Under the pieces are notes generated by a model, which saw only the letters and a list, made by a program, of their open reading frames with translations, made no database searches and was not told the DNA's origin. From the NCBI GenBank assembly GCA_951812925.1, contig OX638369.1, positions 1,178,001 to 1,242,000 of the forward strand: a stretch of 64,000 nucleotides of DNA, given 5' to 3'. Every line of letters starts with the position of its first letter. Position 1 is the first letter of the stretch. Below are positions 1-64,000 of the stretch, in pieces. The DNA comes from Calliopum simillimum. Lineage: Eukaryota > Arthropoda > Insecta > Diptera > Lauxaniidae. Position numbers and translations under genes: made by a program.

Positions 1-61
1 TGATGAATCAACACTTAATTCAATTCTTGCCTTTGCTTTTCGAAATTTATTCACATCTGTT

Positions 62-262
62 TCAGCACCTGCACCTGTAACAATGCATTTGCCATAGCCA
101 TTTAATTCTTTTTTTTTTTTTTGGCCCTATGCTCCTCCTAGGAGTTAAAGGAGAATACATATTTAATTCTAGCAAATTTTTTATTGCAAATTGCCATGTA
201 TGATCATTTTCACAGCCCTTCAACTTTTCTACGCCACTCCATCCATTATCGTTAGACGCCAT
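62..262 (-). pseudogene. Copia-type gag N-terminal fragment
   Basis: The minus-strand frame from the Met at 260-262 reads MASNDNGWSGVEKLKGCEND followed by HTWQFAIKNLLEL. This matches the start of Copia-superfamily Gag proteins, which carry a 'KLxGxENxxTWxFxMxxxLE' signature. Only about 65 residues remain, the end runs into low-complexity sequence, and no protease, integrase or RT is visible, so this is a relic. The frame is open upstream of the Met to about 427 but that part shows no gag similarity. The family call rests on the short signature only. Confidence 0.5.
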
Positions 263-477
263 TTTATTTAATTGCTTGAGTCGACGAACAACTTGCTCAA
301 AAAAAAATTTCTGGATCATTCGATTAGAAACGTTTTTAGCACCGACGAACAGGCTATTGTTGTCTCTTTTCTTCTTATGACCAAACTGCAAACTGCGTGT
401 ATATAAAAAAAATCTATATTGCGACACACGAAAACTCCAAATTCAATGCTAATTATTTTTCTGCGACAAACGCCTTA

Positions 478-1292
478 GGGCCAGTTTTTCAGTGCAAGTT
501 TAAACTTCGTTTAAACTAAATTTCATTAAACTCGTTTAAATTGTTAAACTTGAAATGACTTTTTCAGTGCGAGTTTAATTTAAACTTTTTACTTTGAATT
601 TAGTAGGCATTACTGAAAAATGACAAGCTGTTGACGTATAAATATTAATTTTTGTGACAACTCACAGCGAAAAATTTAATTTTTAAAAAAGTTTCCATAA
701 AATGCTGCCGAATCCTCTGGAAAGCTGAGGAAATGTTAGGAGCAGCATCAGCAACAATAAAGTGGCGGGTGGCTACATTTGGACGTTGTATAGAGGGCCA
801 GTGTTCAAGACTTTGCCCAAGGGCATCTTTATTTCTGCATTGTTTAAATAGTGCTCACATAAAAGATGTGGTCATAAGTGATTACTTTTGGATTTTTTGA
901 CTGCAGTCTGTTGTGGATCTTGAGAAAGAGAACGGTGCCGTTACAGCTGCATCAACAAATAAGTAATAAATTAATGTTTAATTTGTCAAAAAAAAAAAAA
1001 AATATTTGAAGTGAAGTTTGTGAATTTCTTATTTTAAAAATAATAAAAGAAGAATAAACTTCAAAACAACTGAAATAAATTTTTCTCTTCCAAATTATTT
1101 TTATTCATTTATTTATTTGTTTCCTTCTTCGTTTTACATTTTTTTTTTTTTTAATAATTTCAATTTTGATTTAATTATCAACAGTTGTCAAAATAAAATT
1201 GTAGATTAAACGGAATTTAAACGGCCAATATCGTTCAGTTAAACTAAGTTTAAACTACGTTTAACATTCACTGAAAAACTCATTCCTGGCCC
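478..1292. mobile_element. PIF/Harbinger-type MITE, 815 bp, TTA target duplication
   Basis: The element starts GGGCCAGTTTTTCAGTG and ends with the inverted form (CACTGAAAAACTCATTCCTGGCCC region, 1270-1292). Subterminal GTTTAAAC-rich blocks face each other at both ends. It is flanked by TTA at 475-477 and 1293-1295, the 3-bp TWA-type target duplication typical of PIF/Harbinger elements, and the GGG start also fits. No transposase ORF is present, so it is non-autonomous. Confidence 0.75.
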
Positions 1293-1422
1293 TTAATTCG
1301 ATGAGTTTTACTTGATTATTTTTATATCACGCGTTTAAATAGACTTTACTTACGTAATAAATTAAGCTGGAAATTAAACAAACACGTCAGTTTGATATTG
1401 TGGTTATAAGACAAGAGAGGTA

Positions 1423-2666
1423 CAGCGTTGCCATCAACTCAAAAGGGAGAGTGCCACAGCGATTCAAAAAAGGTGTCATATAACACCCTCTGATTGTACA
1501 AATTGGTGTCATATAACACCCTTCATTTTTATATATTATATTTTAATCCTCTAGGAGTTTTAACTATTGTTTGTAAGTAGTCTTAGTTTTTATCGTCGTA
1601 TCGTCTCCAAATTAAGGTTCTGGAAATACAAGTATTAAAACGGCTAGGATTGTTTAACAATTTTAATTTATTTAATGAAAACATAAACAAACTTCAAAAA
1701 CAAATACATAAATTAGTATGTAAAGAAATTTATAAAAACATATATAAAAATGGTTTGTACTTATGGCTTTTTTTCAGACCTAGAAACTTTTATTCAAAAA
1801 GATTTGCAAATAATTTGCTGAAATTTTTTTTTGCATAAAATTCAGATCTTTAAATTACATACCTTGCACTCGAAGTTGATGCCGTTTCATCATTTGCCTG
1901 CCCATTTGTTGAATTAATCAGCCACCTGCATTATTATCAACGTATGAACATATTTTAAATAAATATAATATTTAATTTCAGATAACTTACTTGTGCATTA
2001 TTGGAGATCTTTGTTTTCTTTTCATTTTTTTTTTTTTAAGCAACTGCAATGGCAAAAACGGCAACGGTTGGCATCGATTAGTGAAAACGGTAGGCAACGT
2101 TCGAAATGTCACCTTACAACTTAAAAATTACTTGAAAAATTCCAATTGTTGTAAACAAGCATCCATTGTCATACTTATTTTAATAAATTTGTTCAAAAAA
2201 TTCCATTTACAACATCCAAATTTAATTTATTTTATCTAAAAACGTAGCGCGACGTTTGACAATCTAATTTCAACAGGTCTCAACGTTGCGTACCGCTACC
2301 TTACGATTTCACTAATCGCTTACGCGCTTCTACCATTTGATAGATTTTGACAGAAGTCACGTTACGAAACGCTACTTCTTGGCTAATTCCACCATTAATC
2401 GTAATCTGATTTTGACATTTCATAAGTGCTCACGATGTTCCCACCCATATTTGTTTAGATGTACTTAATTCAATGCGGGAAAGTACTTTTTGGAGATCGA
2501 AAGTACTTTTTCAATCAGCCGAACTTACTAAACAAATAAAATAGCCCAATAGTCCGTGACACCTTGTGGGAAATCGTGGCGTCACAAAAATCTGATTTTT
2601 TTTCGGTGTCACAGACAAAAACTAAGTGTCACATGTGACACCGAAAGAGTCACAATGGCAACGCTG
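1423..2666. mobile_element. hAT-type non-autonomous element, 8-bp target duplication
   Basis: Terminal inverted repeats CAGCGTTGCCAT (1423-1434) and ATGGCAACGCTG (2655-2666) are perfect over 12 bp. The flanks are GAGAGGTA (1415-1422) and GAGAAGTA (2667-2674), an 8-bp duplication with one mismatch. A CAG start with an 8-bp duplication fits hAT. GGTGTCA-type repeats lie near both ends (about 1470-1525 and 2555-2645). An internal inverted repeat (about 2075-2105 against 2283-2322) suggests a second element nested inside. No transposase is visible. Confidence 0.75.
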
Positions 2667-3380
2667 GAGAAGTATCACATATTTATTGACAGCTTATAAT
2701 TGTACATTACATTAGTGTTGCTATATAATATATAGTACATCAGTGAGGGCAATATTTAGATATTAAATTTATAACAAAAATACGCATACAGAAAAATGTA
2801 TTTGCGTTCACATTTTCAAATAACTCATCATATCAGCGAAAAGTCAAAAATTTTTGATTTTCTTCAATGTTTTTGACAAATTATTTGAAAAAGCGTTCTC
2901 ACTATCAAAAACTCATCAAAGCCATACCAATTTTTTTGACGGCAAAATTGGGTGATGCGAAACAAATTCGAACTCATCAAATTAATTTTTGCAATTTGAT
3001 ACACCCCAATAAGGATTTTCACAAGCAAACTAGACATCAATATTCTGTGATGCCAAGTTCACTTTTTTCTCATCAATATCAAAATGATTCGTGAAGTTAC
3101 ACGAAGGGCACGGGCACTTGGGGCACTTCGGGTTTGTTGGCAAATGGAGGGAAAAGAACAGCACCACTTCCCTCCACTTGCCAACAAATTTAAAGTGTCC
3201 TACGTGTGACTTCACTATTGCTGATCATGTGATCATATAAACACTTATCAATATGTGCGAACTCACAGGACAGGCACGGGCACGTCAAATTTCTAGGCAA
3301 GCCCACGCCCGTAAGCACGTCAAATTTCTAGGCAAACCCGCGCCCGTCGTGTGAGTTCGCAGCGTGTAAAACGCCCATTA
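2667..3380. other. Non-coding stretch with a hairpin and a short tandem repeat
   Basis: No gene is recognisable. A hairpin lies at about 3091-3214: GTTGGCAAATGGAGGGAA (from 3135) faces TTCCCTCCACTTGCCAAC, and outer arms also pair imperfectly. A 31-bp unit beginning CACGTCAAATTTCTAGGCAA occurs at 3281-3311 and 3316-3346 (period 35), bracketed by inverted GCGAACTCACA / TGTGAGTTCGC. Text resembling the interior of the 3381-4130 element (ATCAGCGAAAAGTCAAAAA) at about 2830 suggests an older diverged copy. Confidence 0.45.
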
Positions 3381-4130
3381 GCCCCTTTTACATTATCAGT
3401 CTAGCCATCAAACTAGCCATCAATATGTCATATCGAGTTTGTGTTTACATGTTCAATAAACTGTCAATATTTAGTGTTGCTTTGTACGCCAAAGAGGAAA
3501 CAAAGCAGCAGCGGATGCAACTTTTATGATAGAAATTGATATGCTGATGGAAATAACAGAAACAAATTAATAAAAAATAGTGGAAATATCAAAATTTACA
3601 CCATAAATTTATTTAAATGGGTCCACAGCAACAACTTGTCATTTCCGAACCCACTTTATCACCAAAAATATGGGTTTTGGCCGTTTATTAAATTTTTTTT
3701 ATTGAAATCTTTTTTTTAAATTAAAACTAAGAGTCTTTGATAAAAATAATAACAATCAGGTTTCAGTAAATTGATTTTGTCGCAGTCAAATAATTTAAAG
3801 GTTCTCTTAAAGCTCCTATTAAGCTTCAGCGAAAACCAAAAAAAAATCATATATGCTAGTCATTTTCATTTCCGCACGATGTGTACCTGTTGAAATCTTT
3901 TCTTAACTGACAAAAGGTGTACTGAAAAATTTTCATTGCACTTACACTGTCAACCTACCCATCAATAAAGTCATCAATACAGCAGAAAGTCAAAAAATTT
4001 TGTTTTTCGGCAAACAGATTGTCAGATTGATGAGTGTTTACATTATCAGTTTCTCATCAATCTGCAGAGAAAAAAAGTGATCTTGGCATCATTGGCATAT
4101 TGATGGCTAAATTGTTAATGTAAAAAGGCC
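3381..4130. mobile_element. TA-target MITE (Tc1/mariner-like), 750 bp
   Basis: Left end GCCCCTTTTACATTATCAG and right end (read inverted) GGCCTTTTTACATTAACAA are imperfect inverted repeats continuing into a shared TAGCCATCAATATG block. TA dinucleotides flank the element at 3379-3380 and 4131-4132. There is no ORF of note. It ends 87 bp before the Tim14 start codon, so it may lie in that gene's promoter or 5' UTR. Confidence 0.65.
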
Positions 4131-4217
4131 TATTCATTTCGTTAATGTATGAAGAACAACAGAATCTGATAAGACGCAGAAAGTTAAAAATTTTAGAACT
4201 AGAAATTTGAGTTTGCT

Positions 4218-5096
4218 ATGGTGAGTTGAATAAGATGTCAAAGCTTTGATTGTAATAAGAGTCTGTCTATACGGGGCGTTCCGCGTACGCGAAAGCTCCT
4301 CTCTCTCTCTCAATTTACTCAATTAGCGTACGCGAAATCCAGTGAAGTTTTTTCCCCCGGGACGCATTTTCGTTACAACAGTAATTTTACATAAAAGTAG
4401 GGGTAAGTGGGCGGCCTGCGGCCGCAGCTCAGTATTTAAAACTCCCAAAAATCCGACACCGGCTTCGCGGAGGCCTTCGGCCGCGGATCAGTACATAAAT
4501 TAATCAAGTTCCCCGGGGGAAAAAACTTCACTGGATTTCGCGTACGCTAATTGAGTTTCGCGTACGCTAATTGAGTAAATTGAGAGAGAGAGAGGAGCTT
4601 TCGCGTACGCGGAACGCCCCGTATAGACATTTCCTTGTAATAATTATAAGTTTATCTTACAATGGGACACCAAATATTAAAGGCGAGTTCGTTAATATTG
4701 GCTGGGCTTGGTGTAGCCGTTGTGGGCTTTGCTGGAAAACATTTAATACGAAGAGCACCCGCGATGGCTTCAAAACTGAACGAGGCTATGAAAAATCTAC
4801 CTAAGTTTGATGCTGAGACGTTGGCCAACTCAAAATATTACAAAGGTGGATTTGACCCTAAAATGAATAGACGTGAAGCTTCCCTTATATTGGGCGTCAG
4901 TCCTACTGCATCTAAATTGAAAGTAACTAAATGTCGTTCGTAGTATATTATTAAGTACACATAACGTTTTCTTCTTCCATAGATTAAGGATGCGCATAAA
5001 AAAATAATGCTATTAAACCATCCAGATCGTGGAGGTTCTCCTTATTTGGCGGCAAAAATTAATGAAGCGAAGGATTTCATGGATAACACTAAGTGA
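4218..5096 (+). CDS. Pam18: Tim14/Pam18 J-protein of the mitochondrial import motor (spliced)
   Basis: Exons join(4218-4220, 4683-4922, 4983-5096) encode 118 aa, the usual family length. Exon 1 contributes only the ATG, immediately followed by a strong donor (GTGAGT at 4221). Exon 2 starts GCGAGTTCG, giving the family's classic N-terminus [20 protein letters not shown] with its single membrane span. Intron 2 (4923-4982) is phase 0, GT...AG. The matrix J-domain carries the HPD motif that stimulates Hsp70 ([20 protein letters not shown], exon 3), preceded by [11 protein letters not shown] and [11 protein letters not shown]. By family knowledge it tethers and activates mtHsp70 at the TIM23 channel. 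A start at 4662 without exon 1 would give an odd MGHQILK extension and is less likely. A MITE fills most of intron 1. Confidence 0.9.
4258..4634. mobile_element. Palindromic GCGTACGC-rich MITE in intron 1 of the Tim14 gene
   Basis: The element is 377 bp, AGAGTCTGTCTATACGGGG at one end and CCCCGTATAGACATTTCC at the other. Long subterminal inverted repeats carry GCGTACGCGAAA, a CT/GA microsatellite and AATTTACTCAATT. It is flanked by a perfect 8-bp duplication TTGTAATA (4250-4257, 4635-4642). Its G+C (GCGGCCGC, CCCCGGG) is far above the surroundings. An 8-bp duplication occurs in hAT and P superfamilies; the ends match neither clearly. Sister copies: 7447-7799, relic 9768-10636 and its duplicate. 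Confidence 0.85.
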
Positions 5097-6082
5097 ATAC
5101 CGTTGCCTTTAAATTAAAATGATAGTGTAATATTGCAAATTAGTTAATAACATGATATGTACATACTTAAATATTTGTTTCTTGCGACCAGCGAAGGTTT
5201 GATTGCTCAACACTGTAATCTTTTTGTCCTTCCGTTTGTAAAGCAGAGAAAGAGGCGTGGCAGGTATGAAAATGTGTAGACATATTTTTGAAAATTCCAC
5301 AATTACAAACGAAGATAGTGCATTAAAAAGAGCTGAGTATAGTACATATAAAGTATATACTTATGTATATATATAAAGGCTTACACAAGCTCAGATAAAG
5401 TGTCATCACCCATGGATTTTTTTTTTTGCAAACGAATTTGCCGCCTAGAAATTCACCGAAATTGAGATATCCTCAATATAAAATGCATTTTGGTATTCCT
5501 GAGGGATTAATCTTTTCTGATGGTATTGTTGTGGTAAAATACGAAATTCTTAAATTAGGATGGTTTTCCGGCACTTTGACAAGCATTTAATATGGATGTT
5601 TTCTGTTTTAGATCGGGATTTTTTAAGGTTTTTGGGAGATTGCTCTGTCTCGGGATATCTATTTTAGAGACACTAACAAACTTCAAACGTGTCACGCGTT
5701 TAAAATTGGGTCTTAAAGTTCGCTACGTTTTTGCGAAGTTTCAAATAACGTTGAGCAAGAAAGCAAGCTATGCATTAGTAAAATTTGTCCTACAAAACAT
5801 ATCGCATGAGCACAAGTCTGCTAGTATTTTAAAATACATCAGATTTGATATTATTCAAAAACGTAACGTGTAACACTTTTGAGATTTGTCACTTTCTAAA
5901 ACCAATGCCCTGAGGCAGAGGAGCAACTTTCTGAGATAGAAAGTATCGTAAAATCTGCAATTTATTTATTCACACTTTTGTGTTAACGGCACCTAAGCCC
6001 ATTTCTCTATTACATTTCATTGAAATTATTTATTTTAATTGAATAATATATATGTTTTTAATTCTTTTTTAAATAATATCCT
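5097..6082. other. Convergent intergenic region with an old repeat fragment
   Basis: This is the space between the 3' ends of the Tim14 and NDUFC2 genes. About 5212-5290 (TCCTTCCGTTTGTAAAGCAG and a GGCGTGGCAGGTAT block) matches the end of the repeat found twice at 50800-52150, so it is a fragment of that family. A 93-codon open stretch at 5592-5873 has no recognisable domain and low-complexity composition, so I do not call it a gene. AATAAA-like signals near 5990-6080 could serve either gene. Confidence 0.45.
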
Positions 6083-7983
6083 TTAACGAATCGGCACCCA
6101 AGTTTCCAGCACATCACCATACTTCTTGCGTTCTGTAAATAAGGAGATGAGACAGTTAACAGATAACATAACTAATATTTGAATAATTTATTACTCTGGT
6201 TTTAGCTTCTTTCATAAAAGTAACTAAACTCTTAAGTGCCCTATGCAATATAATACAAAAATAGAACGTAGCCAGATATCGACCGGATACGAGAAATCGT
6301 AAAATAACCGATAAAAAGTCGAAAGAAATTTCCGGTACCAAGAAGCGAGAAATTCGTCATGCTATTCTTAACAGCTTTCGGCGTCACTTCAAGCCAGTAC
6401 AAATTTTCAATGATTGCCAAACTGCATATGGAACAAACTGTTCCAATAAGGTTTCAAAGATTCAAGACTGGATCCTTTTCTGTAGAGAACGAGCTACGAG
6501 AAGGTCGTTCAAAATCTTTGTTGACGAAGATCCACGATAGACACAAGAAATGATTTCTGAATATTTGGGGTTAAGTGCCATGGCTGTGTCGCGAATATTG
6601 GATAATGATCTGCTGTACACGAAGAAATCTGCTGGAAGGATTCCATGAATTTTCAACATGATCCAAAAATAAACTTGTACGATTTGTCCAGCATTTCCTA
6701 AAGATTTAAATAAAATCGTAACAGGTGATCAAGCTTGGTTTTGAATGTACGACCCGGAAACAAAACAACAGTCCACGTTACGGGGCCCGGAAGAAAAATT
6801 AAAAATAAAATAAAAAAGCCTGCAACAAAAGTTATGTCTATTTACTTCAACAGAACAAAAATTTTAGCTGTTATTCCGCTGAATACTGGACAGACAGTAA
6901 CTGTGAAAAGATATACTGAAGACATTCTAAAATATTGGAAAAAAAAAATTAACTGCGTCGCTACTTTTAATATCATGATAAACACTGAAATAACATGAAA
7001 CTTTCTCTGGGGTCGAAGAAATTCGCACTGCAGTGTATTCTCTGGATCTGGTGCCTTGTAATTTTTAATTTTATTAACTTCATAAAGAAATAAATAAAAG
7101 ACTTAAACATAATGTTAATGGCTGGACGCATAAAACGCCAAAGTGAATGTGAGGGGAGGGGGTGGTGGTTTAAAAGAAGTTCGATAGCTAGGTAAATATA
7201 TTTCGAAATCCTTCTATTTACCTTTAACTGGAAAATCATCGGGATGCAATTCTACATAATGCCTAAGGACAGCATCACGCTTAGCCAGATGTTCGTTGCG
7301 TTTGCGATCGAAATATAAGCCAAGGGCACCACCAGTTGCACCAAAAGCGACATGCCGCTGAATACCTGCACAAATATTTAAAATAAGGTAAACAATGTAT
7401 TTTTCTGCAAAAGCCAGGGAATGCATTTTTGCTAAGCATTAAACTAAGAGTCTGTCTATACGGGGCGGCCCGCGTACGCTAAAGCTCCTCTCTCTCTCTC
7501 AATTTACTCAATTAGCGTACGCGAAATCCAGTGAAGTTTTTTCCCCCGGAACGCATTTTCGTTACAACAGTAATTTTACATAAAAGTAGGGGTAAGTGGG
7601 CGCCCTGCGGCCGCAGCTCAGGATTTAAAACTCCCAAAAATCCGACACTGGCTTCGCGGCGGCCTTCGGCCGCGGATCAGTACATAAATTAATCAAGTTC
7701 CCCGGGGGAAAAAACTTCACTGGATTTCGCGTACGCTAATTGAGTAAATTGAGAGAGAGGAGCTTTCGCGTACGCGGAACGCCCCGTATAGACATTTCCT
7801 TAAACTAATGTTACGTCATGCAGTATGCTACCTACCCGACATCACTGGTTTGCGTAAGCCCCAATTGAGAAACATCGCCATACCAAACCCTAGGCCTGTG
7901 CAGATTAAAGGATTCCAAATATTGCCCAAAAAGGAAGGCTGCCGCTCATAAGAGTTGGTCAGCAACGCCAAAGGATCAGTCAT
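6083..7983 (-). CDS. ND-B14.5B: NADH dehydrogenase (ubiquinone) subunit C2, B14.5b (spliced)
   Basis: Exons on the minus strand, 7983-7836, 7365-7222 and 6132-6083, join in consistent phase with GT...AG introns to give 113 aa. The protein starts MTDPLALLTNSYERQPSFLG, has a hydrophobic segment (NPLICTGLGFGMAMFLNWGL), then KRNEHLAKRDAVLRHYVELH with PDDFP, and ends KKYGDVLETWVPIR. These are hallmarks of NDUFC2, an accessory membrane subunit of respiratory complex I. Met codons upstream (8010) extend the frame by nine residues without family support, so the start at 7981-7983 is preferred. Exon 3 is only 50 bp and about 1.1 kb from exon 2. Intron 1 holds a MITE and intron 2 a mariner relic. Confidence 0.9.
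6340..7085 (+). pseudogene. Mariner transposase relic inside NDUFC2 intron 2
   Basis: Broken frames carry successive mariner signatures: KREIRHAILNSFRR (about 6342), an RFQRFKTGSFSVENELREGR stretch typical of the helix-turn-helix region, DEDPR then a stop, then TQEMISEYLGLSAMAVSRIL, GDQAWF followed by MYDPETKQQS, and YSLDLVPCNF near 7040, the counterpart of the YSPDLAPCDF block that ends the DD34D domain. At least two in-frame stops and several frameshifts are visible. It is antisense to the host gene. Confidence 0.8.
7447..7799. mobile_element. Second palindromic GCGTACGC MITE, in NDUFC2 intron 1
   Basis: This 353-bp copy has the same ends and interior as 4258-4634. It is flanked by a perfect 8-bp duplication TTAAACTA (7439-7446, 7800-7807). 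It fills most of the 470-bp intron between exons at 7365 and 7836; without it the intron would be about 109 bp. The splice signals are untouched. It lacks the extra CGCGTACGCTAATTGAGTTT repeat seen near the right end of the first copy. Confidence 0.85.
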
Positions 7984-8039
7984 AGTTTTATAACAGATTT
8001 GGACAGCCAATTGAAAACACTGCTATCAATTTGAAAGTG

Positions 8040-8312
8040 TCAACTAAAAATGACATGTTAGATGATACAATTAATAAGGTAGCGCCAGCACAGACGGCGC
8101 CAAAGATAGAGGTAGCGCCAAATTGTCAAAACGACTTGTTCGTAATATTTACTGAGTCTTTTTCAGATCAGTTACAAATTTTAACATTTTTTAAAGTTAC
8201 TTGAGCCTTCTTAGAACTATTTTATGTAATGTTCTTATTATACAATAAAAGGTGTTAGCTACTTGCTACGCTATAAATTATGTTTTATTTTCTTTTTGCA
8301 TATATATATTAA
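8040..8312. other. Region upstream of NDUFC2, no gene seen
   Basis: About 270 bp between the NDUFC2 start region and the next MITE. A short GGTAGCGCCA motif is repeated at about 8080 and 8112. No convincing coding signal is seen; the NDUFC2 promoter is expected here by position only. Confidence 0.35.
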
Positions 8313-8533
8313 GGCCCCTATTGCTGTTGTCAATTTGCGATAAAATCGATAGGCATCGATTGTTTCTACTAACCCTATCTTTGAAACCTCTGAACCGATT
8401 TGAATAAAGTTCTCGCCATTTGGTTGCAAATGACTTTAAATGACATGTAAGATATAAATCGGTGGAATCGGTGTTGTAGTTTGAAAGGTAGGGCTTGAAG
8501 AAAAATCGCAAATCGACAACCGCAATAAAGGCC
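8313..8533. mobile_element. Small TIR element, 221 bp
   Basis: The ends GGCCCCTATTGCTGTTGTCA and (inverted) GGCCTTTATTGCGGTTGTCG form an imperfect inverted repeat continuing into a shared TTTGCGA. TAA on both sides (8310-8312 and 8534-8536) could be a 3-bp duplication. There is no ORF of note and the family is unknown. Confidence 0.55.
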
Positions 8534-8590
8534 TAAGTAATAAAGTGTTTGCTCCCAACACAATAAAATTTTCATGAGATGATATTAGCC

Positions 8591-8949
8591 CGCGTATATA
8601 CAATTGTGGTAATTTTCAAATTGCGATAACTTATGTACGGTGGGTCGTACGATAAAAAGTCTTAGGGTCTTTTCCAGGGAGAACCACATGCTCTACAAAT
8701 AATCTTAATTTTTTGTAAAAAAAAAATAGTTATTTAGAAGTTATTTAAAAAATGTAATTTTTTGTCGTTTATCGGCGCTTAACCAGTTTTTATAGAATAA
8801 CTCGTAAAAGGTAAATTTTTTTAAAAATAAAATGAAAATTTTTTGTAGAGAATGTGATTCTCCATAAAAAGTTCCTCAGAGTTTTTATTGTGCGACTCAC
8901 TGTTCATGAGTTATCACAATTTAAAAATATCCACAATTGTATATACGCG
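8591..8949. mobile_element. Palindromic element, 359 bp, related to the 12258 family
   Basis: CGCGTATATACAATTGTGG at the left faces its exact inverse at the right (8931-8949). The inner arms contain GTGGGTCGTACGATAAAAAG and its inverted partner, nearly the same as the GTGAGTCACACGATAAAAAG block of the element at 12258-12640, although the termini differ. No clear target duplication. Confidence 0.6.
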
Positions 8950-9044
8950 TCAAAGGAAACACGCCTCAATAGGTAATCCTCGATTTTTTTTTTTTTAAGC
9001 TTACAACTAACTTAAAACTAAGAACTTAAAAAAAAAACGAACAG

Positions 9045-9323
9045 AGCGGAGACAAAATTGCTACCAAGTTCTGACAATAAGAGAACGAAATCAACCAATC
9101 AAATCACATGGAGACAAATGTCAAAATCAGAAAAATGTAAAATTGTTGCTTTGCCAGTTAATTTTGACAGTACTTGCTAGCAAAAAAAGAAGGACAAGTT
9201 ATTTTAGTTGCTGACGTTACCTTGTTGATTGCATCATGGTTGCAAGTTCTGTCAAAATTGTCAAACAACAATTTTGCTGTTTCCATTTTGTTGACAGAAC
9301 TCGCTACTATTTGTCTCTGCTTT
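9045..9323. mobile_element. Palindromic MITE-like repeat
   Basis: AGCGGAGACAAAATTGCTAC at the left and the inverted AGCAGAGACAAATAGTAGCG at the right, each followed by AGTTCTG-TCAA, form imperfect arms of about 35 bp. The interior is rich in TTTGACA/TGTCAAA. No target duplication or coding content could be defined. Confidence 0.5.
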
Positions 9324-9767
9324 GCTCATTTTGACAACTTCGCGCGGCCTGTAAATACTTCCAAATAATTCAAATTTATTTGATGAATTTCTTGACTTGA
9401 CTTGACGAGTTTTTGATAGAAATTTTGAAGAAAATTTTGAGGAAAACCAATTTTTGGTGTTCTAATGAGTTATTTGAAGGTGAAAATGCAAATACAAGCG
9501 TACTTTCATTTGAAAAAAGATTTTAACAAAATCAGAGGAAGATGTATATGTTTCTTATATTATAATTGTTGTTTTCAATATTTGTTGCAGGCATAGATCT
9601 GTGCAAAGATTGCAAAACTAGTTGTAGTTCCCTAGAAAAACAACTTGAAAAACCGGAAAATTTAATTTGCTCTCCTGAAAAATTATGAAAACATGCAATA
9701 TCTAGTTTTGCCACCTTTGCACAGAGATCCCCAACGTTGTCCACTTCTTTTGTAGATTCAAATAAGG
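9324..9767. other. Non-coding, nothing recognised
   Basis: AT-rich sequence with no recognisable gene. A 91-codon minus-strand open stretch (9532-9807) runs into the MITE boundary and shows no domain. Confidence 0.4.
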
Positions 9768-10636
9768 GACTGGCTATTCGGGGGGACGAGCGTACGCGAA
9801 AGCTCAAGTCAGTGTTGCCAGTTTAGGGGATTTTTCCCTAGATTTGGGGGATTTTAAAAGGTCTAAGGGGCAATCTAGGGGATACATTATTTAAGGGATT
9901 TGTTCAGGGGATTTTAAAAACGTCTAGGGGAAATCTAGGGGATACTTTTATGTAAATGTTACGAAAACCTTATTTTAAAATATATAAAATTACATTATAG
10001 TACATGTTAACATAAAAATCTATATTTATAGAATATATTGAAACAACATTGAGTTAATTTTTAAATTTGGAAAATTTTTTTTTTGTTACGAAAATATAAA
10101 TGTTAAATATTTAGGGGAAATTTTGTCAAAAGTCCAGAATTTGGGGGAAATTTCGTTATGAAAAATATTAATTTCGTATTGAAATTTGAAACTTTCTTTT
10201 TTTTTTGGTCGCAAAATATAACATTTTCCATTCAGGGGAAATTTTGTCAAAAAACCAAAATTTAGGGGAAATCTCGTGCAATCTGGAGGAAAATAGGAGA
10301 ACCTACCTTAGCAACACTGGCTCAAGTAGCGTACGCGAAAAAAGCTTTCGGTAAACTTGCGTACGCGAAATACAGTGAAGTTCTTTCTCCCGGGGAGCTT
10401 GATTACGCACAATTTGGCTAGCAAACTATGTGTTGGATGTATTATAGACTGATCCGCGAAGCCGGTGTTGGATTTTGGGAGTTTTAAATCCTGAGCTGCG
10501 GCCGCAGGCCGCCCACTTACCCCTACTTTCGCGAATTTCGCGCACGCTAAATTAATCATGCGTAACGAAGCTGCCCCGGGGGAAAGAACTTCACTAAATT
10601 TCGCGTACACAAGTTTTCCGAAAGACAGACTCTTTA
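9768..10636. mobile_element. Relic of the GCGTACGC MITE split by a hAT-type MITE
   Basis: The left stub (9768-9809, GGGACTGGCTATTCGGGG then GCGTACGCGAAAGC) and right part (10328-10636, with GCGGCCGCAGG, CCCCTACTTTCGCG and CAGACTCT) belong to the 4258/7447 family, diverged. A second transposon at 9810-10319 separates them. The right part is repeated in the tandem duplication (to about 15740). Confidence 0.7.
9810..10319. mobile_element. hAT-type MITE, perfect 8-bp target duplication
   Basis: CAGTGTTGCCAG at the left and an inverted end (GCAACACTG, 10311-10319) at the right are flanked by GCTCAAGT at both 9802-9809 and 10320-10327. The interior carries repeated GGGGAAATTT / CTAGGGGA motifs and no ORF. 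The CAGTGTTGC end and 8-bp duplication are typical of hAT. Position 9926 inside it is the left edge of the 5.1-kb duplicated block. Confidence 0.85.
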
Positions 10637-10654
10637 AATAATTAAGAAATGAAT

Positions 10655-11155
10655 GGGTTTTTTTGAAAGTGGGATAAGTCCACTTTTTCATAAACTGAGA
10701 TATTGAAGGGTTTGCGTACGACTCAATTTAAAAATATTGGCAAGCGTTATTAAGCTGGTGTTAAGTGTTTACTACTGTAAATTAATCAAATTTTGTTAAT
10801 CTGTAAAAAGTTTTGCAAGTGTAGTAGAAAATAGTTGAGTGTTTTTGGTCTGAATGGACTTATTCCACTTTCATCTATAATAAATTAAAAAATTTGTTAT
10901 ACTTTTGTATGACTTATTCCATTTTTACTCACAAAATATTTTGTAAATTAAAGCAAAGGAAAATTAAAACTTAGAAAAATTTTACTTTAAAAACTGTTGT
11001 TGTTCCTTTTCTTTTTGCCCAAGTAGGGCTCTGGAAATTAATTACACCAACAAAAAGTTCTTATCAGACTTACTTTCGGAGACATCGCCGCTAAAAGATC
11101 GAGATATATCTTTTATAAAAATTATTATAAGTTGGGAACCCCTGGAAGGATTTTA
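10655..11155. repeat. Dispersed repeat, inverted relative to 25945-26425
   Basis: This stretch (and its duplicate near 15759-16259) contains GACTTATTCCATTTTTACTC, CCAAGTAGGGCTCTGGAAAT and TGGGAACCCCTGGAAGGATT. The same words occur on the opposite strand at 25945-26425. It has no coding content and lies directly before the p32 pseudogene. Confidence 0.75.
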
Positions 11156-11514
11156 ATAACAGGTGCGTTTTCGTGGCAAGTGGGCTTAAATGTGCTAACG
11201 GTGGGTCGAACAAAACGCTGCATTGTGAATAGCACTTTCGAAAATGATGTTCTTCTTTATTAACAGCTGACATTTGTTTATGTTTCGGTTTTTTTTTTTT
11301 TTGGTTAATTTTTTACAAAATTTTCTAGAAAAAATTAAATAGTTTTCTACAGAAAAATGAATGGTTCGAACAAAGTCACATTATGTTTTTTCAATATCGG
11401 CGCCAGTGCCAAGGAAAATTCGCTGAAAAATATTTTCGGTTAAAGCAACTTACAGCATTTGGCACATGTCGAAAAATCCAGATTATTCGGGTAATGGACA
11501 TACTATGGTTTTAA

Positions 11515-12040
11515 ATGTTCAAAAGCCAAGCTTTGGATGTAGCTGCGGTTGTGGTATTAAACATCACATTCACACCAAGGGTGAACGCGAATTGGTTGAG
11601 TTTAACTAATTGTCGCAGAGCGTAAAGCACAAAAAGCAAAAGTGCCAACTGCTTTGGATGGATTCACTTGTCGTCAGTTTCAACGTCAATCATATAGTTG
11701 ACACTGAGGAAGAACCCGAAATTGATCCAAATGCTGATGAACCCGATATGGGTGAAATGCGTAGCAAGCCACAATTTCCTACAAAGAAAACCACATGAGG
11801 ACGACCAATGACCAAAAAATTTATGAAATGCGTATTTTTGAAGGCGAGTGGAATGATAAAGTATACGCTGTTGCTGGTGATGTGCTCGATGGTTATCTAT
11901 ATGATTTACTTATGAATTTATTTGAAGAGAAGGGTATCAGCAATGAATTTGTTGAAAAATTGTCTGACCACTTTGCAGCAATGTACCACCGGGTCTTGAT
12001 TAATATGAAGAAGGTCGCTGCTTTGGTTTTGGATAGTTTA
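11515..12040 (+). pseudogene. C1QBP/p32 (MAM33 family) pseudogene, copy 1
   Basis: Frames in order: CGCGIKHHIHTKGERELVEF (about 11540-11608), a frameshift, AERKAQKAKVPTALDGF (about 11620), VSFNVNHIVDTEEEPEIDPN then ADEPDMGEMRSKPQF (11678-11780), a gap, then FEGEWNDKVYAVAGDVLDGY and LYDLLMNLFEEKGISNEFVE through KLSD (11838-11970). These follow the order of mitochondrial matrix protein p32. At least two frameshifts and a missing central segment make it non-functional. No introns are visible, but I cannot say whether the parent has any. Confidence 0.8.
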
Positions 12041-12059
12041 CCATCAGCACATTTCGAAA

Positions 12060-12670
12060 AAGTACGCCAAGGGACTACAACGACGAGCACCATATTGGGG
12101 AGAACACTTAAGTGCATTAAATGTGCATATACCAGAAGCCGGTTATGGCAGTCGTACGCATACGATAACTTGATTAGATGACAACAATAAATTGAATTTT
12201 CATGAGGAGACAATGGCTGGAGTGGATCCAGATGATAAGTGGACAACTACACATATTCAGGCCTGTTCCGTAATCCGCGTGGTTCCAATTACTTTTTAGT
12301 TAGGCGGCTTTTTGATGAAAATGGTGAGTCACACGATAAAAAGTAAAGGATCTTTTTTGCGGAGAATTTCAGGTTCTATAAATAATATTCATTTGTATTT
12401 ATTAAAAAGTATCTGTTTCGGAAATATTCGATAAAGCCTAACTTTTCGATTTTTCCCATGTTTTTAAGAATGTTTCTTAAACGGTTACTTTTTCGTTAAT
12501 GCAAGTCAATGTTATTTGTAGAACCTGTAATTTTCCACAAAAAAGATTCTTATACTTTTTATCGTGTGACTCACCATTTTCATCAAAAAGGCTCCTAAAT
12601 GAAAAGTAATTGAAACCATACGGATTACGGAACAGGCCTGATTGAGAAGCAATACTTTGACGATGTTTAA
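12060..12670 (+). pseudogene. TANGO2-like C-terminal fragment, copy 1
   Basis: One frame reads AKGLQRRAPYWGEHLSALNV, HIPEAGYGSRTHTI, a TGA stop, then DDNNKLNFHEETMAGVDPDD and KWTTTHI, interrupted by a MITE at 12258-12640 and resumed as EKQYFDDV plus stop. The YGSRTHTI...L.D....L.F.EETM pattern is characteristic of TANGO2 (NRDE superfamily) C-termini. One in-frame stop and one insertion make it a pseudogene. It directly follows the p32 fragment on the same strand. The family call is from memory of the motif. Confidence 0.6.
12258..12640. mobile_element. Palindromic MITE in the TANGO2 fragment, 383 bp
   Basis: CAGGCCTGTTCCGTAATCCG at the left is exactly inverted at the right (12621-12640). ATT flanks both sides (12255-12257, 12641-12643), and removing the element rejoins the TANGO2-like frame (THI then EKQYF). 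The arms carry GTGAGTCACACGATAAAAAG and its partner. A third member is at 27266-27628; the duplicate is at 17362-17744. Confidence 0.8.
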
Positions 12671-12757
12671 ACCTTCGATAGCCAGCGGAATAAAATCACA
12701 ACAATTATTGTGGAAAAAGGAACTATGTCCAAAAAACCACATTTATTCACAGCACAC

Positions 12758-12875
12758 AATAAAAGCATAACTTCACTTGGCAATAGCTCAAATAATACTG
12801 ATACTTTATACAAATATGAAAATACATTTTGTTGATTCTCTGAGAAAAACTCGTATACAGGGTGTATACGATACA
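12758..12875 (-). repeat. LTR remnant (3' side of the BEL/Pao relic)
   Basis: This matches 21889-22007 nearly base for base: the CAATAAAAGC signal, CTTCACTTGGCAATAGCTCA, and the GTGTATACGATACA end. Read on the minus strand it starts TGTATCG. It is truncated beyond 12758, where TANGO2-like sequence lies. A duplicate is at 17862-17979. Confidence 0.65.
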
Positions 12876-15028
12876 GTGCCCGCAAAAACCGGCAGGTTTT
12901 TGATAGCGATGCCCATCTCAACTAATTTGTTCAATTGGCTCATCTGCAGTTTCGATAGACAAAACACAGATTTTCTGCACGGGTCGCTTCAATCGATTTG
13001 TTGGCGTTTGTATCACAACTGATATACATAGATAGCTTTACAGATCTTTCCCAGAGACCATTGTGCTGGGGGAAATACTTCGCTCTTGATGCTTAAGTGA
13101 TAATACACTTCTCGCCCTTGACACTTCTCACATACCATTTTCAGCTCTTTATTCGCACCAACAAAAGATGTACCATTATCGCTGCAAATTTGCTTACAAC
13201 GCCTTCGTCTGCAAATAAAACGCTCATAGCAAGCAATAAAAGATAAAGAAGTTAAATCTGTCATAGTATCAATGTACACTGCTCGTGTCTTTAAACAAGC
13301 AACATTAGCTACCTAACATTTTTTATTAAATACCACCTACTTAAACAACCGTTTAATGACAAAATTTACCAGCATTATCTTAACCTGTATGTAAGAAAGG
13401 TTTACCAATTCTTACTGTATTATCTTCTTGCAATGCAGACAATAATTTTTCTCACATTTTGCAAAATATCGCGCACAAATTACATTTTGCTCCATAATCG
13501 TGTTCTCCAAAACTTCTGTCTCACAAATTGCATTAGTACTTGCACAGCACCATGCATTGACGCTCTATGAAGATTGCCAATAATCAAAAATATGCGAACC
13601 ATTTTTAACTCTCATCGAATGCCTTATCTCATTAGGCACATCAGCCCTGCTTTTCTGCTGCCCACTCTTATTATTTAAAATGGAATTCAAAAATTCAATT
13701 GAGCTCCCATGCTGCACATGTTTTCTTTTCTTTAGCACAAGTATTCATTTCGCAAAGTCTTTCTCTTTTTTCTTATTTCCGAAGAACTTCAATTATTTTT
13801 TCTCTCGAAGGGCAAGCACCTGTTTCCCATTGCGCTACGACTGTCACTCATTAGCTTTATGCCTGGCTCCATCGATAAATTTTAGCACAAATGCTAAAAT
13901 ACCTATAACATTCTCCAAGCTGTGCGCATTCTCCAATCTGACAGCCCAGCCGATTGCCGGAATATATATTTGCATGTATATGATCATATTTTAATATAAT
14001 GCTGTGCACATTCAATTCAGCCTACATACTTTCTGACCAGAAATTCTAAAATTTACTCCACTCTTTTGGAGCATACAAATACTTTTCATAATCGACTATC
14101 TCTTTTGAAGACAAACCTCGGCTCAGTAAATTATCCGTATTAAATTATGGTATTATACCACTTGTGAATCGCACCGCAGGAAGTATTCACAACCTGCCCA
14201 GCATATTTTCTCCAGCACTTTGGTCAGAAGTTGAACCAACAATCCTGTGCCAAGCACTCTAATCTTGACACTGTTTCCATTTCTTACAGAGTTGCACGCT
14301 CTTTTGATGCATAAAGTTTCACTGAAACTCATATGCTTTACTCCATTGCCACATAAATAACTGCACCATATATGATGCATCGGAAAACCATGTATCTGCA
14401 CCTTTGTGCCCGCAATCCACCTGCTAATAATGAAATTTTCAAAATAGCAAATTCTTTCTCCAGCGCTATTCTATCTCATAATAAACATTTTGCTTAATTT
14501 CTACTAATTTTCCATATAAAAAGCTCAAAATCACCGCTTTTCAAAAAAAGGCAATGAGCATATCCCTTACTAAAATAAGCGCATATTTCTCCGTATATGC
14601 ACCCATTGCACAATCATGCATTTAAAAATCTTGCTGTATTATATCATTAGCCAAAAAGAATTCCTCTTCGGCCCCTCTTGCATATTGAATCAAAGCTCCT
14701 ACTGCGCTCTGTGTAGATGATGTCATACCATATATCATAACTGTTAACCAATATTTATGCAATGCGTCGACCTTAACATTATCTTAATATCAGCATAAAT
14801 CGCAATTGTATGCCTTCTAAAACGCATAATTAAATGAAAAAGGTTTTTCTACATCTTATCAAACAATTGCTTTGATTCAAGGGCACGCCTGTTTCAGTCG
14901 AACCGTTTACAACAAAGACCACTCTAAATTTTATTTCATGACGCAATAATGAGGAACATAATATAGTAAATTACCTTGCTCTGCTCTACCAGTGTCTTTT
15001 CTCTAATGCTTAAGCTCGTCATATTTTC
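12758..15028 (-). mobile_element. BEL/Pao LTR retrotransposon relic, copy-1 part
   Basis: Decayed pol pieces run right to left: an RT piece (near 14600-14710) with a degenerate YVDD region, an RNase-H-like part (14153-14401, QIHGF...), GNLHRASMHGAVQVLMQFVR (near 13560, integrase zinc region), CSDNGTSFVGANKELK (integrase core, 13145-13180), and PPAQWSLGKI (near 13065) typical of the BEL/Pao C-terminal domain. Stops and frameshifts are frequent. The 3' LTR remnant is 12758-12875, minus-strand end TGTATCGTATACACC. No functional protein is possible from this copy. Confidence 0.75.
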
Positions 15029-16618
15029 GAGGGGAAATCTAGGGGATACTTTTATGTAAATGTTACGAAAACCTTATTTTAAAATATATAAAATTACATT
15101 ATAGTACATGTTAACATAAAAATCTATATTTATAGAATATATTGAAACAACATTGAGTTAATTTTTAAATTTGGAAAATTTTTTTTTTGTTACGAAAATA
15201 TAAATGTTAAATATTTAGGGGAAATTTTGTCAAAAGTCCAGAATTTGGGGGAAATTTCGTTATGAAAAATATTAATTTCGTATTGAAATTTGAAACTTTC
15301 TTTTTTTTTTGGTCGCAAAATATAACATTTTCCATTCAGGGGAAATTTTGTCAAAAAACCAAAATTTAGGGGAAATCTCGTGCAATCTGGAGGAAAATAG
15401 GAGAACCTACCTTAGCAACACTGGCTCAAGTAGCGTACGCGAAAAAAGCTTTCGGTAAACTTGCGTACGCGAAATACAGTGAAGTTCTTTCTCCCGGGGA
15501 GCTTGATTACGCACAATTTGGCTAGCAAACTATGTGTTGGATGTATTATAGACTGATCCGCGAAGCCGGTGTTGGATTTTGGGAGTTTTAAATCCTGAGC
15601 TGCGGCCGCAGGCCGCCCACTTACCCCTACTTTCGCGAATTTCGCGCACGCTAAATTAATCATGCGTAACGAAGCTGCCCCGGGGGAAAGAACTTCACTA
15701 AATTTCGCGTACACAAGTTTTCCGAAAGACAGACTCTTTAAATAATTAAGAAATGAATGGGTTTTTTTGAAAGTGGGATAAGTCCACTTTTTCATAAACT
15801 GAGATATTGAAGGGTTTGCGTACGACTCAATTTAAAAATATTGGCAAGCGTTATTAAGCTGGTGTTAAGTGTTTACTACTGTAAATTAATCAAATTTTGT
15901 TAATCTGTAAAAAGTTTTGCAAGTGTAGTAGAAAATAGTTGAGTGTTTTTGGTCTGAATGGACTTATTCCACTTTCATCTATAATAAATTAAAAAATTTG
16001 TTATACTTTTGTATGACTTATTCCATTTTTACTCACAAAATATTTTGTAAATTAAAGCAAAGGAAAATTAAAACTTAGAAAAATTTTACTTTAAAAACTG
16101 TTGTTGTTCCTTTTCTTTTTGCCCAAGTAGGGCTCTGGAAATTAATTACACCAACAAAAAGTTCTTATCAGACTTACTTTCGGAGACATCGCCGCTAAAA
16201 GATCGAGATATATCTTTTATAAAAATTATTATAAGTTGGGAACCCCTGGAAGGATTTTAATAACAGGTGCGTTTTCGTGGCAAGTGGGCTTAAATGTGCT
16301 AACGGTGGGTCGAACAAAACGCTGCATTGTGAATAGCACTTTCGAAAATGATGTTCTTCTTTATTAACAGCTGACATTTGTTTATGTTTCGGTTTTTTTT
16401 TTTTTTGGTTAATTTTTTACAAAATTTTCTAGAAAAAATTAAATAGTTTTCTACAGAAAAATGAATGGTTCGAACAAAGTCACATTATGTTTTTTCAATA
16501 TCGGCGCCAGTGCCAAGGAAAATTCGCTGAAAAATATTTTCGGTTAAAGCAACTTACAGCATTTGGCACATGTCGAAAAATCCAGATTATTCGGGTAATG
16601 GACATACTATGGTTTTAA

Positions 16619-17144
16619 ATGTTCAAAAGCCAAGCTTTGGATGTAGCTGCGGTTGTGGTATTAAACATCACATTCACACCAAGGGTGAACGCGAATTGGT
16701 TGAGTTTAACTAATTGTCGCAGAGCGTAAAGCACAAAAAGCAAAAGTGCCAACTGCTTTGGATGGATTCACTTGTCGTCAGTTTCAACGTCAATCATATA
16801 GTTGACACTGAGGAAGAACCCGAAATTGATCCAAATGCTGATGAACCCGATATGGGTGAAATGCGTAGCAAGCCACAATTTCCTACAAAGAAAACCACAT
16901 GAGGACGACCAATGACCAAAAAATTTATGAAATGCGTATTTTTGAAGGCGAGTGGAATGATAAAGTATACGCTGTTGCTGGTGATGTGCTCGATGGTTAT
17001 CTATATGATTTACTTATGAATTTATTTGAAGAGAAGGGTATCAGCAATGAATTTGTTGAAAAATTGTCTGACCACTTTGCAGCAATGTACCACCGGGTCT
17101 TGATTAATATGAAGAAGGTCGCTGCTTTGGTTTTGGATAGTTTA
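16619..17144 (+). pseudogene. C1QBP/p32 pseudogene, copy 2
   Basis: Identical to the fragment at 11515-12040 (offset 5104), including the same frameshifts and central gap, so it arose by the block duplication and not by a separate retroposition. Confidence 0.8.
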
Positions 17145-17163
17145 CCATCAGCACATTTCGAAA

Positions 17164-17774
17164 AAGTACGCCAAGGGACTACAACGACGAGCACCATATT
17201 GGGGAGAACACTTAAGTGCATTAAATGTGCATATACCAGAAGCCGGTTATGGCAGTCGTACGCATACGATAACTTGATTAGATGACAACAATAAATTGAA
17301 TTTTCATGAGGAGACAATGGCTGGAGTGGATCCAGATGATAAGTGGACAACTACACATATTCAGGCCTGTTCCGTAATCCGCGTGGTTCCAATTACTTTT
17401 TAGTTAGGCGGCTTTTTGATGAAAATGGTGAGTCACACGATAAAAAGTAAAGGATCTTTTTTGCGGAGAATTTCAGGTTCTATAAATAATATTCATTTGT
17501 ATTTATTAAAAAGTATCTGTTTCGGAAATATTCGATAAAGCCTAACTTTTCGATTTTTCCCATGTTTTTAAGAATGTTTCTTAAACGGTTACTTTTTCGT
17601 TAATGCAAGTCAATGTTATTTGTAGAACCTGTAATTTTCCACAAAAAAGATTCTTATACTTTTTATCGTGTGACTCACCATTTTCATCAAAAAGGCTCCT
17701 AAATGAAAAGTAATTGAAACCATACGGATTACGGAACAGGCCTGATTGAGAAGCAATACTTTGACGATGTTTAA
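17164..17774 (+). pseudogene. TANGO2-like fragment, copy 2
   Basis: Identical to 12060-12670, with the same TGA stop and the same MITE (17362-17744) splitting the last exon-like stretch. Confidence 0.6.
17362..17744. mobile_element. Palindromic MITE, duplicate of 12258-12640
   Basis: Same CAGGCCTGTTCC ends and ATT flanks as copy 1, moved with the duplicated block. Confidence 0.8.
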
Positions 17775-20132
17775 ACCTTCGATAGCCAGCGGAATAAAAT
17801 CACAACAATTATTGTGGAAAAAGGAACTATGTCCAAAAAACCACATTTATTCACAGCACACAATAAAAGCATAACTTCACTTGGCAATAGCTCAAATAAT
17901 ACTGATACTTTATACAAATATGAAAATACATTTTGTTGATTCTCTGAGAAAAACTCGTATACAGGGTGTATACGATACAGTGCCCGCAAAAACCGGCAGG
18001 TTTTTGATAGCGATGCCCATCTCAACTAATTTGTTCAATTGGCTCATCTGCAGTTTCGATAGACAAAACACAGATTTTCTGCACGGGTCGCTTCAATCGA
18101 TTTGTTGGCGTTTGTATCACAACTGATATACATAGATAGCTTTACAGATCTTTCCCAGAGACCATTGTGCTGGGGGAAATACTTCGCTCTTGATGCTTAA
18201 GTGATAATACACTTCTCGCCCTTGACACTTCTCACATACCATTTTCAGCTCTTTATTCGCACCAACAAAAGATGTACCATTATCGCTGCAAATTTGCTTA
18301 CAACGCCTTCGTCTGCAAATAAAACGCTCATAGCAAGCAATAAAAGATAAAGAAGTTAAATCTGTCATAGTATCAATGTACACTGCTCGTGTCTTTAAAC
18401 AAGCAACATTAGCTACCTAACATTTTTTATTAAATACCACCTACTTAAACAACCGTTTAATGACAAAATTTACCAGCATTATCTTAACCTGTATGTAAGA
18501 AAGGTTTACCAATTCTTACTGTATTATCTTCTTGCAATGCAGACAATAATTTTTCTCACATTTTGCAAAATATCGCGCACAAATTACATTTTGCTCCATA
18601 ATCGTGTTCTCCAAAACTTCTGTCTCACAAATTGCATTAGTACTTGCACAGCACCATGCATTGACGCTCTATGAAGATTGCCAATAATCAAAAATATGCG
18701 AACCATTTTTAACTCTCATCGAATGCCTTATCTCATTAGGCACATCAGCCCTGCTTTTCTGCTGCCCACTCTTATTATTTAAAATGGAATTCAAAAATTC
18801 AATTGAGCTCCCATGCTGCACATGTTTTCTTTTCTTTAGCACAAGTATTCATTTCGCAAAGTCTTTCTCTTTTTTCTTATTTCCGAAGAACTTCAATTAT
18901 TTTTTCTCTCGAAGGGCAAGCACCTGTTTCCCATTGCGCTACGACTGTCACTCATTAGCTTTATGCCTGGCTCCATCGATAAATTTTAGCACAAATGCTA
19001 AAATACCTATAACATTCTCCAAGCTGTGCGCATTCTCCAATCTGACAGCCCAGCCGATTGCCGGAATATATATTTGCATGTATATGATCATATTTTAATA
19101 TAATGCTGTGCACATTCAATTCAGCCTACATACTTTCTGACCAGAAATTCTAAAATTTACTCCACTCTTTTGGAGCATACAAATACTTTTCATAATCGAC
19201 TATCTCTTTTGAAGACAAACCTCGGCTCAGTAAATTATCCGTATTAAATTATGGTATTATACCACTTGTGAATCGCACCGCAGGAAGTATTCACAACCTG
19301 CCCAGCATATTTTCTCCAGCACTTTGGTCAGAAGTTGAACCAACAATCCTGTGCCAAGCACTCTAATCTTGACACTGTTTCCATTTCTTACAGAGTTGCA
19401 CGCTCTTTTGATGCATAAAGTTTCACTGAAACTCATATGCTTTACTCCATTGCCACATAAATAACTGCACCATATATGATGCATCGGAAAACCATGTATC
19501 TGCACCTTTGTGCCCGCAATCCACCTGCTAATAATGAAATTTTCAAAATAGCAAATTCTTTCTCCAGCGCTATTCTATCTCATAATAAACATTTTGCTTA
19601 ATTTCTACTAATTTTCCATATAAAAAGCTCAAAATCACCGCTTTTCAAAAAAAGGCAATGAGCATATCCCTTACTAAAATAAGCGCATATTTCTCCGTAT
19701 ATGCACCCATTGCACAATCATGCATTTAAAAATCTTGCTGTATTATATCATTAGCCAAAAAGAATTCCTCTTCGGCCCCTCTTGCATATTGAATCAAAGC
19801 TCCTACTGCGCTCTGTGTAGATGATGTCATACCATATATCATAACTGTTAACCAATATTTATGCAATGCGTCGACCTTAACATTATCTTAATATCAGCAT
19901 AAATCGCAATTGTATGCCTTCTAAAACGCATAATTAAATGAAAAAGGTTTTTCTACATCTTATCAAACAATTGCTTTGATTCAAGGGCACGCCTGTTTCA
20001 GTCGAACCGTTTACAACAAAGACCACTCTAAATTTTATTTCATGACGCAATAATGAGGAACATAATATAGTAAATTACCTTGCTCTGCTCTACCAGTGTC
20101 TTTTCTCTAATGCTTAAGCTCGTCATATTTTC

Positions 20133-20288
20133 ACAAAAGCAATATCGTCGTCTGAGTTTTTTGCCCCATAAGCATATTCGTTAAAAAAGCAAAATAACAT
20201 ATCTTTTGTCGAAACAAACGCAAGTTATTTGCTTTTGTTTTTTTAACAAATATGCGTATGGGGCAAATGAGAACTCGGGCGACGATAT
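20133..20288. mobile_element. Short foldback element, about 155 bp
   Basis: Arms ATATCGTCGTCTGAG / CTCGGGCGACGATAT and TTTGCCCCATAAGCATATT / AATATGCGTATGGGGCAAA pair around a GTTATTTGCTTTT centre. It sits in the BEL/Pao relic and starts exactly at the right edge of the 5.1-kb duplicated block. Confidence 0.65.
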
Positions 20289-21888
20289 AAGTATTTTGTT
20301 TCAATGCACAATCCTTCTCCAATCGCTTCTCTTAAAACATTTAACCATTTAAATATTCAATTATTCTTTTTTAAAGAAATCGCTACTGTAAACTATCTCT
20401 AGAATATGTTTACAAAAATTGTCTTTGGATATTTGTTCTTCTTCTGGTTTCAAATATTTTAGCTCAGCAACTTGATCTAGTTGCCAAAGCCGCAGCAATA
20501 TCTCATCTAAATGTCCAATATTAGCGCACTCTACAGAAGCCATATTCGCCTCCTGTATTTGCTCTTGCTCAAAAATAATTTCTCCAAATGCGATAAAACC
20601 GTAGCTCTATTCTCATCGTGCAAACTCATCGCTCTGACCGTTCTACTCTTTGCTATCAGAAGAAGAAAAATAATAAATAAATACATTTATAAATAATAAT
20701 AAATTTAAATAATTATTGTAACGCTCGGAGAACATTTCAGCATCCTGCCTAGTTCTTTTTGTTTTGAATGGCGTTCATTTTAGAAAATTTTGGGTTTTTG
20801 GATCCGTCTCTTAGCCAGATATTTGACTAATTCTATCGATTGGTTGTAAGCTGCATATTAGCAACACCTTTCTCTATAAATTTGAGCAGACAAAGCACAC
20901 TGTTGTACAGCTCCATGGTACATACTGGCTATAATATTCTCCGCAGCACTGCTCGCAGTTGGCAAATTTCTCGATTGATCTCACACATAACATGCAGCGA
21001 ATTGCCCTTTAGGATTCTGCTCTCTCTAGTTATAACAAAGCCTGCCGCTCTGTTATGCTCCCATTGACGCGCTGTCTCTCACTATCACCATTTCCCAATG
21101 CAATATTCACCATATGTAGTAACTATTGAGCTGAAAGCGCTCTCTTAATTTGTGTTAACGCAGAAAAAGTTTCTCGAACAATCGATTACTTTTGTTGAAA
21201 ATCTGATTGATGCCGTTATCTATTTTGATGTCTAATGGAAGAATAATTAAAATAATAAAAAGGAAAAATATTGCCAATATATATATATATCCTATTCCTT
21301 CAATTTTCTATAAAGCGCCAAAACCTTTCCCATCACTGTGAGTTTTATGTAATATTTTGTGCCTATGTACCACTGTGAGTGATTGCCTTTGCTTCGCACA
21401 CAAACTCATTTGAGTTCGCATCATATACGATACAAACTCTCTTGCTCTATTGCGTTTCGCTCTTTGAAACGTCTTATTACGTATACTTTTATTGCACACA
21501 TACAAGCCCATATCAATTCGACATGAACTAATTTGCACTATAGCTCTTGGTACCATTTGCTCTTGGTCATCTTGCTCTTGCACAATTTATTCTCTTTTGA
21601 ATATCGGTGACGACACCCAAAAATGACCAATATGCTCTACCTATTTTCATAACATGCATGTTACTACTTGCTAAGAATCTGTGAGTGTGGAAAAAAAACG
21701 CATATGAAGCCGCTGCCTCATTGTAACAGAAACATGACCAACGCATTTGATCAATTTCATACACCCTAATAAACAAACAATGTATTTGTACAAAACAAAA
21801 AACGCACGAAAAGACGCTACCTCACATTTGCCTGCGCTTCTCTTCTTTCTGTTCTACACATAAGCCGCAAAAGAAAGAGAAAATAGAA

Positions 21889-22007
21889 CAATAAAAGCAC
21901 AACTTCACTTGGCAATAGCTCAAATAATACTGATACATTATACAAATATGAAAATACATTTTGTTGATTCTCTGAGAAAAACTCGTATACAGGGTGTATA
22001 CGATACA
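21889..22007 (-). repeat. LTR remnant (5' side of the BEL/Pao relic)
   Basis: Counterpart of 12758-12875 with a few differences (TACATTATAC against TACTTTATAC). The minus-strand end is TGTATCGTATACACC. The LTR probably extends to about 21590, but its inner end cannot be fixed because the other copy is truncated. Confidence 0.6.
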
Positions 22008-22424
22008 GACGATTTAAATAAACTGTAAATGTATAATTAATCGTGTACAAAGACGAGTTCAACTTTTGTATGCAAAAATAAATGTATTCAGAAATTTTCT
22101 CAGGTCACTTACGGCCAGAAGTAATTTTAATACTTTTAATGTATTTAATGATCCAAATAAGTCTAATATTTTAAAAAAATATGCATCATTTAGTTTGCGT
22201 ACTTCATTTTATACAGTAATTAATTTAACACGCCTTGCTTGCAAACTGTTTTTTTTTTTTACAAGCTTACAATAAAATATTGACTTTATATTTTAAAAAG
22301 AAACCCGCAATCATTTCATTTTTTAAAAGATTTTTTTGTATCTTGCTCTTCACACCTTTCAATGTTGCTTTGCGTGAAGTTTTAACAGCGCTTTTAAACT
22401 CATGCGAAATCGCGTGACCTATAT
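22008..22424. other. Unassigned AT-rich sequence
   Basis: Between the BEL/Pao LTR end and the LINE poly(T). Two overlapping short open frames exist without a recognisable domain. Nothing more can be supported. Confidence 0.35.
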
Positions 22425-23788
22425 TTTTTTTTTTTTTTTTTTTTTATTTCGAATAAGTCTGTATATATACAATAATTCAATTTTTAAATATTTACAGTAG
22501 TTCTACCAAAAGGTCTTATGAACTAAAAAAATGCTCACAACCAAATATAAAATTGAGCTATTATTACATACATATGTTTTATCTTAATAAGCTAAATAGG
22601 ATACAATTCAATACTTTAGAATAAAGCTATTAGTCTATTTCTATCTAATAAAAATTCTTTCAGTCTTTTTTTAAATATCACCATATTTTCTAAGCCCTTT
22701 AAGGATCTATCAAGCTCATTATAATAAATTACACCGTTATGGGAAATGTTTTGAGATGATATCATATTACACGCACGAGAGACAACCAGGTTATCTCTGT
22801 TTCTTGTATTGTAAGAGTGTTGAAAGCTTACAATTTGCACAGTGTTGGGAATTAAGTTTTTTGTTATTTTGTGAATATAGCAAAGTAATTGATATTTATA
22901 AATCTGCTTCACTGGTAAGATACGAAAGTTGAAGAATATATCCACAGAGTGATAGCGATAGTGTAAATTAAATACGTTTTTAAGCATTCTGTTTTGTATC
23001 ACCTGAATTCTATTTATATTGGAGAAAGAACCCCATGTGCCAGCTGCATACGTGATGTGACAATGCGCGAGACCAAAATAAATCAACTTCTTTACTTCCG
23101 TCGAAAGCTTATGCCTGACCTTGTAAAGTAACCCATTGACCATGGACAATTTATTTTCTACTAGATCAATATGATCATGCCAGCTCAAGAAGCAATCAAT
23201 TTTGACGCCCAGAAATTTAATGCAATTTACCTCACTTATTGCGACTCCATTATGGAGAATATCAAGACCAGACACTAACTTCCGTTTGCTGCGGAAGCAA
23301 ATGACATTTGTTTTATTTACATTAAGATGCAATTTATTCAATCGAAAAAACTCATCAAGAACAACTAAATCATCCTTCACGTCCCTTCTAATTTCATCGA
23401 TGGTATCACCAGGATAGAAAATCGAGCAATCATCTGCAAATAAGAATATTTTGCCCTTTAGTGGCAATCTTGCAATGTCGTTAATAAATATTAAAAACAA
23501 CAGAGGCCCCAGGACAGAGCCCTGAGGGACACCAACACCAACAGATTTGAAATCACTCTTTTCATTGTTAATGCAGACAAATTGTTTCCGGTTACTCAAA
23601 TAACTCTTAATTAAACTAATCGAACCTGTAGAAAACCCATAGTACTTTAATTTTTCCAAGAGAATATCGTGATCAATCGAATCGAACGCCTTGCTTAGAT
23701 CAAGAAACATTCCACCCACCAACTTGTGCCTAGCAATGTTTTTACAAACAAGGTCGACCAGTTCAATAAGAGCTGTCTGAGTATTTTT
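22425..23788 (-). pseudogene. 5'-truncated non-LTR retrotransposon, RT and C-terminus
   Basis: The minus-strand frame from about 23780 down to 22616 is open for more than 380 codons. It shows RT motifs FLDLSKAFDSIDHDIL, GVPQGSVLGPLLFLIFINDI and FADDCSIFY, and a C-terminal YNTRNRDNLVVSRACNM region common in the CR1/L2/RTE-like group. A poly(T) run at 22424-22446 is its poly(A) tail. No endonuclease or ORF1 is present, so this is a typical 5'-truncated insertion. The remaining frame has no internal stops, suggesting a fairly recent event. Clade not assigned. Confidence 0.8.
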
Positions 23789-23837
23789 TTATTAAAATTA
23801 TTATTAAAATTATGATTTTGAATTGTTTCAATTAATT

Positions 23838-24890
23838 TTACCGTTTATTTACGGAATTTCTACTCAATGGTATGTAAGCGTATGGATCTACTTTGCCTTT
23901 CTTTTTCATATCATCCTTTACCTTTTTCGATGAGTATTCACTACCTGTATATGCTGATTTGCCCGATTTAGCTGTATAACAGGTCGATGTATGCCCTTGC
24001 CACCGGCAGTATAACGCGAGGTAGAAGTTTTACCTGAGCGCATGCTTGTAGCATTGTTAGCTTTACGTTTACGATTTGAGGCGTTGAGTTTCACTTTATC
24101 TTAAATTGTTGAGAAATTAAACTTTGCATTTGCGTTATTTGTATTTAATATTCTAATCATTACTAGAATCCTCTTCCATGCCACGTTTGACTACTGGTTT
24201 TGTTTCCATAGCATCGTCACCATCATTATCATCGCTACTGCTATCTCCATCATCGCCGATTTGTATCCTTATTTTTCGATTTCGCAGTTGCATTTGTGCC
24301 GGATAAATCAGGACGATTTGCTGGTAACAAAATATTTGGAAAGTTATTATTTTAACTAAATTTCAAATGAGTATTTTCATACTAACGCACTTAAAACATT
24401 GCCAATCGATTTTATATCTGCCAAATCTACAACATCCTCTGGATCCTCGCGATCTTTTTTAGATTTCATTTTAGATTTATCCGCTGCAGCGTTATCATGC
24501 CATTCGGTAAATTAGAATCAAAGTCATCAAGAACATCATCAATACTAATGAAAAAATAATTTTTTTTTAAAACCAATCAAACTCAATCAAAACAAAACCG
24601 TGTTTATATACATACGTCACACTCTTCCATTCCAAGGAACTCTTATCATTTTCTTCGTTTAATTTTTTGCGTGTATCACGTCACATTTGTTTGCGTATTT
24701 TCTTAAGGCGACGATGTGTTCCTTCATCATCACCGGGTATAAATTCAATGAGCTCCTCAGCAGTAAAACGTTTACAAACTTTTTTCAGCAAATAACCAAT
24801 TTGTATGCGACAACAACGTTTGGTATCTATCGCCATAGCTGACAGGGATTTCATTGGCATACGAAGAAGCGAATGCGTTCAATTAAATTT
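23838..24890 (-). pseudogene. RRP12-like 3' gene fragment that keeps introns
   Basis: Minus-strand pieces in order: SLSAMAIDTKRCCRIQIGYL, KKVCKRFTAEELIEFIPGDD (24740-24850), an in-frame TGA after RLKKIRKQM, NEENDKSSLEWKSV, a GTATGT...TTCATTAG intron (about 24550-24618), an acidic stretch with EDPEDVVDLADIKSIGNVL, another intron-like gap (GTGCGT...CAG), DDGDSSSDDNDGDDAMETKP, and a basic tail with SGKTSTSRYTAGGKG and KKGKVDPYAYIPLSRNS ending NKR (stop 23838-23840). These follow the C-terminus of the ribosome-biogenesis protein RRP12. The stop and frameshifts say pseudogene; retained introns say DNA-level duplication. The LINE at 22425-23788 lies just past its 3' end. Confidence 0.7.
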
Positions 24891-25227
24891 AAATATAAAT
24901 AAAACAAACACTTTTTAAAGAAACACAATAACTTCTAAAGCCGACGAGCGAGCAATAACAAAAAATAAATAAATTAAAACTACACAGAAATGTCAACATC
25001 ACACAAATGTCAACTTACAATCGATAACAAGTGCGAAGTCACAATTACCGATTAAAAAAACCCGATTAATAATCAATAAAAAACGGTGTCAAACGGCAAC
25101 AATATTTAGCCGCGCAGCTTACCACTTTAATTTAACGTGCATTAGCTTAGCGCTATTTGTTGTTGCTTTCCCATACATTTATCGTAAAGTGCTAAAGAAA
25201 GTCCAGATAGAATGCCGAAAAAAATGC
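24891..25227. other. Non-coding, nothing recognised
   Basis: AT-rich sequence between the RRP12 fragment and a foldback repeat. It includes ATCACACAAATGTCAACTTA and TCGAT-type motifs but no gene. Confidence 0.35.
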
Positions 25228-25937
25228 ACCTAACATTAGTGTCATTCGAAAGATATGTTAACTTGCTACAAAATTTACTTGCAAAAAATTTTAATCCGAG
25301 TCGTGGTTTTAGAGATATTGCAAATTTTGACCATTTATTTTTTTTAAAGCACTATTTTTCCAAAAACTGTATCATTAACGCATAGTTTTAGTAACATATT
25401 ATAAAAGCCCAATTTATTTTCTTTCATTTGACATGTAATTTGTGCCTTATTTCTTGCATTAACATATTTTTTATAGGAAAACAAAAAAGTAAACCAAAGC
25501 AAAAGTCAATTAAAGCCTAAGTTATTAAAAATCATCGAAAGAGTACAGAAATCGGAATTAATCGAAAACTATGCAAAAATATCGTTATTGTTGTTTTTAT
25601 TGCTGTTGTTGTTATTTTGGTTGTTGTTGTTGTTGGTATTATTGTTGTTTTTGTAATGTTTTGCTAAATTTCGTGAAATTTTCTTTGGTTTACTTTTTTG
25701 TTTTCCTATAAAAAAAATATGCTTATGCAAGAAATCAGGTACAATTTGCCTGTCAAGTAAAAGAAAATAAATTGGACTTCTATAATATGTTACTAAAACT
25801 ATGCATTAATGATACAATTTTTGGAAAAATAGTGCTTTAAAAAAAAAAAAAAAATGGTCAAAATTTTTGAAAATTTGCAGTATCTCTAAAACCACGATTT
25901 TGTAGCAAGCTAACATATCCTTCGTATGACACTAATA
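25228..25937. mobile_element. Foldback element with arms of about 270 bp
   Basis: The left arm (CATTAGTGTCATTCGAAAGA, CTTGCTACAAAATTTAC, GGTTTTAGAGATATTGCAAA, CACTATTTTTCCAAAAACTG) is mirrored by 25680-25937. The centre (25590-25660) is a GTT/ATT trinucleotide-rich tract. No coding content. Confidence 0.7.
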
Positions 25938-25944
25938 TTATCAA

Positions 25945-26425
25945 AATCCTTCCAGGGGTTCCCAACTAATAATTTATATAAAAGACATATCTCGATCTTC
26001 TAGTGGCGATATCTCCGAAAGTAGGTCTGATAAGAACTTTTCGTTGTTATTGTAATTAATTTCCAGAGCCCTACTTGTGCAAAAAGAAAAGAAACAACAA
26101 CAGTTTTTAAAGTAAAATTTTTCTAAGTTTTAATTTTCCTTTGCTTTAATTTACAAAATATTTGTGAGTAAAAATCGAATAAGTCATACAAAAGTATAAC
26201 AAATTTTTTAATTTATTATAAATGAAAGTGGAATAAGTCTATTCAGACTAAAAAACTCAACTATTTTCTATTACACTTGTAAAAATTTTTACAGCATAAC
26301 AAAATTTGATTAATTTACAGTGGTAAACACTTACACCGGTTTAATAACGCTTGCCAATATTTTTAAATTGATTTAAAAACAAAACCTTCTGCATAGCAGT
26401 AGATGAAAAAATGGACTTATTCCAC
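25945..26425. repeat. Dispersed repeat, inverted copy of 10655-11155
   Basis: It contains AATCCTTCCAGGGGTTCCCA, ATTTCCAGAGCCCTACTTG and GAATAAGTC-type words in the reverse order and strand of 10655-11155, with scattered mismatches. It abuts the foldback at 25228-25937, which may be part of the same element. AATAAGTCCA/TGGACTTATTCCACTTTC words continue to about 26600. Confidence 0.7.
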
Positions 26426-27265
26426 TTTCAAAAAAATCATTTTTGTAAAAATGCTTTTCATGAAAACTTCTTTTGAGTAATTTATGATGAAATCGTGGTC
26501 TAACGAGTTTGTAATTTTCTATATAAAAAGAGGGCATATATAGCTAGCTATAACTACCATAAACTAAATTTTTCCGAAATTGGACTTATTCCACTTTCAA
26601 ATAAACCCATTCAAATGTTAAAAAAAAAAACATTAAAATCGCAAACAGAAATAAAGCCTTTATTATTGAAAATAAAACTTTGATCTGTATAAACTATAAG
26701 ATTAATACATTTTGTTTACAAAGCGGAACCATTCAATTTCACGATTGTATTTTACTGAAAATGCTTTAAGGCTAAATACATTTTTGTTTTTGTGGCAATT
26801 GGGTTTTTTTTGGGAACAAGATAGGTTCCTGATTAATTTTATATTTTTAATTGCACATTAAAAGCGTCAATAAAAGTACTTTATGAGGCACACAAGTAAC
26901 AAACATCTAATTGAAGTTAATTTGGTTGTATACATTTTAACGTTTTAAAGACGTTTATATTCCTTATTCAAAAAATCTTAATTTATTTAAAGTAAAATTT
27001 AGAAAAAAGGAAGCGGTGTTTGAGTCAATTTTTAGTTCAAATTATCAAGCAATATAATCAGGAAGCCGACAAGCATGCAATCTAGAAGTACTTGTGCAAA
27101 TTTTCCAGTGAAATTCATAATTTTTTAATGCATTCCCAATACATATTTGAAAACAAAGGCAAAGCAGCACTCGTCGGTCTGCAAAACCAAACCATTTCAG
27201 ATGAAAACGAGAAAAACACAAACACTATCTTAAATACATCTTTGCAAGATGTTTTTCAAAAAATA
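26426..27265. other. Non-coding, nothing recognised
   Basis: AT-rich; TGGACTTATTCCACTTTCA words recur at about 26410 and 26580, hinting at more of the same dispersed repeat. No gene. Confidence 0.35.
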
Positions 27266-27628
27266 TAATCCGCGTGGTCTTTTCACTTGGAGGCCTTTTG
27301 ATGAAAATGGTGAGTCACACCATAAAAAGTATTAGAATCTTTTTTTGGTGGAGAATTACAGGTTCTACAAATAATATTAATTTCTTTTTTTTTTTTTAAA
27401 GTAACTGTTTCGGATATATTCTATAAAGTCGAATTTTTCGACTTTTTGCTGTTTTTCAAGAATATTTTCTAAACGGTGACTTTTTCGTTAAGGCAAATGA
27501 ATGTTATTTGTAGAACCTGTAGTCCCCCATAGAAAAGATATTAATACTTTTTATCGTGTGACTCATCATTTTCATCAAAAAGCCTCCTAAATAAAAAGTA
27601 ATTGAAACCACACGGATTACGGAACAGG
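27266..27628. mobile_element. Palindromic MITE, third member of the 12258 family
   Basis: The left end is truncated or diverged (TAATCCGCGTGGT). The right end reads CGGATTACGGAACAGG. Arms carry GAAAATGGTGAGTCACAC and its inverse, as at 12258-12640, with scattered substitutions. Confidence 0.7.
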
Positions 27629-30050
27629 GTTGATAGAATTGTCTTGTAAAAGACAGGGGACGATTAGTGATAATTGTAATATACATACATAGCCGGTTTT
27701 GCATCTAGGCTGCTCCAGCTAAGGTGTAATTGGACTGTACTGATATCTTAATCGTATGTTTATCTGGTTTTGCAACTAGGTTAATCATTTATAAGCATGC
27801 GAGTTGTCCCGGGAAACGTTGTTCATTGGGTAGACCAAATTTCACCACTATGTGTGGAGAATTATTTCCGCAGTTTCCACATGGAAGGAGTTGTGTAAAA
27901 AATGTGCGAAAATTTCCTGAGGGGCGCTCATTCAGTTTGTGGAAAATACGAAATGTGGAATTTTCCGCTGTTTGTGATTGCTCCTAATGATAAAAAATCT
28001 TTACTAAAACAAAAACGAATGTTTGGATAAAATTTTGTTTGAAAATTCGCAACAGCGAATATAAATAAAAATAAAGTAGCAACACTAAAAGTTTAAAATA
28101 AAAGTTTAATGATAAATCAACACTACAATAATTTTTAAAAACTAAAGGAAGATCAAGTTTCACAAATTCTAAAACAAAAATATGTTAAGGCACAAGAAAC
28201 ATAATAGTTTAAGTATAAAAAATAAGGCTTACATGATTATTACAAATAAAAAAGGCAATAAAAAAGCATAAAATGTTGATTAAGTTCCATATTTTTATAA
28301 AGTAAATTATAATTTAAAAAAATACGAATAAAATAAATTGAAGCCGTAAAAATAAAAATTGCTGCGTTTCTTTAAACGTTTGCTTAACAATCAGACCCCT
28401 GTACTGTAAATTGATTTCAGATTTACACCTTTTTGCATATTTTTTGTTTACATTTGTTTACAAAAATTTAAGAGGACTAATTACAGGAAGACATTTGGCC
28501 TTCGAATCGCTGTTTTTCTAGTCACATTTCATTTTTAAAACTATTTTCACTTTTTTACGGGTGTGATGCATACTTGCATCGATACAATAAATGGATGAGC
28601 TACAGACATTTCGCTTTAGAATAGCTGTACTCCTTATCGCATTACAAAAACCATGGAAATAACAAAGGCAGTCAAGTTTAACAAAGTTTTCGCAACGAAT
28701 TAAAGATTTATTTGGGAAAACAAAGACCCTGAATTGATAGAACAGGATAAACTTGGTCTATCGAGGCCAAATTTCACCATTGTTTATCTTTACATAAACC
28801 AAATCGTTGCATGTCTGTTATTTAGCATGGGTTAAACGTTATCAATAGGTTAAAAAAACTACAACGAAAGGAATATTCAGCAGAAACTAATATGTATTCA
28901 AATGGCAATCATCAACGACGCATATAAGACGCACAAATCATTACGTGTAAGTGCACTCGCTGCTTCTGAACTGGAGAACAAAAGCACGATAATTTAATTT
29001 TACTAATAACGATATATAAGGATATCAGAGCAACAGTGGCTTAATCTTTACTTCATTAAAAAAGATAAAACTTGTACTTGTGTCGACACAGGTCATGTGC
29101 TTTTTCTTTTTAAACGAAGTGAAGGTTACTGATGCTTTGGTAGCCTCATATAAGATGTTGGTAATTTTTTCATTCGCACCTCGTTCTCCGAAACATAAAA
29201 ATTACATTTTAGCACATATGAAAGAAAAAAATTAATTTTTGAAATGTCATCAAAATATCTTACATAGATATTTTCTTAAGCTGTTTGATTTAATTTTATC
29301 TATAACTAAATCTTTGAAAAAGTATTTTTTTTTAAATCATAACTTTGTAAAATATATTATGAATACGAAATTATTAACAAAACTTAAAGTAACTTCGTCA
29401 TTTTTTTTTTTTTTTTTGCTGTAAAAGCAATACAATATAATAATTTAAACAAATCGTTCCTTTTCCATGAACTTTCACTACTGCACTTTTATTTTAAATA
29501 GAAAAGATTCAATTTGTAGAATTTTAATTTAAATGTCTTTTTACACAGAAAATTCCACATAAATGTCAAAGAAGTTAGACGTTGGCTACGTTAATTTCTC
29601 TAAAACTGTCGAAGTTTTCAACATTTTTTACAAGGTTACGTAAAATGTTAAACTTAAATTTTTAGTTGTGACACTACAATTGAATCGATGAGACACTTCG
29701 CAAAAAAGCAAATAACTGCTTGTCTCGATACAGGCCATCGATTCAATTGGAATTTCCTATGTACCGTTTCAATCGATAGTCATATATTGAAAGGCCAATT
29801 TCAAAGTCAAAGCACAATCCTACACCTTTAGGTACAATATTTTTTTCTCTCAAAGCATACTCTCAAGTGCTGTCTATGAAATTGGTAAACTTTGTTAATT
29901 ATTTTTGACATTTGCAGTAGGTTGACAAATGGAGATACATATCTCTTTCAAAATATGTTTTATCTCATATTTCTTTTAGTCCTATGCAAACAACTAACTT
30001 AAGCTTATCATTATACTATAATCGATTGGATGTGATTATTTGCTGTCGTT
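27629..30050. other. Non-coding region downstream of Mad
   Basis: No exon could be supported. A short inverted repeat, ATTGAATCGATGAGAC against a CATCGATTCAAT block, lies near 29680-29760. The Mad 3' UTR must begin below 30051; no obvious AATAAA lies in the first 50 bases, so its end was not fixed. Confidence 0.4.
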
Positions 30051-31631
<1,581 letters not shown>

Positions 31632-31794
31632 TCAAATAATAATTGCTTTTCTGGATGATCCCCGAAATTAATAAACTAATTTTTGCAATCTGTGAATGCA
31701 ATCTCTTTGCTTAAAACTAAGTAAAAACCTTTGCTTTAATACAGATTATACATCGTTTGCTATGCAAAAAACATTGCGTATGTTGGCTACGAAG

Positions 31795-32123
31795 CAGGGG
31801 TTGAAATAAGAAAAAGTTATTACTGCATAATTTTTTTTTTTGTTTTTATTTGCAATTTTTAGCAAAATTATTTTAATGGCTTATTCAAGTGATTTATATT
31901 AAATTTTAATATTAAATAACAGATATCATGGCAATGGTTCAATTTAACGGTTATAAGCGAAATAAAATGAGTATTTAGTTTCAACGATTAACGCAAAACA
32001 AAGTAATATGAATTTGGGTGAAAATTATTATTACAATTTTTTACAATATTCTGAAGTTATTACTGCAAATTTGAAGTTATTACTGCAGAAATAGGGTATT
32101 ACTACAGCTTATTTCAATGCCTG
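31795..32123. mobile_element. hAT-type MITE upstream of Mad, perfect 8-bp duplication
   Basis: CAGGGGTTGAAATAAG at the left and inverted CTTATTTCAATGCCTG at the right (two mismatches), flanked by CTACGAAG at 31787-31794 and 32124-32131. GTTATTACTGCA recurs inside near both ends. It is probably in a 5' UTR intron of Mad, since an acceptor is seen at 31610. Confidence 0.85.
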
Positions 32124-32131
32124 CTACGAAG

Positions 32132-33050
32132 TATATGAAATGTGCAATGTAAATGTCCATTTTCGTACAATAGAGGTCAAATTTTCTTTTTAATATAATT
32201 TTGTGACCTTTTCTCTTAAATTAACGGTGACCAAAAAAATTACAACTTCGCACATGTGTTCAATCTAATGTAGAACTTAGTTATTATTCACTCTTATATA
32301 GCGAAAAGATGTACAATTTTACATCAAGCTAATTAATTGCAAACATACATACAAACATCTGTATAAAGATGAATGAGTAGAAACCACAAAGAAAACATAT
32401 TTTTGTAAATTAGTTACATACTTGCAGGCCAGTTTTAGCCAGGAATCTGAATGAGTGCTAAACGGCAAGTAGTTTTTACACTTCAAAAACACAAATTTTA
32501 CAAAACATATATGTACTCGTACATAAGGGACGCAGCAAGCAGAGCCTATTTGAAATTTTTGCAAACGCTTAATCAAAATTTCAATATTTTTATGATGTGT
32601 ACAATTTTTCTGGAAACACTATTTTAGAAACGCAAAACCTCCAACAACAAGACGTATTGAAAAAAAAAAAAAAAAAAAATAGTGTTTTTTTTCAAATTTT
32701 TTTCTAACATTGATGGACCCTGAGCATTAAATATTATGATAAATTGTTTATGATACTATTATTAAGATTAGGCCTTATACTTAATTTTAGAACAGTGGCG
32801 TATTTTACATATCTTACATAATTTAAGGAATGGGTCAAATTTGCTTATAAATATTTTTAAACCCAACTATCTAGAAAACCAGATAAACCATAAAAATTTC
32901 TATTACCCAGCATCCGCTTATGTTAGAACTTTCTATAAGCACAGTGTACTCTATCATTTAATTTAATCCCTAAGTAGCTTTTCACCTTAATCCAAATCTG
33001 TCAGATAAATCAAAAACTCCAAAAAAAGTTTTAGGTAATCAATTCAAATA
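32132..33050. other. Non-coding upstream region of Mad
   Basis: Nothing coding is recognised; a poly(A) tract is at about 32660. Probably 5' intron or promoter of Mad by position. Confidence 0.35.
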
Positions 33051-33630
33051 TATCGAGCCCTAACCGCCAAAAAGACTTAACTGACAAAAATTAAATTTTA
33101 TAGGAGAAGGTTTTTTTTTTAATATCTGTGCATTTAGTATAGCTATTACAGTGAAATTTAGTATGTAAGCTATATTTTGTGTTAGACATGCGATGCAACT
33201 AGTTTCATTCACCTATTTATAATATAACGGCTATTTTTCAGTGTTTTGTCAGTTAAGTCTTTTTTTCTTTTCCAGATTCTCCATCTGATCTTCAGTTTTT
33301 TTACCAAAAAACGTTTGTGGTCACATATACTATTAACCCTCATCAAGACTTTTTAATAAATTTTCCTTTTTATTACATTATTTGCAAATTATTTTTGACA
33401 CAAAAAGAAAAAAAGACTTAACCAACAACTCGCAGTCACAAAAAAAATAAACAAAATACTTCGAATGTCAGTTAAGTCTTAATTGCTTTTGCTATAACTC
33501 CGTAACGGTACTTTTCACAGTTATGAAATTTGTAGAGAAGATGCGTATGGACACGAATTATAGGTTTTCATCAAAAAACGAAAATCCGAAATCGTGTCGG
33601 TTAAGTCTTTTTGGCGGTTAGGGCTCGATA
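33051..33630. mobile_element. TA-target TIR element, 580 bp
   Basis: TATCGAGCCCTAACCGCCAA (33051-33070) faces its inverse, TTGGCGGTTAGGGCTCGATA (33611-33630). TA lies on both sides. The arms continue with AAAAAGACTTAACTGACA against TGTCGGTTAAGTCTTTT (imperfect). AGACTTAAC words recur inside. A one-ended fragment of the same family is at 48611-48745. Confidence 0.8.
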
Positions 33631-35094
33631 TACTTAATTTTATATTTGAAATTTGTGCAGATCGACCTACTTAGCACAGCAAAGTAAGATAGATGGATAG
33701 ACATTAAGAATTTTCTTATGGTGGTTTCATATACAAACATTCGACGGAGGTCGAATCGATGAGTCCATTTGAAGAAATTTTGTCAGCTATAAATCCTGCC
33801 TATTAACAAAATAGTGCATAGGATACCATATTAACTAAACCAAAGGTAACAAAAGGTATTGTGTAACCGGATACGAAAAAGTAAAATTACGAATTTCGCA
33901 AATATTAAAATAAGTAGATGTATCATTAACTTACACATGATTTTAACAATAGTTATAGAGACAGTATTTTAAATTTAAAGGTTGAGCGTGAACGTAGATA
34001 ATTTATTTTCAAACGTTTAAAACTATACTTTCTCTATTAATTTTAAAACCTTTTTTTAATTCCATACTTTAAGTATATATGTATGTATGTATATCTTATA
34101 TGTACATTTAGAAATAAATAGAACATAATATAAATGTTGAAAAGTAGAAATCATTGACAACAACAGAACCAGCAGTATAATTTTATCTTAGGCGTTGCGT
34201 TGTTCACTTCACCGAATTAGCACCGATTGCATCGAAACGGCAAACAGAAGGCGAGAACTGATCAATAGACGTAGCGAACCAAATCGCTGTCTGACTTACT
34301 GACGTGTTGTCACTTGAATAACAAATCAACAAATGTTTTAATGTTCGACACCACTGCGATTACGATTATGCCTTCCGCCGTCGCTACACACTCAGCAGCA
34401 GAAACTCCACCAACATAAACGACAACAAAGGCTACATGCAATTCTCGGGTTTTTTTTTTTAAGAAAACAATGCTCGCTAACCACAAAACACTAGCATAAA
34501 CAAAAATAAATAAAAATAAAAAAGAAAAGCGAAACTTCGTAAAAAATAAAAATAAAAAGCTGATTGAGCGCGAGAAACAACGCCAACGGGACAACGACTA
34601 TGAGATTTTGAAAAAGTTAGCAGAGAGAAAACAATCCATGGTTTGCATTGTACTCCGAGGATTTTGATTTAACGTTCATTGAAGAACTGGAAGCAGAAGT
34701 GTAGAAGTGAATACGCGAATTGTGACACAAAAATAAACAAAAGAATCACTTGCACGACACTGAACACCGCACTAACTCTTGCAGAGAAAAACCGTGAAAT
34801 CGATCAAGCTTTGCTTAAAATTAAGGTATCGGTGTGTAATAAGGCAAGTCATGTAGTAAGACTAGTTTCAGAATTTCATATATACAAACCACTGGTACCT
34901 ATTATATTCAATGCCATTCTGTCCTCCTCGTTAGCTGTCTCATTTTACAAATTTTTTTTTTTTTATCAGCGAAAAACTAATCTTTTTGGTTTTTCTACCC
35001 TCTATCCATTTTTAATCTTTATTCTACTTATTTCATCTACACCACTTCCATGTGTAATTCAGAAAACTACATTTTGATTTCATATAATTATTGC
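33631..35094. other. Region upstream of Mad; possible first exon, no proven gene
   Basis: 34190-34660 is less AT-rich than its surroundings and could hold a Mad 5' UTR exon and promoter, but no splice donor could be tied to the acceptor at 31610. Open stretches at 34310-34594 (-) and 34679-35077 (+) have no domains. A TATG(TATG) microsatellite lies at about 34078-34095. Confidence 0.35.
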
Positions 35095-35330
35095 ACTTCA
35101 GAATATTTTTATTCAGTTTTTGAATATTACAATTAATTTCAGAATATCTTGCTTGAATTTCGGAATGTACTTCAGAAAACTCCAATTCGCTTTTGAATAT
35201 TGTAATTCATTTCAGAATATCTCACTTGAATTTTAGAAAATTTGAGTTCAGTTCACTTTTTTAATATTGCAATTCATTGCAGAATTTCTTAATTTAATTC
35301 GATAATAACCAATTGTACTTCTGAATATAT
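35095..35330. repeat. Degenerate tandem repeat, period about 70-75
   Basis: Three diverged copies of a unit containing TTTGAATATTGTAATTCATT, TCAGAATATCTCACTTGAAT and CTTCAGAA occur from about 35095, 35165 and 35240. AT-rich, non-coding. Confidence 0.5.
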
Positions 35331-35637
35331 GAAAATAACTTCAGATTTTGCATTTGAACTTTCGACTTTTAAACTTGTTATTCAGAAAATTTCAAATGTT
35401 ACTGGCTCAAAATCACCAAGGTGGCAAATCTTAAGATTGATTTTATGGCGAAGTAAATCACAAGCTAAGTCTGTGTTTTATCATCTGTGCAAGCGCAGAA
35501 TTCATTATTTTTTGTGTTATATAGCTTTTCATCAGAGCTTTCACTACAAGTAACACTGCATGAAATTGTTGCATGAAAGTTGTTTGTCAATTCCGAAGAG
35601 ACTTTCTGCGTAGAATCCGACTTTGACTTCAGAATTG

Positions 35638-36048
35638 GCCTATCAGCTCAAAATTTTGAGATATTTGAGGTTAAAAACCCGAATGCGGTTATTTTTGAGG
35701 TTAGGTGCTGACTTCACAAATCCTTTTTTTTTCCATAAATCATAACGTAGTGCTACTCTTTCTCTTCAAAATTAGCTCTTAAAAAGTGTCGTACGATGGT
35801 TTCATTCAAACCGACTAACCCTAAGCAGTCAGTGAATTTTGTATTGTTATCTTAAATCAACTATAGCTTTTGAAGAAAACATCGTACGACCAATTTTAAG
35901 GTCTCATTTTGAAGAGAAAGAGTAGTACTACGTGATGAATTAAGTAAATAAATAAAAAACAATTTTTGCAATCTGCATCGAACCTCAAAAATGTTCGTGT
36001 TCGTCGCTTCAACCTCAAATATCTCAAAATCTAGAGCTGATAGGCCAA
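35638..36048. mobile_element. Foldback element, 411 bp
   Basis: GGCCTATCAGCTCAAAATTT at the left and an inverted TAGAGCTGATAGGCC end at the right, with TGAGATATTTGAGGTT and CTCTTTCTCTTCAAAAT arms mirrored inward. Flanking words AAACAAATTTTTGTATGGGA recur downstream. Confidence 0.65.
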
Positions 36049-36186
36049 AACAAATTTTTGTATGGGAACCACCCTAAGCAACCAATTAAAAAAAAAATTT
36101 ATATAGCTCATGTAGTGCCTTTTGATTTAAAGATTATGTGGTGTAAATTTCATTTGAATCGAATGGTGGCATACGAAAAACTGTGG

Positions 36187-36260
36187 TCCAAAACAAATTT
36201 TTGTATTGACCAAAACAAATTTTTGTATTGACCAAAACAAATTTTTGTATGGGAACCACC
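36187..36260. repeat. 22-bp tandem repeat, about three copies
   Basis: The unit ACCAAAACAAATTTTTGTAT repeats at about 36188, 36210 and 36232, followed by GGGAACCACCCTAAG. The same words follow the foldback at 36050-36083, so this is a local amplification of that flank. Confidence 0.7.
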
Positions 36261-36778
36261 CTAAGTAAGCTTACTTGCTGTGTTAAGTTGAAACTGTTAA
36301 ATTGCAAAAATTAAATTTAACTTCAGTGGTGAAATATTAAGTAAGAACATAAAAAATAAATAAAAATTGGGTTTAAAAGTGTGGAGTATTAACCCTGTAA
36401 AGCAGTGTGCAAAAATTTATGTTTACATACGAGCATAAACAAAGAAATAGCACGTACAACAACAGCAACCATAGTTATTATAAATGGACATGCACAATTG
36501 CAAACTGCAATTGGTTTTGGGCGCCGCCTACGACTTTCGAACGTGCGCCAGTACAAGTGTTTATAGCATGTAACATATTCAATTCACCAAACAGCTAATG
36601 CGTTGGTGTATGTTGTAATCAGCACCAAAGGATCTATTGCTCATGGGCACAGCAAAAGTAGTGCGTGTGAAACTATGGAATTACAATTGTTGCAAGCAAA
36701 TCAATTTAGTAGTACAGAAAGAAGCCAACGAATGTAACCATCTAATAACACTAGTTTACAAATTAATTATTTTTTTCT
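36261..36778. other. Non-coding, nothing recognised
   Basis: Between the short tandem repeat and the large foldback element. No gene or repeat could be supported. Confidence 0.35.
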
Positions 36779-37082
36779 GTGATCTGAGTGCCATTATCAA
36801 ATTCTAATGTAAAATGACCCCCTGATGGATTCCGAATTTGAATTTTGAGAAGATCACATCGTTTTTCTTAAGATTTTTCTGTTAAAAAATTTTTAAATAA
36901 ATTTGAAAAAGAAAAAATCGGAATTATTATACAATATTTTATTTGTGAACCAAAGTCTATCTTGTTTAACTGCAAATTTCAAATCAGCCAAAATCGCAGG
37001 CAAGAAGCATACTCCTAAAAAGAAAAGTCGACCATTATGCAGGCCGGATAAAGTTACGGCGTGGTTTAATCATCAAAACAAA

Positions 37083-38447
37083 ATGATGGAGCATAACAAA
37101 AATATTTTGGACCCCAATACATGTCCAATGTTTCCTTCAAATGCAACTGATGACAACAACCATAATATATTAGATTCAGGGTGGCAAACTAACCATAAAA
37201 GAACCAGAAGATCTTCTAACACCAGCAATATTGAAATTGAAGATCATGCCTTCACTAATTGGTTCCAACTTTTGGACGATTATTCAATTACCTTGCAAAA
37301 CAATGGTTCGAATGAAACCAGAGCACGCGCAGCTCAAATGGTTGGTCAACATAATGAAGTCAATCGTAGAAATTCGGAAGCTGATGTTGGAAGTCTCAAT
37401 ACCACAACATCTATGAAAACTCAAGAGAAAAAGAGTAAGTTTTGCCCTCCAATAATGGTATCAAATGTAGATATGAAGGATTTGGCAAAATATCTGAAAT
37501 CTATAAATGCGAATTTTAGAATCAAATATAATGCAAAAAAAAGTAAAATTTTGGTTGAAAGTAGAGAGCTTCATCGGGCTTTGCTTGAGAAATTTAGGGA
37601 GACTTCAGGTGTAGCTGCGTTCTCTTTTACTCCTAAAGATGAACAAACAAATAATGTTATCTTGAGAGGCTTGAGTGCCAATTATGAAAATGACGAACTA
37701 ATTAAAGAAATTAACAGTTTTGTTCCTGGAGCGGTGGACAAAGTTGAGAACTTCGTAACGTCAAAATCTTTAAAAGATGGTTTCAAATATGATTTGTTTT
37801 TGGTTCGGGTTCTGCCCGGTAAATATTTGAGTGAGGTACTAAAAATCAGGTATTTATTCAACACTCATATATTTTGGGAGAAGCCAAAAAGGAACACAGG
37901 TCCACCACAGTGCAAGAGATGTCAACAATATGGACACATAGCAAAGAATTGTGCCAGTGAGTACAAATGCGTTAAATGCACTAACAGTCATAAGCCTGGT
38001 GAGTGCACTATTTTAAAGTCATTAGGTCATTCTCCCACTTGTGTGAACTGCGGAAAGGGTCATCCCGCCAATTATCGTGGCTGTGAAAAATTTCAAATTT
38101 ACATTCAGCAACGAAAGGAATTTTTAACGAAAGCAAGAGAGGAGAAAGAGAAAAGAACTTTATCGTCTTTCATCTCTGTCAAGAGTCCACCTCCACTTAC
38201 TGCTTCTTTTGCTAGCCACTTTAGAGTTTAGGGCGATTCTGACCCGGTTCCTTGTAGAAACCTTAATTCAAATAATATACTGGGTCAATTTTTTGATCTT
38301 TCTAAAAGCCTTTTTGGTTTGGATGTTCATGGCCTATTAGGCAAAATTGAAAATTTTTTAAAAAATCTTAACAATTTCAGCTCTGTGCAAGATAAAAGAA
38401 TGTCATATTTGGAACTGTTAAGTCAATTAATTTTGAGTGACAAATAA
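37083..38447 (+). pseudogene. Jockey-type ORF1 (Gag-like), one in-frame UAG
   Basis: Open from the first ATG at 37083 to TAG at 38229-38231 (382 aa); the frame upstream to 36903 has no ATG. The C-terminal half has three retroviral-type zinc knuckles starting CKRCQQYGHIAKNC, then CVKCTNSHKPGEC and CVNCGKGHPANYRGC, preceded by a PRE_C2HC-like region (NVILRGLSANYENDELIKEI). After the TAG the same frame stays open for 71 codons to TAA at 38445-38447, which overlaps the ORF2 ATG as TAATG. I read this as an ORF1 that normally ended at the TAATG and has gained one nonsense mutation. Its role would be RNA binding in the retrotransposition particle. Confidence 0.8.
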
Positions 38448-41371
38448 TGAATTTGAACTTTTTATCATTTAATTTATCTTCATTGATTGAACATAGCAGG
38501 AGAATTGAACTTTTAAAAATCCTACAGGCAAATAACATCTCTTTAGCTTTTATTCAAGAAACTCATCTTAACGTTCGACATAAAATCTCTCTTGACAAAT
38601 TTAATTTTTTAAGAAATGATGCACAGCAAGGGGTTGCGATAGCTATCAGGGCCGACATAGGTTATAGCATTGTTGATTTGCCAAATCTAAAATTTCCTAG
38701 TATCTTTATTTCTTTAAACATAAGACTCAGAGGCGAAAATAAAACTTTTCTCTGTGGCTCTATTTATTTTCCATCAAATTGTAAATCAGACTTATTGCTG
38801 GAAGAACTCATTAAAATTGAAACTCTGATCTCGCGTTTTGATGGTGCTGTGATTGGTGGTGATCTGAATGCTCGCAGTCAAAGTTGGGCGGATTCTATGC
38901 TTAATTCTAATGGTAGAATCATTGAAAATTGGCAAAATATGTTGCCATCGTTGTTGGTTGTAACACCTGCTACTCCTACGTTCCCTAGAAGCTCTTCATT
39001 TTTAGATCATTTTTTGGTCTCTTCTCATTTAATAAATCTTATTGACATTAATTACAGCATTAGGACTTTGTCCACTTTTTCTGATCATTGTCCAGTTTTA
39101 CTTAATTTAATTTTCGAGGATATGGAATTAAATTTACGACAGTCAAACTTTGGGAAATCCTTTAAGAACACCAATTGGGAGGCTTTCCGGGAGGACCTAG
39201 ATAATAATCTTTTGCCTTGTCTACCTAATTCAAGCTGTAATCTCACAAATATTGAGATAGATAATTTAATCATCAACTTTAATAGGATTCTTAATGAAAC
39301 TCTGGACAGACATGCTGATGTTGTAACTGCTAATTACAAGAAATATGCCAATCTCCCTAAGGATATTTTGAAACTTTTTAAAGTAAAACACATCTGGCAA
39401 AAGCAATTAAAAAACATTTTCCATAGGAACTTTAACAGATTAAACAATGAGTATAAGGAACTATCTTGCAGAATTTCATTGGTTAAAAAAATTATTAAAG
39501 ATAGAGTCAGTATATGGCTTAACAAAAAATTTGGTGATAGATTAACTAACATTGTTCCAGGCCCGTTTGCTTTTAGAGAAATTTTTAGAATAATTGGAAG
39601 AAAGAAGAACTTATCCATCAATCGAATAATAGTGGATGAAAATTCGATTACCAATGAACATGAGATAGTCTCCGCCTTGGCAAATCATTTCAAGGATTCA
39701 TTCAAAGAAGTTACTCCCATTTTTAACCCAAATTTAGTCACGGAAGTTCATTCCACTGTTCAAAACATGCGTACGTCTATGCCTCAACATATTTTTGTAT
39801 TTGAACCCGAAAACTCTGCTTTAAATCCTCAGATCGCTGAATTTTTCACTTCAAAAGAAGAGATTTTAGATATAATTCAAAGTTTCAAACCTAAAAAATC
39901 ATGTGGTCCTGATAATATTTCTAACTTCGCACTTAAAAAGATCTCAGACACAGGAGTGAACTTTCTGACAATTATTCTAAATAATTGTTTAAATAATGGA
40001 TACTTTCCGTTAATTTGGAAAATTGCCAAGATAATACCCTTGGCGAAAAATCCTAAAGATCCATACATCAATAACTTCCGCCCAATTTCGTTATTATCTA
40101 ATGTGGGTAAAATTCTTGAAAGAGTTATTATGCTAAAAATTGATTCCCCTGAACAAGTTCCAATTGATTTAATACCGGAGCATCAATTCGGTTTCAAAAG
40201 CAAACATTCGACTGTTCACGCACTACTTAAGTTCCATAACGATGTCACGCTGGGTTTACGGGAAAAAAAATGTACTGTCATCTGCTCTTTAGATATTGAA
40301 AAAGCTTTTGATAGAGTCTGGAGAGAGGGGCTAATTTATAAATCTCTACAGCTGAATCTTCCGCTTTACATTGTTCATATGTTGAACAGTTTCTTGTCTG
40401 ACAGGAAATTCTTTTTGCAAATCCAAGCCACCAACTCTAATACTTTTGACTCTAACAGTGGTGTAGCTCAGGGGTCAGTAATGGGTCCTAAATTATTTAA
40501 TATGTTGTTGCATGATTTTCCACACAATGTATTTGCTAATGATAATCTCTTGTCCACTGCTATTCTCTTTGCTGATGATACTTTGGTTTATGCAAATGAT
40601 TACTTTCCTTTAAATGCATTGAAAAAAGTGCAGAATCATGTCAATAATATAAACAAATTTTATAAAAGCTGGGGGATTAAAATAAATGTCCAGAAATCAA
40701 ACTGTATTTGTATTAGAAATGCAAGTGGAAAAGGAAAAGAAGGAGCTGTTCGAGAAAGCAGAAATTTAAAACTAATAATTGATGGTACGGTTATTCCATT
40801 TAGAAATACTATTAAATATTTGGGAGTTAACTTTAATCAGTTATTCAAGTTCAACCATCATGCTAGACTGAATATGGAAAAAGCCAGGAAAGTCATTAAT
40901 ATTCTCTCGTCTTTATTAAACAAGAAAGAACTGATGAAAAGGACGAAATTATTACTTTACAAAACGCTCATTAGACCCGTGTTATTATATGCCTTCCCCT
41001 GTTGGTTTTCTATCTCCCCTGTGGTGGCTTCTGAAATGGAACGGCTAGAAAGAAAAGTTCTTAGGTGGTGTATAAGTAAAAATTTTGAAACCAGAACAAA
41101 AAGATTTTCAAATGCTACATTATATAATGATTCTAATATTACTCCTATCATAAAATATGCTGTGTTTCTCATGAAAAGATGCATCTCTTCGCTTATGAAC
41201 CATGAAAATAAAGTCATAGAAAGCATTTACACCTCTCAACAGGGCATTACTTGGTCTAACTCTCCATACCAATCTCCGGTTGGTGTAATTTATGAAGATC
41301 TCGATACCATTCCCAATGAAGCTCCCATTCCCTATTACCTTAAGGCCACGTCTGGTCATAACCGCGGGTAA
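38447..41371 (+). CDS. Jockey-type ORF2, AP-endonuclease and reverse transcriptase
   Basis: 974 aa, uninterrupted. N-terminal apurinic-type endonuclease: FIQETHL (E), GGDLNARSQSW (D, N), then SDHCPVLL (D/H) near residues 35-225. RT: CGPDNISNFALKKI, NFRPISLLSNVGKILERVI, SLDIEKAFDRVW, SGVAQGSVMGPKLF and FADDTLVYA (catalytic FADD). No RNase H, as usual for Jockey. The start overlaps an ORF1-frame TAA (TAATG), the layout used by LINEs that reinitiate ORF2 translation. All catalytic residues that can be judged are present. Confidence 0.9.
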   Translation: MNLNFLSFNLSSLIEHSRRIELLKILQANNISLAFIQETHLNVRHKISLDKFNFLRNDAQQGVAIAIRADIGYSIVDLPNLKFPSIFISLNIRLRGENKTFLCGSIYFPSNCKSDLLLEELIKIETLISRFDGAVIGGDLNARSQSWADSMLNSNGRIIENWQNMLPSLLVVTPATPTFPRSSSFLDHFLVSSHLINLIDINYSIRTLSTFSDHCPVLLNLIFEDMELNLRQSNFGKSFKNTNWEAFREDLDNNLLPCLPNSSCNLTNIEIDNLIINFNRILNETLDRHADVVTANYKKYANLPKDILKLFKVKHIWQKQLKNIFHRNFNRLNNEYKELSCRISLVKKIIKDRVSIWLNKKFGDRLTNIVPGPFAFREIFRIIGRKKNLSINRIIVDENSITNEHEIVSALANHFKDSFKEVTPIFNPNLVTEVHSTVQNMRTSMPQHIFVFEPENSALNPQIAEFFTSKEEILDIIQSFKPKKSCGPDNISNFALKKISDTGVNFLTIILNNCLNNGYFPLIWKIAKIIPLAKNPKDPYINNFRPISLLSNVGKILERVIMLKIDSPEQVPIDLIPEHQFGFKSKHSTVHALLKFHNDVTLGLREKKCTVICSLDIEKAFDRVWREGLIYKSLQLNLPLYIVHMLNSFLSDRKFFLQIQATNSNTFDSNSGVAQGSVMGPKLFNMLLHDFPHNVFANDNLLSTAILFADDTLVYANDYFPLNALKKVQNHVNNINKFYKSWGIKINVQKSNCICIRNASGKGKEGAVRESRNLKLIIDGTVIPFRNTIKYLGVNFNQLFKFNHHARLNMEKARKVINILSSLLNKKELMKRTKLLLYKTLIRPVLLYAFPCWFSISPVVASEMERLERKVLRWCISKNFETRTKRFSNATLYNDSNITPIIKYAVFLMKRCISSLMNHENKVIESIYTSQQGITWSNSPYQSPVGVIYEDLDTIPNEAPIPYYLKATSGHNRG

Positions 41372-42769
41372 TTTCCATGAAAAATTGTTGATTCTACTTT
41401 TGATTGGAGTGTAAAACTTACTTTTACAATGTATTCATATTATTAATTTTGTATAAATAGCATTAACTTATTGGATTAAATTTAATTTTTCTGTTTAACC
41501 ACGGTTGCGCGATTGGGGTAGCAGGGTCGACTGTGGTTGCAAGATGGTTCAATGATTTGATCTATCTTGTATTTGAAGTTGAATTTTGCTATTTGGTTTC
41601 GTGACAGTGGTTATACTAATGTTCCTTATTAAGTGGGTTTTTACATAATTCTTAAGTTTCAAAAGACTTCAATGTGTCTTTGAGAGGGTTGGTGGCGATG
41701 CATTTGGTATATGTGTGCTGGTCGCATGTATTCTATTTGCATCGTCACTTTCCTTCAAATTTATTTTATATTAGTTTTAAGGTTTAAATATAACTTAGCG
41801 TTAGAAGAACACCTTTCAATGCTCCATGAGCAAGAGCAAAAATTGTCATCTAATTCTATTATTTGCCTTGTGGCTTTAAATATTGTAATAGTTAGTGCAG
41901 GCCATACATTATAGCCGCCGATGTTCTAATTGTTATAAGTTCCTTATGTAATTTAAAAAAAAAAAAAGTCTCAATAAACGAATTGAATTGAATTGAATGA
42001 CCCCCTGATTCCGAAAATAACTATATTTTTTTTTCTACGGAGGCGTTTTCGAGAAATCCCCCTTTTCCTGTTTTTGAAGGGGGGGAAAAATATGATCTCA
42101 TATAATCACATATATCGCGTAAACCAATAAAGCCAGCTTATTATGTAAGACAACAAACGAAAGATAATAAAATTTTACATAAACGCCTCATACTTTTCTT
42201 TTCGATCAGTTTTTTAGTTTCTGTGTTATTAATAAACATTTCGAAAAATTTTGATTTTTCTTTTGAAAAATCGAAAAAAAAAGTTTTTCAATTGGGATAT
42301 TTTCTTGAAAAAAAATTCGGTAAAAATAAAAAAACTTCATTGTGCAAAAGTCTAAAGAACCCCAGTAAAAACAAGATACTAATGAAGAAAATCGATGGAT
42401 AAATAACGTAGTTATAATCAATTAAGTGAAAATACCAAAAGTCAAATTTTACTCTATTTTTGTAATTTTCCTTGCATAAGGATACAATTTTGAAAATTTT
42501 TTTTTCCGATTCGACCGATTCATATTTTTTTTTGATTTGGTGGACCATCATAAGTAAAAAAAATTGTTTTTATTTTTTTCGCTCGTGTAGTGTTGCCGTA
42601 TTAGAATAAAAAAAAAACAATTATTTGAGGTGTCACTTAACTTAAACTGATCTGTAAAGAGAACTTCATATTTTACTCCTTATCTGAGGATACTATTAAA
42701 AAGGCAAACAAATTGCCTTTCTAACATTGGGTCATTTGTTGATATCAGATGAAAATTAGCTAATCAATA

Positions 42770-43262
42770 ACGGTATTCACGAAGTAGGGCAGCCAGTGTG
42801 GCAAAAGGGTAGAAGAGCAAATCTGCTCTAAACAACAACAAAATATATTAAAGAAATTTAGCTACAAGTTAGCTCTTTTGCTACACAAAACCCTTGAGTA
42901 AATTTGAATACTTTTCTACTACAGCAAAATGTGTCAGAATTATGTTGACATTTGTTTTTAAATAAAATTAATTTCTTTTTTTTTTTTTGCAAATTATAAC
43001 AAAATTAACCGGCAAAAGGAAAAGCATAAAGCAGAAAAGACACTAAAAACACCCTTGGACTTTTTTCATTCTTCCGTGGTAGGTATTTTCATAAGTTTTG
43101 ATTCATTAAATTTGACACAAAATTTTTTTTATTTTTTAAAAGTAAACAAAATCCAGCTGATTTTGTAGCTCTTTAGCAAGATGCTACACAGCCGTTCGCT
43201 AACTTAGCTCAAACTGTGCTCTTTAGCTAATCTGCCCTGCCAGCTGCCCTACTTCGTGAATA
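42770..43262. mobile_element. TIR element nested in one arm of the large foldback
   Basis: GGTATTCACGAAGTAGGGCAG at the left end is mirrored at 43243-43262. The sister arm near 43735 lacks it and reads straight through (GATGAAAATTAGCCAATCTA inverted), giving an empty site. The interior has mirrored GCTCTTTTGCTAC-type arms and no ORF. Confidence 0.75.
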
Positions 43263-44533
43263 CCACTTATAGTAAACCAAATTTCAAATTTAAAGCAAAT
43301 TTCGATGATTTTCAGAATCTTTCTTTAACGCCGTTAACATTTTCTTGTTCGAAAAAATAGAAAAAGTCAAGTTTTATTACTTTTGTCATTTATATATTTT
43401 ATTACAAAAATTTTTAGTTAATACGGACCAAGATCGGATGAAAAATGACAGCTCTATTCGAGATTTAGTGAGTGAACCTACTAAATTACTGTCTATTTAA
43501 TTAGCAAAACAAAAATTTCATATGTTTATTCACTAAATCTAGAATAGAGCTGTCATTTTTCATCCGATCTTGGTCCGTATTAACTCAAAATTTTTGTAAT
43601 AAAATATATAAATGACAAAAGTAATAAAACTTGACTTTTTCTATTTTTTCGAACAAGAAAATGTTAACGGCGTTAAAGAAAGATTTTGAAAATCATCGAA
43701 ATTTGCTTTAAATTTGAAATTTGGTTTACTATAGATTGGCTAATTTTCATCTGATATCAACAAATGACCCAATGTTAAAAAGGCATTTTATTTGCCTTTT
43801 TAATAATATCCTCAGATAAGGAGTAAAATATGAAGTTCTCTTTACAGATCAGTTTAAGTTAAGTGACACCTCAAATAATTGTTTTTTTTTCTAATACGGC
43901 AACACAACACGAGCGAAAAAAATAAAAACAATTTTTTTTTACTTATGATGGTCCACCAAATCAAAAAAAAATATGAATCGGTCGAATCGGAAAAAAAAAT
44001 TTTCAAAATTGTATCCTTATGCAAGGAAAATTACAAAAATAGAGTAAAATTTGACTTTTGGTATTTTCACTTAATTGATTATAACTCCGTTATTTATCCA
44101 TCGATTTTCTTCATTAGTATCTTGTTTTTACTGGGGTTCTTTAGACTTTTGCACAATGAAGTTTTTTTATTTTTACCGAATTTTTTTTCAAGAAAATATC
44201 CCAATTGAAAAACTTTTTTTTTCGATTTTTCAAAAGAAAAATCAAAATTTTTCGAAATGTTTATTAATAACACAGAAACTAAACAACTGATCGAAAAGTA
44301 AAGTATGAGGCGTTTATGTAAAATTTTATTATCTTTCGTTTGTTGTCTTACATAATAAGCTGGCTTTATTGGTTTACGAGATATATGTGATTATATGAGA
44401 TCATATTTTTCCCCCCCTTCAAAAACAGGAAAAGGGGGATTTCTAGAAAACGCCTCCGTAGAAAAAAAAAATATAGTTATTTTCGGAATCAGGGAGTCAT
44501 TTTACATAAGAATTTTATAGTGGCAACCAGATC

Positions 44534-47516
44534 ACATTTTTGCTGTAAACTAGTGTAATCGACGATTAACCGAATGCTAAACACGTCAATAATAATTAAC
44601 AGAAATGCAATAACAAAAGCAGTAAAAATAAAATAAAACATGGTTATTTGGCAGGAAAACAATATACGACGATGGTAAAAAATGAACCCATAACACATAA
44701 TTTTAATAAAAGCAAAAACAAATCTCAATAAAACTACACAAGGGAACAAAATAAAAAGTAGCTCAGAATTCTATGACTTACTGAATCCAGAAATCTTCGT
44801 ATTGCTTAGTCAGCTTGAATATATGTCTGTTCTCTTCTTCTTTAATCAGGACCAGCATTTTTATCCTATCTTACACACGCATCGGATGGACACAGTTAAC
44901 AGACAATATGTGTATATTTTTGACTAAATTATAGGATTCTTACATTTAAAAAACAGAAGTGAAACAAGAGTAAAAAAGTAAGACATAAGCCCTTGATCTA
45001 TTTCTGATTGAAAACAGTGATGCAGTAAGACTTTGTCGGGGTGGCGCGGCAGCAGATTTGAGCGTCACAATGTGCAATCTGCGAACTCAAAGCCTGAAAC
45101 AATGTAATAGTGAGGACTTTGCTGCGCCTCACCAAACTGTACGCGACACGAATAAAAGTTTTCAATTTGAAAATATTGCTAGGCGTCCAAAAAGGACTGC
45201 TTCTACTCAAAAAAATAACAAAACTAATATGATAATTTTGATAGATCACCATCGATCAGATACACACTTCTTTCTGGAACAAATCAATGCTTATAAATCA
45301 TAACGTTAAAATCGTTACATATAAATACATGTTGATTCATAAATGTATTAATTAGTACAATGAATAACGACAGAACTATTAAATCAGGAGCATTTTGGCA
45401 TTACATCCGGTCTATAACGAACAAAATATTGGCGACATTTTTCATGGTACGCTTAAAGCAAGAAAACGTAATTAACAACTTAATCATGACGTTAAAAAAC
45501 GCTGGCACATTTGATATAAGCCTTATGTGCATGTTTACTAAGTTATTAAGTCCTTAAGTTGAATGCAAAATATTCTTGCTTTATCTCATTATGGAAATGA
45601 TGTAGGCAAGAAGCAAATATAATCTCATTCAATATTTTGTTAATAGTCGATCGTTTTAAGCTAAAAGTAAGGCATTCATAAGGTAAATTCAATAAAATTG
45701 ATAATTCTTTACATATTAGTCGAAGAATAAAACAAGTTTACAGATTCTGAATAAAAGTAAAACTTAGTAAAACTTTTTTAATTAATTAATTAAATTTTTA
45801 ATTAATATTCGTTACATTCATTTTAATTACGAACATTAATAAGGTACTTCACTCTGACCAATTACGAAAGCCAGGATTTTCGATGAGAATTTTTTTTTGT
45901 AACAAATAGAAAAACTGATATTCAGAATTAACTGAGCTTCACTATTTTTGTCACCAATGTCCATAAATACGAACACAGAATGATTATCTAAAAAGAATAG
46001 TTGTTTTTGCAATACTACCAGAAGAATAATTTAATACAACAATGTAAATGGTTAAAGTGAATTTATTATATGGCTACAAAAACCATAGAAATAAGATCTA
46101 TGCGTTGTGTAGAAATTTCAAATGCAACGCAATCGTATGAGGCGCCTTAATATGAAGAAATTCACAAAAAGCACAGAATAAAAGAAGCAACAATAAATGT
46201 CTACTGAGTGCAAAACCATTTTTCCAAGAATTTCTTGTAAGGAATTCAGGGGCTTAAGTGAAGAGTTAAGCTTAGGCCTTTAAAACAAAACATTTTCTGA
46301 TTACAGAAATAAGAAAAAAGTGGTGTGAATTAAAAGTATGTAAGTTGTTTAGTAATTATGGTTACAATTGGCGTTTGGTTGATACTTGCAGCAAAAATAA
46401 AACGTAAGATCGGCCAGATTTAAGCACATCACAGTAAAGGGACCGTAGAAACAACCAATTTACAGATGAAGGCAAAGCAAGAGGTGAAAAAAAGCCAAAC
46501 GTTACGCCAACTTTATGCCAAGACCGTTGACAGCGACGACACATACTGAAGCAACATGTTCACGCTACGTAACACAGCTATACTTGAAGTTTGAGTGATA
46601 TTCTGATGTTAGTATTGCTGTTATTGATATTGCTATTATTGTTGTTACTCTTTTTATAATTACTGTGCACAACTGTGGATTATGTTAGTAAAAAACTATG
46701 ATCATCAAAATAGGAATGTTTTTTGTTCGTAAAACGCCAGGCACAAAACTGAGCAAGAGTTTGTCTATATTGTACTAAAATAAATATATATAAACTATAG
46801 AAAAACATTTGTTGTTTTATTTCGGAGCTCGATTTTGTATTTCTTATCTATACGATGGCGAGCAAAAGCGGATGAATATCAGTTACTCGTATATTAATCT
46901 GTCCATACAACCGTTAACATTATAGTATATACATAGGTTTAATTTTTATATAGTTCATCCGTTTCCTGCGATGTTCTATTATCCTCACTTAGGTGGCTTG
47001 GCACCGCCCACTATTCTAATGAATGCATGTTATTTATTACTATGCCCTTTACATATCGTCGGCTGAGTATTATTTTGCCGTAAACGCCACTTCATTGAAA
47101 AAGAAGCACATAACTTGTGTGGAGACGAGCACAAGTTATATGCTTTTGGAAAAAAATACAACAAGCAAAAACCAAAATAATCATTTTATATGCATTTGGC
47201 AATTCTTAATCCGAATCTGGCGTTAGAATCACTGTATCTTGTATGGTTTCTGAGATATCTTCTCTTTAAATAGGGTCTAAAATTATGTATACCAAAACTG
47301 TTGCCATGTTTTTCTCAAGAACGGCTATAGCGATTTTAATGAAACTTTGGAAAATGATGCGCATTAGCATATACTAAAGAATGAGATAGACTTTGACTTA
47401 GTATATACTTATGAAGGGGCATGGCACCGCCCTAAACTTTTAATTTGATTTGGTCATACATATCTTTTGAACCGCATAAGATATTTTAATGAAAATTGGT
47501 ATACAACTACTGACTA
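44534..47516. other. Non-coding, no gene recognised
   Basis: Short open stretches (for example 45058-45303 and 46362-46544) show no domain. TTAATTAATTAATTAAA runs lie at about 45780. Repeat words of the AAGGGGCATGGCACCGCCC type near 47415 and GGTGGCTTGGCACCGCCC at 46990 resemble the 'GGCGTGGC' words of the 50800 repeat. Nothing else supported. Confidence 0.4.
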
Positions 47517-48148
47517 TACTGTTCGACACAAAAAAAAAAAAAAAAGCACATGAGAAAATCAAAAAAATTCTTAAAGTAGACGTTAAAAAAAAAATACCCG
47601 TGTCTCGTGGTTTTTCCCTAGCACGTCACATTTTTTTTTAATCGATTTTTTAAGTTTTTTTATCCACTGTACATGAAAAAACCAAAAATACCGCATTCTT
47701 GTGTTAAATCGATGAATTTAACTATATGATCCTTACATCTGAGGTGTATTATGTGTTCAGTAAACTTATGCAGGATATTGCGGGGAATATTTTTGTAGAA
47801 AATTTTAACCCTGTATAACCCCCACATATGGGTCATTTTTGCCCTTTTCTTAAAAAGGTACAAAAATTACACCTAAAACAGGGGAATATTGAGTCAGTAT
47901 GTACTAGAGAAATATTTGCTATACAAGGATGTAAGGATCATATAGTTAAATTCATCGATTTAACACAAGAATGCGGTACTTTTGGTTTTTCATGTACAGT
48001 GGATAAAAAAACTTCAAAAATCGATTAAAAAAGAATGTGACGTGCTGGGGAAAAACCCCCAGACACGGTTATTTTTTTTTTAACGTCTACTTTAAGAATT
48101 TTTTGGATTTTCTAAGGTGTTTTAAAATAAGTTCGAAATCGTCGAACA
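47517..48148. mobile_element. Foldback element with ACTGTTCGAC ends
   Basis: ACTGTTCGAC (about 47518) faces GTCGAACAGT (about 48139-48148). Arms of about 200 bp pair: TTAAAGTAGACGTTAAAAA, CACGTCACATTTTTT, CCACTGTACATGAAAAAACC and ATCGATGAATTTAACTATAT all have inverted partners at 47925-48125. The left arm has more A-run slippage. The centre reads CCCACATATGGGTCATTTTT. Confidence 0.75.
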
Positions 48149-48334
48149 GTGCTATCAATGCCTTATAATCGGGAAAAATTGGGCGAAATCGAAAAAGTGC
48201 CACGCCTACTTTATAAGTATTGAAAATTTTGATATTTTGATTTTAATATATAAGTTTATATATATAAAAAAAAAATTTTCTCGATGGGTTGCTCTGATCG
48301 GATAAATTCAATGGAATAAATTTTCACTTCAGTA

Positions 48335-48480
48335 GTTAGGGGCTGTCCATAAACTCCGTGACGCTAAAATTCGCTAAAATGAACCCCCTCCCCCCCTTTG
48401 TGACAAAAAGTGACGCTGGACCAGACCCCCCTAGCGTCATGTGACGGTAACCGAAACCCCCCCCTATCCATATTTTTTTT
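48335..48480. repeat. GGGGCTGTCCATAAA-type repeat fragment
   Basis: AGGGGCTGTCCATAAACTCC then GTGACGC and C-rich CCCCCTCCCCCCC runs. This start word is common at the ends of widespread animal DNA transposons, but no inverted partner was found nearby, so only a fragment is called. Confidence 0.4.
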
Positions 48481-48610
48481 ATATGCATATACCAGTGCAA
48501 AAGTTGTTTAAGTTGCCTTTTGAGCACACGTATTTTCACGTACAATGCTAAATAGCAGAAAAAAATAAATTCTCATCATAAGTTTCTATTTATACTTATT
48601 CAAATTAATG

Positions 48611-48745
48611 TATCGAGCCCTAACCGCCAAAAAGGCTTAACCGACACGATTTCAGATTTCCGTTTTTTGAAAGAAATCGATAACTCGCGTTCATAGCATC
48701 TTTCCTTCAAATTTCATGACTGTAAAAAGTACCATTACCATTGGG
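48611..48745. mobile_element. One-ended fragment of the 33051-33630 element
   Basis: TATCGAGCCCTAACCGCCAA, then AAAGGCTTAACCGACACGAT and TTTCATGACTGTAAAAAGTA, match the inverted right arm of the element at 33051-33630. Truncated at about 48745. Confidence 0.75.
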
Positions 48746-48926
48746 TTTGTTGTTGTCAAAGCGAACGGACGTTTGCTCTTCTGATCGATCTAGGTGTATT
48801 TAGAAAACAAAAGATACTGTGAAAGTAATAATTTGAATTTTGTGATTACAACAATCCTAATTGTGCCGGCACAGTATTTCAATTAAATTTGAAGCGTATG
48901 ATGCTGAATATAATTTTGAACATAAA

Positions 48927-49787
48927 ATGACTAATTGTGATAAATGCAAAAATGCAATTCGTGGTGAATCGGGCATTAGATGTGCGAGAGTGTGTGGAAA
49001 AATATACCACTACACTGCTAAATGTAGCGGCCTGGACACCTATACAAGTAACATATTTGCTTCGTGTGAGAGAGTGCGGTACATATGTGACGACTGTATG
49101 TTGTACATAAAAAATGTTGATGCTGTTGTGAGAGAAATGCATGAAACGGTGGAAAAAAATTGTAACTTTTTAAGTAAATGCAAAACAGATTTTGAGGAAA
49201 GTTTTAACAAAAAAGAAGCTGAAATAAAAAGTCTTTTGAAAGCTTCACTATCTTCAAGTGCACAAGCAATAAGCAAAATAAGTGAGTTTAATGAATCGTT
49301 TAAGAAGCAAAGTGATCAAATAAGTGATGGTGTCACCAAAATAACAACAGCTTCCGAATCTATAACAGAGATTAACGAAAAAATATTGAAACACAACGAA
49401 AACAAACCTGATGAACAATTAAAAGAAAGTGTCAAAAATATTTCAAAGTCAGTCAGTGCACTTACACATGAAATAAAAAAGAACAACAATGGCTTAGCAG
49501 ATCAAAACAAAAAAAGTGGTCTATATTCTGACATTTTAAAGAATAATGAGTCAGCTGTTCTTATTTACCCCAAGAACAAGCAAGAGTCAAATGAAACACG
49601 AAAACAAATCAAAGAGAAAATAGATCCTACTAACATAAACATAAACAATTTGGTGAACAAAACTGATGGTTGCGTAGCAATTAAATGTGGTGACAAAGCC
49701 ACGTCCGAAAAACTTAAAAATGAAATTATGTCAAAATTCAAAGATGAATATAAAGTAGTTGTGCCTGCCAAATATAAACCAAAAATT
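48927..49787 (+). pseudogene. LINE-A ORF1, N-terminal part with PHD-type zinc finger
   Basis: From ATG 48927: MTNCDKCKNAIRGESGIRC, HYTAKCSG, and CERVRYICDDC place Cys/His in the C-x2-C ... H-x4-C ... C-x2-C order of a PHD-like finger (residues about 4-57). A long predicted coiled coil rich in K/E/S follows, then VPAKYKPKI, where the frame is cut at about 49787 by another LINE. The matching C-terminal half resumes at 52897. PHD-bearing ORF1s occur in several LINE clades. LINE-A clade not assigned. Confidence 0.75.
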
Positions 49788-50799
49788 TAAAAGGTCAGGT
49801 TTGCCAGCTGACAGAGAAATCTTCAGTTTGCGTAGACGAGAGTTTGAATTCCTTTCAAATTTTTTGTACAAAAAATATATTTTTTCGATTGAAAATGATA
49901 TAAGGACTAACTCCAAATCTTTTTGGTTGTTTTTAAATAATAAAAGAAAATCTCTTGGTTTCCCTAAATCTATGGAATCTGATGGCGTTGTAGGCAATAG
50001 TACTGAGGAAATTGTTGAATTGTTTGCCGATTTCTTTGGGACGGTATTTAATTCTAGCAGTGCTCAAATTAATGCTAATAATTTTTCTGATTTGCCCCAA
50101 TATTTAAATATCGGGAATTTAAATATTCCAGATGATGTTGTTTTAGAAGCCTTGAACTCCCTTGATTGTAATAAAGGTGCTGGATTTGACTTGCTCCCTC
50201 CACAATTTTTTAAAAATTGTGCAAATTGTTTGTATGTTGCTCTCGGGTTGCTTTACAATAAATCCCTTTCCAGCGGTATTGTTTTAAATGAATGGAAAAC
50301 CGCTTGCATTTCGCCAATATTTAAATCTGGTCAAAAATATAAGATTGAAAATTACAGAGGTATTGTAAAATTTTCAATTATTCCTAAAATTCTAGATAAA
50401 ATTGTGAATAGGCTTTTATTCTCCGAGATAAAAAATTATATTGCAACTCAACAACATGGTTTCTTTAGTGGTAGATCCACTACAACTAATCTTGCGATTT
50501 TTTCAAATTATTGCTTAAATGTAATCGAAGGCGGTTCACAGGTAGATGTTCTGTACACCGATTTTAAAAAAGCGTTTGATAGTGTGGATCATCATATTTT
50601 ACTATTGAAGCTTGAAAAGATGGGTATACATTCACAGCTTTTGAAATGGATTGAATCTTATCTAACGGGTAGAACACTGATGGTTAAGATTGGTGAGCAT
50701 TATTCAAGATCTATAGTTGTTAATTCGGGTGTTCCTCAAGGTAGCCACTTAGGTCCTTTACTTTTCAATATCTTTATTAATGACATTCCTCTCATTTTT

Positions 50800-51275
50800 A
50801 TACCCTACACCCAGGGTATATTCACTTTGTCCTTCCGTTTGTAACGCAGAGAAGGAGGCGTGGCAGGTATAGAAAAGTATATATATTCTTGATCAGCGTC
50901 ACCTCCTGAGTCGATATAGCCATGTCCGTCTGTCTGGCTGGCTGGCTGGGTGGCTGGCTGGCTGGCTGGCTGTGTGTTGAAATACACTTTTTGGGAAAAC
51001 TGAGCAAGATAATTCAATGAAATTTGGTACACTGCCTCCGTCGTCAAAGTTAGCTCGGGGGATTGAAAATGAGCAAAATCGGTCAACGGACACGCCTACC
51101 GCCCATACAAAAATTATATTCAAAATGCAATTTTAGGAGTATTTTTCACGACAATGCAACCACAATACATATAAGTACTACGAATTGTAAGCGCAAGCTC
51201 TGATAAAAATTTGAGCGAATTCGGACAAGATGGCGTGGCACCTCCCATATAAGCAAAAGATTCAAAATGCTATAC
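50800..51275 (-). mobile_element. Repeat 'C', copy 1, in LINE-B RT
   Basis: Begins ATACCCTACACCCAGGG, with CCTTCCGTTTGTAACGCAGA, GAGGCGTGGCAGGTATAG, GATCAGCGTCACCTCCTGAG, CGATATAGCCATGTCCGTCT and a (GGCT)n microsatellite. Its end near 51275 reads TTCAAAATGCTATAC. Excising it rejoins INDIPLIF to NCLLYADD. No transposase. These words resemble a repeat common in fly genomes, but I cannot name it. Inverted relative to copy 2. Confidence 0.75.
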
Positions 51276-51477
51276 AACTGTCTCCTATATGCTGATGATT
51301 TAAAAATTTTCCTTGATGTTGAAAATTTTAATGATTGTATGAATCTTCAAGAGGATATTAATTCCCATATTCACTGGTGTAGAAAGAATCGACTCTTTTT
51401 AAATTTTGAGAAATGTAGAATTCTCACGCTGTCTAGGAAGACTGTTCCAATTTCCTATGATTACAAATACAACTAGT

Positions 51478-52150
51478 AAGGGTGTAAATTTTGGCCTGGC
51501 CAAAAAATAAATACCCTACACTGCAGTATTTTGAAAAGTTTGCTTATATGGGAGGTGCCACGCCCCCTTGTCTGATTTCACCCAATTTTTGCTGAGAGCT
51601 TTCATTCATAATTCTTAGTGTCTGAGTCAAATTTGGTTCGAATATCTCAAAAAACGCTTTCAGTATAGCGTTTTGAAGCTTTTGCTTATATGGGAGGTGC
51701 GACGCCCTCTTGTCCGAATTCGCTCAAATTTTTATCAGAGCTTGCGCTTACAATTCGTAGTACTTATATGTATTGTGGTTGCATTGTCGTGAAAAATACT
51801 CCTAAAATTGCATTTTGAATATAATTTTTGTATGGGCGGTAGGCGTGTCCGTTGACCGATTTTGCTCATTTTCAATCCCACGAGCTAACTTTGACGACGG
51901 AGGCAGTGTACCAAATTTCATTGAATTATCTTGCTCAGTTTTCCCAAAAAGTGTATTTCAACACACAGCCAGCCAGCCACCCAGCCAGCCAGCCAGCCAC
52001 CCAGCCAGCCAGCCAGACAGACGGACATGGCTATATCGACTCAGGAGGTGACGCTGATCAAGAATATATATACTTTTCTATACCTGCCATGCCTCCTTCT
52101 CTGCGTTACAAACGGAAGGACAAAGTGAATATACCCTGGGTGTAGGGTAT
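51478..52150 (+). mobile_element. Repeat 'C', copy 2, in LINE-B RT
   Basis: The strict palindromic ends are ATACCCTACAC (51511) and GTGTAGGGTAT (52140-52150); 51478-51510 is extra flanking sequence possibly belonging to it. From about 51660 to the right end it is the inverse of copy 1 at about 97-98% by eye, with a different (CAGC)n length. It has about 150 bp more on the left than copy 1, including a second TTGCTTATATGGGAGGTGC word. Excising it rejoins YDYKY to NDCDCFSRVIKFKDLG. Confidence 0.75.
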
Positions 52151-52896
52151 AATGATTGTGACTGCTTCTCAAGAGTAATTAAGTTTAAAGACCTTGGCGT
52201 ATTCGTTGATTCAAAGTTTTCATTTGATACGCATCTTGAATATCTTATTTCAAAAGCAAACTCACAATTTGGCTTTCTAAAGAGAAACTCAAGGGAATTT
52301 TTGGATCCTTTGACATCTACAATTATTTTTAATAGTATTGTTAGATCCCTATTAGAATATGCAAGCGTGATATGGGATCCCTATTACGACGTGTCAATTA
52401 ATCGTATTGAAAATATTCAGAAACACTTTTCCAGGTTTGCTTTAAGACGACTTTATTCATGGCAGGACATGCCCTCCTATTGGGTGAGGTGCCGTCTACT
52501 GAATCTTAGTAGCTTGGCTGACAGAAGAGTTTTTAACAACGTAATGTTCATTAAGGATATAATTGATAACCGGATAAATTCTCCTGACTTATTGGCACTA
52601 ATTCCATTTAATGTTCCAGTTCGAAATCTTAGAGAGTTAAATGTATTCTACGTCTTTCCATAGAACAAATTATGGCCTTAATGAGCCTATCTCTAGGTGC
52701 CTCTCTAGCTGTAATACGATTGCAAATCAATTAGATTTTAGTGTAAATAGAAATATTTTTAAGAAAGAGCTTGCTGATATAGTTAATTTTAAGATCTCAT
52801 GTACCATTAGTTCCTAAGTATTTGTATTCAAGATTTGTAATCTGTAAGGGTTTTGACCCGGTAGATGATATTAAATAAATAAATAAATCAATATGT

Positions 52897-53382
52897 ATTA
52901 TGAATCTGGAAGATGATGAAGTAAAGGACCAAATTGTAAATAAAATAAAAAAACAAAATTGTGAATTAACTGAGTGTGACATTACATTAACCCACATGTT
53001 TAAAAACAAAAACAGATGGAGGAACTTGAACGCTGTTATTGAAGTGGATAGTGTTAGTTTCAACAAAATAATGCAACTAGAATTTATAAAAGTAGGGTGG
53101 GTTAGATGCCCAGTTAGAGAATACTTCAACGTCTCACGATGCTTCAACTGTCAAGGATTTAATCACAAGTCAAGAACCTGTAAAAATAAAATTGCATGTA
53201 TGAAATGTGGTGGAGATCACTCCATTGAGGATTGTACAACTGATGAACTTAAGTGTATAAATTGCAAAGAATTGAACCAAGCTCTAAGTATGAATGTCAA
53301 ATGTGACCATTCAGCTAATGACAGAAACTGTCCAGTATTTCTTCGAAAAATGAAAGTGATGAAAGAAAGGACCCAATATTAG
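52897..53382 (+). pseudogene. LINE-A ORF1, C-terminal part with zinc knuckles
   Basis: NLEDDEVKDQIVNKIKKQNC, then RCPVREYFNVSRCF, CFNCQGFNHKSRTC, CMKCGGDHSIEDC and CINCKELN...CDHSANDRNC: three CCHC-type knuckles. It is the same protein as 48927-49787, parted by LINE-B. It ends at TAG 53380-53382, which is followed in frame by the LINE-A endonuclease. Confidence 0.8.
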
Positions 53383-53388
53383 CAACTA
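53380..53388 (+). promoter_or_regulatory. UAG with CARYYA readthrough context between LINE-A ORFs
   Basis: The sequence is TAG CAA CTA. ORF1 and the endonuclease are in the same frame on both sides of this stop and no ATG opens ORF2. UAG followed by CAR-YYA is the best-known strong leaky-stop context. The motif is seen directly; readthrough is inferred. Confidence 0.6.
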
Positions 53389-53625
53389 AACCAGTTGAAG
53401 TATTGGTATTCTAACGCTCAAGGTCTTATAAACAATTTAAATGAAATTGAATTTTTAGTGAATAATAACAATTTTGAAATTATTGCATTTTCTGAAACGC
53501 ACTTAACTAATGAAGTTGAAAATACCGAAATAAATCTTCCCAATTATACTCCGTTGCGCTGCGACAGCACAAGTAATCATACAGGTGGTGTGGTGCTCTA
53601 TGTCAACAATCTCGTTACTTAGTTA
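53383..53625 (+). pseudogene. LINE-A ORF2, start of the endonuclease
   Basis: Continues in frame after the UAG: LKYWYSNAQGLINNLNEIEF, FSETHLTNE (catalytic E), GGVVLYVNNLVT. Cut at about 53625 by the insertion of LINE-D. The protein resumes near 62020 with VIYRSPSSSE and FGDFNIN. Confidence 0.8.
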
Positions 53626-54232
53626 GTATCGGTTGCGTGTTTTTACGTTCGTACTAATTTTGTGTCTGTTTTTGATTTTATATATGTGAATAAACTGTGT
53701 CTTAAAGTTAGAACTTTTTATTTAATCCATTTTTAATAATTTTCATTTAATTGTGTTAGTTTAGTTAGTGAAATTCTTAATAAAAAGAAAAAAATTATAA
53801 GAAAGTAAAATACAAAGCATTAATACTTTCGCAAGTAATAGCGCGCGTTCTGTTTGTTTTTTTTTTGTATTCCTCTTTGTGCTTGTGCAAAGTTCATTTA
53901 CAGTGTTGTTGTTGTCGTTTGTGCTACAATTTACTCTTATGTTTTAATGCTTTGTATACATTTTTTTTTTTGTATTTACTAATTATTAATTTTTATTTGC
54001 CGGCAGCGAAAATAATTTTTTACTAATTTGAAGTTTAGTTTTAGTATTTTATACATACATACATACATATTTTTTGGTTTCTTTTTTTTTCTCTAATTTT
54101 GGCGACAGACATTGCAAGCAGCAGCTTGTTCTCTTTTTTTTTTCTTGTGCTTTTTTTAACCCCTTTTAGCACAGCAGTTCATAGTTTGCATTAAATCATC
54201 TAAAAAAGATTTTAATCAGATATTTTCGTGTA

Positions 54233-55231
54233 ATGGACTATTTTTCGTCTGACAATCTTTGTGAGTGTTCATTGGGTGTAAAATGTCAAAATCAAAATAT
54301 TTTACATGCAATGTTTCCCTGTTCGGGTCCCTGCGAACAGATGTTTCATGCATCTTGCGTGGGGTTTTCCAATTCTATTACTGGTATGATTAACTCTCCG
54401 CGTTCAGGGCTGCAGTGGTACTGTGCCTCTTGTCGAGCCTATTCTCCCTCGACTTTTTTCGAAAAGATAAGATTATTTGGGGAGAATTTAAACGATTTGA
54501 ATTCTAAATTCAAAGATATTATCTCAAACTATAATGACCTTACTCCTTCAATGGATATTACCATAAATGAAACTACAGTTATTAATGAAACTGTAGCTTT
54601 CAATATAGATATCGCTGAGGCTCCCGGGGTTTCATTGACCTCTTCCCCCAAATCGCCTACACAGCCAATTAATGAAACTGTAGCTTTCAATAATGATATC
54701 GTTGAGGCACCCGGGGTTTCATTAACTCCTTCCCCCAAATCGCCTGCACAACCAAAAATAAAAAAAAGGCGTACGAAGAAAAAAATTCAAAAAATTTCAA
54801 ACACTGAGAATGTTACCGCCAGTAATCAGGTAAAATTATCACCAATAGCTCAGCCCACTAACGATTGTCCATTACCCCCTCCAATGCAAGTCATGAATGC
54901 GGCTGTTGGCCCTGAGGCTCCTATTTTTTTGAGGTCTTTACCTAGAACAAGACCCATTTTCATTTCACGATTGCACCCCGACACAACTTGTGACAATGTG
55001 AAAGATTTTATAAGACAAAATAATATTATTCCTTCTGACGCCTTTTTGTCTTGTAAAAAAATTGGCAATAAACCAACTCATGCGTCATTCGTCATTACAA
55101 CGGCTTCGTCTAATTTCGATGCCATTATTAATTCAAGCCTGTGGGTTGATAATTTATATATTTCTGAGTTTAAGCCCAAATTCAATAATAAGATTTCCAA
55201 AAACGCTAAGGGCTCTATTCAAAAAAACTAG
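54233..55231 (+). CDS. LINE-D ORF1, PHD-like finger protein
   Basis: 332 aa. CECSLGVKC...FPCSGPCEQMFHASCVG...WYCASC (residues 10-67) is a PHD-like Cys/His finger. A 29-residue unit starting INETVAFN and ending in PKSP.QP is tandemly duplicated (residues 117-145 and 146-174). A basic patch KIKKRRTKKKIQK follows. The C-terminal ~90 residues (IFISRLHPDTTCDNVKDFIR ...) look like the small RRM-like fold of several LINE ORF1 proteins. It ends at TAG 55229-55231 right after a slippery heptamer. Expected role: nucleic-acid binding and chaperone in the RNP. Confidence 0.8.
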   Translation: MDYFSSDNLCECSLGVKCQNQNILHAMFPCSGPCEQMFHASCVGFSNSITGMINSPRSGLQWYCASCRAYSPSTFFEKIRLFGENLNDLNSKFKDIISNYNDLTPSMDITINETTVINETVAFNIDIAEAPGVSLTSSPKSPTQPINETVAFNNDIVEAPGVSLTPSPKSPAQPKIKKRRTKKKIQKISNTENVTASNQVKLSPIAQPTNDCPLPPPMQVMNAAVGPEAPIFLRSLPRTRPIFISRLHPDTTCDNVKDFIRQNNIIPSDAFLSCKKIGNKPTHASFVITTASSNFDAIINSSLWVDNLYISEFKPKFNNKISKNAKGSIQKN

Positions 55232-58095
55232 ATAGATTGTCCCTTTACTATCAAAATGTAAGGGGGCTACGTTCTAAGACGCACGAAGTTTTTTTAGAAA
55301 CTCAGAATTTCTCTGACGACATAATTATTTTTACTGAGACTTGGTTAAGCAGAAATATACTTAGTTCTGAACTGTTTGACCATAGTTTCAATGTTTTTAG
55401 AAGGGATAGATATGAAGATGATTTCTCCTCTGTTGGTGGAGGTGTTCTTATAGCTATCAAAAATTATTTGACTAGTTCATTGTTCGAAGTACCTTATGCG
55501 TCTGACTTGGAGATTATTTGCGTTAAAGTTTTACTTAGAAAATCCTGTTTATACATTTTAAACGCTTATATACCTCCTGGTAGTAGTACTGAAGTATATG
55601 ATAATCTGTCACAGGCCGTAGATGCTATCGTCAATGAACTTAATGATAACGACGAAATTTTATTGTTGGGTGATTTTAATTTGCCTGGCCTTAAATGGAG
55701 TTTTTCTGAGGATGACACATATTCGTATGCGTCTAATCCCACAACTCGACAACAACATATATTTGTTGATGAAATTTTAACCAATTTACAACAAGTTAGT
55801 TGTATAACAAACTGTCAAGGGCGACAACTTGACTTGGTGTTGGCTACTGATACTAACAATATTGTAGTTAACAATGCTCTCCATGCCCTATCTGTGGTGG
55901 ATGGCTATCATCCTCCTTTAAGTATTTTATTTCAAATTGACAACAATAACTTTCATGACTCTACTTCACCAATTAAAATTTATGAATATAATTTTAAAAA
56001 AGCTGACTTTGTGAAGTTAAACACTATTTTAGAAAACAAGCTCAGCAATATGCTGAATTTTTTTAATGACAATTCTCTAGATGCTTGTATAAATATTTTT
56101 TATAGTGAGCTAACTTCAGCAATATCACTGTCAGTACCACGTATTATAAAAAAACTTGATATTTCGTCATACCCATGGTACTCGAAAGAGTTGAAAAATT
56201 TACGTAATTGTCGTAATAGAGCATGGAAAAAATACGTCAGTAGTCAAAATCAAAATGACCTTGAAACATACGATCATTTGTTTCAGGAATTTAAATTTAA
56301 ATCAGCTTCAGCCTATTCTGATTACATGAATAAAGTGAAGTTGAATATATTACATGACCCCAAGAACTTTTGGGGTTTTATAAACTCCAAAAAAAAATCT
56401 GACGGGTTTCCGTCCGAATTCAAGGCATTGGAAGGGTATACAAATAACCCTAAAATTATTGCCGAGTTATTTGCCAACTTGTTTAAAAAATCATTTTCAA
56501 CAGATCTATTTTCTCCAGATGTAAATTATTTCGATTTCATGGATAATGATCCAACAGTTTCAATCAATGAGTTTTCAATTTCACCGGAAATTATATTGAA
56601 ATATATTGTATCTGTTGAAGATAGTTCTTGTCCAGGTCCTGATGGCATACCTGCTACAGTACTTGTTAATTGTAGCTCAATTCTGAGCCAGTTGCTTAGT
56701 TTCTTGTTTAATAAATCTTTAACTGATTGCTATTTTCCTAAACAATGGAAAGAGTCTTTTATAAGCCCTATATTTAAAAAAGGATGTAAAAATGATGTAT
56801 CTAATTACAGACCCATAGCTAAGTTATCAACAATTCCTAAACTATTTGAAAAGATTATTTATGATCAAGTAAAGGTCTATTGCAATGAAATAATTTCAAC
56901 ACGTCAGCATGGATTTGTCAATGGTAGATCTACAGTCTCAAACCTTCTTGATTTTTCTTCTTTTGCCTTGAGTTCACTTGACTCTGGCTGCCAAGTTGAC
57001 TGTATCTACACAGATTTCAGTAAAGCATTTGACAAGTTACCACATAGTTTAATTATTTTTAAACTAAAAAAGTTTGGATTTCCTTCCACCTTTATCGCTT
57101 GGATTGAATCTTATTTATCAGAACGTTCTTACCAAGTAAGATTTCGCAAAAACTTATCTTCTCCATTTACGGCGACTTCTGGTGTCCCGCAAGGTAGTCA
57201 CCTAGGACCTTTACTTTTTATCTTAGCTATAAATGATGTAACCCATATCATCAAAAATTCTAACCTTCTAGTTTATGCGGATGATATGAAAATTTTCAGA
57301 TCCATAAGGGAGAGTAACGAAACTCATCTGCTTCAGTCTGACTTGAAATCCTTTGAAATTTGGTGCTTTAAAAATAACTTGCATCTTAATCCCGATAAAT
57401 GCCAAACTATTACATTTTCTAGGAAGAAAAACAACATAAAATATGATTATGTATTAAAAGACAAAAACATTTGTCGTGTCGATTTTGTTAAAGATTTAGG
57501 TGTTCACTTTGATGATAAAATATCATTTAATGAACACATTAATCAAGTATGTAAGAAAGCGGCTTCTCTGCTCGGTTTTATTAAAAGATGGGCCAAAGAA
57601 TTTAATAATTCATTAATAACAGTAACTTTATATAATACGATCGTGCGTCCTCACTTGGAGTACGCTAGTCAAGTTTGGTCACCATTTTATAACGTTCATA
57701 TTGATAGAATCGAAAGAATCCAAAAGAATTTTATTCGATTTGCTCTGAATGGCCTAAATTGGGTTGATCCTTTGAACCTTCCTCCTTATGAGGATCGTTT
57801 GAAGTTACTTAAATTGCAGTCTCTAAGGGAACGCAGAGATAATGCAGATATTCTATATTTGCACCAACTTGTCACTGGGTCCCTTGCTGCTCCAGAGCTT
57901 TTAAACTATATTTTTTTCAATATAAATAGGAGAAGCGATCGTAATTCTCCACAATTATTTTACCAACCGGTTAGTAGAACTAATTATATGTTTTCTGCTC
58001 CTTTTAATCGCATGACAACCCTTATCAATAACTGTGAATTTTATAATGTTAACTTGTCAAAAGGTCAACTCAAACTTAGATTGAAAAATAACTAG
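55210..58095 (+). CDS. LINE-D ORF2, AP-endonuclease and reverse transcriptase
   Basis: The frame opens at 55210; the conserved protein starts LSLYYQNVRGLRSKTHEVFL at 55237 with TTG, not ATG. Endonuclease: FTETWLS (catalytic E), LGDFNLPGLKW (D, N), and a DGYHPPLSILF region in place of SDH. RT: CPGPDGIPATVLVNCSSIL, NYRPIAKLSTIPKLFEKII, YTDFSKAFDKLPHSLI, SGVPQGSHLGPLLFILAIND and YADDMKIF (YADD). C-terminal LEYASQVWSPFYNVHIDRIE and RTNYMFSAPFNRM. Over 950 aa with no lesions seen. Close to LINE-B by motif spacing; clade unassigned. Confidence 0.85.
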   Translation, partial: GLYSKKLDRLSLYYQNVRGLRSKTHEVFLETQNFSDDIIIFTETWLSRNILSSELFDHSFNVFRRDRYEDDFSSVGGGVLIAIKNYLTSSLFEVPYASDLEIICVKVLLRKSCLYILNAYIPPGSSTEVYDNLSQAVDAIVNELNDNDEILLLGDFNLPGLKWSFSEDDTYSYASNPTTRQQHIFVDEILTNLQQVSCITNCQGRQLDLVLATDTNNIVVNNALHALSVVDGYHPPLSILFQIDNNNFHDSTSPIKIYEYNFKKADFVKLNTILENKLSNMLNFFNDNSLDACINIFYSELTSAISLSVPRIIKKLDISSYPWYSKELKNLRNCRNRAWKKYVSSQNQNDLETYDHLFQEFKFKSASAYSDYMNKVKLNILHDPKNFWGFINSKKKSDGFPSEFKALEGYTNNPKIIAELFANLFKKSFSTDLFSPDVNYFDFMDNDPTVSINEFSISPEIILKYIVSVEDSSCPGPDGIPATVLVNCSSILSQLLSFLFNKSLTDCYFPKQWKESFISPIFKKGCKNDVSNYRPIAKLSTIPKLFEKIIYDQVKVYCNEIISTRQHGFVNGRSTVSNLLDFSSFALSSLDSGCQVDCIYTDFSKAFDKLPHSLIIFKLKKFGFPSTFIAWIESYLSERSYQVRFRKNLSSPFTATSGVPQGSHLGPLLFILAINDVTHIIKNSNLLVYADDMKIFRSIRESNETHLLQSDLKSFEIWCFKNNLHLNPDKCQTITFSRKKNNIKYDYVLKDKNICRVDFVKDLGVHFDDKISFNEHINQVCKKAASLLGFIKRWAKEFNNSLITVTLYNTIVRPHLEYASQVWSPFYNVHIDRIERIQKNFIRFALNGLNWVDPLNLPPYEDRLKLLKLQSLRERRDNADILYLHQLVTGSLAAPELLNYIFFNINRRSDRNSPQLFYQPVSRTNYMFSAPFNRMTTLINNCEFYNVNLSKGQLKLRLKNN
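55222..55267 (+). promoter_or_regulatory. Predicted -1 ribosomal frameshift site, ORF1 to ORF2
   Basis: The heptamer A AAA AAC (55222-55228) is in the correct phase directly before the ORF1 stop TAG. After a 10-base spacer a hairpin follows: 55239-55248 (GTCCCTTTAC) pairs with 55258-55267 (GTAAGGGGGC) over 10 bp with two G-U pairs and a 9-base loop. ORF2 is in the -1 frame, overlaps ORF1 by 22 bases and has no ATG near its start. Parts seen directly; frameshifting inferred. Confidence 0.65.
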
Positions 58096-58450
58096 TTAAC
58101 TGTATTTGTCATCACTTATTATGATTTTTTATTTTTTTTTTTGCGTAATGCATGTTTTTTGTTAGTGTTTTGTCCGAGCCAAACAGCATGCTGGGTTAAT
58201 TTTTTCAAACATCCCATCTTTGATTTGTATGAACATTTATATGCAGGTGTATGAAAATACTCTTACATGTTTATGTACATATAGGCTAAAAGGGTATGTT
58301 GTGAAAGTGTGATAAAGCTACGGGATATGAAACAAAATATAACTAATGTTAACTTGCATGGTTTTTTTATCCCTTATTTTCAAAAAATTTTTATAAAAGC
58401 TTTAAATTTGATTTATAGCCTTTTTTGCTAATTAGCTAAGAAGGCTATTA
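58096..58450. other. LINE-D 3' region before the gap
   Basis: Non-coding, T-rich (a run at 58131-58142). No poly(A) tail or target duplication is seen before the Ns. Confidence 0.4.
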
Positions 58451-58650
58451 NNNNNNNNNNNNNNNNNNNNNNNNNNNNNNNNNNNNNNNNNNNNNNNNNN
58501 NNNNNNNNNNNNNNNNNNNNNNNNNNNNNNNNNNNNNNNNNNNNNNNNNNNNNNNNNNNNNNNNNNNNNNNNNNNNNNNNNNNNNNNNNNNNNNNNNNNN
58601 NNNNNNNNNNNNNNNNNNNNNNNNNNNNNNNNNNNNNNNNNNNNNNNNNN
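58451..58650. other. Assembly gap, 200 Ns
   Basis: Exactly 200 N, probably a placeholder and not a measured length. It sits at the left edge of the 530-bp tandem array, so the true copy number is unknown. Confidence 1.
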
Positions 58651-58937
58651 TGTCATCATTCATGTTGTGTGGAATTTTCGATTCTTGCAAAACATTGACT
58701 AAAGTTCATAAAATTAGTATAATTTTCATATAGTCAACATAAACCATTTTAAGTAATAATGGAGAACACGCCAAATATGTGCAACTGGCAACACTTGTCA
58801 GTCATATAATATAACGGTATTGATTCTCAGCCAATGGCTGAGCCTTACAAAACAAACACAACATGAATGATGACAAAGGAGTATAGAGAATGAAACCACG
58901 CTACATGCATATAGGCACTTAAGCTACCAATTTTTCC

Positions 58938-59019
58938 GAGGGCACACAGCGCAGTCCGTTGATAAATGCGCTATGTAGAGAGATTGATTTCGAAAGGTTC
59001 ATAGATCGATCCCGGCCTC
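58938..59019 (+). other. tRNA-like segment in the 530-bp unit (repeats at +530)
   Basis: AGCGCAGTCCGTTGATAAAT followed by GCGCT forms a 5-bp stem like a D arm and matches the A-box pattern (AGCGCAGTCCG against TRGCNNAGYNGG) with two mismatches. GGTTCATAGATCGATCC about 45 bases on resembles an expanded B box. GAGG and CCTC at the two ends could pair. No clear anticodon arm. It could be a Pol III promoter relic as in SINEs. Confidence 0.35.
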
Positions 59020-59081
59020 AGACAAAAAGTTCAAAAATTTTTCAATTGTTATTTCATTTAATTTAAAATATATTAAATAAA

Positions 59082-59144
59082 ACATAAATTGGTCTGATGA
59101 TGGTTACGTGGCGGTAACCGAAACATATGTCACCATAGCCATGT
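59082..59144 (+). ncRNA. Hammerhead-ribozyme-like motif, unit 1
   Basis: Core CTGATGA (59094-59100); stem II GGTTAC/GTAACC (59102-59107/59114-59119) with loop GTGGCG; GAAA (59120-59123); short stem III ACA/TGT with a 2-base loop (59123-59130); cleavage triplet GTC (59129-59131); stem I TGGT/ACCA (59090-59093/59132-59135), an internal loop, then ACAT/ATGT (59082-59085/59141-59144). This is the type I layout with a minimal stem III known from animal satellites and Penelope-like elements. One flaw: an extra T (59101) between the core and stem II. Confidence 0.65.
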
Positions 59145-59611
59145 TCAGTAGTTTTTTCTCTTCTCCTAATTGTCATAATATTCTAAGTTGGAAAATGCAT
59201 GGAATTTTCGATTCTTGCAAAACATTGACTAAAGTTCATAAAATTAGTATAATTTTCATATAGTCAACATAAACCATTTTAAGTAATAATGGAGAACACG
59301 CCAAATATGTGCAACTGGCAACACTTGTCAGTCATATAATATAACGGTATTGATTCTCAGCCAATGGCTGAGCCTTACCAAACAAACACAACATGAATGA
59401 TGACAAAGGAGTATAGAGAATGAAACCACGCTACATGCATATAGGCACTTAAGCTACCAATTTTTCCGAGGGCACACAGCGCAGTCCGTTGATAAATGCG
59501 CTATGTAGAGAGATTGATTTCGAAAGGTTCATAGATCGATCCCGGCCTCAGACAAAAAGTTCAAAAATTTTTCAATTGTTATTTCATTTAATTTAAAATA
59601 AATTAAATAAA

Positions 59612-59674
59612 ACATAAATTGGTCTGATGATGGTTACGTGGCGGTAACCGAAACATATGTCACCATAGCCATGT
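59612..59674 (+). ncRNA. Hammerhead-like motif, unit 2
   Basis: Identical in all 63 bases to unit 1, including the extra T after the core. Predicted cleavage between 59661 and 59662. Confidence 0.65.
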
Positions 59675-60141
59675 TCAGTAGTTTTTTCTCTTCTTCTAAT
59701 TGTCATAATATTCTAAGTTGGAAAATGCATGGAATTTTCGATTCTTGCAAAACATTGACTAAAGTTCATAAAATTAGTATAATTTTCATATAGTCAACAT
59801 AAACCATTTTAAGTAATAATGGAGAACACGCCAAATATGTGCAACTGGCAACACTTGTCAGTCACATAATATAACGGTATTGATTCTCAGCCAATGGCTG
59901 AGCCTTACCAAACAAACACAACATGAATGATGACAAAGGAGTATAGAGAATGAAACCACGCTACATGTATATAGGCACTTAAGCTACCAATTTTTCCGAG
60001 GGCACACAGCGCAGTCCGTTGATAAATGCGCTATGTAGAGAGATTGATTTCGAAAGGTTCATAGATCGATCCCGGCCTCAGACAAAAAGTTCAAAAATTT
60101 TTCAATTGTTATTTCATTTAATTTAAAATAAATTAAATAAA

Positions 60142-60204
60142 ACATAAATTGGTCTGATGATGGTTACGTGGCGGTAACCGAAACATATGTCACCATAGCC
60201 ATGT
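60142..60204 (+). ncRNA. Hammerhead-like motif, unit 3
   Basis: Identical to unit 1. Predicted cleavage between 60191 and 60192. Confidence 0.65.
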
Positions 60205-60671
60205 TCAGTAGTTTTTTCTCTTCTCCTAATTGTCATAATATTCTAAGTTGGAAAATGCATGGAATTTTCGATTCTTGCAAAACATTGACTAAAGTTCATA
60301 AAATTAGTATAATTTTCATATAGTCAACATAAACCATTTTAAGTAATAATGGAGAACACGCCAAATATGTGCAACTGGCAACACTTGTCAGTCATATAAT
60401 ATAACGGTATTGATTCTCAGCCAATGGCTGAGCCTTACCAAACAAACACAACATGAATGATGACAGAGGAGTATAGAGAATGAAACCACGCTACATGCAT
60501 ATAGGCACTTAAGCTACCAATTTTTCCGAGGGCACACAGCGCAGTCCGTTGATAAATGCGCTATGTAGAGAGATTGATTTCGAAAGGTTCATAGATCGAT
60601 CCCGGCCTCAGACAAAAAGTTCAAAAATTTTTCAATTGTTATTTCATTTAATTTAAAATAAATTAAATAAA

Positions 60672-60734
60672 ACATAAATTGGTCTGATGATGGTTACGTG
60701 GCGGTAACCGAAACATATGTCACCATAGCCATGT
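60672..60734 (+). ncRNA. Hammerhead-like motif, unit 4
   Basis: Identical to unit 1. Predicted cleavage between 60721 and 60722, which would release a 530-nt monomer from unit 3 to unit 4. Confidence 0.65.
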
Positions 60735-60866
60735 TCAGTAGTTTTTTCTCTTCTCCTAATTGTCATAATATTCTAAGTTGGAAAATTCATGGAATTTTCG
60801 ATTCTTGCAAAACATTGACTAAAGTTCATAAAATTAGTATAATTTTCATATAGTCAACATAAACCA

Positions 60867-61960
60867 ATTTATTTTAAAAAATTTTAAAAAATTCAAACCG
60901 CCTTAACCGACTTCGCTATTTAAATAAAAACAAATCAAAAAGTTTTATTTTTATAATTTATTGTAGATGCATTTCGACTTTTAGGTCATCATCAGTCAAA
61001 CGAATTTAAAGACTAACAAAATTGAGTACGCCTATTAACATTTTTGGCGTATATAGCATAAAACAAATTTTAATAAAACAGAAGTGGGAAGAGAAAATTA
61101 TTAAAACTAGGAACAGTTTGTTATTGTTGCTTATAAAAGTAAGTAAAAGGAAAAGCTAAGCAAACTAGCAAAATGTAAATACGCAAAGCATACAAAGATT
61201 CAAAAACAATATCCAAAAATAAAACAATATCAAAAAACACGAAAATCGCGTCATAAGAAATTTTTTGTACATAAGCAAATAAATGCAAAAAAGCAAAAAA
61301 CAAAACGCAAAGCATAATGTAAACAGAATTAAAAATAAAAACACGGCCTAGCAATAAATATGCAGCAAAGCGCAGCAACCATCAATTTGAAAATTTTACT
61401 TTTTCAGAATACTGAAAAGGGATGACCTGATCGGCGCTTCCATTGTGTTCATACTTCTGTTCTGGTTTTTATGCATGTAAATGCTTTCGTACGCGTCCAA
61501 GCTTTTCTCGTCTCTGATTTGTTTGATTAGCTTTAGATTTTCTATGCTAAAGCTGTGCAAAAAATTTCTTATGACGCGATTTTCGTGTTTTTTGATATTG
61601 TTTTATTTTTGGATATTGTTTTTGAATCTTTGTATGCTTTGCGTATTTACATTTTGCTAGTTTGCTTAGCTTTTCCTTTTACTTACTTTTATAAGCAACA
61701 ATAACAAACTGTTCCTAGTTTTAATAATTTTCTCTTCCCACTTCTGTTTTATTAAAATTTGTTTTATGCTATATACGCCAAAAATGTTAATAGGCGTACT
61801 CAATTTTGTTAGTCTTTAAATTCGTTTGACTGATGATGACCTAAAAGTCGAAATGCATCTACAATAAATTATAAAAATAAAACTTTCTGATTTGTTTTTA
61901 TTTAAATAGCGAAGTCGGTTAAGGCGGTTTGAATTTTTTAAAATTTTTTAAAATTGCATA
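60867..61960. mobile_element. Foldback element, arms about 390 bp, spacer about 290 bp
   Basis: AATTCAAACCGCCTTAACCG (60890 region) faces CGGTTAAGGCGGTTTGAATT. The arms continue through GATGCATTTCGACTTTTAGG and GAGTACGCCTATTAACATTT to about 61270, mirrored from 61560. Each arm carries CTGATGATGACCTAAAAGTC followed by GAAATGCATC (left arm on the minus strand), a degenerate hammerhead-like core. An 85-codon frame on each arm looks like low-complexity hydrophobic sequence and not a protein. Confidence 0.75.
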
Positions 61961-62019
61961 AAATAAATTAGACTTCGCGGTATTGTCCGTTTTATTATTA
62001 GTATACGGCTAATAATAAA

Positions 62020-64000
62020 TATAATTTAAAGAGACTGTTGCTGTAATTTACAGATCACCAAGTAGTTCAGAACGTGAATTTTGTGCAATCTTCTCAGATT
62101 GGCTTGATAGAATGTTATACTCAAATCTTAATATAGTAATTTTTGGAGATTTTAATATTAATTTGCTAGACAATAACTATACTTACACTAAAGCTTTTAA
62201 TGATGTCCTAATATATAACAACTTAATACAAATAATTAAAAAACCTACAAGGATTGCGGAATTTTCGAAGTCGTTAATTGATTTTGTTATTTGCCCCAGA
62301 GAAAGAAATATTAAGGCAGACACTGTTCCAGAATTTAAAATCGGTGATCCCGTGAAAAATAAGAAATTTAAAAACGATAAAATATATATTGATCGATTTA
62401 TATATAAAAAAAAATCAATTTAGAGAATTTCTTATTGAAATGTGTGGCAATATTAATTGCAATACAGACTTCAATGTGTTGGCCTTGACGTTAGAAAACA
62501 GTTTAATGCATTGTGTAAAAAAACAAATAAGAAAGTCAAAAGTCAATTACGATAATAAATGGTTTACAGATGAAGTGCGTACCTTAAAATATAACAAAAA
62601 ACAGTGCTTCCGTAGGGCTAGTATTTTAAACAGGCCAGAAGATTGGCATGCTTACAGAAACACTCGCAACACGTATAAAAATAAGATTAACCTTGCTAAA
62701 AGAAATTATACGTGTAACAAAATTTAATCATGTTCCAATCAAAAAGATATGTGGAAAACAATTAAGAAATTAGTTTTGAAAGAGGAAAATGCAAAAATCA
62801 GTGAAATTCGATTCGGTGATAGTTTGGAAACAGATAATTCTGTCATTGCTAATAAGCTCAATGCTCACTTCATAGAAAGCATTAATGTAATTACTAACTC
62901 AATACCTTCGGTTAATAATCAGTGTAACGTGGACATTCCTGAATCCCAAAAGTTTTTTAAATTCAAAGAAATAAATTTAAATGAGCTAAAAGCAGTTTGT
63001 AGAAAAATGAATTCAAAAAAAGCGTTTAATGTAAATATTAACATCATCCAGGATTGTTTTGATATAATTGGTCCAATAATACTACGAATAGTTAATGAGT
63101 CTTTCCGGTGCGGTGAGTTTCCAAGAAACTTAAAGAAATCTACCGTTATTCCGATACCTAAAGAAGCAGCTACAAATGACTGTGAAAAACTTAGACCCAT
63201 AAATATGATGCCATTACTTGAGAAAATTGTGGAAAAGTGCGCGTACGAACAATTTTATAAATTCGTGTGTGATAATAAAATTTTGATTGAAAATCTGTCA
63301 GGCTTTCGCCATGATCACTCATGTGAAACGTCTTTAAATTGGCTACCAACAACTCTTAAAGAAGAGAGACATGGTGGCAATAAAATAATAACACTATTTT
63401 TGGACTTTCAAAGAGCTTTTGAAACTATTGATCGAGATATACTTCTCAGTAAATTATCCAAATATGGTATTAAGGGCTCTGAGCTGGAATGGTTTAGATC
63501 GTACTTAACAGACAGAACACAAGTGACAAATATAAATAATGAAACGTCGAGTGCAATTAAAAGATGTTTCGGTGTCCCACAAGGAACCATTCTAGGTCCC
63601 TTACTGTTCCTGTTATACATAAACGATATCTGTAAAGTATTAAAAAAGTGTAAAATATCATTGTTTGCAGATGATGCCCTATTGTTTATAAGTGGTAAAA
63701 ACTTGAGTGAACTCATTGAAGGTATAACAGAAGATTCAAACAATCTTTGTGTATGGCTTCGAATAAACAAATTAAAAATAAATGTTAATAAGACTAAATG
63801 TATGGTGGTCAATAGTAATGAAACAGTAAATTTAATGATAGATGGAAAACCCATAGAACAAGTGAATGAAATTAAATATTTGGGTGTTATACTCGATTCT
63901 AAACTGAACTTTCATAGTCATATGACATACGTGGCGAAAAAAATCTCAAAGAAAATAGGGTTCCTCAAGAGAATAAGAAAAAATGTTACCATAATGTGTG
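62020..64000 (+). pseudogene. LINE-A ORF2, endonuclease C-terminus and RT (runs off the window)
   Basis: VIYRSPSSSEREFCAIFSDW, FGDFNINLL (endonuclease), then a frameshift at an A-run (about 62406-62413) and a TAA at 62725-62727, then RT: PKEAATNDCEKLRPINMMPL, LFLDFQRAFETIDRDIL, FGVPQGTILGPLLFLLYIND, SLFADDALLF (FADD), EIKYLGVILDSKLNFHSH. Same element as 48927-49787, 52897-53382 and 53383-53625. The frameshift and stop make this copy inactive. The C-terminus lies beyond 64000. Confidence 0.8.

Follow-up and report, generated by a model that had tools for sequence, protein, structure and literature searches.

Origin of a ribozyme-bearing tandem array

The window analysed here, a 64,000-nucleotide stretch of Calliopum simillimum DNA (contig OX638369.1, positions 1,178,001 to 1,242,000), contains a tandem array whose every complete unit carries a hammerhead-like motif. 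This raises the question of whether the motif is a passenger in satellite DNA or part of an element that spreads through RNA. The array probably arose by a single insertion of a retrozyme-type retroelement that is small, non-coding, and non-autonomous and is copied in trans.

Architecture of the array

Hammerhead-type cores (CTGATGATGGTTACGTGGCGGTAACCGAAACATATGTC) lie at 59094, 59624, 60154, and 60684 on the plus strand with a spacing of exactly 530 bp, in agreement with the original prediction of a 530-bp tandem array with one such motif per full unit. The predicted cut follows 59131, 59661, 60191, and 60721, which delimits three complete cut-to-cut units (59132–59661, 59662–60191, and 60192–60721, all +). 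They are preceded by a 5′-truncated first unit (58670–59131, +; unit positions 69–530) that ends at the predicted cut and followed by a partial last unit (60722–60866, +; positions 1–145) that stops near integration site Q, described below. The unit has a G+C content of 34% and no coding capacity, with a longest open frame of 60 aa.

The array had been taken to start at 58651 as an in-phase unit. Instead, 58651–58670 is an inverted fragment that matches unit positions 274 to 255 on the minus strand at 20 of 20 bases and adjoins the assembly gap (58451–58650). Since the same head-to-head layout occurs in 15 of the 20 related loci examined, the gap should hide the remainder of the inverted arm. 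The left end of the window copy itself falls inside this gap.

One unit shows 99.4% identity to each of the other three, and only 7 of 530 columns are variable among the units when the inverted left edge and one right-edge base are excluded. A stretch of 63 untouched bases, which had been used as an argument because other parts of the unit vary, is thus expected about 4 times in 10 and carries little weight. Conservation among the four window units was rejected as evidence for a hammerhead, since too few columns vary.

Hammerhead core and predicted fold

All four units (4/4) contain the type I core, C3 U4 G5 A6 N7 G8 A9, G12 A13 A14, A15.1-U16.1, and H17, in type I order with three stems. The motifs occupy 59089–59141 (core 59094–59131), 59619–59671, 60149–60201, and 60679–60731 on the plus strand, with predicted cuts at 59131/59132, 59661/59662, 60191/60192, and 60721/60722, respectively. 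Stem I consists of UGGU/ACCA (4 bp) and a distal AACAU/AUGUU (5 bp), stem II is GGUUAC/GUAACC, and stem III is ACA/UGU closed by 2 nt or AC/GU closed by 4 nt. The stems, loops, and GTC triplet described earlier are present, but the earlier description overlooked an unpaired U that follows A9 and precedes stem II (59101 in the first motif), and the core is not free of additional residues. Among 249 descriptor hammerheads from 237 viral loci, 120 likewise have an additional base after A9, which is U in 118 of them; a window-derived pattern had served to fetch 117 of these loci. According to the relevant passages of PMC3705267, the CChMVd hammerhead has an extra residue at the same place, and its A-to-U change raised trans-cleavage 3-4-fold.

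A candidate contact pairs UGGC of loop II with GCCA on the 3′ side of stem I, with a chance of 0.02 over three registers and 0.08 over any register. This contact covaries in 23 viral-contig hammerheads. The fold of lowest predicted energy is a hairpin that competes with the hammerhead (−18.4 vs −10.5 kcal/mol for the single hammerhead), and the two-unit hammerhead form (−32.8 kcal/mol) is likewise less stable than the dimer optimum (−41.5 kcal/mol). The short palindromic stem III could favor two-unit pairing. Predicted pairing of the circular unit reaches 64%, below the "above 70%" in the corresponding passage of PMC4918200.

Descriptor matches in the window are confined to the four units. Applied to one strand of Markov sequence (20 Mb), the descriptor gave 1 match at the loose setting and 0 at two stricter settings; by a stage-wise estimate, chance matches per Mb on both strands amount to 0.01 at the loose and 3e-4 at the strict setting. 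A search with the Rfam hammerhead models, proposed earlier as a check, detected no hammerhead (Hammerhead_1 or Hammerhead_3) in the window with E values up to 10, an outcome that had been named beforehand as a ground for refutation. However, none of 30 descriptor-positive hammerheads in 17 of 20 viral control loci reached the gathering score either. In viral locus L082, Rfam saw 4 of 5 hammerheads at E up to 10 (21.7–26.2 bits, cut-offs 34–52), a level at which the window's were absent. Since most control hammerheads were missed too, this was a weak test, and Rfam was dropped as a judge of the window motif. A sister unit at a chromosome end does match Hammerhead_3 with 37.8 bits and E = 1e-6, below the cut-off of 48.5. 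Model R1 was derived from 17 viral-contig hammerheads collected independently of the window's sequence; it gave six matches up to E 10 over the window, all in the four units and the two arms of a neighboring palindrome. Model R2 scored the window motif at 35.6 bits (E = 6e-8) but is not counted as independent proof, since its 23 sequences were mostly fetched with a window-derived pattern. The exact window motif had 0 matches in prokaryote and viral contigs. On this sequence evidence, the hammerhead-type motif in each unit is confirmed as real, and its self-cleavage is predicted.

Covariation and sequence conservation among relatives

The core pattern has 4,254 matches (2104 + 2150) in the 690-Mb C. 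simillimum genome, compared with 473 (222 + 251) for the reversed-pattern control. Unit lengths are 530 bp in the window, 542 bp in sister family A, and 385–410 bp in sister family C. Stem II differs in a sister family through paired changes, and over all stems 5 of 17 pairs are changed on both sides between families A and C and family B. Across families, 94.1% of cells are paired, and the covariation score is 0.300 vs 0.122 (reached in 0/500 shuffles). With shuffled 3′ letters, as many both-side-changed pairs arose in 386 of 500 trials, whereas the cell count and covariation score were reached in 0 of 500. The stem covariation across families seems largely to reflect one ancestral split.

In six diverged B copies, 5 of 376 hammerhead sites differ, compared with 342 of 2918 outside. 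The bait-free hammerhead sites of the same copies, counted site by site in copies that were themselves found by the hammerhead core, show 5 differences in 278, 6.5 times fewer than outside (p = 3.7e-9). The contrast is weaker in family A (5/221 vs 133/2133, p = 0.015). Random substitutions in the core and stems, the other sequence-based ground named for refutation, do not fit these core-baited copies, whose hammerhead sites are less changed. The hammerhead identity is supported by its structure, by the paired changes, and by the conservation seen among relatives, despite the silence of Rfam in the window.

Insertion fingerprint and proposed mechanism

Among 20 hand-picked related loci, all on one contig and with ends read by eye, 15 are head-to-head inserts with two mapped ends. 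One end lies at internal site P and the other at site Q, ~20–55 nt further on, in all 15; BLAST ends give a P-Q spacing of ~20–37 nt in family B and 33–55 nt in family A, and every two-ended B-family insertion (9/9) has one end at u150-156. Exact 12–15-bp target duplications flank 14 of the 15 two-ended inserts, compared with at most 10 of 210 mispaired controls. In all 15, the sequence continues across the ribozyme cut junction, which implies a circular or uncut template, and all map as unit sequence end to end with no protein segment. The exceptions among the 20 loci are L263, one end of which falls at the cut site; L271 and L276, which have no inverted arm; L264 and L277, which share only 59 bp; and L266, which has no target duplication. 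Judged from their sequences, the related copies look like insertions, not satellite. The earlier suggestion of a satellite array possibly much larger past the gap does not fit most related copies examined, which are bounded insertions, while the proposed link to retrozymes and Penelope-like elements (PLEs) is upheld by their manner of insertion.

The two-site ends match the published PLE fingerprint (PMC11167929). Poseidon PAc, a PLE with a preference for AT-rich targets, extends both strands, and its copying begins at two neighboring internal sites, which define a 30–40-bp tail; its insertion in vitro did not need hammerhead cutting, and its ribozyme needed a PLE protein (PMC11167929). The PAc hammerhead likewise lies upstream of two internal RT starts (~30–40 nt apart) in a tandem organization (PMC11167929). 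We do not file the unit as a PLE, since it has no RT or GIY-YIG open frame.

In the proposed mechanism, multimeric transcripts would cut themselves at the GUC of each unit's type I hammerhead, and the cut units would be ligated into circles, or the RNA would stay partly uncut. Both a 530-nt circle and an uncut multimer would provide a template with an uninterrupted cut junction. This junction-continuous RNA would serve as template for a reverse transcriptase provided in trans, most likely by a PLE, which would nick both strands of AT-rich DNA. Copying would start at two internal sites, about 118–131 and 150–156 nt downstream of the cut in the window's family, compared with ~85–92 nt for the PAc main site, as computed from its +26 cut and 111–118 start (PMC11167929). 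The two cDNAs would meet head to head and leave inverted and tandem units between 12–15-bp target duplications.

Alternative explanations

A version within this explanation, in which an uncut multimeric transcript is the template and circles have no role, is quite possible. PAc inserts unprocessed RNA, its ribozyme mutants insert normally in vitro (PMC11167929), and the competing hairpin would keep the ribozyme inactive. This version leaves the retention of the core in diverged copies unexplained, and animal retrozymes accumulate as both linear and circular RNA, as stated in a passage of PMC7229834.

The unit could also be a fragment (pLTR) of an autonomous PLE rather than an independent non-autonomous element, since PLEs have hammerheads at tandem pLTR-ORF junctions as well as two-site ends (PMC11167929). 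The longest frame of the unit is only 60 aa, and the 15 two-ended copies are unit sequence throughout, with no protein segment, which makes this origin improbable.

Still less likely, the repeat is ordinary satellite DNA that owes its spread to unequal crossing-over or gene conversion and carries a decaying hammerhead as a passenger. The 99% identity of the tandem units, the homogeneity of chromosome-end arrays within each end, and the hammerhead satellite of Dolichopoda (described in passages of PMC2837043) agree with such a history, but the target duplications in 14 of 15 two-ended copies, the fixed end sites with head-to-head arms, and the hammerhead conserved in diverged B copies do not. 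The satellite reading is contradicted for the two-ended interspersed copies and could still hold for the growth of terminal arrays. Chance resemblance to a hammerhead, which the silence of Rfam in the window and the competing fold might suggest, is hardly credible given the low null rates, the excess of genome matches over the reversed pattern, the paired changes between families, the conservation in diverged copies, and the Hammerhead_3 match in the chromosome-end sister unit.

Comparison with known systems

The array resembles the metazoan non-LTR retrozymes as portrayed in parts of PMC7229834, which also form tandem dimers to multimers with a type I hammerhead in each unit and a non-coding sequence of low G+C, and are reported in insects among others. 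Target duplications longer than 4 bp (4 bp is typical of plant retrozymes) are common to the metazoan retrozymes in these parts and the related copies here. The 530-bp unit exceeds the usual size of about 150–450 bp given there, which is not a strict definition, and the extra core U, the inverted arms, and the two-site integration fingerprint distinguish the present copies from that description.

Other hammerhead repeats are likened to the present ones by description, not sequence. The Aedes aegypti hammerheads are also dipteran and borne on interspersed repeats; in passages of PMC3088659, loop-stem pseudoknots are predicted in ~40% of those examined, and the one tested was inactive in vitro and perhaps needs a dimer. 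These passages contain no integration fingerprint, unlike the related copies here. The Dolichopoda pDo500 repeat is likewise an insect hammerhead repeat of ~500 bp, for which a double-hammerhead form was proposed and the best fold is often another; in the available text of PMC2837043 it is a satellite amounting to ~5% of one genome, with no insertion fingerprint.

Cervera & de la Peña (2020) regarded PLEs as a strong candidate for the integration of animal retrozymes, since the two share type I hammerheads, a tandem layout, and co-existence, as argued in sections of PMC7229834. The related copies carry a direct integration fingerprint, with two internal starts, both strands primed, 12–15-bp duplications, and read-through of the cut, and thereby make the question of animal retrozyme integration testable in other genomes. 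The layout of relatives in the genome thus suggests the insertion route of such elements, and close relatives lie at several chromosome ends.

Sister units at chromosome ends

Of the 10 ends of the five largest contigs (C1–C5), 6 carry inward-facing units of sister family C, the ends being those of contigs rather than defined by cytology. The arrays are homogeneous within an end. The window array lies ~1.24 Mb from the start of C2. It is conceivable, though rather doubtful, that a hammerhead-released circular (or rolling) RNA family maintains the chromosome ends, reverse-transcribed round and round by a Penelope-like enzyme, which would give long runs of identical inward-facing units with a different unit length at each end; the window array would then be an internal insertion of the telomeric RNA's sister. 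If true, a ribozyme-bearing repeat at chromosome ends would suggest a new RNA-based way to grow them. Dipterans lack telomerase according to portions of PMC12051294, where long complex terminal tandem repeats, as here, occur at scaffold ends and are expected over the terminal 10–50 kb. Every intact unit here carries a ribozyme core, whereas the word "ribozyme" is absent from the text of that paper.

Neighboring palindrome and tRNA-like segment

A palindrome (60866–61970, strand unassigned) with head-to-head arms (60871–61271 and 61554–61954) adjoins the array. No target duplication was found flanking it, and it is taken as a separate element of uncertain membership. Each arm contains a weaker minimal-hammerhead-like core (61824–61873, +, and 60952–61001, −).

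Positions 59468–59549 (+) align with the segment that is tRNA-like in the sister units, and pol III boxes are unrecognizable in the window unit. A pol III promoter was rejected there with one consensus, at 14 of 18 positions (the 95th percentile of the null), and with a second, at 12 of 16 (the null median). ARAGORN found no tRNA in the window, nor in any of 18 related loci, and Rfam found none in the tRNA-aligning segment. Full pol III boxes occur in the sister units A and C, which score 16/16, whereas the null reached at most 14 in 400. As set out in a passage of PMC4918200, each Schistosoma Sm-alpha repeat combines a hammerhead with a tRNA sequence; the window unit, likened to it by description, not sequence, differs in having no recognizable boxes, and the sister units A and C come closer with their full set.

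Architecture of the ribozyme-bearing units

The array extends on the forward strand from 58670 (u69; unit positions are counted from the predicted ribozyme cut) to 60866 (u145), and 20 bases of an inverted unit piece (58651‒58670, minus strand, u274 to u255) separate it from the assembly gap at 58451‒58650. Four cores of 38 nt, identical to each other, are located on the plus strand at 59094, 59624, 60154, and 60684, spaced by exactly 530 bp. All four fit the type I hammerhead layout with CUGAUGA, GAA, and the cleavage triplet GUC, which confirms the motif originally predicted for each unit. Stem I is composed of UGGU/ACCA and a distal AACAU/AUGUU helix beyond an internal loop, stem II of GGUUAC/GUAACC closed by GUGGCG, and stem III of the palindromic ACAUAUGU. 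A single unpaired U is inserted between CUGAUGA and stem II, after A9. An extra residue at the same place is described for the viroid CChMVd, where an A-to-U change reportedly raised trans-cleavage 3‒4-fold (PMC3705267). The identity of 63 bases across units, put forward in the original prediction, carries little weight, since only 7 of 530 columns vary outside the two array edges. The units have a G+C content of 34% and open frames of at most 60 aa.

With a descriptor requiring minimum stem lengths of 4, 2, and 3 bp, the four units were the only matches in the 64 kb when both strands were searched. The same setting gave one match in 20 Mb of Markov sequence (one strand) and two stricter settings gave none; for both strands, a stage-wise estimate puts loose matches at 0.01 and strict ones at 3e-4 per Mb. 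Loop II and stem I can form a UGGC/GCCA contact, with a chance probability of 0.02 for three registers and 0.08 for any register. In single-strand folding, a competing hairpin (-18.4 kcal/mol) wins over the hammerhead (-10.5), and for two units the hammerhead form has -32.8, compared with -41.5 for the optimal dimer fold. For pDo500, the Dolichopoda hammerhead satellite, one report lists 113 of 146 sequences rated active in which the hammerhead is not the top fold (PMC2837043). Newt and axolotl hammerheads, described as acting in pairs, have a weak stem III to which the palindromic one here is similar (PMC7229834, PMC6155905). The circular unit fold, with 64% of bases paired, is more stable than 60 shuffles (z = -4.1 for the plus and -3.0 for the minus strand). 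Repeat-borne hammerheads have been published for Aedes, another dipteran, and the example described as tested there did not cut in vitro (PMC3088659).

Comparison with covariance models and viral-contig hammerheads

The Rfam hammerhead models, proposed earlier as a check, found nothing in the window, even with the threshold relaxed from gathering scores to E 10. The control set consisted of 20 out of at least 120 viral loci that a general hammerhead pattern had retrieved; 17 of the 20 hold 30 descriptor-positive type I hammerheads, none of which was reported at gathering score. Since these controls stay unreported as well, silence at that score is weak evidence. At E up to 10, four of five hammerheads in one viral locus (L082) were found at 21.7‒26.2 bits, under the cut-offs, and silence even at this level therefore marks the window motif as atypical. 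A model built from 17 viral-contig hammerheads, none with the extra base (R1), gave six matches in the window up to E 10. Four of them are the units, at 12.8 bits and E 0.1 each, and two are the arms of the palindrome beside the array, at 13.0 bits and E 0.083.

A second fetch pattern, derived from the window core, added 117 viral loci to give 237. Among their 249 descriptor hammerheads, 120 carry one extra base after A9 (U in 118), a share partly shaped by the bait that fetched 117 of the loci; three of the 120 were already present in loci of the first scan, fetched without window sequence. Type I hammerheads with this extra U number more than 100 in viral contigs (L078, L105, L106, and loci among L121‒L237). 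In 23 aligned viral-contig examples, the stems and the loop II-stem I contact (pseudoknot) covary. A model from 23 such hammerheads (R2) scores 35.6 bits per window unit, which we give as description and do not count as evidence because its bait came from the window.

Sister families in the same genome

The genome comprises 690 Mb in 334 contigs, with the window located at C2:1178001-1242000. Across it, the core pattern matched 2104 + 2150 times and its backwards-read version 222 + 251 times. Among the matches listed (first places of contig C1) are the window's unit type (family B), two sister families (A and C), and chance-like matches. Family A has stem II GUCUUU/AAAGAC without the extra base, and family C is A-like with a longer loop II; the alignable units measure 542 (A), 530 (B), and 398 bp (C). 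In 14 distinct aligned rows, 94.1% of cells pair, against 31‒47% in slid controls. Five pairs are changed on both sides, a number that 386 of 500 shuffles reach, while none of 500 reaches the covariation score; the signal is mostly a single split of B from A and C. Core invariance in this alignment is partly selected, since the core itself fetched most rows. GUC is lost in one row (L252:209) and the first stem II pair in two (L271 and L263).

Random substitutions in the core and stems, named in the original prediction as evidence against a ribozyme, are not the pattern of six diverged, core-fetched B copies: 5 of 376 hammerhead sites differ, compared with 342 of 2918 elsewhere, and 5 of 278 when bait-fixed sites (14 of 53) are excluded (p = 3.7e-9). 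The contrast is weaker in three diverged A copies (5/221 versus 133/2133, p = 0.015), and the hammerhead's conservation rank along the unit is 12 of 530 in B and only 51 of 542 in A.

The family C unit matches Rfam Hammerhead_3 at 37.8 bits (E 1e-6; cut-off 48.5). In L249:212-281, an upstream ACATATGT permits a type III reading of the C-unit core, the type of the Rfam match, so that a single core might be cut at either of two sites. Families A (u356‒409, L270) and C (u181‒235, L249) have a tRNA-like segment with perfect A and B boxes for pol III; none is recognisable in the window's own unit. Since T runs precede the ribozyme in the C unit, a pol III transcript may end before it.

Copies sit as probable retroelement insertions

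We mapped 20 hand-chosen loci, all on contig C1: eight with an opposite-strand neighbour, three same-strand groups, and nine single places. Two mapped ends and a common plan were found in 7/8, 3/3, and 5/9 of these classes, 15 in total. The plan comprises an inverted arm joined, at a point that varies, to at least one forward unit, with the outer end on either side lying at a 3' position of the unit. Nine B copies have one end at u118‒131 (site P) and the other at u150‒156 (site Q), and six A copies end at u125‒142 and u161‒182; the placement of all 15 at two sites was judged by eye. Exact target duplications of 12‒15 bp flank 14 of the 15 (L266 has none), and an identical search of 210 mispaired flank combinations gave 10 bp at most. 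The remaining five loci are one with an end at the cut site (L263), two without an inverted arm (L271, L276), and two sharing just 59 bp (L264, L277). The window copy, with its left inverted piece and right end near Q, is consistent with the plan. The array, originally likened to satellites, is better read as a probable retroelement insertion.

In 15 of 15, the forward arm at minimum crosses the cut junction, showing an insertion template continuous across that junction. Since the bait is the core just upstream of the cut, core-less copies fall outside the sample, but copies of linear monomers would have appeared as ending at the cut. The template may be either a circle or an uncut multimer. 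The latter is in line with the Penelope-like element Poseidon PAc, whose ribozyme is not needed for insertion in vitro and cuts only with protein (PMC11167929), but the conserved core of diverged copies argues for a use of cutting. Purified PAc protein cut AT-rich DNA, extended both strands, and began RNA copying at two adjacent internal sites, the stretch between which is the 30‒40-bp tail of genomic copies (PMC11167929). Since our copies show the same kind of two-site end fingerprint, we think by analogy that a Penelope-like enzyme probably moves this element. The fingerprint makes animal retrozyme integration, an open question, testable.

Family C arrays at contig ends

We take contigs C1‒C5 as chromosomes because of their lengths (117‒163 Mb). 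Family C arrays, with the sense strand always inward, occupy six of their ten ends (L246, L249, L251, L281‒L283): the starts of C1 (about 2.2 kb out of 10 kb), C3, and C5 (10 kb each), and the far ends of C3, C4, and C5 (2 kb each). No family C was found at the other four (10 kb each at the C1 end, C2 start, and C4 start; 2 kb at the C2 end), three of which carry other tandem repeats (L247, L250, L280; 326, 376, and 227 bp). At the start of C6 (19.8 Mb), degenerate C units occur together with two intact A cores; its last 2 kb and the first 10 kb of seven small contigs (C7‒C13) lack family C. Unit length varies with the end (406, 398, 402, 385, 410, and 391), and a single end holds either one or two kinds of unit, with no difference among the 24 units at the C3 start. 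Among twelve 600-base probes, matches were confined to those placed 20 kb from the C4 and C5 ends; the arrays, if continuous, therefore span 10‒20 kb at the C3 and C5 starts, 20‒50 kb at the C4 and C5 ends, and less than 20 kb at the C3 end.

Dipteran ends are described as carrying either retrotransposons or long complex repeats, and RNA intermediates have been proposed for such repeats (PMC12051294). On the boldest reading, the terminal repeat of this fly would be ribozyme-bearing and RNA-copied. Contig ends do not prove telomeres, however, and homogeneous, inward-facing arrays could arise by recombination as well.

Neighbours of the array

A palindrome with 401-nt head-to-head arms (60866‒61970) adjoins the array, and a minimal hammerhead-like core that shares the extra U is present in either arm. 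The palindrome might represent another insertion of Penelope type, although a search for a target duplication found none. Two adjacent 5.1-kb stretches (9923‒15028 and 15027‒20132) are 99.98% identical, reflecting either a recent tandem duplication or an assembly duplicate. Exons of a Smad gene, presumably nearest to fly Mad, lie at 30051‒31631 on the minus strand, with MH1 and MH2 by Pfam (one frame scanned); the likeness to Mad would suit a higher fly. Non-LTR retrotransposon frames with reverse transcriptase and/or endonuclease domains are located at 22616‒23788, 38441‒41371, 49759‒50844, 55210‒58095, and 62025‒62423; two are near full length, and one stops about 355 bp ahead of the gap at the array.
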